Of a DNA stretch of 35,739 nucleotides, positions 1-35,739 are shown piece by piece. The DNA comes from Acidimicrobiia bacterium (GTDB taxonomy: Bacteria > Actinomycetota > Acidimicrobiia > Spongiisociales > ZC4RG35), in contig JAICNB010000028.1 in the NCBI GenBank assembly GCA_025928935.1, forward strand, positions 1-35,739. Reading direction: 5' to 3'. Both the position numbers and the translations under genes were made by a program. The notes under the pieces were generated by a model. It did no database searches. It was not told where the DNA came from and was given only the letters and a program-made list of their open reading frames with translations. The first letter of the stretch is position 1. Each line of letters starts with the position of its first letter.

Positions 1-3000
1 GTCGTCGACACTGCCATACCTACCCAGGAATTCGGCCCGGTTCCCGGTGATCGTCACCTCGCCGGTTCCGAGATCGGCAAAGGCCACCCGATCTCCGAAG
101 TCGACGTTCCACGGGTTGCGGGCGAGCACGGCCCCGGTCTCCTCGTCGCGTTCGGTGACGATCTGCATCGGTGAAACGGCTCTGGTCGTTCCCAGCACCC
201 ACTCCACATAGGCGGTGATCGACAAGCGGCGTCGTCGGCCGGTCAGGTTGCGAATACGCAGACGTGAGATCTTGATCGGATCCTCGAGCGGCACCGTCTG
301 ATGGAGGTGGAGGGCAATCCCCCGGGACCTGTGCTCGAACTCGGAGTAACCCGGACCGTGCCGGGCCAGGTAGCCAAAGGCGTCATCCCTGATCGGCAGG
401 GCGGTTGGCCCCCAGACCTCGCCACTCTCCTCGTCTCGAACATAAAGCACCTCGCCGGGACGGTCGGAGACAGGATCATTCGACCAGGGAGTCAGCTGGT
501 TCTCCCGGCTGTTCTCCGACCAGCTGTATCCGGAGCCGGACTCCGAGACACAGAACCCGAACCGTCGGTTGGCGACGACATTGATCCAAGGGGCCGGCGT
601 CGATTGGCCTTCTCCCAAGACCACCACGTATTCGCTGCCGTCGCCGGCGAAACCCCCGAGACCGTTGTGGAACTCGCGGTCCGGTCTCGGATGCGACCCA
701 CCCGTCAGGTCGGGGGCAGACGCCTTGGCGCGTATGGTCGGGGCTAGCTCCTTGGTCGGCCGGCGGGCCAGCTGGTCAGCGAGTGTCCCGTGGTGACTGA
801 GCAGCACCGCCCGGGCCGCCGCATGGAGGGTCGTCCGATCCTCGATGGTGAGCAGCGGCCCGTTGAGAACAAAGACTCCACCGTCGGGCTCCTGACCCAC
901 CAAATGGCCACTCTCTCTGATCAACTCTTCGATGGCCCCGTGTAACTCCTGGGCGTACGATTCGGCTTCCTCGTTGATGATCACCAGGTCGGCCACCAGC
1001 CCTTTGGTCCGCCAGTACTCCTGAGCCCGGAGCAGGTCCCGGACCAGTCCCCGCTCCTCGGGCCGGTCGATTCGGACCAGGACGATCGGGAAATCACCAG
1101 AGATACCGTGTCGCCACAATCCATCCCGGCTCACCGAGGACATGGTCGTCGGAGCCGGTGGGGCTCTCAGCGCCGGGTCGAAGTAGATCAATGATCCGGC
1201 GAGCTGTTGGAAGATGTGGGCCTGATCCGGCTCGATGCGAAGGTGATGGAGTCGGACTTGGGCCTGAGTCCAGGCCAGTGTCGAGATTCGCTCGAAAGCC
1301 GCCGTCTCGGAGAACTTGTCGACAAGATCGAGGGCCTCGTCCCGGGTGGGAGCCACCACGGTGGTGAAGTCGAGGTGAGCGGTGGCGCCCGGCTCGATCC
1401 GCACCTTCCTCCGCAGGCTGAAGACCGGATCGAGCACCCGGCCCGCGGTGTTCGACAGGGGACGATCGACTGCGGCGGCGTGGTGGACCTGGTTTCCGCG
1501 GCCGAGAAACCGGGCCCGATCAGTTTCATATTGAATCCCACCGACTACCTCGCCGGTGACCGCGAGGACATGACCTGCCCACACCGTCTCCTCCTCGTCC
1601 GAGCGTGGTCGGCGGCTGGCGAGCAGCGCGTCGCGTCCGGTCACCACCTCGGTCTGCACGAAGAGATTGGAGAAAGCAGGGTGGGCGGCATCGGCCCGGG
1701 CCGATGCCAGAACAACCTCGGCGTAGGAGGTGACCTCCACTTCTCTGGCCACCGAGCCCAGATTTGTGAGGCTCACTCGACGGACCTCGGCGTCGTCCTC
1801 TGCGGACACCACCACAGTCAGCGTGGTGGAGATGTTGCCGTCACGACGCGAGATCTCTGCCTTGTCTTCGCTGAAGGCCACCTGATAGGAGTCGGGCTCG
1901 GCCAGAGTCGGTTGATACCCGGCCGACCAGGCGCGCCCCGCCCCGTCCTTGATGAAGAAGTAGCTGCCGAAGTTGTCGCGAGTGGCGTCTTCCCGCCAGC
2001 GGTTGACGGCCAGCCCCTGCCACTGGCTGTAACCGGAACCGGCGGCGGTGATGACGGTGCTGAGACGACCGTTGGACAAGGCATGAATGGCCGGGCCCGG
2101 GCTGTGTGGCGACGAGATCCGACGGACCACACCCTTGGCCTCTTCCAGGGGATGGGCCGACTCGGCGACCTCCTCGGCACGGGGACGGGCCACCTCCACA
2201 TCGCGGGGAACCCGTTCATGCAACAACAGCTCGGCCGCCCGAACCCACGGGTCGGAATGAAACAGGTCCCTGCAGAGCCCGGCAAAGATGACGTTGGTCA
2301 CGGAGATCAGTGACATCGCCTGATGGTGGGCCATATAGGCTCGCACCAGGACGGACTCCCCGTCCTCGGGCAACCGGCTGGGTGTGAAGTCGAGCGACTC
2401 GTAGTACCCGTATCTGCCCTGCGCCCCCAGGCTGTTGAGCCGGACCAGGTTCGTCACCGCGTCGCCCGGCTCGACCATGGTCGCCAGCAAGGTTGCATAC
2501 GGTGCCACCACCAGGTCCTCGCTGAGACCCCGTTCGAAGCCGAGCCCCGGGACCCCAAATGCCCGGTATTGGTAGACGAGGTGGATATCGCGAGCGGCGT
2601 AGGCCGCCTCGGAGATCCCCCACGGTATCCGACGCTCGTTCCCGTACTCGATCTGGCGTCGCACGACCGCCCGGTAGGTGGTTTCGAGAATGCTCTCGGG
2701 TGGCGAGCGCATCACCAACAGTGGCATCAGGTATTCGAACATCGAGCCCGACCACGAGATCAGGGCGGACTCGGCACCCATTGGAGTCATCGACCGGCCC
2801 AGACGGAACCAATGGCTGGGGGGAAGGTCGCCTTTGGCGATGCCCACGAAGCTGGCCAGGCGGGCCTCCGAGGCCAGCAGGTCGTAATGGCTTTGGTCGA
2901 GGGCGTTCTCCCCGACGCGATAGCCCACTGCCAGCAGCTTGTTGTCACGGTTCATCAGAAACGAGAAATCCATGTCAGCCGCTAGCCCGGCGGTCGCATC

Positions 3001-6000
3001 GGCGAGGGCGGAGAGACGACTGGAGAGAAGCTCCCGGCTGATCGCATCGTCGACTGCCTGCTGGTCGTGAAGGTGGCCCCGCACCGTCGCCAACAGGGCT
3101 TCGGCCGAGACCGCCAGGTCCTCGGCACCCTCCCTCGTCGCCATGGTGCGTGCGATGTCGGCCACCGTCTCGGCTTCGGCGAGGATCTCGGCCAGCCGAT
3201 CCGACCCCTGGGCTCCCCGGCTGCGCAGCGAGCCGAGAAACTCGACCAGGGCTCGATCGAGCTCCCGGGGCGATACGACCTCGATGCCCGCATCGAAAGC
3301 GACGGGGTCGGCCGCCTCCCGCAACAGCAGCGCGCTGTCGCGGATGCCTGCTGCCACCTCCGGGCCTGAGGCGACCTGGCGGAGGCGTTCACAGCCCTGG
3401 GATACCGCGAGGAGGTGGCCGGCCAGGTTGCCGCTGTCCACGGTCGACACGTATCTGGGCTCCAAGGGCTCACACGAGCTCGTGTCGTACCAGTTGAGGA
3501 AATGACCCTGATACCGCGCCAGCCGACTGAGCGTGGTGACCGTGTTTTCGAGCCTGGTCACTGTCTCTTCCAGCCCAATCCAGCCGAACTCCCGGGCCGA
3601 GAGCACCGCGAGCAGATAGAGCCCGATGTTGGTAGGAGACGTGCGGTGAGCGATCTGTGACAAGTCCTCTTGGAAATTGTCGGGTGGCAGCCAGTTCTCG
3701 TCGCTGGTCACGAATCTCTCGAAATAGCGCCAGGTGCGCCGGGCGATCAGCCGCAGCGCCTCCTGTTCCTGAACCGTGGGTGGGTCCGCCACCTCGGCAG
3801 GGCGTGGGGTGCTGACCAGGTGGGCGATGAGGGGAGCCAGCACCCACATCCCGGACCAGGCCAGAGCCGCCACCAACGCCTCAGGTTTGACGACTGCGGC
3901 CGCGGTGCTGCCCGCAATCCCGACCACCATCGAGGGGGACATCCGCCGGATGAAGCCCGTCAGCTCCAGGTCGAACTGCCGCTCCGCTTCCTCGGCCGTT
4001 ACCCACGTCAGCAATCCGCGACGAGTGAACATGAGGCGCCAAAGGGTCACCACGATGGCTTCGGTCATCCTCAGCGCTTGGTGGGCGAGGAATGCGGCCT
4101 GCAGAAGCGTCCGTCCCAGTGCCCTCGATGCATCCGTTCCCCAACGTCTCAGCCGCACCGCCCCCGGCGTGCTGGTCCGGCGCGGAATGATCCGCTCGAG
4201 CAGGGGCAGCATCCCGGGAAGCGCCAACGCGACGAGGATGAACGCGGTCCATGGCCAGACCGGGACCCCGGGCAGAATGAACGAGGCGATCAGGGTGAAG
4301 AGGGCGGCCGGCCCGCTGAGACTGCGGCGGAGATTGTCCACCATCTTGAGACGAGCCACGGGAGGCAGCGGTCCGTGAGTGCCGAGGATCCAAGGGAGGA
4401 GCTGCCAGTCGCCCCGGACCCAGCGATGCTGGCGTGACAGCGCCACCTCGTAGTGACTGGGGAACTCTTCGAACACCTCGACGTTGCTCACCAGACCGGC
4501 CCGGGCGAAGCTTCCTTCGAAGAGGTCGTGGCTGAGCAGGGCGTTCTCGGGGATTCGACCCTCCAACGCCGCCTCGAAGGCATCGATCTCATAGATCCCC
4601 TTGCCGGCATAGGACCCTTCGCCGAACAGGTCCTGGTACAGATCGCTGACGGCAGCGGCATAGGGGTCGATCCCGCCAGGCGGGAAGAAGACACGCTGGA
4701 AATAGCTGATACCGCTGGCTCTCAGGAAGGCGGTGACTCGCGGTTGCAAGACTCCATATCCCTCCACCACCCTGCCGAGTGATTCATCGACGCGAGCCCT
4801 GTTGAGTGGATGGGCGATCGTCGCCACCAGCCTCGTCGCCGCCCCCGGCGGGAGCCGGGCGTCGGCGTCGAGAGCGATCACAAAACGAACGCCTGCTGGC
4901 ACCCGGTCGGATGGGATGAAGCTGGTGTCGGAGGCTCCCCGGAGAAGCCGGTTGAGTTCGTGAAGCTTGCCCCGCTTGCGCTCCCAGCCCATGTGGAGTT
5001 CCTCGCCGGGATTGAACAATCGCCGGCGATGGAAGAGCAGGAACCGATCCGCCCCTCCCGGCCCCGGTCCGTGTCTCTCATTGAGTTGGAGCACGCCGTC
5101 GGCCGCCGCAGCCAGGAGCTCGGCGTCGTCGGCCAGCTCGGGACCTTCGGCGTCTCGCCAGTCGCTCACCAGGGCGAAGTGCAAATCGCCATCCGGATTG
5201 GCCAGATAGTGGACCTCGAGCCGTTCAACCAGCTCCTCGACCTGGTCGGGTCGCGTCAACAGGGCAGGGATCGCAACCAGCGTCCGCAGGTCTGCGGTCG
5301 GTCCATGCGCCAACGCCAGTGAAGGCAGCTCCTCGGGCCGGGTCAGGGCCGCGATGGCGCGGTTGACGAGGATCACGCCCATATCCGAAGCTGGGATCAA
5401 GGCCAGGCCGGCCATCACCCATCCCCATGGAGACCACTGCTCGACGGTGAGCAGGGGCAAAGCCAGGAGGAGAGCGCTGACCACGGCAACCGAGCTCAGG
5501 TACACGGCGGCCGCGTGCCTCCTGACGAATCGGGATGCAACCAGCCCGACACCGGGACGAAAGCCGATCCGAGCCTCGAGCGTGGTCCTGCCCTCTCCAA
5601 GCAGGTAGAAGCCGGGATCGCTCTGGCGACGATCGGCGAGTTGAGGGTCGGCCAGCCGGAGTGTGGTCTTCGTCACGTCGAGCTCGGAGGTCCCGGATCC
5701 CTTCGACAACTCTTCGATGGCGTGCCGATAACGATCCCGGGTGGCGAAGCTCATCTCGCTGTAGGAGCTCTCCGCGGCCAAGGCATGATCGACGAGGCTG
5801 ACGCCCTCCACGAAGTCGGCCCAGTCGAAGAAATTGACCTGACGGAGGCTGGTAACGATGTTGCGTACCGTGACGTTGGTGGCCGCTTGCCGACGATGGG
5901 TTTCGCCGACTATCTCGTCGGGTGACGTCCCCTGGGCGCTGAGACGATCCAGCAGCCAGGTGAGGCCCGGGGTCGTCTCCGGGTCCTGGTCGCGAAGACG

Positions 6001-6723
6001 CTGCAGCAGTTGGACGGCAAAGGGCTGTGGCAGCTTGGCGGGGCCGTAGCGGTCGAGGGCTGCCTGCGTCTCGCCGGGACGGCCGGCGCCGACGCCGAGA
6101 AGTCCGTCGGCGATCTCCTCGGCCTCCCTACGAAGTCTCCTGGCCCAAATGATCGACTCCGTCATCCGGCGCAGGTTCTCGATCAGGATCAGGCGAAGGG
6201 TGATGGGGATGGCCCACAACTCACCGATGGTCAGGGGCGCAACGTCCTGGTATGAAGCCACGAATCTGCGCAGCGCTTCGGGATCGAAGCGACTGTCCAG
6301 GTGCGAGACGTATGCCCACACGATCCCGTAAACCCGCGGGTAGCCGGCCAAATGACCACCGTCGAGCTTGGGAAGCTCGCGGTAGTAACTCGAAGGGAGG
6401 TTGTCCCGTATCTCGTGCAGCTGGCTCTCCACGAGATGGAAGTTGTCCACCAGCCATTCCGCGGCGGGGGTGAGCAGTGCCTCTTCCCGGATCGCCTTGG
6501 ACAACTCGCGGTATGAGGAGAGAAGAACCTCACCGTTGTCCACCAGTCGCCGGGAGATGGGGCGGAGTCTCCCGTGGCGTTCACTCAGTTCCTGGGCTTC
6601 GGCGAGACTCCGCCCATGCTCCTCCAGCCGTTCGACGCTGAACAGCTCGGCCCGGATCGGCTCGTCGATCGGCTCGTATCCCGAGCCTCGGGTGGCTGGC
6701 ACGATCGCACAATACGTGAGCAT
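1..6723 (-). CDS. NdvB-type cyclic beta-1,2-glucan synthase-like protein (GT84/GH94), C-terminus beyond window
   Basis: A single open frame runs leftward from ATG 6723 (alternative GTG 6729; in-frame TAG at 6771-6769) to base 1, giving 2241 residues of a family usually about 2800 long. In NdvB proteins a membrane GT84 domain polymerises UDP-glucose, a glycoamylase-like domain follows, and C-terminal GH94 modules phosphorolyse the chain. Visible here are an N-terminal helical region, membrane segments near residues 405-455, a glycosyltransferase core with the Asp-Ala-Asp metal motif (residues 619-621, bases 4861-4869) and RQHRWVRGDWQ near residue 765, more membrane segments to about residue 960, then SWSGSMFEYLMP near residue 1320 in the glycoamylase-like part. 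From about residue 1500 the sequence is beta-rich and GH94-like, ending in an FLGRYG segment at the edge. The GH94 catalytic core lies outside the window. No frameshift is apparent. The family call is firm; product linkage and cyclisation are inferred. Confidence 0.93.
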   Translation of the reverse strand, partial: MLTYCAIVPATRGSGYEPIDEPIRAELFSVERLEEHGRSLAEAQELSERHGRLRPISRRLVDNGEVLLSSYRELSKAIREEALLTPAAEWLVDNFHLVESQLHEIRDNLPSSYYRELPKLDGGHLAGYPRVYGIVWAYVSHLDSRFDPEALRRFVASYQDVAPLTIGELWAIPITLRLILIENLRRMTESIIWARRLRREAEEIADGLLGVGAGRPGETQAALDRYGPAKLPQPFAVQLLQRLRDQDPETTPGLTWLLDRLSAQGTSPDEIVGETHRRQAATNVTVRNIVTSLRQVNFFDWADFVEGVSLVDHALAAESSYSEMSFATRDRYRHAIEELSKGSGTSELDVTKTTLRLADPQLADRRQSDPGFYLLGEGRTTLEARIGFRPGVGLVASRFVRRHAAAVYLSSVAVVSALLLALPLLTVEQWSPWGWVMAGLALIPASDMGVILVNRAIAALTRPEELPSLALAHGPTADLRTLVAIPALLTRPDQVEELVERLEVHYLANPDGDLHFALVSDWRDAEGPELADDAELLAAAADGVLQLNERHGPGPGGADRFLLFHRRRLFNPGEELHMGWERKRGKLHELNRLLRGASDTSFIPSDRVPAGVRFVIALDADARLPPGAATRLVATIAHPLNRARVDESLGRVVEGYGVLQPRVTAFLRASGISYFQRVFFPPGGIDPYAAAVSDLYQDLFGEGSYAGKGIYEIDAFEAALEGRIPENALLSHDLFEGSFARAGLVSNVEVFEEFPSHYEVALSRQHRWVRGDWQLLPWILGTHGPLPPVARLKMVDNLRRSLSGPAALFTLIASFILPGVPVWPWTAFILVALALPGMLPLLERIIPRRTSTPGAVRLRRWGTDASRALGRTLLQAAFLAHQALRMTEAIVVTLWRLMFTRRGLLTWVTAEEAERQFDLELTGFIRRMSPSMVVGIAGSTAAAVVKPEALVAALAWSGMWVLAPLIAHLVSTPRPAEVADPPTVQEQEALRLIARRTWRYFERFVTSDENWLPPDNFQEDLSQIAHRTSPTNIGLYLLAVLSAREFGWIGLEETVTRLENTVTTLSRLARYQGHFLNWYDTSSCEPLEPRYVSTVDSGNLAGHLLAVSQGCERLRQVASGPEVAAGIRDSALLLREAADPVAFDAGIEVVSPRELDRALVEFLGSLRSRGAQGSDRLAEILAEAETVADIARTMATREGAEDLAVSAEALLATVRGHLHDQQAVDDAISRELLSSRLSALADATAGLAADMDFSFLMNRDNKLLAVGYRVGENALDQSHYDLLASEARLASFVGIAKGDLPPSHWFRLGRSMTPMGAESALISWSGSMFEYLMPLLVMRSPPESILETTYRAVVRRQIEYGNERRIPWGISEAAYAARDIHLVYQYRAFGVPGLGFERGLSEDLVVAPYATLLATMVEPGDAVTNLVRLNSLGAQGRYGYYESLDFTPSRLPEDGESVLVRAYMAHHQAMSLISVTNVIFAGLCRDLFHSDPWVRAAELLLHERVPRDVEVARPRAEEVAESAHPLEEAKGVVRRISSPHSPGPAIHALSNGRLSTVITAAGSGYSQWQGLAVNRWREDATRDNFGSYFFIKDGAGRAWSAGYQPTLAEPDSYQVAFSEDKAEISRRDGNISTTLTVVVSAEDDAEVRRVSLTNLGSVAREVEVTSYAEVVLASARADAAHPAFSNLFVQTEVVTGRDALLASRRPRSDEEETVWAGHVLAVTGEVVGGIQYETDRARFLGRGNQVHHAAAVDRPLSNTAGRVLDPVFSLRRKVRIEPGATAHLDFTTVVAPTRDEALDLVDKFSETAAFERISTLAWTQAQVRLHHLRIEPDQAHIFQQLAGSLIYFDPALRAPPAPTTMSSVSRDGLWRHGISGDFPIVLVRIDRPEERGLVRDLLRAQEYWRTKGLVADLVIINEEAESYAQELHGAIEELIRESGHLVGQEPDGGVFVLNGPLLTIEDRTTLHAAARAVLLSHHGTLADQLARRPTKELAPTIRAKASAPDLTGGSHPRPDREFHNGLGGFAGDGSEYVVVLGEGQSTPAPWINVVANRRFGFCVSESGSGYSWSENSRENQLTPWSNDPVSDRPGEVLYVRDEESGEVWGPTALPIRDDAFGYLARHGPGYSEFEHRSRGIALHLHQTVPLEDPIKISRLRIRNLTGRRRRLSITAYVEWVLGTTRAVSPMQIVTERDEETGAVLARNPWNVDFGDRVAFADLGTGEVTITGNRAEFLGRYGSVDD

Positions 6724-7036
6724 CGACACCGTGAACTCGACTGACGAGAGTCGCTGAGAATTGGTTAGCTACTCGAAATGGGCCGCTCGCCGAAGGGGCA
6801 GACAAGTCGAGGAGACTCGGTGGCGATGTTCAGCCTTGACCTACCCCCCGGCCAAGTTGATGGTCGACCTCCAGACCGTTGCGTTGCCGGATACCAGCGT
6901 CACCTCCATGTGAAGCTCGTAGCCAGGTCGCTTCGGGCCGGTCGCTCTTGACACAGGGCCGGTGGCCCGTAGGGTTGCATGAACGGGTGTTTTTCCTGTC
7001 GGCGTGACTTGGGAGGCATGAGCCGAGGAGGACTCA
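6724..7036. other. Divergent intergenic region
   Basis: This 313-base gap separates the leftward NdvB-like gene from the rightward metalloprotease gene. The right part carries a good promoter for the protease cassette, annotated separately. I see no convincing promoter for the leftward gene, no RNA gene and no small ORF with a good ribosome binding site in the rest. Confidence 0.6.
6948..6975 (+). promoter_or_regulatory. Sigma70-type promoter for the metalloprotease cassette
   Basis: A perfect TTGACA (6948-6953) is followed after 16 bases by TAGGGT (6970-6975), an actinobacterial-style -10 box. A transcript starting near 6982 would have a leader of about 55 bases before GTG 7037, which is preceded by GAGGAGG at 7024-7030. 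Confidence 0.6.
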
Positions 7037-7801
7037 GTGCCTGTCTCGTGTGGCCGTTATGTGGATGCCCTCTGGTGTAACGAGGAACGCTCCAACGCCT
7101 GGGTCTGGCTCCGCCATAGCGGTTGGCGCAAGCTGGATGATCGCAACGACGACGCCACCATCAATCTGCTCGCGATCGCGGCCGAGGCCAAGTCGAAGGG
7201 CCGATCCGTCTCGGTGCACGAGGAGTTCCGCAGCGGAACCTGGCGGATCACCGAGATCGCAGACTTCCACACCGGCACCCTGGGGCCGACCTTCAACGTC
7301 AGCTTTGCGATGTCCGAGTGCATCTACGGCTGGACCGCGGCGTTCGACCAGAGGGGCACGACCATCACGGTGCGGATTCGGCTCGTCCCCGACGCCGGGA
7401 TCACTGCGGCGACCATGGCGACACTGCGCACCCGTTGGCAGACCGGGATCGAGTCCAAATGGAGCAATCGATTCGGCTGCTGCATCTCCCCCGATTGTGT
7501 CGGAGGATGCGCCCTCAACTTCCGGGTCGAATGGGTCAACACCAACGAACATCACACTGTCAGGGTTCGCCAAGGCCCGGCCGGGACCAACATGACCACC
7601 TGGGATACCTCCGATTCCGGAGATGTCGCCTCCCACGAGTTCGGCCACATGCTTGGTTATCCCGACGAATACACCTCCAATCTCTGCCCCTCTCGCAGTC
7701 CGGTGAACACCGGGACTGTGATGGACGACAACACCGAAGTGGTGCGGAGGCTGTGCACCCCATTCTGCGACCGGCTCGGGCAGCCCACTTACACAGTGTG
7801 A
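7037..7801 (+). CDS. Zinc metalloprotease, HExxHxxGxxD type, with N-terminal Trp-rich domain
   Basis: The GTG start has a strong Shine-Dalgarno (GAGGAGG, 6 bases upstream). The 254-residue protein carries HEFGHMLGYPDEY at residues 200-212: His200, Glu201 and His204 with Asp210 form an HExxHxxGxxD zinc site like that of snapalysin (M7), and Met229 in a GTVMDD segment could be the metzincin Met-turn. There is no signal peptide or membrane segment, so it looks cytoplasmic or exported by a non-Sec route. Cysteines are numerous (C148, C149, C154, C158, C217, C240, C244), which suggests disulfides or a second metal site. Residues about 10-62 match almost the whole 72-residue protein encoded at 8341, so this N-terminal part is a separate domain. 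It is first in a cassette with three small genes. Protease identity is well supported; substrate and role are unknown. Confidence 0.82.
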   Translation: MPVSCGRYVDALWCNEERSNAWVWLRHSGWRKLDDRNDDATINLLAIAAEAKSKGRSVSVHEEFRSGTWRITEIADFHTGTLGPTFNVSFAMSECIYGWTAAFDQRGTTITVRIRLVPDAGITAATMATLRTRWQTGIESKWSNRFGCCISPDCVGGCALNFRVEWVNTNEHHTVRVRQGPAGTNMTTWDTSDSGDVASHEFGHMLGYPDEYTSNLCPSRSPVNTGTVMDDNTEVVRRLCTPFCDRLGQPTYTV

Positions 7802-7808
7802 GGACGCG

Positions 7809-8327
7809 ATGAACGACAACGAGAAGGCCACACCGGGAGGAATACCTCAGGATCCCACCCCTCTTGCCGCCAAGGTCGGGGCGGGCCGTGTCGCCCCAGA
7901 AGACGTGTCCAGTCTTCGAGTCACCCTGGACATAGAGGGAGGGTCGGCCGACGATCGGTACGAGTTCCACTTCAGGGGGTCGGGCAGCGGCGACACCCAG
8001 GTGGAGGTCAAGAACCGTCTGCGACAGCTGGAGATCCTTCCTAAATTCGGTGAAGTGAGCGCCGACGAAATGATTGACGTGTTCACCAACCTCGACGTCA
8101 GCCAGATGAGCGTTGTCGGCCAGAGCTTGCCACCGATCCCACCGGACAGCACTGTGGGCATCCTCACCGTCTCAGACGGCCGGCAAGAGGCCACGGTCGT
8201 CTTCATGGCCGACGAAGGTCAGGCGAAGGCGGCCGGTTTCGAGCTTCCCGAGGACCTACGCAGGGCGGTGGACAAGATCTTCGAGATCGGTGCCAGACAA
8301 GTCGATCTCGAAAGTGTGAGGCCTTGA
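7809..8327 (+). CDS. Unknown 172-residue acidic protein; possible protease inhibitor or partner (emfourin-like layout)
   Basis: It starts 7 bases after the protease stop with a GAGG ribosome site, so it is translated from the same message. No family is firmly recognised. It has a disordered 30-residue N-terminus, then a beta segment (RVTLDIEGG), an alternating strand/helix region, a proline-rich turn (PPIPPDS), a hairpin (ILTVSDG then EATVVFM) and a final helix. The last part, two strands followed by a helix beginning LPEDLRRAVD, recalls emfourin-type inhibitors that are encoded beside M4 metalloproteases. That resemblance is impressionistic. The protein is soluble, acidic, cysteine-free and lacks a signal peptide. 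Position next to the protease suggests an inhibitor, chaperone or substrate. Confidence 0.6.
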   Translation: MNDNEKATPGGIPQDPTPLAAKVGAGRVAPEDVSSLRVTLDIEGGSADDRYEFHFRGSGSGDTQVEVKNRLRQLEILPKFGEVSADEMIDVFTNLDVSQMSVVGQSLPPIPPDSTVGILTVSDGRQEATVVFMADEGQAKAAGFELPEDLRRAVDKIFEIGARQVDLESVRP

Positions 8328-8340
8328 AAGGAGATACTCG

Positions 8341-8559
8341 ATGGCCTGGCTAAACAACAAGAGGGTCATAGCCTTGTGGGGAAACTGGGAGGATTCCAAC
8401 GTCTGGGGCTGGATCGACGGCGCGTGGCGCAAGTTCCACGACGACAACGACGACGCCACCACCAACTTTGCCATCTTGGCCGCACACGCCAAGGGTGACA
8501 ATCGGAATGTGAACGTGCGGATCGATGGTGATCGAGTCAAGGAGATGTACGTCTGGTGA
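8341..8559 (+). CDS. 72-residue free-standing copy of the metalloprotease N-terminal domain
   Basis: AAAGGAG lies 8 bases before the ATG, the best ribosome site of the cassette. The whole protein is one domain that aligns without large gaps to residues 10-62 of the protease at 7037. Shared positions include ALW, SN.W.W, WRK, NDDAT, an alanine-rich helix ending AK, and a final R.V.V strand. It is Trp- and Asp-rich with no signal peptide. A free copy of a protease domain could act as a competitive binding partner, an inhibitor, an oligomerisation unit or a targeting tag. Its function is unknown; the homology is read directly from the two translations. Confidence 0.75.
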   Translation: MAWLNNKRVIALWGNWEDSNVWGWIDGAWRKFHDDNDDATTNFAILAAHAKGDNRNVNVRIDGDRVKEMYVW

Positions 8560-8918
8560 GCGCCAAGGCTGATCGAGGCCGGGGTGAAGGGGCCCGAGGC
8601 TCACCGGCCCCCTTCCGGCAGGAAGACATCGAGCGGCTGGCAGCAGGCGAGCTGCCGGACGAGGTCGTCACCAGGATCCTCGAATCCGGGCAACCCCCGG
8701 CCAGGCCTTCACGTGTAACCAAAGGAAAGAAGCTGGCCCCGGTTGAGCTGACGCCCGAGGAGATCGAAGCTCTGGCCGGAGGTGAGCCGATCTCCGAGCA
8801 GCTGGCCGGAAGGTTCGAAGAGGCCGCCAAACTGGACATGAACCGGAAGCGCGCCGCCGGAACCGGGGCGGAGAGGCCGGACGTGACGCCCCCAGGAGAG
8901 AAGCGAACGAAGCGCTGA
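8556..8918 (+). CDS. Unknown 120-residue charged protein with two helical repeats
   Basis: The GTG start overlaps the previous stop (GTGA), indicating translational coupling. The protein is highly charged and low in hydrophobics, with basic or disordered ends. Two copies of a short helical motif are visible: residues about 20-45 (E.IE.LAAGE) and 65-90 (EEIEALAGGE), joined by a proline/lysine linker. It has no cysteine, membrane segment or signal peptide. The layout suggests an adaptor or linker with two peptide-like binding helices. I do not recognise a family. Cassette membership with the metalloprotease is the only functional clue. Confidence 0.6.
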   Translation: MSAKADRGRGEGARGSPAPFRQEDIERLAAGELPDEVVTRILESGQPPARPSRVTKGKKLAPVELTPEEIEALAGGEPISEQLAGRFEEAAKLDMNRKRAAGTGAERPDVTPPGEKRTKR

Positions 8919-8960
8919 GCCCGGGACTGGTCGCCATCTGACAAGCTGGCACCGAAAAGC

Positions 8961-8999
8961 CGCCGACCTCGTCCCCCCGGGGGCCCTGAGACGTCGGCG
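8961..8999 (+). terminator. Stem-loop after the metalloprotease cassette
   Basis: CGCCGAC (8961-8967) pairs with GTCGGCG (8993-8999), and the loop contains the palindrome CCCCCGGGGG (8974-8983). There is no T tract, so termination is plausible but not certain. Confidence 0.4.
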
Positions 9000-9024
9000 C
9001 CTGCCCCGGTAGGCTGGTCGAAGA

Positions 9025-10161
9025 TTGGCCCACGTTCTGGTTCTCGGCGGTGGATTCGGGGGCGCACAGGCAGCCATGACTGCTGGCGGGCTGCTCGGGG
9101 AGGAGCATCACATCACCGTCGTCGATCAGGCCGACGCCAGCTATCTGTGCGGAGCCAACCCCCTTCTGGTGGTGGGGAAGAGGCCTCGGGAGGGGGTGAC
9201 CCGGTCGTTTTCGACCCTCGCCGAGCACGGGGTGGAGCTGGTGCGGGATGAGATCCTCGCCATCGACCTCGACGCACGACGCGTGCAGACGACCCGACGG
9301 GACCTGCCCTTCGACTACCTGGTGGTGGCCCTCGGTGCGGTCTACGACTGGGGGGCCGTGCCCGGGTCTGCGGACGCCGGCTCCTTCTACGACCATGCCC
9401 ATTCGGTCGCGCTTAGAGAGGCGGTGGGGCGGTTCGAGGGCGGGACAGTGGTCGTGGCCGTTTCCGGGGTGCCCTACAAGTGTCCGCCCGCGCCCCTCGA
9501 GGCTGCCCTGATCCTGGAGTGGCATTTCAGGCAACGGGGTGTCCCCGCTGAGATCCATCTCTGCATCCCGGAGCCGGCCCCTCTCGCCGTGGCCGGCCCG
9601 GAGACGGCGAAACGGATGGCCGATCTGCTGGTCTCGCGCGGGGTAGTCCTCCACACCCAGGCCACGGTCACTTCGCTCGACGACTCAGGGCGAAGGGTTC
9701 ACCTGAGCGACGGGTCGACCCTCGACGCCGACCTGTCAATCGTCGTGCCGGTGCATCGGGCTCCGGCCGTGGTGGTCGAAGCAGACTTGACGATGGGGAT
9801 GCCGTGGGTGCCGGTGGATCCGCAGACGCTCGAGACCAGGGCAGCTCCGGGCGTATTCGCGGTGGGAGACGTGAACTCGATACCGATAGGGGGTGAACGA
9901 GCGCTCCCCAAAGCCGGTGTGTTCGCCTCGGCGCAGGGCAGGCTCGTCGCGGAGGTGATCGCCTCACGGATCCTCGGAACGTCTCCGCCAGCTCCCTATG
10001 ACGGGGCCGGCAGCTGCTTTCTTCACCTGTCAGGCGAGGAGGTGGCGGAAGTGGGTGGCGTGTTCCTCGCTCCCGGCGGGCCGCAAGTCGGGCTCGGCGA
10101 CCCTCGGCCTGCGTCGTTCAAGGTGCGTTGGGAAGCCGACTGGCAGCGCTTCGAAGTCTGA
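9025..10161 (+). CDS. FAD-dependent sulfide:quinone oxidoreductase / flavocytochrome c sulfide dehydrogenase-like protein
   Basis: The 378-residue protein begins at TTG 9025 with a classic FAD-binding motif (VLGGGFGG, residues 6-13) and has the C-terminal FAVGD motif. Cys153 (YKCPPAP) and Cys331 (GAGSCFLHL) sit where SQR/FCSD-type enzymes keep their redox-active pair; Cys42 (LCGANP) is extra. Family members oxidise sulfide and pass electrons to quinone or cytochrome, but this fold is also used by type II NADH dehydrogenase-like proteins. No cytochrome or sulfur-oxidation genes lie nearby. TAGGCT at 9010-9015 is a possible -10 box only 9 bases before the TTG, so the message may be nearly leaderless. 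It stands alone between the protease cassette and the convergent catabolic operon. Confidence 0.75.
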   Translation: MAHVLVLGGGFGGAQAAMTAGGLLGEEHHITVVDQADASYLCGANPLLVVGKRPREGVTRSFSTLAEHGVELVRDEILAIDLDARRVQTTRRDLPFDYLVVALGAVYDWGAVPGSADAGSFYDHAHSVALREAVGRFEGGTVVVAVSGVPYKCPPAPLEAALILEWHFRQRGVPAEIHLCIPEPAPLAVAGPETAKRMADLLVSRGVVLHTQATVTSLDDSGRRVHLSDGSTLDADLSIVVPVHRAPAVVVEADLTMGMPWVPVDPQTLETRAAPGVFAVGDVNSIPIGGERALPKAGVFASAQGRLVAEVIASRILGTSPPAPYDGAGSCFLHLSGEEVAEVGGVFLAPGGPQVGLGDPRPASFKVRWEADWQRFEV

Positions 10162-10169
10162 CGATGTTC

Positions 10170-10186
10170 TCCCGGCGAGGCCGGGA
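10170..10186. terminator. Bidirectional hairpin between convergent genes
   Basis: TCCCGGC and GCCGGGA form a perfect 7-bp stem around GAG in the 30-base gap between the rightward flavoprotein stop and the leftward UbiX stop. There is no clear T tract. Confidence 0.5.
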
Positions 10187-10191
10187 TCCGG

Positions 10192-10755
10192 TCATGACCA
10201 GCGGCGATACAGATCGTGTTCGATTCCGAACTGGTCGAGGACCTTGCCCGCGGTGTGGTCAAGTAGGTCGTCGATGGTCTCCGGACCGTGATAGAAGGCC
10301 GGGACTGGTGGGAGCACCGTGGCCCCCGCCAGGGTGACCGTTTCCATGTTGCGGATGTGAATCAGGTTGAGCGGGGTCTCCCTGGGGACCAAGACCAGAC
10401 GGCGTCGCTCTTTCAGGCAGACGTCGGCGGCTCGGGTGATCAGATCGGAGGCGTGGCCCGAGGCGACGGCGGCGAGGGTCCGCATCGAGCAGGGGACGAT
10501 CACCATGCCCATGGTCAGGAACGAGCCCGAGGAAACCGACGCCGCCAGGTCATCGGCTCGATACACAACATCCCCCAGTGCCTCGATCTCGGAGGGGTCG
10601 ATGTTCATCTCCAGCTTGATGGTCTGACGGGCCCCTTCGGAGAGGATCAGATGGGTCTCAATGTCGTCGATCCGGTGCAGCGCCTGCAGCACCGCCCGGC
10701 CCAGCTGGGGAGCACTCGAGCCACTCATGGCCACGATGAGACGGCGTGGTGTCAT
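10192..10755 (-). CDS. ubiX: UbiX/Pad1-type flavin prenyltransferase
   Basis: UbiX enzymes join a dimethylallyl group to FMN and so make the prenylated-FMN cofactor of UbiD decarboxylases. The 187-residue sequence has the family landmarks: an N-terminal strand with a Ser/Gly nucleotide-binding loop (VAMSGSSAP), VPCSMRTLAAVASG, a DVCLKERR helix, the PRETPLN segment and a C-terminal PPVPAFYH. The ATG overlaps the stop of the LLM oxidoreductase (ATGA). It is the last gene of the leftward operon that also encodes the UbiD protein at 17133, so its role is to supply cofactor for that enzyme. It could equally be called the B component of a VdcBCD/BsdBCD-like system. Confidence 0.92.
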   Translation of the reverse strand: MTPRRLIVAMSGSSAPQLGRAVLQALHRIDDIETHLILSEGARQTIKLEMNIDPSEIEALGDVVYRADDLAASVSSGSFLTMGMVIVPCSMRTLAAVASGHASDLITRAADVCLKERRRLVLVPRETPLNLIHIRNMETVTLAGATVLPPVPAFYHGPETIDDLLDHTAGKVLDQFGIEHDLYRRWS

Positions 10756-11774
10756 GTATTGCCCCCGCGTGTTGCGGAAGCGGTGTTCGCCGATTGCCAG
10801 ACCGTCAGCAAATCCTCGAGCCGACGTTCCCTACCTCCAGAGAGCAGGGCAACCGTCACCCGATCGGCGCCGACGTCGGCGATCTCCCTGATCCGGACCG
10901 CACACTGATCGACGTCGCCTGCCACAGCCAGGGCAGCCGCCAGCTCGTCTGAGACCACCGCGGCATGTGGGGCGGAGACGGAGAGATGCCGTTCGAAGTC
11001 GTAGGTTTCCGCTGCCTGCCTCATCTCGGCCTCGAAGCGGAGCAAACTGGGTGGCAGCTGCGCCCACTTGGTCAGCCATCGGGCTTGAGCCGAAGCCCAC
11101 GACCTCACCGCATCCACACCGCGCTCCTCACAGTCCACCGCCATGGTGACCCAGGCGTCACGTAACACCTCTGTAGGGGAACGTCCTGCCTCCTCCACCC
11201 CCCGGTCGACATGCTCCATCTGGGCACGCAGCACGTCGGGGTCGGCCGGGCCCATGATGATCACCCCGTCGGCCACCGCACCGGCGAGCTGGAGCATGCG
11301 GGGCTGGCTGGCGGCGAGGAAGATGGGCTCGGCTGGACCCTCCACACCGCTGAGCCGCACCTCGTCATTGGGACTCTCGATGGTCTCGCCGGCGAGCAGG
11401 GCGCGGAGATTCCCAATGCCCTCACCGAGCCGGACGACCGATTGGGGTTTGAGACCCAAGGGATAGACCGCGCTGTCACCGGCGCCGACACCGGCGAGCA
11501 CCCGGCCCGGAGCCAGCGAGCGCAGAGTAACCAGGGAGTTGGCCACCACCGTGGGATGTCGGGTGATCAGGTTGGTCACCCCTGGTCCAAGGCGGATGCT
11601 CGTGGTCTCCCGGGCGATGAGGCCGAGCATGACAAAGGCGTCACGCATCGCCAGCTGCGAGTCGATCACCCAGCAGACGTCCACCCCTGCGGCCTCCGCC
11701 TCCTGGATCAAGGAGATGATCCGGTCGGCGGGCTCCCGGTGGCTCCAGCCCAGCGAGATGCCCAGCTCAGTCAT
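10752..11774 (-). CDS. LLM-class (luciferase-like) flavin or F420-dependent oxidoreductase
   Basis: The 340-residue protein has the bacterial luciferase TIM-barrel pattern: an N-terminal GISLGW strand, an early helix followed by a VCWVIDSQ segment, the RLGPGVTN strand, RHP near residue 73, LAPGRVLAGVGAGDS, and a later conserved SQPRMLQLAG. These features resemble the methylene-H4MPT reductase/F420-dependent branch. Such enzymes act as monooxygenases or hydride-transfer reductases. The ATG overlaps the preceding C-N hydrolase stop by 8 bases, and its own stop overlaps ubiX (ATGA). In this operon it could hydroxylate or cleave a ring or reduce an enoyl intermediate. Cofactor choice (FMN or F420) cannot be read from the sequence alone. 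Confidence 0.85.
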   Translation of the reverse strand: MTELGISLGWSHREPADRIISLIQEAEAAGVDVCWVIDSQLAMRDAFVMLGLIARETTSIRLGPGVTNLITRHPTVVANSLVTLRSLAPGRVLAGVGAGDSAVYPLGLKPQSVVRLGEGIGNLRALLAGETIESPNDEVRLSGVEGPAEPIFLAASQPRMLQLAGAVADGVIIMGPADPDVLRAQMEHVDRGVEEAGRSPTEVLRDAWVTMAVDCEERGVDAVRSWASAQARWLTKWAQLPPSLLRFEAEMRQAAETYDFERHLSVSAPHAAVVSDELAAALAVAGDVDQCAVRIREIADVGADRVTVALLSGGRERRLEDLLTVWQSANTASATRGGNT

Positions 11775-12687
11775 CGGCTGGGTCGGTCTTCAGCGAGGCG
11801 AACGTCGAGGCCGGATCGGTCAGGGGCCGGTACAGCTCGGGGCGCCGGTCCCGCATGACCGGGAACACCTCGGAAGCAGCGTCAAGGTCGGCGCCGGGGA
11901 GGTTGGCCACCACCACGCCCTCCGAACCGTCCGCCACGGCGACCACCTCGCCGGTGGCGGTGACCGCCCGGCTCCCTCCGTACAGGCTGAACCGGTGACC
12001 ACGGGCCTCCAGGTCTCCCACTCCGTTGACGAAGAGGACATGGGCGTGGGACTCGAGGGCCCGGGCCACCGGCAGCACCTCGCCGAGACGGCGGAGGTGG
12101 GCGATGTCGAGCCAGGTGGACACCATGACGATGATCTCGGCGCCTCCCAGCGCGGCGATGCGGGTCACCTCGGGGAAGAGCAGGTCGTAGCAGATCATCG
12201 GGGCGATCAGCCCCGCCCTGGTCTGGGCGAGCACCACCTCGTCTCCGGGCATGAAGTAGTGGTTCTCCTCGACCGGGAGGTGGATCTTGCGGTACACCGC
12301 GGCGATCCTCCCGTCGTCGAGGACGGCCACCGAATTGTAGAACTCGTGACGCATCGCCGCCGGTTCCATCAGCCCCACCACCATCACCGACCGCCGCCCC
12401 TTGGTGGCTTCCAGCAAACCGGGCAGCGACGACCCGGTCGCTGCCTCGGCGGCTGAGGAGAGGGTCCGCTTGCGACGCTGGTCGTAACCCTTGAGCGGGA
12501 TGTACCCGGTCAGTGCCAGCTCGGGGAAGACCAGGAGGTCGGTCTCGTCGGCATGCATCTCGTAGAGCGAGCGGACCGTCTTGGTGTTGGCCTCCACCGC
12601 GCCGTCGTCGGCCCATGCCGGACGGGCCGGGATCTGGGCCAACGCCACCACCAGATCGCGGGGCGGGCCGGTGGCCGGCTCAGGCAT
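11767..12687 (-). CDS. Carbon-nitrogen hydrolase (nitrilase superfamily)
   Basis: From ATG 12687, which overlaps the thiolase stop by 8 bases, the protein has 306 residues, normal for the family. The Glu-Lys-Cys catalytic set is in place: Glu56 in FPELALTGY, Lys134 in YRKIHLP and Cys166 in PMICYDLLFPE. The superfamily hydrolyses nitriles, amides or carbamoyl groups. The sequence most resembles amidase/N-carbamoyl-type branches, but the substrate is not predictable. In a catabolic operon with UbiD and a molybdenum hydroxylase, it suggests that an amide or carbamoyl intermediate is formed, as in breakdown of a nitrogen heterocycle. A longer open frame extends upstream inside the thiolase gene and is rejected. 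Confidence 0.88.
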   Translation of the reverse strand: MPEPATGPPRDLVVALAQIPARPAWADDGAVEANTKTVRSLYEMHADETDLLVFPELALTGYIPLKGYDQRRKRTLSSAAEAATGSSLPGLLEATKGRRSVMVVGLMEPAAMRHEFYNSVAVLDDGRIAAVYRKIHLPVEENHYFMPGDEVVLAQTRAGLIAPMICYDLLFPEVTRIAALGGAEIIVMVSTWLDIAHLRRLGEVLPVARALESHAHVLFVNGVGDLEARGHRFSLYGGSRAVTATGEVVAVADGSEGVVVANLPGADLDAASEVFPVMRDRRPELYRPLTDPASTFASLKTDPADD

Positions 12688-13870
12688 CGGCCGACTCGAG
12701 GAGCAGGGCGTCGGTCTGGCCGAACCCGCCGCAGATGGCCACCGCCGCCCATCTGCCACCGGTCTCACGCAGCTGCCGGGCCGCGGTGAGAACCAGACGG
12801 GCTCCGCTGGCCCCGACCGGGTGGCCCATCGCCACCGCGCCTCCGTTCATGTTGGTCCGTTGCAGCAGCTTCTCCTCCAGCGCCGGGTCGTTGTCGGCGA
12901 GACGACGGATGCTGACCAGTGGTGTCGCCGCGTAGGCCTCGTTGATCTCGATCACGTCCAGGTCCTCCGGTCGCAGACCTTGCCTTTCGACCAGCCGGCG
13001 GATGGCCAGACCGGGGAGATAGGCCGAGGAGATCGGCGACTCGGCGGTCTGGAGATAAGCGGCGACCCGGGCCAGCGGCACCCGGTCACCCGCCGAGGCC
13101 CGGTCGGCGACCACCAGGGCCACGGCACCGTCGTTCAAACCGGGGGCGTTGCCGGCGGTCACGGTGGGGCTGTTGCGCACGGTGGGGAGCCGGCCCAGCG
13201 CCTTCAAGGTGGTGTCGGGTCTGGGATGCTCGTCCTTCGAGAAGGGCCCATCCGGTGTCTCCACCGGAGTGATCTCGTTGGAGAAGTAACCACGCGCCGT
13301 TGCCTCGGCGTGACGCTGCTGGCTGGTCAGGGCCCAGCGGTCCTGCTCCTCGCGACCGATACCGTGCTCCAGGGCGACGCGGCCCACATAGGAGGCGATC
13401 GGCTCGTCGACGACGGGGGAGTGCATCAGGAGCAGGTCTTCCACATCGAGCGACCCGAGCCGGGTGCCCCAGCGGGTCCCGTGGAGCAGACGGGGAGTGA
13501 GGCTCATGTTCTCCACCCCGACGCACAACACCGACCCCGCCCCACGTTCGATGGACCGGGCGGCGAGACCGACCGTGGTGGCGCCGGAGCAACAAGCCCG
13601 GTCGACGGTCAGCGACGGGAGATGCTCGGGAAGACCGGCGGCCAAGGCGATCTGTCGGGCAGGGACCATCATCCCCGCCTCGATCATCCCGATCCCGACG
13701 TACATCTCGTCGAGAGCGTCTGGCGACCAGTCCAGACGGTCGAGGGCGGCTCCGATCACCTGGCGGGCCAGGTCCACCACAGGCACCTCGCGCAGGGCGC
13801 CGCCGAAGCGGCCGAGGGCGCTGCGGACACCGCCGACCAGCCATACGTCGTCGTATGTCTCCGGCCGCAC
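12680..13870 (-). CDS. Thiolase (acetyl-CoA acyltransferase family)
   Basis: The start is placed at GTG 13870 because AAGGAG lies 9 bases upstream; an in-frame TTG at 13879 directly abuts that site and is unlikely. The 396-residue protein has the nucleophilic cysteine in RACCSGATT (about Cys93), the NEAYA motif, the catalytic His in MGHPVGASGA, and a C-terminal Cys in AICGGFGQ. Degradative thiolases cleave beta-ketoacyl-CoA to acetyl-CoA. This matches the CoA ligase encoded upstream in the same operon and the crotonase and ligase in the neighbouring operon. It sits between the cupin and C-N hydrolase genes and overlaps the latter by 8 bases. Confidence 0.92.
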   Translation of the reverse strand: MRPETYDDVWLVGGVRSALGRFGGALREVPVVDLARQVIGAALDRLDWSPDALDEMYVGIGMIEAGMMVPARQIALAAGLPEHLPSLTVDRACCSGATTVGLAARSIERGAGSVLCVGVENMSLTPRLLHGTRWGTRLGSLDVEDLLLMHSPVVDEPIASYVGRVALEHGIGREEQDRWALTSQQRHAEATARGYFSNEITPVETPDGPFSKDEHPRPDTTLKALGRLPTVRNSPTVTAGNAPGLNDGAVALVVADRASAGDRVPLARVAAYLQTAESPISSAYLPGLAIRRLVERQGLRPEDLDVIEINEAYAATPLVSIRRLADNDPALEEKLLQRTNMNGGAVAMGHPVGASGARLVLTAARQLRETGGRWAAVAICGGFGQTDALLLESADA

Positions 13871-13889
13871 CGTGCTCAACTCCTTCCGG

Positions 13890-14294
13890 TCACGTGTAGG
13901 AGTCCATTCTCTCGTCTTTGGTGTACTCGAAGCGGGGCATGATCACGCAGATGTGGACATACGGCTCGTCCCCGATCTCGAAACGGACCCGGGCCCCGTC
14001 GGGGATGACATAGGTGTCGCCTGCCTGAAACGTCTTGGCCACCTGCTTGCGATGGTTGGGGCCCAGGGTGTAGGTCACCTCGGCCCTCCCCCGGGTGACG
14101 ATATGGACCTCATCGTGCCAGAACGCCCAGTTGACCACGGTGTTGGGGAGGAATGCCTCGTGGGCGATCACCCCCCTGGGGTCGTTGACCACGAACTCGA
14201 CCTGGAACCGCTCTTCGTCCCCCACCCGGGGGCCGCCGAAGGACCGGACCTCCGAGGAGAGGAGTGTCTCCTCGTCGAGTCTCACGTTGTTCAT
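13890..14294 (-). CDS. Cupin-domain protein
   Basis: This 134-residue single-domain cupin contains motif 1-like residues (WHDEVHIVTRGRAEVTY) and motif 2-like residues (GDTYVIPDGARVRFE) with a later PYVHICVI. Candidate metal ligands are the His and Glu of WHDEVH; a His in the second motif is not obvious. It starts 4 bases after the CoA ligase stop with AGGTGA upstream. Small cupins in such operons act as isomerases, dioxygenases, decarboxylases or sensors. It has no signal peptide. It is distinct from the cupin at 35103, which keeps a clearer metal site. Confidence 0.8.
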   Translation of the reverse strand: MNNVRLDEETLLSSEVRSFGGPRVGDEERFQVEFVVNDPRGVIAHEAFLPNTVVNWAFWHDEVHIVTRGRAEVTYTLGPNHRKQVAKTFQAGDTYVIPDGARVRFEIGDEPYVHICVIMPRFEYTKDERMDSYT

Positions 14295-14298
14295 TCGC

Positions 14299-15660
14299 TC
14301 ACCTCAATGTCTCCACCTGGAATCGCTTGATCTTGACGAATCCCTCCGGCACCTCGCGGGCCAGGGTGCCCGCCGGCTCGATCTTCACCTCGACCCGGAG
14401 ACCGGCGACCCGATGCACCGAGGCGGACACCGCCTCGGCCAGGGCATCGTGATCACCCTCGCCTTCGGCGCGGATCTCGACCCGCTCGTTCCCATCGTCG
14501 TCCACCCAGACCCTGCCCCTGTAGTCGCTCACCGTTTCCACGGCGAAGACCGCCCGGTCGAACGAGGCCGGCCAGACGTTGACTCCCCGAATCTTCATCA
14601 TGTCGTCGTAACGCTCCACCTCGCCGGCGGCGATCCCGGCCAGGGGACGCCCACAGGGACAGGCCCCTGGGGCCATCCAGCGCACCCGGTCCCCCGTTGC
14701 GTAGCGGATCAGCGGTGAGGCATCGGCACCGAACGGGGTGATGACCAGCTCGCCGATCTCACCGTGGCCGACCGGCTCGCTCGAGTCCGGGTCGATCACC
14801 TCGTAATACCCGCTCTCCGCGGGGAAATGGAGCGCACCCAGCGAATCCCCTTTGACCACCCCTCCCGGGCAGGTCCAGGCGATTGCCCGCTCGGTGCATC
14901 CGTACTGCTCGTAGAGGGTGGCACCCCACCGGGTCTCGATGGCGAGGGCCCAGGGGAGCGAGAACGCCTGACCCGCCACGATCAGGGTCTTCACCGAGCT
15001 GGTTTCCGGCGGGAGACCCGCGTCCTCGCAGGCGACGGCGAGACGTTGCAGATAGGTCGGGGTCCCCACCACCACCTCCGGCTGGAACTGGCGGAGCAGC
15101 TCCACCTTGCGCTCGGTCGGATAAGGGCCCACCGAGAACACGTTGGCCCCGATGGCACGCAGGGCCGAGGAGTACCAGAGACCAGCGGCGGTCATCCCGA
15201 TCGGCAGGGTGAGCAGGACCCCGGTTCCTTCCCGGATCCCGGCCCAGAGAAAGCCGACGGCCTCGGTGCGGACGATGGCTTCGAGGTCGGCCGAATCGAG
15301 GGCGTAGACCGCCATCCCCTGGCCGCTGGTGCCGCTGGTGTGCACCACCATCCGGATATCGGCCGTGTCGACCACGGTGCGGGACCCGTAAGGGGGATGG
15401 TCGGCGCAGTCCTCCACCACATCCTGTTTGGTGGTCACCCCCAGCGCCCGATAGGCCTCGGCGTCGCGTTGGGGAGGGGGCCGGAGCCGGTCGCGGTAGA
15501 AGGGATTGCCCTGACCGAAGGTCTCGGCCTGGCGCCAGGCGCGATCCAGCTGCCATGCGGTCAGCTCGCCCGGATCCCGTGGAGTCGACGGCGACCAGGC
15601 TCCCATCCACTCGTCGAATGCTCCGAGCCGGACTTCGGGGTCGCCGGTCAGGGTGGTCAT
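14299..15660 (-). CDS. Phenylacetate-CoA ligase (PaaK)-like adenylate-forming enzyme
   Basis: The 453-residue protein has the ANL-family motifs in PaaK form: HTSGTSGQG for phosphate binding, EQYGCTE for the aryl pocket, YATGDRV for ribose/AMP, and MMKIRGVNVWP at the hinge before the C-terminal domain. A CPCG segment just before the hinge resembles the Cys cluster of the PaaK family. It would activate an aromatic or other carboxylate to its CoA thioester at the cost of ATP. The ATG lies 4 bases beyond the stop of the M20-like gene; longer upstream frames are spurious. It differs from the FadD-like ligase at 28708, so the locus contains two unrelated CoA ligase types. Confidence 0.88.
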   Translation of the reverse strand: MTTLTGDPEVRLGAFDEWMGAWSPSTPRDPGELTAWQLDRAWRQAETFGQGNPFYRDRLRPPPQRDAEAYRALGVTTKQDVVEDCADHPPYGSRTVVDTADIRMVVHTSGTSGQGMAVYALDSADLEAIVRTEAVGFLWAGIREGTGVLLTLPIGMTAAGLWYSSALRAIGANVFSVGPYPTERKVELLRQFQPEVVVGTPTYLQRLAVACEDAGLPPETSSVKTLIVAGQAFSLPWALAIETRWGATLYEQYGCTERAIAWTCPGGVVKGDSLGALHFPAESGYYEVIDPDSSEPVGHGEIGELVITPFGADASPLIRYATGDRVRWMAPGACPCGRPLAGIAAGEVERYDDMMKIRGVNVWPASFDRAVFAVETVSDYRGRVWVDDDGNERVEIRAEGEGDHDALAEAVSASVHRVAGLRVEVKIEPAGTLAREVPEGFVKIKRFQVETLR

Positions 15661-15664
15661 CGGC

Positions 15665-16930
15665 CTATTTTGCGATCCGGCAGTACCTGAGGGCGGTGCG
15701 GGCGTACACCCTGGCTGTTGCCCCCAGCTCGGCCACCCCGACGCTGAAGTTGCCGCCACCGGTCGACGACGACGGCCCGTAGGTGAGGCTGGGGATGCCC
15801 GCCTCGTTGAACGGTGTGATGTCCCGCCACATCGAGGTCACCGGGGGGGCGGGATCGCCCGGTTCGGTGCCGAACTCGTCCACATGCGACTGTCGGGTCG
15901 CCGCGGCCAGAGGCTCGATGTTCTGCGCCTCGTAGCCGCGCCGGTGAAGGAAACACTCCAGATCGAAAGGCACACCGGTGGCGCCCAGTGTCTTGGTCAA
16001 CTCCCGCTGCAGGTCCATCGGGTTCTGGTTGGGGATGGTCCGAATGTCCAGGTAGAGGACGGCCAGCTCGGTCGACTTGGTGATCTTGTCGGGCCGCCCG
16101 GAGCGGGCGGCGCCGATCACCGCCTTTGGGACCACGGTCCCGCCGGAACACCGGTACACCCGCTCCGAGTAGGTCGCGGCCCACTCGTTGAACGTAGTGA
16201 TCACCGGGGCGAGCCGGACTATTGCGTTCGGGTTCTTCACCGGGTCGGGCTCGGCAGGCGTGAACGGGGTGTAAAGGGGCTCGTCGCCGAACACGGTCAG
16301 CTTGAAGAACGCCTTCCCCGCCTGGACCCAGCCGATAGTGTTCCCGGTCGCCTCAGCGACCAGGGCGGCGTCGCCGACGACACCATGGGCGATGGCATAG
16401 CGGGCACCGAGATCCTTGCCGAGATGGTCCGGGCCCTGGAACTCGTCCACCGGCTCCAGCCCGATCTCACCGGGCACCGCGTGCAGCACCAGGTCGCCGG
16501 CCAACTCCACGCCGCTGCGGGCGATGGCCGCGGCGGCGATCAGGAAGCAGGCCATCGGCGCCTTGTCGTTGACCACGCCGTTGCCGAAGACCCGGTCGCC
16601 TTCACGCCACGCCGAGATGTACTTTGGCTGGGCGGGGTCGATGTAGGTGAGGGTGTCCTCTCGTCCGATAGCGGTGTCGAGATGGGCGTTGAACACCAGG
16701 GTTGGCCCGTCTCCCCGGCCCTTGACCCGGCCCACGATCGAGGGCCGCTCCTCCACCAGCCCGATCCGGCGGGGCCGGAAACCCTGTTCCCGCATCCAGG
16801 CCTCGACTTCGTCGGCGGCGGGGCCCTCGGCACCGGCCGGGGCCTCGATGGCTCCGAGCCGGTACGCCAGCTCGGCGACCTCCTCGTCGTCGACGAGCCC
16901 GACCACCTTCCCGAACAGGTCGTCGCTCAA
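15665..16930 (-). CDS. M20-family metallopeptidase-like protein with altered metal and lid histidines
   Basis: I place the start at TTG 16930: GGAGGAG lies 5 bases upstream and the TTG overlaps the zinc-ribbon stop (TTGA); ATG 16951 is an alternative. The 421-residue protein keeps the first M20 metal motif (NAHLDT, His83 and Asp85), bridging Asp122 in GVVNDKAP, a probable general base Glu155 in AVPGEIG and Glu193 in AEATG. The lid-domain His usual after VxVxG is absent (FGDEPLYTP), and the final zinc His expected after the C-terminal YGP is replaced by a GGGN stretch. The family cleaves C-terminal amino acids, acyl-amino acids or carbamoyl groups. The changes suggest a different metal set or a shifted reaction. 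It lies between the zinc ribbon and the CoA ligase. Confidence 0.82.
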   Translation of the reverse strand: MSDDLFGKVVGLVDDEEVAELAYRLGAIEAPAGAEGPAADEVEAWMREQGFRPRRIGLVEERPSIVGRVKGRGDGPTLVFNAHLDTAIGREDTLTYIDPAQPKYISAWREGDRVFGNGVVNDKAPMACFLIAAAAIARSGVELAGDLVLHAVPGEIGLEPVDEFQGPDHLGKDLGARYAIAHGVVGDAALVAEATGNTIGWVQAGKAFFKLTVFGDEPLYTPFTPAEPDPVKNPNAIVRLAPVITTFNEWAATYSERVYRCSGGTVVPKAVIGAARSGRPDKITKSTELAVLYLDIRTIPNQNPMDLQRELTKTLGATGVPFDLECFLHRRGYEAQNIEPLAAATRQSHVDEFGTEPGDPAPPVTSMWRDITPFNEAGIPSLTYGPSSSTGGGNFSVGVAELGATARVYARTALRYCRIAK

Positions 16931-17133
16931 GCGGTCTCCTCCGGTTCCCATATCGTGATCGGGACGTTGGCGTTGGTCACCTGTGCGACCGTCTTGGAGC
17001 GGGGAGAGTCGGGAGGCTCGAAGTAGAAACCGCAGTGAGTGCATCTCAGTCTGATGGTGCCGATCTCGTACAACCCGCCGTCGACGACCGAGATCTTCCC
17101 GCAGCGGGGGCAGGTCACCTCCTTGATGTGCAT
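16927..17133 (-). CDS. Small zinc-ribbon protein, probable third (D-type) component of the UbiD decarboxylase
   Basis: The 68-residue protein has two CxxC knuckles, TCPRCGK and RCTHCGFYF, and a hydrophilic tail ending in an acidic WEPEETA. Its ATG overlaps the UbiD stop (TGATG), with AAGGAGG 5 bases before it, so it is translated coupled to UbiD. VdcD and BsdD of vanillate/hydroxybenzoate decarboxylase systems are also about 75 residues, begin with a CPRC knuckle, have a second Cys pair followed by aromatic residues, and are encoded directly after the UbiD-type C component. That pattern, not sequence identity, is the basis for the proposed role as an accessory subunit. Another zinc-binding role cannot be excluded. 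Confidence 0.75.
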   Translation of the reverse strand: MHIKEVTCPRCGKISVVDGGLYEIGTIRLRCTHCGFYFEPPDSPRSKTVAQVTNANVPITIWEPEETA

Positions 17134-18530
17134 CAGGCCTCCTTCAAGGTGTAAGCGTCGAGAGGGAACTGGCTCACCGCCGCCTCGGGCACCCGGGCAA
17201 CGGGAGGGCGGGTTTGGCCCACCCGCCAGGTGGCGTCGATGACGAAACCGGCGGTGGTCCCGAAGCCGGGGTGTGAGGGGTCGAGGAGCGACCCCTGCAG
17301 CCCTTTGAGCATGATCACATCCTCGTCGGCCCGGACCCGGGTGGAGATGGCCCACATGACGCTCTGTGCGTCGAACACGTCGATGTCGTCGTCGACCACG
17401 ATCACCTGTTTGATCAGGTTGCCCGCAGAGAGGATGGCCATCGCCGCTCGCATCGGCTGGCCGTCCGCCGACTTGTCCAGGGCGACGACAGCGGTGGTCG
17501 GGCCGCCACCCTGGAACCAGCCGACCCGGGTCACCTGGGGCACCGCGGTCCGGGCGGCGGCGAGCAGGCTGGCGTGGATCGAGACGTGAGCGTTGAGGTG
17601 GTCGCGGTGGCCGGCGAATATCTCGAGGATGATCGGCTCGGGGCGGAAGGTGATGGCGTCCGCCTCGAAGAGGTGGGACAACTTCTGCGGTCCCAGATAA
17701 CGCATGTACTCGCCGAAGGGGCCTTCCACGACGCGGTGGGCGGCGATGAGCCGGCCTTCGATGATCATCTCGGCGCCGGCGGGCACCATCAGGTCTTCTC
17801 CGAACCGGGCCGAGGGGGCCACCTGGAGCGGCTCTCCCATCAAGGCACCGGCCACGTGGTACTCGTCGATTTGGATCGCGGTGAGGGCGGCGGCTGCCAG
17901 GTTGAACGCAGGATGATGACCGAGGACCATGGCCACCGGCAGGTCGTCACCAGCTTGTTCGGCCTCCCTCTGGAACGACCAGAGCTGACGCGGGGAGATG
18001 TGGACTCCGGCGTGGATGGGGTCTAGGTACGTGACACGGTTCCAAGAGAGGTTGTACCGGTCCGAGCCCGGCTGCTTGGCGGCCAGGATCGGGGTGAAGT
18101 AGAGACCTCCCTCCATCTCGACGTGCCTGGTCCAGGGGAGGATCCTCAGGTCGAGGTCGTCACCCTGGATCACCGTGTCCTGCACCGGCACATCGGCCGT
18201 CTCGATCGGCTTCTGCAGGTTCGCCGAGATTTGGGGGAGCGCCTCGAGCAAGTCGTTCCAGGTATCGGTCTCGACTCCGAGGGCCAAACCGACGCTGCGC
18301 CGCTTCGAGTAGGTGTTGAACAGCATCCTCGCCGGTGAGCGTTCTCCGCTGAGATTGCGCAGATTGGCGAAGAGCACAGGCGGCCCTCCGCTCGGGGTCT
18401 CGAGTTGGGCCAGGATCGCGGTCGCCTCGTAGACGCCAGGGTCGACCGGATCTTCGACGGTGAGGAGACCGGTGGCAGTCGAGTGCTTCTCGAGCCAGTC
18501 ACCGAGGGAGGAGGCCGTGGCCGGACTCAT
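17133..18530 (-). CDS. UbiD-family prenyl-FMN-dependent (de)carboxylase
   Basis: From ATG 18530, overlapping the hydroxylase stop (ATGA; another in-frame ATG lies at 18539), the protein has 465 residues, typical of UbiD. Recognisable family segments are the SWNRVTYLD region, HISPRQLW, AMVLGHHPAF, GALMGEPL, EGPFGEYMRYLG (containing an active-site Glu), HVSIHASLL, VVDDDIDVFD and DATWRVG near the end. UbiD enzymes decarboxylate alpha,beta-unsaturated or aromatic acids using the cofactor made by UbiX. The presence of ubiX (10192) and the VdcD-like zinc ribbon in one operon points to an aryl or heteroaryl acid substrate, for example a hydroxybenzoate or a pyrrole- or furan-carboxylate. The substrate is inferred only by context. 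Confidence 0.93.
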   Translation of the reverse strand: MSPATASSLGDWLEKHSTATGLLTVEDPVDPGVYEATAILAQLETPSGGPPVLFANLRNLSGERSPARMLFNTYSKRRSVGLALGVETDTWNDLLEALPQISANLQKPIETADVPVQDTVIQGDDLDLRILPWTRHVEMEGGLYFTPILAAKQPGSDRYNLSWNRVTYLDPIHAGVHISPRQLWSFQREAEQAGDDLPVAMVLGHHPAFNLAAAALTAIQIDEYHVAGALMGEPLQVAPSARFGEDLMVPAGAEMIIEGRLIAAHRVVEGPFGEYMRYLGPQKLSHLFEADAITFRPEPIILEIFAGHRDHLNAHVSIHASLLAAARTAVPQVTRVGWFQGGGPTTAVVALDKSADGQPMRAAMAILSAGNLIKQVIVVDDDIDVFDAQSVMWAISTRVRADEDVIMLKGLQGSLLDPSHPGFGTTAGFVIDATWRVGQTRPPVARVPEAAVSQFPLDAYTLKEA

Positions 18531-20740
18531 CCAGGCCAATCCTGTTCTGCGCCCGAACTGGCCGCGAAGAAAACCTCCTCGGATCTGAGCGGGAGTCGAG
18601 TGATCCCATCACCCCTCGATCCGAGAGCGTCGGCTACACCGTTGGCCACCGCCGCTCCGGCCCCGATGAGGCCAGCCTCACCCGCTCCCTTGGCACCGAG
18701 TGGGTTGCTCGGGCTGCCCACATCGAACACGTATGCGTGGATCTCGGGGGCGTCGGAGGCGTGTGCCACCAGATAGTCGGCCAGGGTCGCCGAGACCGGG
18801 ATCGACTCTTGGAACACCAGCCGCTCGTATAGGGCGCCTCCCACCCCGGCCAGGGCGGCTCCGACCAGCTGATCCATCACATTTGTCCTGTCGATGGGGA
18901 CGCCGCAGTCGTAGCCGACCCAGAGACGCTCGGGGCGGATCTCACCGGTTTCGGGATCCACCTTCACTTGGGCCAGATGCACGGATAGGCCGTAGGTGGG
19001 TCGCTCCATTTTGAACTCTCCGGTGGCTTTGAGCGGGGCCAACTCCTTCCAGGTGAGCGCCTCGCCGTCTGCCTCGGCTCCGGCGCTGGTGAGACGTACC
19101 CCTTCTTCAGGCACGCCGAGACTGTTCCCGGCACGTTCGCGGGCCATGCGCTTCAGCTGGTCCACTGCGGCGATGGTCGCATTGCCGACGAAGATGGTGG
19201 ACCGGCTGGAAAATGTGCCATTCCCCGCCACCGAGGCATCCCCGCTGACCACGGTAACGCCTTCCCGGTCCACACCGAGCGTGTGCGACAGAAGCGACGA
19301 CACAGTGGCGTCGAGACCCTGCCCAACCTCGGCCGCGGAGGTGTGCAGCCGAAAGGCCCCGTCCTCGTCCAGGACCAGGGAAACCTTCTCCTCCCGTCCC
19401 AGCCCGGAATGCACCACGCTCAACCCCCAGCCCAGCCCCACCGCCTCGCCCTCGGCGCGGCGCCTACGGATCTCGCCGAGAAGTCCCTCGAAGCCGACCA
19501 GGCTGGCGAAACGGTCCAACACGCCTTGGAAATCTCCCGAGTCGAAGACGACCGGTTCTGCGGGCGGCTCGAAAGGCACCTGGTACGGCATCGCAGCCGG
19601 TCGAATCAGGTTCCTCCGCCTGGTCTCCAGCGGGGTGAGACCCAACCGGGCGGCAATGGCTTCGATCACCCTCTCCCGGACGAAGGTGGTCTCGAAAGCG
19701 GCCGGGCCCCGGATCGTCCCGATCGGGGTCTTGCTGGTTGCTATTCCCCTGCAACGGAGGTCTACCGCCTTCCAGGGATAGGGCCCGGGCAGGGTCTCCA
19801 CGATTATGTGAGGGATCCGGCTCCCGATCGGCCTCGGGTATGCCCCCATGTCGAGAACTACCTGATCCGCCAACCCGAGGAACACCCCGAAGTCGTCGAC
19901 GGCGACCCGAAGCCGGTGATGCTGCTCGCCGGCGTGATTGATCGAAAGCAGATGCTCTCGTCGCCCTTCGTGCCATCTCACCATCCTGCCGCTGGCACGG
20001 GCCGCCCAAGCCACCAGGTAGTCCTCTGGGTAGACCTCACCACGGACCCCGAACATCCCACCCACATCGACCCGATGGGGCACGACTCGCTCCGTCGCCA
20101 TGTCGAAGAGATCGGCGAGGGTGCGGCAGGTGAATCGAAGGAACTTGGTCGGTCCCCACAGATGCAGTTCGTCGTCGACCCACTCAGCCAACAACTGCCG
20201 GGTTTCGATGGGTAGCCCAGTCCGACGCGAGGTGTCGAAGACGAAATCGTACAAATGGTCAGCCGCGGCCATCACCTCCTCGATCGGCCCATATGTCGCC
20301 TCCACCTCGACGAGCGTGTTGTCGGCGTCCTCGTCCCAGAGGGCGGGCCCGGAAGTCGTGTCGACCGGGTCGAGGGGAGAAAGGTCGACACGGATGGCCT
20401 CGGCGGCGTCGACCGCGGCTGCCGCACTCTCGGCCAACAGTGCGGCGATCGGCTCGCCCACGTATCTGACCTTCTCTTCTGCCAGCACAGGCTGAAGCCG
20501 TGACTCCAGCCTCGGCGTCGGGCCGACCCGGATCGGGATCCGGGGGAGTGGGTCGAGATCGTCCGCGGTCAAGACCTGCACCACCCCGGGCCGCTCCAGG
20601 GCTTCGGACACGTCGATCCCGGTGATCAGAGCATGGGGCAGGACGCTGCGGACGACGACGAGATGCAATGCATCGCCTCGAGCGAGGTCTTCGGTGAAAC
20701 GCCCCCCGCCCCAAACGAACCGAGCGGCTTCGTCAGACAT
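18527..20740 (-). CDS. Molybdopterin-binding large subunit of a xanthine dehydrogenase/CO dehydrogenase-family hydroxylase
   Basis: The 737-residue protein (ATG 20740) follows the CoxL/XdhB layout: an N-terminal hammerhead-like domain (FTEDLARGDALHL, then RYVGEPIAALLAES), followed by molybdopterin-binding segments including VGGMFGVRGEVYPED, IGTIRGPAAFETTF, AEVGQGLDATVSSL and GAKGAGEAGLIGAG, the last holding the catalytic Glu688. Such enzymes hydroxylate an electron-poor carbon of a heterocycle or oxidise an aldehyde using water. The FeS (CoxS-like) and FAD (CoxM-like) subunits needed for electron transfer are not in the window. It is first in the ten-gene leftward operon, next to the palindromic operator at 20798. 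It may borrow partner subunits encoded elsewhere. The family call is strong; the substrate is unknown. Confidence 0.92.
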   Translation of the reverse strand: MSDEAARFVWGGGRFTEDLARGDALHLVVVRSVLPHALITGIDVSEALERPGVVQVLTADDLDPLPRIPIRVGPTPRLESRLQPVLAEEKVRYVGEPIAALLAESAAAAVDAAEAIRVDLSPLDPVDTTSGPALWDEDADNTLVEVEATYGPIEEVMAAADHLYDFVFDTSRRTGLPIETRQLLAEWVDDELHLWGPTKFLRFTCRTLADLFDMATERVVPHRVDVGGMFGVRGEVYPEDYLVAWAARASGRMVRWHEGRREHLLSINHAGEQHHRLRVAVDDFGVFLGLADQVVLDMGAYPRPIGSRIPHIIVETLPGPYPWKAVDLRCRGIATSKTPIGTIRGPAAFETTFVRERVIEAIAARLGLTPLETRRRNLIRPAAMPYQVPFEPPAEPVVFDSGDFQGVLDRFASLVGFEGLLGEIRRRRAEGEAVGLGWGLSVVHSGLGREEKVSLVLDEDGAFRLHTSAAEVGQGLDATVSSLLSHTLGVDREGVTVVSGDASVAGNGTFSSRSTIFVGNATIAAVDQLKRMARERAGNSLGVPEEGVRLTSAGAEADGEALTWKELAPLKATGEFKMERPTYGLSVHLAQVKVDPETGEIRPERLWVGYDCGVPIDRTNVMDQLVGAALAGVGGALYERLVFQESIPVSATLADYLVAHASDAPEIHAYVFDVGSPSNPLGAKGAGEAGLIGAGAAVANGVADALGSRGDGITRLPLRSEEVFFAASSGAEQDWPG

Positions 20741-20797
20741 GGAGCCTGGCCCTACCCCCGAGCACCATGCACCAGCCCCGACGCGGCCGCCTCGACA

Positions 20798-20811
20798 TAT
20801 GGTATACCATA
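20798..20811. promoter_or_regulatory. Operator 1: perfect 14-bp palindrome in the divergent promoter
   Basis: TATGGTATACCATA is identical on both strands and contains the TGGTATACCA core typical of GntR/FCD operators. It lies 46 bases before the lipoprotein ATG and 57 bases before the hydroxylase ATG, so one site can control both operons. TATGGT reads as a -10-like hexamer in both directions, suggesting that repressor binding excludes RNA polymerase. Variants occur at 28013 and 30358. Confidence 0.8.
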
Positions 20812-20826
20812 GCTGCCGGTGGCGTC

Positions 20827-20841
20827 CCGCCACCCGGCGGA
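20827..20841 (+). promoter_or_regulatory. Leader hairpin upstream of the transport operon
   Basis: CCGCC-ACCC-GGCGG forms a perfect 5-bp GC stem between operator 1 and the GGAGGAAGAGG ribosome site. A near copy with one T in the right arm (G-U pair retained) lies at 30374 before the SDR gene. It could stabilise the message or affect ribosome access. Confidence 0.35.
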
Positions 20842-20856
20842 CTACGGAGGAAGAGG

Positions 20857-21942
20857 ATGAGAGCCCGATTGACCACCGCCCTGCTGCTAGTGCTGGCGTT
20901 GGTTGCGGCGGCATGTGGCGGGGACGGGGCCGCCACCACTACCGGCGCCCCTGACACCACACAAGCGGCGGGCGAACCGACCACTACTGCGTCCGAAGAG
21001 CCGGCGACGACCACGACCGCTGCGGCGGAGCCGGTCGAGCTGACCGCGGTACACGGGAGCAGTCCCGACTACATCGCGCTCGTACCGGCCGCGGGCTGGG
21101 ATGTATGCGCCGAGCAGGGCATCAACGTGGACCAGCAATACGTCGAGGACGGTTCGGTGGCCATCCAGGCCATCGCCCAGGGTGAGGGTCAGATCGCAAC
21201 CAACATCGGCGTGAATGTCGGCCTGCTCGCCGTGGACGAGGGCGCGGCCATCGTGGACGTGATGGCGACCCAGCGGCCCACTTGGGCGCTGGTCAGCCGC
21301 AACGAGATCGGGACGATCGAGGAGCTGGCCGGTCTGACCATGGGTGTCCATGGCGAGACCTCGTTCACCAAAGCCATCGCCGACTACTACGACGCCCAGT
21401 ACGACCTGGGAATGACCCAGGTGATCATTCCGGGGAGCGAAGTCAGGGCGGAGGCGCTTGCCAACGACCAGATCGACGCCTCGGTCATCGACCTGCCCGA
21501 CATCGTCACCCTGGAAGCGACCTATCCGGACTCGTTCGTCGTTCTCGACACCATCGGTGAGAACCTCCCCGATCTCATCGAGCAGGACATCTGGATGAAC
21601 AAGACGTGGGTGGAAGAGAACCCCGAACTGGCGCAACAGGTAACCAACTGCCTGGTCCAGGGACTGCGCAACCTGATCGATGACCCGGCGTACGCCCTCG
21701 AGCTGGCGAGCGAACTGCTTCCCGATGTCGACCCCGCCATCCTCGAGGAGCTCATAGCCGAGTATCAGGAGCGTGGGATCTGGGATCCCAACGGTGTCCT
21801 CAACGAGGAGACCGCCCAATTCACGGTGGAGTTCTTCGCTGATCTGGGTGAGATCGACGTCGACCCGGCCACCGTGAATTTGGAGGACTACTTCAACTTC
21901 GAACTGCTCTCCAACGCCGTCGCGGAGTTGGGTGAGCGGTGA
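20857..21942 (+). CDS. ABC importer substrate-binding lipoprotein (NMT1/SsuA-like)
   Basis: The ATG has GGAGGAAGAGG directly upstream. The 361-residue protein starts with an Arg-containing signal peptide and a lipobox (LVAAAC, Cys20), then a Thr/Ala-rich linker of about 40 residues typical of actinobacterial surface lipoproteins. The mature part has the periplasmic-binding fold of the nitrate/sulfonate/thiamine-precursor family: an SPDYIAL strand near the start, AIAQGEGQIATNIGV, TMGVHGETSFTKAIADYY and a helical C-terminal part. It captures the substrate at the outer face and delivers it to the permeases at 22033 and 23647. It is the first gene of the rightward operon, under operator 1. Relatives carry aromatic acids, sulfonates and pyrimidines, so substrate cannot be fixed. 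Confidence 0.9.
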   Translation: MRARLTTALLLVLALVAAACGGDGAATTTGAPDTTQAAGEPTTTASEEPATTTTAAAEPVELTAVHGSSPDYIALVPAAGWDVCAEQGINVDQQYVEDGSVAIQAIAQGEGQIATNIGVNVGLLAVDEGAAIVDVMATQRPTWALVSRNEIGTIEELAGLTMGVHGETSFTKAIADYYDAQYDLGMTQVIIPGSEVRAEALANDQIDASVIDLPDIVTLEATYPDSFVVLDTIGENLPDLIEQDIWMNKTWVEENPELAQQVTNCLVQGLRNLIDDPAYALELASELLPDVDPAILEELIAEYQERGIWDPNGVLNEETAQFTVEFFADLGEIDVDPATVNLEDYFNFELLSNAVAELGER

Positions 21943-21956
21943 CAACCGACCACGCA

Positions 21957-21990
21957 GTGCCGGCCCATCCCAAAAGAGACGGGCCGGCAC
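21957..21990 (+). promoter_or_regulatory. Strong intercistronic stem-loop after the binding-protein gene
   Basis: GTGCCGGCCC (21957-21966) pairs perfectly with GGGCCGGCAC (21981-21990) across a 14-base loop. No T tract follows, so it is more likely an mRNA-stabilising or partial attenuation element than a full terminator. Such elements favour higher levels of binding protein than permease. Confidence 0.55.
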
Positions 21991-22032
21991 CGCGGGACTG
22001 CGTCGCGAAGAATCTAGGATTTGGGTCGCTTG

Positions 22033-22863
22033 GTGACTGACCAGGCCGCCGGGGCCACCGACGTCGAGTTGACACTGGCCGCCAGGGGCGGATCGAGCAG
22101 TCGTTGGACACCGTGGCTCTTCCGAATCGGGTCGGTGGGTCTGGTCCTTCTCATCTGGGAGCTATACGGGCGGGCGCAAGACACCACACTCTTTTTCGTC
22201 CCGTTCACCTCGGTGGTGACCGCGCTGTGGGAATTGGTGCAGACCACCGAGTTCTGGGATGCCTTTCGTCAGACCTTCATCCCTTTCATCTGGGGCTGGC
22301 TCCTGTCATTGGTGGTCGGCATTTTCCTCGGACTGCTCATCGGCCGATTCCCGGCCTTCGACGCCCTGACCAAGCCGTACGTCACCTTCCTCAACGCTCT
22401 TCCCATCTCCACTCTGGTCCCCATCGCCGTGATCCTGTTCGGCATCGGATATCCGTCCAGGATCCTGATCGTCTTCCTCTTCGGTGTGATCGAAGTGACC
22501 CTCAACACCGCCGCCGGCGTGCGTTACGTGAACCGTGACCTGGTTGAGATGGGAGAGTCGTTCAACGGCACTCAGTGGCGGCTGTTCAGAAAGGTCATCC
22601 TTCCCGCGTCGGTCCCTGGGATCATGGCCGGAGTGCGCATCGGGACGGGACGGGCAGTCGTGGGCATGGTGGTGGTCGAGATCTTGCTCGTGGCTGTGGG
22701 CATGGGTCGGCTGATACTCCGCTATCGAGGGCGTTTCCAGAGTGCCGAGCTATACGCGGTGGTCCTGGCTTTGATCCTATTCGGGATCCTCCTCCAGGTG
22801 TTGGCGAGGCGTATCGAGCTTCGTGCCTCGAGGTGGAAGTCCGAGATGGAGCAGGTGGCTTGA
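22033..22863 (+). CDS. ABC importer permease 1 (SsuC/TauC-like)
   Basis: Several starts are possible (TTG 22021, TTG 22030, GTG 22033); AGGA at 22016-22019 fits the last two best. The protein of about 276 residues has a short N-terminal tail, a first membrane helix (GSVGLVLLIWELY), several further helices, and the EAA-loop region (EMGESFNGTQWRLFRKVILPASVPGIMAGVRIG split over the coupling helix). This is the binding-protein-dependent permease domain. It follows the lipoprotein gene after the hairpin at 21957, and its stop overlaps the ATPase start. The importer has a second, distinct permease gene at 23647, so the pore is probably a heterodimer. Confidence 0.88.
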   Translation: MTDQAAGATDVELTLAARGGSSSRWTPWLFRIGSVGLVLLIWELYGRAQDTTLFFVPFTSVVTALWELVQTTEFWDAFRQTFIPFIWGWLLSLVVGIFLGLLIGRFPAFDALTKPYVTFLNALPISTLVPIAVILFGIGYPSRILIVFLFGVIEVTLNTAAGVRYVNRDLVEMGESFNGTQWRLFRKVILPASVPGIMAGVRIGTGRAVVGMVVVEILLVAVGMGRLILRYRGRFQSAELYAVVLALILFGILLQVLARRIELRASRWKSEMEQVA

Positions 22864-23642
22864 TCGAGATCAGGGAAATCGGGCGGCAGTTCAACACGCG
22901 GGACGGGGGCACCTTCGAAGCGCTCAAGGACGTCAGTTTCTCGGTGAAGGACAAGGAGTTCTTCTCGATCATCGGGCCGAGCGGCTGTGGCAAGACCACC
23001 CTGCTCAAGATGGTCGCCGGCCTGGTCAGGCCGACTTCCGGTCAGATAGTCATCGACGGAAGCCCGGTTTCCGGGCCTGGCAACGATCGAGCCATGGTGT
23101 TCCAGCATTTCGTGCTCCTGCCCTGGGCCGACATCCTGACCAATGTCGGCTTCGGCCTCGAGATGAGAGGCCTCAGCCGCAGGGAGAGCCGGGAAGCGGC
23201 TCGGCCATTCTTGGACCGGGTCGGGCTGACCGGGTTCGCAGAGCACTATCCCCACGAGTTGTCGGGTGGGATGCAACAACGGGTCGGGTTGGCTCGGGCG
23301 CTGGCGGTTTCACCGGACATCCTCCTCATGGACGAGCCGTTCGGCGCTCTCGATGCCCAGACCCGTCAGCTGATGCAAGAGGACTTGATGCGTATCTGGG
23401 ACGTGGAACAGAAGACGGTCATCTTCGTGACCCACAGCATGGACGAGGCTGCCTATCTCTCCGATCGGGTCCTGGTCATGGACACCCACCCCGGGAAGGT
23501 TCGGGAGGTCCTCGACGTGCCGCTTCCGCGACCCCGAGACGAGGCCGTGAGAACGACTCCGGTGTTCAACGAGCTCACCTCGCATATGTGGCATGAGCTT
23601 CGCGGGATGATCGGAGATCCAACCGCGCCTGCACCGGAGTGA
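22860..23642 (+). CDS. ABC importer ATPase (SsuB/TauB-like)
   Basis: TTG 22860 overlaps the permease stop (TTGA), giving 260 residues, normal for this family; the longer upstream frame lies inside the permease gene and is spurious. All nucleotide-binding motifs are present: Walker A GPSGCGKTT, the Q-loop Gln in MVFQHFVLLPW, the signature LSGGMQQR, Walker B with the D-loop (LLMDEPFGALD), and the H-loop in VTHSMDEA. It powers import through the two permeases flanking it. The closest functional families are sulfonate, nitrate and taurine or aromatic-acid importers. Confidence 0.93.
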   Translation: MIEIREIGRQFNTRDGGTFEALKDVSFSVKDKEFFSIIGPSGCGKTTLLKMVAGLVRPTSGQIVIDGSPVSGPGNDRAMVFQHFVLLPWADILTNVGFGLEMRGLSRRESREAARPFLDRVGLTGFAEHYPHELSGGMQQRVGLARALAVSPDILLMDEPFGALDAQTRQLMQEDLMRIWDVEQKTVIFVTHSMDEAAYLSDRVLVMDTHPGKVREVLDVPLPRPRDEAVRTTPVFNELTSHMWHELRGMIGDPTAPAPE

Positions 23643-23646
23643 TGCG

Positions 23647-24441
23647 ATGCGCAACATGACCAGGCAAAACCGGAATCGGCTGCTCTCGGTGATCGGCTTG
23701 CTCGCCGGGCTGGTCCTCTGGGAGGTGATCGGACGTCTCGAGCTCTCGCCGGCATTTCCTCCGTTCAGTGCGGTACTAGCCGCGGTCGTCGAAGTCTGGA
23801 GCAGCCCGCGCTTTCTCGAGGCCCTCAAAGAGAGCTTGATCAGCATCGCGATCGCTCTCCCGCCCTCGATCGTCCTCGGCGTCGCCATCGGCCTGCTCAT
23901 TGGGCGATACAGGCGGGTGGAATGGGCCCTGGATCCTCTGATCAACACGTTCCTCTCGCTACCCCTGGTGGCGCTGATCCCGGTGCTCTTTCTCATCTTC
24001 GGCCTGGGCCGGGGCAGCATTCTCGCCACCATCGTCATCTACACCTTCTTCATCGTGGTGGTCAACACCGCAGCGGGGGTCAAGACAACCGATCCCGAGA
24101 TCGTCGAGATGGCCAGATCCTTCGGCGCCGGTGAGGCTCACGTGATGAACCGGGTCATCTTGCCCTCGGCCCTTCCTCTCACCTTCGCCGGGATTCGCAT
24201 TGCCACAGGACGGGCCATCCGTGCGGTGATCATTGCCGAGCAGGTCATCGGGTTGATTGGTTTGGGTGGGCTGGTCCAGCGGTTGGGCGGGGCCTTCGCA
24301 GTGGAACAGCTGTACGCAGTGGTGCTGTTCGTTGGGCTGTTCGGCCTGGTCAGCATGGAGGCGGTTGCGATAGCCGAGCGCAAGGCTCTTCCCTGGATCA
24401 TCGCCCAAGAGGAGACAGAGCCGGCGTTCCAGGGGGCTTGA
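23647..24441 (+). CDS. ABC importer permease 2 (SsuC/TauC-like)
   Basis: The ATG lies 4 bases after the ATPase stop; a second in-frame ATG at 23656 is possible. The 264-residue protein has a first helix (LLAGLVLWEVI), about five more membrane helices, a VVNTAAGVKTTDPEIVEMA segment and the EAA-loop helix (SFGAGEAHVMNRVILPSALP), ending in a charged cytoplasmic tail. It resembles permease 1 in organisation but is clearly diverged. With the lipoprotein and ATPase it completes an importer. It is followed after one base by the amidohydrolase, linking uptake to the first intracellular steps. Confidence 0.9.
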   Translation: MRNMTRQNRNRLLSVIGLLAGLVLWEVIGRLELSPAFPPFSAVLAAVVEVWSSPRFLEALKESLISIAIALPPSIVLGVAIGLLIGRYRRVEWALDPLINTFLSLPLVALIPVLFLIFGLGRGSILATIVIYTFFIVVVNTAAGVKTTDPEIVEMARSFGAGEAHVMNRVILPSALPLTFAGIRIATGRAIRAVIIAEQVIGLIGLGGLVQRLGGAFAVEQLYAVVLFVGLFGLVSMEAVAIAERKALPWIIAQEETEPAFQGA

Positions 24442-24442
24442 A

Positions 24443-25471
24443 ATGACCGCCGCCGGCAGCGAGCAGGGGGGCAGGGGAAGCGACGGGCAGATCATCGACC
24501 TCCACGTCCACTACTACACGCACGCATATCTGGATGCGGTCGAGTCGGCTCCGAGCACGCGCGTCTACCGTCGGGAGCACGACGGGCGGTTCGTGTGCAG
24601 CTGGCGCAGCGGGATTGCCCTCACCGTGCCCCAGCCGCATCCCGGTGTCGCGCAACGTCTCGAGTTGATGGACCAATCTGGCATCGAGACCCAGGTCCTG
24701 TCGATTCCGTCACCGAGCACCTACTTCCTCGACCCTCCGGCCGCCGACACCCTCTCCCGTCAGGTGAACGAAGAGCTAGCCGCATTGTGCCGGCAGTACC
24801 CGGGACGGTTCGAGGCCCTGGCTGCCCTGCCCATGCACGACACGGACCGTGCGCTCGACGCTCTCGACCACGCTCTGGACGATCTCGAAATGGCCGGTGT
24901 GATGATCCTGACCAACATCGACGGTGTCCCTCTCGACGACGAGCGTTTCGAGACTTTCTGGTCGGCAGCAGACGAGAAGGCCTTGCTTGTCTATGTCCAT
25001 CCGACCGTGCCCGACGCTGGCCATCTCGACGACTACGCCCTCGCCATCGGCGTTGGCTTTCTCGCCGATACCAATCTGGCGTTGGCACGGCTCGCCTACT
25101 CCGGTGTCTTCGAGCGTTATCCGCGTATCCGCTGGGTGTTCTCCCATCTCGGCGGCACCCTTCCATTCATGCTGCCCCGGCTGGACAACTACTACCGCCA
25201 GTTCCCCGAATGCAGGGAGAAGGCGCCGCGCACTCCGACCGAGTACATCAAGGGTCTGACCTTCGACACGGCGAGCAGCCATCGCCCGGCAATCAGATGT
25301 GCTGTAGACACCCTCGGCCTCGACCGGCTGGTCTTCGGTAGCGACTACCCGCATGTCCCGGGCGGGGTGGGCCCGTTCATCGAAGCTCTCACCGACGTCA
25401 CCGGCGGCCAGGATGGCGACGAGCTGATGTCGGGAAGGGCCCGCCGCTTACTCTCGGGCGAGAGGATCTGA
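24443..25471 (+). CDS. Amidohydrolase-2 family protein (ACMSD-like), copy 1
   Basis: The 342-residue protein has the metal site of the amidohydrolase-2 group: IIDLHVHYY (His21, His23), a YVHPT strand, FSHLGG and the FGSDYPH motif whose Asp is the catalytic base. Relatives include aminocarboxymuconate-semialdehyde decarboxylase, gamma-resorcylate decarboxylase and other non-oxidative decarboxylases or hydrolases. The ATG lies 1 base after the permease stop, so it belongs to the transport operon. The N-terminal 15 residues are polar and probably disordered. A second family member lies at 31257. ACMSD-like decarboxylation or ring-product hydrolysis is plausible; the substrate is unknown. Confidence 0.88.
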   Translation: MTAAGSEQGGRGSDGQIIDLHVHYYTHAYLDAVESAPSTRVYRREHDGRFVCSWRSGIALTVPQPHPGVAQRLELMDQSGIETQVLSIPSPSTYFLDPPAADTLSRQVNEELAALCRQYPGRFEALAALPMHDTDRALDALDHALDDLEMAGVMILTNIDGVPLDDERFETFWSAADEKALLVYVHPTVPDAGHLDDYALAIGVGFLADTNLALARLAYSGVFERYPRIRWVFSHLGGTLPFMLPRLDNYYRQFPECREKAPRTPTEYIKGLTFDTASSHRPAIRCAVDTLGLDRLVFGSDYPHVPGGVGPFIEALTDVTGGQDGDELMSGRARRLLSGERI

Positions 25472-25478
25472 GAAGCAC

Positions 25479-26450
25479 ATGTGCGGGCCTGCGCTGATCG
25501 ACGAGGAGACCAAGGGCCAAATAGCCGCGTTCAATGCAGTGAGGGGCGAGCCGTCGCCGAGCCCGTTCGGCCCAAACGACCAGATCGGGATGTTGAATCT
25601 GCTCAGTCCCGATCTGGCCCGAGACCAACTCGCCCGGGCGGACGGCAGCAAGGTGTTCGATATGTCGGTGGATCTGTTCATGGGGATGCCGACCTGGACC
25701 GCTGGAGGCGAGCCGCCGTACAGCATCTGGATGGTCCATACTCCGAGAGGATCGGTGGTCGACGACCCGATCGGGGTCGGTGCGGAGCAGAACGACTACG
25801 TGGCCTGGTCGGCGGACGCCGTCTCGATGTTCACCCACTGCGGGACTCACATCGACACGCTGAACCACTTCGGATACCGGGGGCGAATCTGGAACGGCTT
25901 TTCCGCGGACGAGCATCTGGGCAGTCTCCACTGGACGGTCGCCGGGGCCGACCGCCTTCCGCCTCTGATCGGCCGGGGGATCCTCATCGACGTTCCGGCA
26001 GCCATCGGGGTGGACGTGCTGCCCGACAGCTTCGCCATCGGGCCGAAGGCATTGGGTGACGCGCTCCGCCGTCAGGGCACCGAGATCCGTCCTGGAGACA
26101 TCGTCATGGTCCGGACAGGTCGAATGCGCTACTGGCCCGATCCGGCGACGTACCTGCCTCGTGAGCCGGGGCTCGATCGCCAGGGCGCGGTCTATCTCGC
26201 CGAGATGGGCGTCTCGATGATCGGCTGCGACAACATCGCGGTGGAACAACTCCCCTCCGAGGATCCTGACAACTGGATGACAGTCCACACCTACTTGCTG
26301 GCCGAGGCCGGAGTGCCCATGGCGGAAGTGGTTTACCTCGAGGAGCTCGCCTCTGAGGAGATCTACGAGTTCGTGTTCATCGGGGCCAGTCTACGGATGA
26401 GGGGCGCCACCGCCGGGCCGATACGGCCCCTCGCCTTGCCGCTGCGCTGA
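25479..26450 (+). CDS. Cyclase-family metal hydrolase (kynurenine formamidase-like)
   Basis: The 323-residue protein has the PF04199 signature HCGTHIDTLNHF (residues 120-131), where His120, His124 and Asp126 are metal ligands and His130 is the usual catalytic His. An upstream conserved segment (DQIGMLNLL) and later GDIVMVRTG also fit the family. Members hydrolyse formamides, such as N-formylkynurenine, or cyclic amides such as isatin. It follows the amidohydrolase after 7 bases and ends the rightward transport operon. Its presence supports an N-acyl, formamide or cyclic amide intermediate in the pathway. Confidence 0.9.
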   Translation: MCGPALIDEETKGQIAAFNAVRGEPSPSPFGPNDQIGMLNLLSPDLARDQLARADGSKVFDMSVDLFMGMPTWTAGGEPPYSIWMVHTPRGSVVDDPIGVGAEQNDYVAWSADAVSMFTHCGTHIDTLNHFGYRGRIWNGFSADEHLGSLHWTVAGADRLPPLIGRGILIDVPAAIGVDVLPDSFAIGPKALGDALRRQGTEIRPGDIVMVRTGRMRYWPDPATYLPREPGLDRQGAVYLAEMGVSMIGCDNIAVEQLPSEDPDNWMTVHTYLLAEAGVPMAEVVYLEELASEEIYEFVFIGASLRMRGATAGPIRPLALPLR

Positions 26451-26454
26451 CGGA

Positions 26455-26473
26455 CCGACCCTTGGGCAGTCGG
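26455..26473. terminator. Short hairpin between convergent genes
   Basis: CCGAC (26455-26459) pairs with GTCGG (26469-26473), with an inner CCC/GGG option, inside the 25-base gap between two convergent stops. The stem is short and has no T tract. Confidence 0.3.
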
Positions 26474-26475
26474 GC

Positions 26476-27369
26476 TCAGCGCATCCCGGTGGTACTCGCC
26501 GCCCGTGACCGAGGGTCGCGGGTCCCCCAGGACCCCGTCAGCACCGACGTTAGGAAGCTCTCGACGGTGGAATTGAACAAGCCCGGCTCTTCCAGGTTCA
26601 GAGTGTGGCCGCTGCGGGGCAAGACCATCAGCCCAGAACTGGGGATCATCCGTTTCAAGGCGACGGAAGCATCCACCGCTCCCTCGTCTTCGTCACCGAC
26701 CAGGATGAGCAAAGGCACCGAGAGCCCACTCAGCTGATTCGTGAAGTCAAAGAGGGAGGGCCTCTCCTTCTGGAACCCCCGCATCGTGAACGCCGAGCCG
26801 ACGTTGGAGTGCTCAGCCAGCATCGCGGCGAATTCGGCGTGTCCGAGCGGATCCTTGTTCTGGAACTGGACGCGGGCAGGGCCGACCACGTAACGGTCGG
26901 CCACCGCGGCCGAGCCCTGTTCTTCGAACGCTCGTGCGATGAGTTCGCATTCCTCGCGAAAGGCCTCCCTCTGGTCGTACTCCGCTCCGTAGCCGACACC
27001 GGCGATAGCCGCAGATTCCACCCGTTCCGGGACCTGCAAGGCGAGATGGAGGGCACAAAAACCACCCATCGACAACCCGACGACGTGAGCCGATTCCACA
27101 TCCAGGGCGTCGAGAACGTCGAGGGCGTCCTGAACGGCATGCTGTTGTGAGTACAGGGAGGGGTCGGTCGGCACTGAGGACGGCGGGTAGCCACGAGCCG
27201 AATACGTGATGCAGCGGAACCGTCGGGCGAAGTGTCGGACCTGAAGGCTCCAGCTGCGAAAGTCGCCGGCGAACTCGTGGATGAACAGAAGAGTGGGACC
27301 GCTGCCGGTCTCCTCGACGTGGAGAGAGACACCGGCATTCGCCGATGACTTCACACGATGAACCGGCAC
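26476..27369 (-). CDS. Alpha/beta hydrolase
   Basis: GTG 27369 lies 2 bases after the regulator stop, so this gene is co-transcribed with gntR. The 297-residue protein has the fold's marks: HEFAGDF around the oxyanion-hole strand, the nucleophile elbow GLSMGG (Ser100), an acidic residue in LVGDEDEG, and His255 in PRSGHTLNLEEP. The sequence resembles 3-oxoadipate enol-lactonase and C-C bond hydrolases of aromatic pathways. It is expected to hydrolyse an ester, lactone or C-C bond of a pathway intermediate. The 25 C-terminal residues after the last helix are charged and look disordered. Confidence 0.88.
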   Translation of the reverse strand: MPVHRVKSSANAGVSLHVEETGSGPTLLFIHEFAGDFRSWSLQVRHFARRFRCITYSARGYPPSSVPTDPSLYSQQHAVQDALDVLDALDVESAHVVGLSMGGFCALHLALQVPERVESAAIAGVGYGAEYDQREAFREECELIARAFEEQGSAAVADRYVVGPARVQFQNKDPLGHAEFAAMLAEHSNVGSAFTMRGFQKERPSLFDFTNQLSGLSVPLLILVGDEDEGAVDASVALKRMIPSSGLMVLPRSGHTLNLEEPGLFNSTVESFLTSVLTGSWGTRDPRSRAASTTGMR

Positions 27370-27371
27370 CG

Positions 27372-28025
27372 TTAGGGGGCCATCCCTTTGTGGGCCTCGA
27401 CGATGTGATGACTTGTCGCGGCCGCGGCCCGATCACCGTCCCTTGCCCGCAGAGCTTCGATGATCTCGGCGTGTTGGCGAACGGACTCGGCTAAGGGGCG
27501 GTCAACGTGAGGTCCGCTGCCCAACGTCCGCCAGAGCAGGTTGAGTTGCGCCAGCAACACCGGTGACTCCGTCAACTCGTAGATCCTGAAATGGAAACGA
27601 CGATTGGCCGCCTGCGCAGACTCCTCGTCGTTGCTCTCGGCCAGTTGCCGATTGAGCTCCTCCAACTCCGCGAGCGCCTCTTCGGTGACATGGTCCGCTG
27701 CCAGAGAGGCGCCGAGGCTCTCCAGGGCAGCACGGATCAATGCGTTCTCATAGAGCCGGGAGCCCTCGGAACGGACCACCATCGACGCTCGGTGCGGCTC
27801 GGTGACGATGTATCCCTCACCCTCGAGGCGCCGAAACGCCTCACGAACCGGTGTTGGGCTCACTCCGAGGAGCTCGGCTACGTCACGCTGGCGCAGGTGA
27901 GCGCCCGGCCCGAGCTCGCCGGTTTCGATCATCCGGCGCAGGGCGTCGGCAACGAGCTCGGATTTGCTCTGATACTGGACGTGGGTGGTCGAGGCAGCCG
28001 AGATGATGCCAATATGATATACCAA
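27372..28025 (-). CDS. GntR-family transcriptional regulator, FCD subgroup
   Basis: An N-terminal winged helix (LRQRDVAELLGVSPTPVREA then FRRLEGEGYIV) is followed by an FCD helical ligand domain with candidate metal-binding His residues in RRFHFRIYEL, RQHAEI and TSHHIV. FCD regulators usually sense small carboxylates and repress catabolic operons. The start is uncertain: in-frame TTG occurs at 28025, inside operator 2 and with GGAGG just upstream, and at 28073, inside the divergent crotonase gene. I chose 28025, about 25 residues before the winged helix, giving 217 residues. The overlap with operator 2 implies autoregulation. It shares an operon with the alpha/beta hydrolase. Confidence 0.88.
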   Translation of the reverse strand: MVYHIGIISAASTTHVQYQSKSELVADALRRMIETGELGPGAHLRQRDVAELLGVSPTPVREAFRRLEGEGYIVTEPHRASMVVRSEGSRLYENALIRAALESLGASLAADHVTEEALAELEELNRQLAESNDEESAQAANRRFHFRIYELTESPVLLAQLNLLWRTLGSGPHVDRPLAESVRQHAEIIEALRARDGDRAAAATSHHIVEAHKGMAP

Positions 28026-28026
28026 G
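28013..28026. promoter_or_regulatory. Operator 2 at the gntR start / crotonase promoter
   Basis: TATGATATACCAAG matches operator 1 at 11 of 14 positions and keeps the TATACCA half. It lies 26 bases before the crotonase ATG and overlaps the likely gntR start, so it can control both directions. TATGAT at 28013-28018 is also a -10-like hexamer for the rightward genes. Confidence 0.7.
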
Positions 28027-28052
28027 TCCTCCGGCCGCCAGCAGGGACCGAT

Positions 28053-28757
28053 ATGACCGTTGCCCTCAGCCAACCCCTCCCCGGGGTCGTCCAGGCCCTG
28101 CTGGACCGTCCCGAATCACGAAACGCCATCGACCTCGACATGGTGCGCAGCTTGCTCGAGGTGGTCGGCGACGACCAGGCACGGGTGATTGTCTTGGGAT
28201 CCACGAGCGAAACGGCGCTGTCCTCCGGAGCCGACCTGAAGCTGTCCGACCCCGATCGCGCCGAGGTGAGCAGAGAGCTCTACCGCCTATACGAGCTGAT
28301 GAGAACCACCCCCGCCATCATCATCGTCGCGCTTTCCGGGCACGCGGTAGGTGGGGGAGCACAACTGGTGGTCGCCTCCGATTTCACCGTCGCGGGTCCT
28401 GACGCGACGATCCGGTTCCGGGGTCCGGGGCATGGCATCGCCGTGGGCGCTTGGGCGCTTGCCGAGCTGGTGGGGAGGGGTAGAGCCATCGACCTGGCAC
28501 TGAGCATGCGGCCGGTGTCTGCCGACGAGGCCCTCGAGATCGGCCTCATCCAGAGGATCGACCAAGACCCTCTGGCGTATGCCCTCTCGCTCGCCGAGGA
28601 AATCACGTCTCTCTGGCCTTCCGCCGTCGCCGCGGTGAAGAGGATCGTCGGGATCCCGGATCCGCTCCAAGCCCTGGCCGCGGAGAGGGACCACAACGAG
28701 AGCTGGGATGGCGCGGTCCCCTCGAATGCGGAAAATGGCCCCGATCTCGCTGGATGA
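28053..28757 (+). CDS. Enoyl-CoA hydratase/isomerase (crotonase)-family protein
   Basis: The ATG has AGGGA 7 bases upstream; a longer upstream frame overlaps gntR and is spurious. The 234-residue protein is slightly short but has the crotonase fold signatures: RPESRNAID, the first oxyanion-hole segment (SSGADLKLSD) and SGHAVGGGAQLVVASDF for the second oxyanion-hole glycines. The two catalytic glutamates of classical hydratases are not evident: the first position reads Pro-Gly (RGPGHG) and the second looks like Asp (AIDLALSM). The reaction may therefore be something other than simple hydration, such as isomerisation, hydrolysis or C-C cleavage of an acyl-CoA. It opens a rightward operon under operator 2 and overlaps the next gene by 50 bases. 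Confidence 0.85.
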   Translation: MTVALSQPLPGVVQALLDRPESRNAIDLDMVRSLLEVVGDDQARVIVLGSTSETALSSGADLKLSDPDRAEVSRELYRLYELMRTTPAIIIVALSGHAVGGGAQLVVASDFTVAGPDATIRFRGPGHGIAVGAWALAELVGRGRAIDLALSMRPVSADEALEIGLIQRIDQDPLAYALSLAEEITSLWPSAVAAVKRIVGIPDPLQALAAERDHNESWDGAVPSNAENGPDLAG

Positions 28758-30339
28758 CCCCACCCCGTCAGAGGACATGCTCGTCGCCTGGTCGAAGCAC
28801 GTCGGCCGCGCTGTAGCCGACCCGAAAGCCCTTCACCGTGAGCTCACCAGAGGCCCCACCCTCCCTGCGGCCTTTGCTGCGGTCTCGCGTCGCCATCGCA
28901 CGGCGGCGGCCCTCACCCTTGGCAACACCACACTGACGCATGGTGAGGTCGAGGAGCAGTCGGCGCGGATCGCTGGCGTCATGGCTGCTTGGGGGGTGGG
29001 TCCGGGCACTCGATTGACCCTGCTCGCCGAGCCTGAGATGTCGGTGGTCTTGACGTATCTGGCCGCCCTCAGGTCTGGAGCCGTCGTCACCCTGGCACAT
29101 CCTTCCTATACCCCGGTCGAGATAGGCCGGACGCTGTCGGCCAGCGGAGCAGAGCTGGCAGCCGGCACCGGCGAGTCCCTGCGACGCCTGGTGGAGAGTG
29201 ATCCCGATCTTCCGGTCCTCGGGCTGGAGCCGGCGGATCGTGAAGCCACAGCGGAGATCCTCGCCGACAGGCCACCGATCCGCGACCCCCGGCCGAGAGG
29301 GGACGGCGAATCCACCGCAATCCTTGCGTTCACTTCGGGAACGACTGGCGAGCCCAGACCGGTGCCTCTCTCCCATCGCAGTCTCCTCGCTTCGATTCGC
29401 GGGGTGATGATGGCGTGGCGATGGCGCCCGAACGACAGGTTGGTTCATTGCCTCCCGATCGCCCACCAGCACGGACTCGGCGCAGTCCACATCGCTCTGC
29501 TCACCGGGAGCCATGCCGTCATCCTCCCGAGATTCGAGCCGTCTGGCCTCATCGAAGCGATGCATGATGAAGAGGCAACGGCGCTGTTCGCAGTCCCCGC
29601 CATCTATGACCGGCTCCTGACGGAGGTCCCGAGGAAGGTTGCATCGTTGAGCCGGCTCCGCCTCATGACCTCGGGGTCTGCGCCCCTCCCGGCCGAGCTG
29701 GGGCACCGCATCGCGCATGCCGTCGGGCAACTCCCCGTGGAGCGGTACGGCCTGACCGAGACCGGTCTGGACGTTTCCAACCCGTTCGAGGGCCCTCGAA
29801 TCGCCGGGACTGTCGGCATCGCCCTGCCCGGTGTTGAGCTCGCTGTGGTCGACGGCGGAGGGGAGGTGCTCGCTCCCGGTGAGACGGGCGAGGTCCTCTT
29901 GCGTGGGCCGCAGGTGTTCGACGGATATGCCGGAGACGGCCGTGAGGGGTTCGTACGCGATTGGTTCCGGACCGGGGATATCGGCACGGTTGAAGAAGAA
30001 TCGGGTCACCTGCGCCTGGTAGGACGGTCCAAGGAGGTGATTATCACCGGCGGCGTCAACGTCTACCCACGTGAGGTGGAGGCCGCGCTGCTGACGGTGA
30101 ACGGAGTGGTCGACGTGGCTGTAGTGGGGGTCCCCTCGCGACGATGGGGCGAGGCAGTGACCGCATTCGTGGTGGTTTCAGGGATCTCTGCCGAGGAGAT
30201 TGGATCGAGGGTCGCCGCGGTCCTGGCACCTTTCAAGCGGCCGAAACAGATCATCGCCGTCGAGTCGATACCGCGGACCGAAGTAGGCAAGGTACGACGG
30301 GATCTGCTCGCCGCCTCCACCGCAATCGATCGCAGCTGA
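28708..30339 (+). CDS. Acyl-CoA synthetase (AMP-forming, FadD/MatB-like)
   Basis: From ATG 28708 the protein has 543 residues; ATG 28726 or 28735 are alternatives that reduce the 50-base overlap with the crotonase gene. ANL motifs are complete: FTSGTTGEPRPVPLSH (phosphate loop), IAHQHGLG, RYGLTETG, WFRTGDIG, LVGRSKEVIITGGVNVYPRE at the hinge, and PRTEVGKVRR with the catalytic C-terminal Lys. It activates a carboxylate to its CoA thioester. Together with the crotonase and the thiolase in the other operon it supplies a beta-oxidation-like sequence. The phosphate loop has Pro-Arg-Pro where most members have a Lys, a minor variation. Confidence 0.92.
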   Translation: MARSPRMRKMAPISLDDPTPSEDMLVAWSKHVGRAVADPKALHRELTRGPTLPAAFAAVSRRHRTAAALTLGNTTLTHGEVEEQSARIAGVMAAWGVGPGTRLTLLAEPEMSVVLTYLAALRSGAVVTLAHPSYTPVEIGRTLSASGAELAAGTGESLRRLVESDPDLPVLGLEPADREATAEILADRPPIRDPRPRGDGESTAILAFTSGTTGEPRPVPLSHRSLLASIRGVMMAWRWRPNDRLVHCLPIAHQHGLGAVHIALLTGSHAVILPRFEPSGLIEAMHDEEATALFAVPAIYDRLLTEVPRKVASLSRLRLMTSGSAPLPAELGHRIAHAVGQLPVERYGLTETGLDVSNPFEGPRIAGTVGIALPGVELAVVDGGGEVLAPGETGEVLLRGPQVFDGYAGDGREGFVRDWFRTGDIGTVEEESGHLRLVGRSKEVIITGGVNVYPREVEAALLTVNGVVDVAVVGVPSRRWGEAVTAFVVVSGISAEEIGSRVAAVLAPFKRPKQIIAVESIPRTEVGKVRRDLLAASTAIDRS

Positions 30340-30357
30340 GCGGGCGGAGCCGCGACA

Positions 30358-30371
30358 TATGGTATATCATC
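30358..30371. promoter_or_regulatory. Operator 3 upstream of the SDR gene
   Basis: TATGGTATATCATC matches operator 1 at 12 of 14 positions, and the 14 bases CGACATATGGTATA are identical at 30353 and 20794. It lies 28 bases before the SDR ATG, suggesting a separate promoter for the SDR and second amidohydrolase even though the gap from the CoA ligase is only 60 bases. Confidence 0.72.
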
Positions 30372-30373
30372 CG

Positions 30374-30388
30374 CCGCCACCCGGTGGA
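30374..30388 (+). promoter_or_regulatory. Leader hairpin upstream of the SDR gene
   Basis: CCGCC-ACCC-GGTGG repeats the leader hairpin at 20827 with a single C-to-T change that keeps pairing as G-U. It sits between operator 3 and the GGAGG ribosome site of the SDR. Confidence 0.3.
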
Positions 30389-30399
30389 GATGGAGGCGT

Positions 30400-31197
30400 A
30401 TGGATCTCGGTTTGACAGGAAAGAACGTCCTGGTCACCGGGGCGAGCAAAGGGATAGGCCGTGCAAGCGCCCAACTCTTCTCTGAAGAGGGGTGCAGCGT
30501 CAGCATTGTTGCCAGGACCAAAGAGGATCTCGAGAAGACGGCCAAAGAGATCGAATCGGAGACCGGGGGATCGCTGATCCCACTCGTCGGCGATATGAGT
30601 GTCCAGGAGGACGTCGACCGGGTGACCACCGAGGCGATCGAGAGGCTGGGTGGGGTCGACGTGCTGGTGACCTGCGCAGGGAGCTCCCCGGGGGGGCTGA
30701 TGGAGGACCTCACTGATGAACAGTGGTACTCGTCGCTCAATCTGAAGTTCATGGGCTACGTGCGGTCGATGCGGGCGATCCTGCCCCACATGCGGGAGCG
30801 GGGGTCGGGATCCGTAGTGTTGGTGATCGGCAACGATGGGATCAAGCCGAGCTACTGGGAGACCACCGCGGGGGCGGCCAATGCGGCGGGGATCAATGTG
30901 GCGGCGTCGATGGCAGAGCAGTATGCGCCTCACGGGATCCGTGTGAACTCGGTGAACCCGGGGCCGGTCAACACCGGCCGCTGGGACACCCTCGAGAAGG
31001 CCTTCGCCCGGGACAAGGGAGTCAGCCAAGAGCGTGCTCACGAGCTGGCCGTCGCCAGCATCCCTCTCGGCCGCATCGCGAGGCCGGAAGAGGTGGCCGA
31101 CCTCGTGGTGTTCCTCGCTTCCGATCGTGCGTCCTTCATCAACGGCGCTCACATCCTGATCGATGGTTCACAGCGCAAGGGGATAATGGACACCTGA
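30400..31197 (+). CDS. SDR-family protein lacking the catalytic Ser-Tyr-Lys set
   Basis: The 265-residue protein has an intact NAD(P)-binding Rossmann start (TGASKGIG, residues 14-21), a GDMS segment, TCAGSSPGG in the NAG-motif region and the conserved APHGIRVNSVNPGPVNT after the active site. Aligned backwards from APHGIRVN, the YxxxK positions hold Ala157 and Asn161 (AGAAN), and the catalytic Ser position reads Gly/Asn (VIGNDG). It is therefore probably not a classical reductase/dehydrogenase, though a Tyr at 152 could substitute if the loop is shifted. The ATG follows GGAGATGGAGG and operator 3. Possible roles are a dehydratase, lyase, isomerase or dinucleotide-binding regulatory protein. 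Confidence 0.88.
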   Translation: MDLGLTGKNVLVTGASKGIGRASAQLFSEEGCSVSIVARTKEDLEKTAKEIESETGGSLIPLVGDMSVQEDVDRVTTEAIERLGGVDVLVTCAGSSPGGLMEDLTDEQWYSSLNLKFMGYVRSMRAILPHMRERGSGSVVLVIGNDGIKPSYWETTAGAANAAGINVAASMAEQYAPHGIRVNSVNPGPVNTGRWDTLEKAFARDKGVSQERAHELAVASIPLGRIARPEEVADLVVFLASDRASFINGAHILIDGSQRKGIMDT

Positions 31198-31256
31198 CTC
31201 TCGATAGGGGTACCCCTCAACCTGGCGAGGGGCGCGAGGCTGTCCACGAACAACAC

Positions 31257-32282
31257 ATGAGAACAGGTTCAGATCTCAGTGCCTCGGGCGTCGTATGGGA
31301 CGTCCACGCCCATTACCTCCCGGAATCTGCCCTCCCCAAAATGGGTCATGGCCAGGTCCAGGTAGAGATTGGGACAGTCAGTGGAATAGCCGATTCGATC
31401 ACGGTCAACGGGATGGCGGTTGGCGCCACCGTCCAGCAACTCGCCGACGTCGGCGCGATTGTCGAGGCCACCGACCAGGCGGGGATAGATCGGCGCGTGC
31501 TCTCACCGCCGCCTTTCACCTATCGGTACTGGGACGAGGCCGACAAATCAGCTGATCTGGCCCGCCTCCTCAACGACGCCACCGCTCGCGCTGTGGAGGC
31601 CCATCCGGACCGCTTCGTCGGCTTGGCCACAGTGGCCCTGCAGGACACGAACACCGCCATCGCCGAGCTGAGACGAGCCCGTGAAGAGTTGGGCCTCTCG
31701 GGTGTCACCTTGGGGACCAATGTGGCCGGGGGCAATGTCAGCGACGAGGTACGGCTGCCGTTTCTCGCCGAAGTGTCCGAGAGCGGGATGCCCTTGTTGA
31801 TACATCCTGACTTCTTCCCGAATTCGAGGACCGCCGACTACTACCTGATCAACGTGCTCGGAATGCCAGTCGAGTCGGCGATAACCATGGCGAACATGAT
31901 CTTCTCCGGTCTCTTCGACCGGTTCCCCGAGCTCAGGGTGTGCTTCATGCATGGAGGCGGAGTGGCGCCGTATCTGCTCGGACGGTGGGACAGGGGCTGG
32001 CGAGTCCGTCCTGAGGCCCAGGTCAATATCGCTCGCCAACCCAGCGACTACCTCGAAAACATCTACTGCGACACTCTTACTCACTCGCCTCAGACTTTGT
32101 CGTATCTGGTCGAGGTCATGGGGCACAGGAACGTGGTGATCGGCACCGATCTCCCCTTCGATGTGGAGGATCCCGACCCTCGGGGCCACATTCGCAAGGT
32201 CCCCAGTCTCACCCAGGAGCAGATCGACACGATCGAGACGGTGAGCCCGGTGCGCTGGCTGACCGGAAAGGACCCGGCGTGA
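31257..32282 (+). CDS. Amidohydrolase-2 family protein (ACMSD-like), copy 2
   Basis: From ATG 31257 the protein has 341 residues and the same metal-site order as the one at 24443: VWDVHAHYLP (HxH), LLIHPDFFP, CFMHGGGVAPY and VIGTDLPFDVED with the catalytic Asp. It is a diverged paralogue. No good ribosome site precedes the ATG, so translation may depend on coupling or the start may be elsewhere; 59 bases separate it from the SDR stop. Family members decarboxylate or hydrolyse ring-cleavage products. Its stop overlaps a GTG that opens the truncated frame at 32279. Confidence 0.87.
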   Translation: MRTGSDLSASGVVWDVHAHYLPESALPKMGHGQVQVEIGTVSGIADSITVNGMAVGATVQQLADVGAIVEATDQAGIDRRVLSPPPFTYRYWDEADKSADLARLLNDATARAVEAHPDRFVGLATVALQDTNTAIAELRRAREELGLSGVTLGTNVAGGNVSDEVRLPFLAEVSESGMPLLIHPDFFPNSRTADYYLINVLGMPVESAITMANMIFSGLFDRFPELRVCFMHGGGVAPYLLGRWDRGWRVRPEAQVNIARQPSDYLENIYCDTLTHSPQTLSYLVEVMGHRNVVIGTDLPFDVEDPDPRGHIRKVPSLTQEQIDTIETVSPVRWLTGKDPA

Positions 32283-32335
32283 GGTTCCACGGATTCGACG
32301 AGTTGGAGGAGTACCGGCCGGGCCGGCGCTCTTGA
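32279..32335 (+). pseudogene. Truncated start of a possible MaoC-like dehydratase gene
   Basis: GTG 32279 overlaps the amidohydrolase stop (GTGA coupling) and reads 18 residues, VRFHGFDELEEYRPGRRS, before TGA. The pattern of a short strand, an acidic FDELEEY and a Gly-Arg turn resembles the first residues of MaoC/hotdog-type hydratases, which often accompany CoA ligases and SDRs. The rest of such a gene is absent, and a convergent nuclease gene begins 43 bases on. This looks like a deletion or rearrangement boundary. With only 18 residues the family call is weak. Confidence 0.35.
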
Positions 32336-32349
32336 TGCTTACGGAAGCA
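32336..32349. terminator. Short hairpin between convergent genes
   Basis: TGCTT and AAGCA pair around ACGG in the gap between the truncated frame and the nuclease stop. A 5-bp stem without a T tract is weak evidence. Confidence 0.22.
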
Positions 32350-32378
32350 ACTCGGATACCGGAGCAGCGCGAAGCCGG

Positions 32379-33725
32379 TCAGGAGTCCTCGCAGCCAACC
32401 CCGTCTCCGTCCCGGTCGAGGTCGTAGTCGTCGGGGCCTACCACGTTGACCCGGCCAACATACTCAGGCCCGTTTCCTGACCCGCCGGCGCAGTCGACAT
32501 CCGACACGATCGGCACACAGGCCCCGGTGTAGGAAGGGTGACATCCTGACTCAGGCGCCGCTGTCGTCGCCGGGGCCACAGTCGTCGTGGTCGTAGTAGA
32601 CGTGGTGGTAGGTGGGACAAAGGGCAAGGAATGGACGATGTTGCCTTTGTGATCCTGCACGAAGGCGGTGTCACCGTCGTTGTTCCACACCGCACCGTTG
32701 TTGCACCAGAACAGGGCCTGGGCTGTGTCCGTGCCACACCCGGTGTGGATTTGCACCACGGCCCCAGCGGCCAACACGAAGCCGGCGGGGAAGCCATAGC
32801 GATGAGAGGCGGACTCGTCTTTGACAACCCAGCCGGTCATGTCCACGCCCAGGGAGCCATCGTTTCGTACCCGCACGTACTCCGAGTTCAGGTCGTCGTT
32901 GTCATCGCCTGGGGCGTCGGCCGCGACAGTGACGACCGTGATCTCGGTGCCAGCGTCGGGCCCGCAGGCGTCGGGCGCCCACATGCCCAGCTCGGCAGCC
33001 TGGGCCTCCTCTTGGGCAGCGTCGAATCGAGCAGCCAGAGCGGTGTCGGGCGGATACTCGCGGGAGAGGGCAGCGCCGCGTCGCACGAGCTCCTCGTTGA
33101 CCGACATGCCACCGATCCATAGGTATCGGAGCAAGCGTTCGAACTGGTCGCGATTCGTCGTATCGACGGTTACTGCCAGGTCGGTCCCGACTGGGATCAG
33201 CGTGGCGAGGACGAGGGCCGCCTCCTCGCTGAAGCACTCGTCCGACTCGGGTGAGTTCACTCCGATCAGCCGAATGGTGTCTGAGGAGCCGGAGTCGGTT
33301 CGGACGCCGATAGTGTCGCCATCGGTGATCCGCGTCACTGTCGCTGCTTCGGCACCGGCCGGGGCGATGGAGGCGGGGTCCCCCGATGGGCCTGGCGACG
33401 GCGGCGCGAACAACACGTCCGCCTGAGGCACGTCGGGCATGGGGATCGGCGAGGTGGTAGTGGTTGTCGGAGCGGTAGTGGTCGTGCTTGCCGCCTCGGT
33501 CGTGGTGGTCGACGCAACCGTCGTGGTCGTCGGGGCCGCGTCGACTGGGGGTTCCTCGGAAGGTGGGGCGAGACCACCACCAATCATCATGACGACCAAC
33601 GACGAACCGAGCACGGCTCCGCCGCGCTTCCGGGTGGTGACTTGCAACCTTCCAAGCGGTCGGACAACATTGACAAGACCGAACAAGAGCCCGGCCAGGC
33701 CAACCAGAATCAAGAAATTCCCCAT
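32379..33725 (-). CDS. Membrane-anchored thermonuclease with lamin-tail and Excalibur domains
   Basis: From ATG 33725 the protein has 448 residues in clear modules: two hydrophobic segments (about residues 4-21 and 37-53), a Thr-rich linker (66-92), a staphylococcal-nuclease domain (about 128-255), a lamin-tail-like beta domain (SEYVRVRNDG to a Trp-rich NNDGDTAF segment), a second Thr-rich linker and a C-terminal Excalibur domain with the Ca-binding pattern DLDRDGDGVGCED. SNase residues visible are the DGDT loop, Arg152, Glu160 and an Arg in FERLLRYLW; the usual Asp of the D(T/A)PE motif is Asn157. It is probably exposed outside the membrane and degrades nucleic acids. There is no good ribosome site. 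The upstream frame runs into the malQ remnant and is spurious. Confidence 0.88.
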   Translation of the reverse strand: MGNFLILVGLAGLLFGLVNVVRPLGRLQVTTRKRGGAVLGSSLVVMMIGGGLAPPSEEPPVDAAPTTTTVASTTTTEAASTTTTAPTTTTTSPIPMPDVPQADVLFAPPSPGPSGDPASIAPAGAEAATVTRITDGDTIGVRTDSGSSDTIRLIGVNSPESDECFSEEAALVLATLIPVGTDLAVTVDTTNRDQFERLLRYLWIGGMSVNEELVRRGAALSREYPPDTALAARFDAAQEEAQAAELGMWAPDACGPDAGTEITVVTVAADAPGDDNDDLNSEYVRVRNDGSLGVDMTGWVVKDESASHRYGFPAGFVLAAGAVVQIHTGCGTDTAQALFWCNNGAVWNNDGDTAFVQDHKGNIVHSLPFVPPTTTSTTTTTTVAPATTAAPESGCHPSYTGACVPIVSDVDCAGGSGNGPEYVGRVNVVGPDDYDLDRDGDGVGCEDS

Positions 33726-33784
33726 CGGTGACGGAAAGTAGGAGAAGACGGGGTGGAGTGACCTAGGTCGGGCGACTCTTTGGA

Positions 33785-34348
33785 TTCCCAGTCCCGCCGC
33801 CGGTCCGGGGCGTTCATTCCCGCCTCGGCGCCGAGCCCCAGGATGTCCTGGACGGGGACATCGAAGTCCTGGCCCGGGAGCGACTGACCAAGCCATCCCG
33901 GCCCCTCCCACTCCTTGAATCCGGCGAACCGCTCTAACCGAGCCGGATCCGCCTGCCGCAGACTGGATCCTGCTGCCTTCGCAAGAAGGCCCAGCTTCTT
34001 GGAGTAGACCGTCCGTAATCGACCCGATCGTCTCGGGTAATCGCCACTTCGTCGCGGTCATCGGGGTCGATCAGACCCGAGTCCAAGAGGAGATCGAAAC
34101 TGTCAGCAGCGGGTTGCCGGCGAAGCTGGACAGAGAGGAGTAAGGCGAGTTGCCGAACCCGGTCGGTCCCACCGGGAGGACCTGCCAGTACCGCTGGCCG
34201 GCCCGGCGAGGCGCTCGGCGAAGAAACGCGCCTGCGGTCCGAGGTCTCCGATCCCAAGACGACCCGGCAGAGAGGTGATGTGCATCAGCAGCCCGCTGGA
34301 ACGTCTCGTTGGAAGGGGTCCCGGTTCGGTGACCACCGGTTCGTGCAA
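33785..34348 (-). pseudogene. malQ: malQ (4-alpha-glucanotransferase) remnant with frameshifts and a large internal deletion
   Basis: Four consecutive pieces on the minus strand read as MalQ only if the frame is changed: GLLMHITSLPGRLGIGDLGP (34300-34200), GQRYWQVLPVGPTGFGNSPY with SLSSFAGNPLL (34200-34105), LLLDSGLIDPDD up to VDYG (34110-34010), then KKLGLLAKAAG with FAGFKEWEGPGWL (34005-33890). The last piece jumps directly to the C-terminal signature VPVQDILGLGAEAGMNAP (33865-33805). About 300 central residues, including the catalytic acids, are missing. At least three frameshifts plus the deletion mark a decayed gene, though indels from assembly could add to the count. No intact copy is in the window. 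Confidence 0.85.
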
Positions 34349-34398
34349 GCAGGTGGAGCGATCCGACCTGTCTGCTCGACAGATAGCCTGTCCGTTCG

Positions 34399-35031
34399 TT
34401 GAGCCGGGTGTTGATCATTGGAGCGAGCCGGGGGATCGGGCTTGGTCTGGTCGAGGTCCACCTCGACGACGGTTGGGGAGTGCATGCCACCACTCGGGAC
34501 GGCAACCTACCCCGCCAGCACCCGGAATTGACCACCCATCGACTCGAGGTGCGGGACCACGACCAGCTCACCACCCTGGTCGATCAACTCGACCAACCGC
34601 TGGACCGAATCATCCACAACGCCGGGATCATGCGGGGCCCCCGAGCCGAGATCATGGAGGTCAACACCGAGGCGCCGATCCGGATCGTCGAGGCTCTGCT
34701 CACCGCGGGAAGACTCACCCCGGGTGGGGCCGTGGCGATCATGACCTCCCAGGCGGGTGCGCGTCGAGGCAGGAGCGGCAGTCTCGGCGACTACGGCGAC
34801 TCCAAGGCTGCCCTCAACGACGAGTTTCGTCGTCGCAGCGACCACTGGCGGGAACTGGGGGCGATCGCCGTGGTCATCCACCCCGGTTGGGTACGGACCG
34901 ACATGGGCGGCCGGGGCGCATCACTTTCCATCGAGGAGAGCTGCCAAGGGGTGAAGACGGTGCTCGACCGGCTCATCCCCGAAGACCATGGCAAGTTCCT
35001 CACCTGGGACGGGCGCATCCACCCCTGGTGA
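34399..35031 (+). CDS. Small SDR-family oxidoreductase (C-factor-like)
   Basis: The 210-residue protein has the cofactor motif IGASRGIG (residues 7-14), HNAG at 73-76, a Ser at 117 in IMTSQAG, and an intact YxxxK (Tyr132, Lys136 in DYGDSKAAL). It is therefore an ordinary catalytic SDR, in contrast to the one at 30400. The start is TTG 34399 or GTG 34408; no strong ribosome site precedes either. The short form and HPGWVRTDMGG near the C-terminus resemble the CsgA/C-factor-like group. It diverges from the malQ remnant and precedes a cupin gene, with no link to the catabolic island evident. Confidence 0.87.
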   Translation: MSRVLIIGASRGIGLGLVEVHLDDGWGVHATTRDGNLPRQHPELTTHRLEVRDHDQLTTLVDQLDQPLDRIIHNAGIMRGPRAEIMEVNTEAPIRIVEALLTAGRLTPGGAVAIMTSQAGARRGRSGSLGDYGDSKAALNDEFRRRSDHWRELGAIAVVIHPGWVRTDMGGRGASLSIEESCQGVKTVLDRLIPEDHGKFLTWDGRIHPW

Positions 35032-35102
35032 AGATGGGCGAGGCCACGCCGTAACACCGAGTCTGCACGAGCCCCCGGACCTCGATGGGCTATGTTGCAC
35101 CG

Positions 35103-35477
35103 ATGCCCCATCTGGTTCGACGAGCCGACCTGCCGACTCTCGAGTCGACGAGGGACGGGCGTCACCGTGTGGACCTGGTCACCGAGGAGCTGTTTGGCTT
35201 CAACGATCTCCAGGCCGACCACATCACATACCGTCCGGGAGACACCGCCGCGGCGCACTACCACGTCGGCGCCCGCCACATCTGGTTCGTGTCCGAAGGG
35301 CGAGGGACCTTTCACGTCGATGACGAGACTTTCGAGGTCGAGGCCGGCGATGTGGCGACGGCTGGGGACGGGGAGGTTCATTGGTTCGAGAACCCCCACG
35401 AGGAGCCGTTCGCCTTCTACGAGCTGTGGGTCCCTGCGCCGAAAGAGACCATCTGGGTCCGAGAAGACGACATCTGA
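35103..35477 (+). CDS. Cupin-2 domain protein
   Basis: I favour ATG 35103 over ATG 35085 because the longer form adds only six residues and TATGTT at 35091-35096 could be a -10 box for a leaderless message. The 124-residue protein has both cupin motifs: HYHVGARHIWFVSEGRGTF for motif 1 and GDVATAGDGEVHWFEN for motif 2, with candidate metal ligands His, His and His (Glu in the usual fourth position is less clear). It is a small cytoplasmic beta-barrel. Function could be sugar isomerase-like, dioxygenase-like or purely ligand-binding. Confidence 0.82.
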   Translation: MPHLVRRADLPTLESTRDGRHRVDLVTEELFGFNDLQADHITYRPGDTAAAHYHVGARHIWFVSEGRGTFHVDDETFEVEAGDVATAGDGEVHWFENPHEEPFAFYELWVPAPKETIWVREDDI

Positions 35478-35490
35478 ACTTGGGCACCCA

Positions 35491-35508
35491 ACGTGTGAGT
35501 TCACACGT
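35491..35508. repeat. Near-perfect palindrome ACGTGTGA-GT-TCACACGT
   Basis: Two perfect 8-base arms flank GT, 13 bases after the cupin stop. It could be a terminator stem or a protein-binding site; there is no T tract. It is unrelated to the GntR operators. Confidence 0.5.
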
Positions 35509-35739
35509 CCACACGCCGACGGGCCCCGGCCGAGCTGATCGCCTCACGGTTCACATGAGACCTCGGCCGGACCAGAACGATGGCATGACTGCTTGGATCG
35601 CCGGCGTTCGGGAAGCTGCAGTCATGGCATCGACCAGATCGAAGAGCGTTGCAGTCAACAGCCCCACCGGCTCGCTGCTCTCCTAGCGCCCGGGGAGCCT
35701 GATCCCCCGCTTCTCCCTTCGGCCACCAGCGACTTGAAA
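35509..35739. other. Apparently non-coding tail with an inverted repeat
   Basis: No recognised gene is visible to the right edge. CATGACTGC (35584-35592) and GCAGTCATG (35618-35626) form a perfect 9-bp inverted repeat. A short minus-strand frame of about 40 residues covers the repeat, but it has no homologue I recognise and no convincing start. Confidence 0.4.

What the first reader, a model, noticed from the sequence alone, without database searches (positions are those of the whole stretch)
7037..8918. Metalloprotease cassette with a free-standing copy of the protease's own N-terminal domain
The 72-residue protein at 8341 aligns along its length with residues about 10-62 of the zinc protease at 7037 (shared ALW, SN.W.W, WRK, NDDAT, AA.AK, R.V.V). 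The four genes are tightly spaced, share one strong promoter, and none encodes a signal peptide. A protease plus a detached copy of its own domain and two further small proteins looks like a self-regulating, toxin/antidote-like or cargo-type module. I do not recognise this arrangement.
Basis: partly seen in the sequence, partly recalled or inferred. Interest (0 to 1): 0.75.

Follow-up and report, generated by a model that had tools for sequence, protein, structure and literature searches.

The report
Protease cassette with B-subunit-like module
A bacterial gene set makes a protein-cutting enzyme, a probable inhibitor of it, and a small free-standing copy of the enzyme's own attachment module; the same plan recurs with two unrelated kinds of protease in other bacteria, so it looks like a reusable kit for a restrained, targeted protease.

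Summary
The 72-aa protein matches residues 8-60 of the protease (51% identity, E 5e-11), and the four-gene order recurs in a Luteitalea MAG. The protease is an intact HExxHxxGxxD zinc peptidase distantly related to M6/M7. The shared domain is predicted to be a small OB-fold; its best structural matches are AB5-toxin B subunits. It also sits on C1 papain-like peptidases (three loci, each with a free-standing copy and an I42 chagasin-type inhibitor beside it) and on one S8 subtilase. In other members of the zinc-protease family a lectin or FG-GAP propeller, or a separate fibre-like gene, takes its place, and gene 2 is fused to the protease or adjacent. Gene 2 is therefore most likely the protease's inhibitor (emfourin-like by weak profile comparison only; its model has a Mago-nashi-like fold). 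The detached domain is more likely a binding or assembly subunit than the antidote. No protein has a signal peptide and the genome shows no contractile sheath, so release and target are unknown; an intracellular role is the main rival. No described system known to me combines swappable peptidases, a tethered plus free OB module and a class-matched inhibitor. All mechanism is inferred.

The parts
6948..6975 (+). promoter-like element TTGACA-N16-TAGGGT
   Evidence: read in the sequence; below the threshold of the strict scan
7037..7801 (+). gene 1: 254-aa zinc metallopeptidase with N-terminal OB domain
   Evidence: ORF; weak M6/M7 matches at the active site; 73% identical orthologue in Luteitalea, dN/dS 0.08
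7058..7219 (+). OB-like domain inside gene 1, homologous to gene 3
   Evidence: tblastn E 4.7e-11, shuffles
7634..7672 (+). HEFGHMLGYPDEY zinc site (HExxHxxGxxD)
   Evidence: invariant H, E, H, G, D in alignment A1
7809..8327 (+). gene 2: 172-aa predicted inhibitor of gene 1
   Evidence: adjacent or fused in relatives; emfourin profile P 1.6e-4 to 2.9e-5; Mago-like model
8341..8559 (+). gene 3: free-standing OB protein, 72 aa
   Evidence: model and fold search; homologues next to C1 peptidases
8556..8918 (+). gene 4: 120-aa low-complexity protein with two diverged repeats, role unknown
   Evidence: ORF; 28% identical counterpart in Luteitalea, counterpart in Actinomadura

Best explanation
A modular 'restrained peptidase' cassette. 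Gene 1 is an active zinc endopeptidase carrying a B-subunit-like OB module. Gene 2 is its dedicated inhibitor, made in the same cytoplasm and holding the enzyme silent in the producer. The free OB protein (gene 3) is the stand-alone version of the same module; it most likely co-assembles with the enzyme-tethered copy and/or binds the same ligand (a glycan or surface receptor), so that the complex docks on a target where the enzyme, freed from its inhibitor, cuts. Shown: the genes, predicted folds, intact active site, recurrence with C1 (plus I42) and S8 peptidases, replacement of the OB module by lectin-like modules. Inferred: inhibition by gene 2, OB oligomerisation or ligand binding, action outside the producer. 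Release is unexplained (no signal peptide, no sheath), perhaps by lysis; gene 4 is unexplained. Separate estimates: gene 2 is the inhibitor about 0.7; the OB is a binding/assembly module about 0.75; the target is another cell about 0.45.
For: OB model best matched by AB5 B subunits, Z 10.6 over 72 of 72 residues. Same domain plus a free copy beside an I42 inhibitor on C1 peptidases in Deinococcus aetherius, G1415 and G1416, and on an S8 peptidase in G1418. I42 inhibits C1 peptidases (PMC7863939). Gene 2 fused or adjacent to the protease core in other lineages, emfourin-like profile with controls. The OB position is taken by a beta-propeller lectin in Georgenia (NCBIfam 2.4e-29) and by FG-GAP repeats in Nocardioides. 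Distant relatives carry the eCIS core, PAAR neighbours or signal peptides.
Against: No signal peptide on any component and no sheath or eCIS core match in the genome. The AB5 likeness is fold only, 8-16% identity, and other OB proteins (SilF, CipA) match about as well; only one of five AF2 models was confident. Gene 2 does not match Pfam Emfourin and emfourin's structure aligns only at background level (Z 3.5). Gene 2 is missing in Actinomadura, though the genes there are frameshifted in the record. In G1415 and G1416 the I42 gene is convergent, not in the same operon.
Confidence: 0.5

Rival explanations
1. Intracellular conflict or regulatory module. The protease never leaves the cell: gene 2 keeps it off and it is recruited or activated through homotypic interaction of the tethered and free OB domains, in the manner of effector-associated domains (EADs) of prokaryotic conflict systems.
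For: No signal peptides; a small non-enzymatic domain repeated on adjacent genes matches the EAD coupling principle (PMC7159879); the Deinococcus cassette is followed by caspase-family genes; protealysin-emfourin is an intracellular protease-inhibitor pair (PMC9505478).
Against: No NTPase or other core component in the cassette; a lectin can replace the OB module in relatives; several distant relatives have signal peptides or secretion-linked partners.
Confidence: 0.28
2. Cargo of a contractile injection system or type VI-like machine.
For: Distant relatives are fused to the eCIS core domain (G092) or lie beside a PAAR gene (G582, G550, G574); a Tle1-like gene lies near the S8-OB gene.
Against: No PF04984 sheath in the window's genome, Luteitalea, Georgenia, G343 or G028; where present in other carriers it lies on other contigs or away from the cassette. 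No eCIS core in the own genome (weak because the control genomes also gave none).
Confidence: 0.12
3. The OB domain is an inhibitory pro-domain of the protease, and the free copy is a trans-acting inhibitor or chaperone.
For: The pro-domain of protein-glutaminase has a similar fold (Z 9.2); N-terminal position in gene 1; a free copy is kept in every metalloprotease (OB type) and C1 cassette found.
Against: On C1 and S8 peptidases the same domain is C-terminal, and one domain would have to block three unrelated active sites; the C1 peptidases already have I42 beside them; the close homologues L005 and L007-L010 lack the OB domain altogether.
Confidence: 0.07

Closest known systems
Protealysin-emfourin operon (M4 peptidase + PF20242 inhibitor)
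   Same: Metallopeptidase without signal peptide followed by a small inhibitor gene; inhibitor domain sometimes fused to the protease C-terminus (L030); weak profile similarity of gene 2 with GG and PD motifs in register.
   Different: Different peptidase family; gene 2 does not match PF20242, and its model aligns with emfourin only at background level; emfourin operons have no OB module.
AB5 toxins (e.g. subtilase cytotoxin SubAB, LT-II)
   Same: A catalytic part combined with small OB-fold subunits of the same topology.
   Different: No signal peptides; here one OB domain is covalently part of the enzyme; pentamer formation untested; sequence similarity to B subunits not detectable; an inhibitor gene is present.
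C1 peptidase / I42 chagasin-family pairs
   Same: Peptidase next to an inhibitor of its own class; in three loci with the same OB domain and a free copy.
   Different: Unrelated peptidase and inhibitor folds.
Effector-associated domains (EADs, PMC7159879)
   Same: Small non-enzymatic domain shared by adjacent genes and fused to diverse peptidases.
   Different: No NTPase core in the cassette; the OB domain is not a described EAD as far as I could find; an inhibitor is present.
Peptidases M6 (immune inhibitor A) and M7 (snapalysin)
   Same: HExxHxxGxxD zinc site; best weak matches.
   Different: Those are exported by signal peptide; similarity here is limited to the active-site region and falls below family cut-offs.

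Membership tests
Peptidase M6/M7 | HExxHxxGxxD zinc motif with downstream Met | tested here: met
   invariant in alignment A1; aligned with InhA and snapalysin
Peptidase M6/M7 | curated Pfam/NCBIfam score cut-off | tested here: not met
   PF05547 21.4 vs 22 bits; TIGR03296 25.6 vs 110.8; snapalysin 16 vs 300
Emfourin family (gene 2) | match to PF20242 | tested here: not met
   no match in any of 9 gene-2 relatives
Emfourin family (gene 2) | remote profile similarity with GG and PD motifs in register | tested here: met
   P 1.6e-4 local, 2.9e-5 global; controls above 0.05
Emfourin family (gene 2) | same structure as emfourin 6zyg | tested here: inconclusive
   Z 3.5, same as unrelated rows; Mago nashi Z 10.7
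Emfourin family (gene 2) | inhibits its partner metallopeptidase | not testable with these tools
   needs an assay
AB5 toxin | OB-fold B-type subunit | tested here: met
   fold of the predicted model; no sequence match
AB5 toxin | signal peptides on both subunits | tested here: not met
   hydropathy of N-termini
AB5 toxin | pentameric B ring around a non-covalent A subunit | not testable with these tools
   no multimer prediction; one OB copy is fused to the enzyme
EAD-coupled conflict systems | same small domain on adjacent genes | tested here: met
EAD-coupled conflict systems | NTPase-centred core system in the operon | tested here: not met
   only four genes in the cassette, none with an NTPase match
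Contractile injection cargo | sheath in the carrier genome | tested here: not met
   no PF04984 in the window's genome, 98% complete

The most novel reading that the evidence does not exclude
A previously unrecognised class of AB-type protease systems assembled in the cytoplasm: interchangeable peptidases (metzincin-like, papain-like, subtilisin-like), each tethered to one B-subunit-like OB domain that joins free OB subunits in a ring, and each held silent by an inhibitor matched to its catalytic class (gene 2 type, I42, possibly I9-like), released without a signal peptide.
Probability: 0.25. Interest if true: 0.85.

Novelty: new variant of a known kind. Interest (0 to 1): 0.62.

Why it matters
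If right, it is a plug-and-play protease system whose parts are predictable from gene order: the same docking module with different cutters, each with its own safety catch. It offers a way to find new protease inhibitors (look next to an OB-tagged peptidase), links free-living environmental bacteria to an AB-toxin-like architecture, and gives gene 2, a bacterial protein with a Mago-nashi-like predicted fold, a testable function.

Tried and rejected
Recent duplication: rejected. Free and fused copies are old paralogues within the metalloprotease cassettes (clade support 96/96); the copies fused to C1 peptidases sit elsewhere in the tree (short alignment, several open forks).

Phage or plasmid mobility: no match to the 72-aa protein or the protease in phages or viral contigs; plasmid hits only in Paraburkholderia and, weakly, Streptomyces atratus (protease core) and Deinococcus (domain).

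Known defence system: no PADLOC match of note.

Gene 2 as a Mago nashi homologue by sequence: no support (P 0.38; only near-identical animal Mago sequences were available for the profile), so the match is reported as fold only.

I9 inhibitor near the S8 gene: the 92-aa neighbour resembles a subtilisin propeptide end ('VETAYKKP') by eye, but has no Pfam match and is not significant against the S8 propeptide region (186 of 1000 shuffles as good).

Weak domain hits G159 (E 0.0097, stops inside) and G780 (E 5e-5) were not counted as members.

Solved-structure sequence search with the Georgenia propeller and the fibre-like protein gave nothing; NCBIfam later identified the propeller as a lectin.

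Full report
OBSERVATION. The 72-aa protein and protease residues 8-60 are homologous (E 4.7e-11; SW 129 vs shuffled 31.9 +/- 5.8). A TTGACA-N16-TAGGGT element ends about 60 nt before the start codon, though the strict scan does not list it.

RECURRENCE. A Luteitalea MAG (L004) has the same four genes in the same order: protease 73% identical, gene 2 35%, free domain 74%, gene 4 28%. Protease dN/dS is 0.08 (synonymous sites near saturation, so rough); gene 2 and gene 4 evolve much faster. Actinomadura macra (L006) has protease, free domain and gene 4 but no gene 2, and its protease and domain genes are frameshifted in the record. The domain was not found in the two other sampled members of the window's genus or in the family members listed, and was found in very few genomes overall, a patchy distribution that suggests horizontal transfer.

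PROTEASE. The catalytic core carries HExxHxxGxxD and an invariant Met; it resembles M6 (InhA) and M7 (snapalysin) only around the active site and falls below their cut-offs. Close relatives fall into three arrangements. (A) OB domain + protease, gene 2, free OB, gene 4 (window, Luteitalea; Actinomadura without gene 2). (B) One polypeptide of N-terminal propeller + protease + gene-2 domain (Georgenia, Nocardioides, Umezawaea, G343); the Georgenia propeller matches NCBIfam 'beta propeller lectin' at 2.4e-29 and the Nocardioides one FG-GAP repeats. (C) Separate genes for a fibre-like protein, gene 2 and protease (Thermodesulfovibrionia L005, Paraburkholderia plasmid L010, G028). The constant partner is gene 2; the variable partner is a binding-type module. 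More distant relatives are fused to eCIS_core, carry peptidoglycan-binding repeats, lie two genes from a PAAR gene, sit inside very large proteins, or have signal peptides by eye.

THE SHARED DOMAIN. AlphaFold2 on five sequences gives beta1-beta2-beta3-alpha-beta4-beta5 (pLDDT 87 for the best model, 60-69 for the others). Foldseek and VIA-align rank AB5-toxin B subunits first (LT-IIb E 1.3e-3; Z 10.6, 72 of 72 residues), with SilF, CipA and the pro-domain of protein-glutaminase also matching. This is a fold match; sequence search of the PDB finds no B subunit. A tblastn search then found the domain at the C-terminus of a C1 papain-like peptidase on a Deinococcus aetherius plasmid (E 2e-3). The next gene encodes a free-standing copy and the one after an I42 chagasin-family inhibitor (Pfam 1.4e-21), followed by caspase-family genes. 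An enlarged profile found the same trio in two genomes of the window's own order (G1415, G1416; I42 at 3.7e-21 and 2.5e-21, convergent with the peptidase genes) and a C-terminal copy on an S8 subtilase in a third (G1418). I42 proteins inhibit papain-like C1 peptidases (PMC7863939). So one domain is attached to three unrelated peptidases, at the N-terminus of one and the C-terminus of the other two; in two of the three cases a free copy and an inhibitor (known or inferred) are next door. A small tree puts free and fused copies of the metalloprotease cassettes together (96/96) and the C1-fused copies apart (88/88), consistent with independent fusions, with the caution that the alignment is short.

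GENE 2. By analogy with I42, gene 2 should be the inhibitor of the metalloprotease. Independent support: it is fused to the protease C-terminus in type B, as an emfourin domain is fused to an M4-like protease in L030. Profile-profile comparison with emfourins gives P 1.6e-4 (local) and 2.9e-5 (global) over the whole emfourin domain with the GG and PD motifs in register, while reversed and unrelated controls give P above 0.05. Against: no Pfam Emfourin match, and the gene-2 model (pLDDT 82) is closest to Mago nashi (Foldseek 3e-6, Z 10.7), with emfourin 6zyg and sermetstatin at Z 3.5, the background level. I therefore call it a predicted inhibitor that works like emfourin, not a member of that family.

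MECHANISM. Most likely the protease is made in the cytoplasm, held off by gene 2, and docked through the OB module, with the free OB protein as additional subunit(s) or as a partner for the same ligand. That the OB position can be taken by a lectin points to surface binding and hence to action on another cell. There is no signal peptide and no contractile sheath in the genome, so release is unexplained, and an intracellular EAD-like role (PMC7159879) remains the main rival. Shown: genes, homologies, predicted folds, gene-order recurrence. Inferred: inhibition, assembly, ligand, target, release. Gene 4 has no assigned role.

NOVELTY. No Pfam, NCBIfam, PHROGs or PADLOC model usefully covers the OB domain or gene 2, and literature searches found no description of the combination; only open-licence papers were searched. 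Protease-inhibitor operons and AB toxins are known; swappable peptidases sharing a tethered plus free OB module with class-matched inhibitors are, to my knowledge, not described.

Noticed in passing
window 7809-8327 (model m32454b1f002f): Gene 2's predicted fold is closest to the eukaryotic exon-junction protein Mago nashi (Z 10.7 over 134 residues), with no sequence support for homology.
   Followed up: partly
window 8556-8918; L006 6955-7362: Gene 4 holds two diverged repeats (EDIERLAAGE / EEIEALAGGE) in a low-complexity chain; a similar doubling is seen in the Actinomadura counterpart. The 181-aa protein beside the S8-OB gene (L065 3461-4009, minus) has its own repeats (PDLPxEML).
   Followed up: no
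L039, L040, L041 (G582, G550, G574): A distant relative of the protease follows a PAAR protein and a 255-262-aa protein of unknown family in three Acidobacteriota-phylum genomes: a candidate type VI-like effector set.
   Followed up: partly
L021 6243-7796 (minus): A distant relative of the protease is fused behind an eCIS core domain (PF13699, 2.2e-27) near other eCIS-core-like genes.
   Followed up: partly
L056 7079-12216: Two caspase-family genes follow the C1-OB / free OB / I42 genes on the Deinococcus plasmid; whether they belong to the cassette is unknown.
   Followed up: no
L065 6098-8505: A Tle1-like phospholipase gene (PF09994, 1.9e-74) and another large gene lie divergent from the S8-OB gene.
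   Followed up: no
L006 6001-7057: The Actinomadura macra cassette lacks gene 2, and both its protease and free-domain genes are broken by frameshifts in the record: either draft errors or decay after loss of the inhibitor.
   Followed up: no
window 4702-6768 (minus): A long open frame diverges from the cassette upstream; it looks like a cyclic beta-glucan synthase by eye but has no Pfam match.
   Followed up: partly
L005 4306-5310; L010 10369-11223: Fibre-like proteins beside type C protease genes share a conserved C-terminal domain (DCAE...VGVVSGAG...GLIPILVAL) that no Pfam or NCBIfam model covers.
   Followed up: partly
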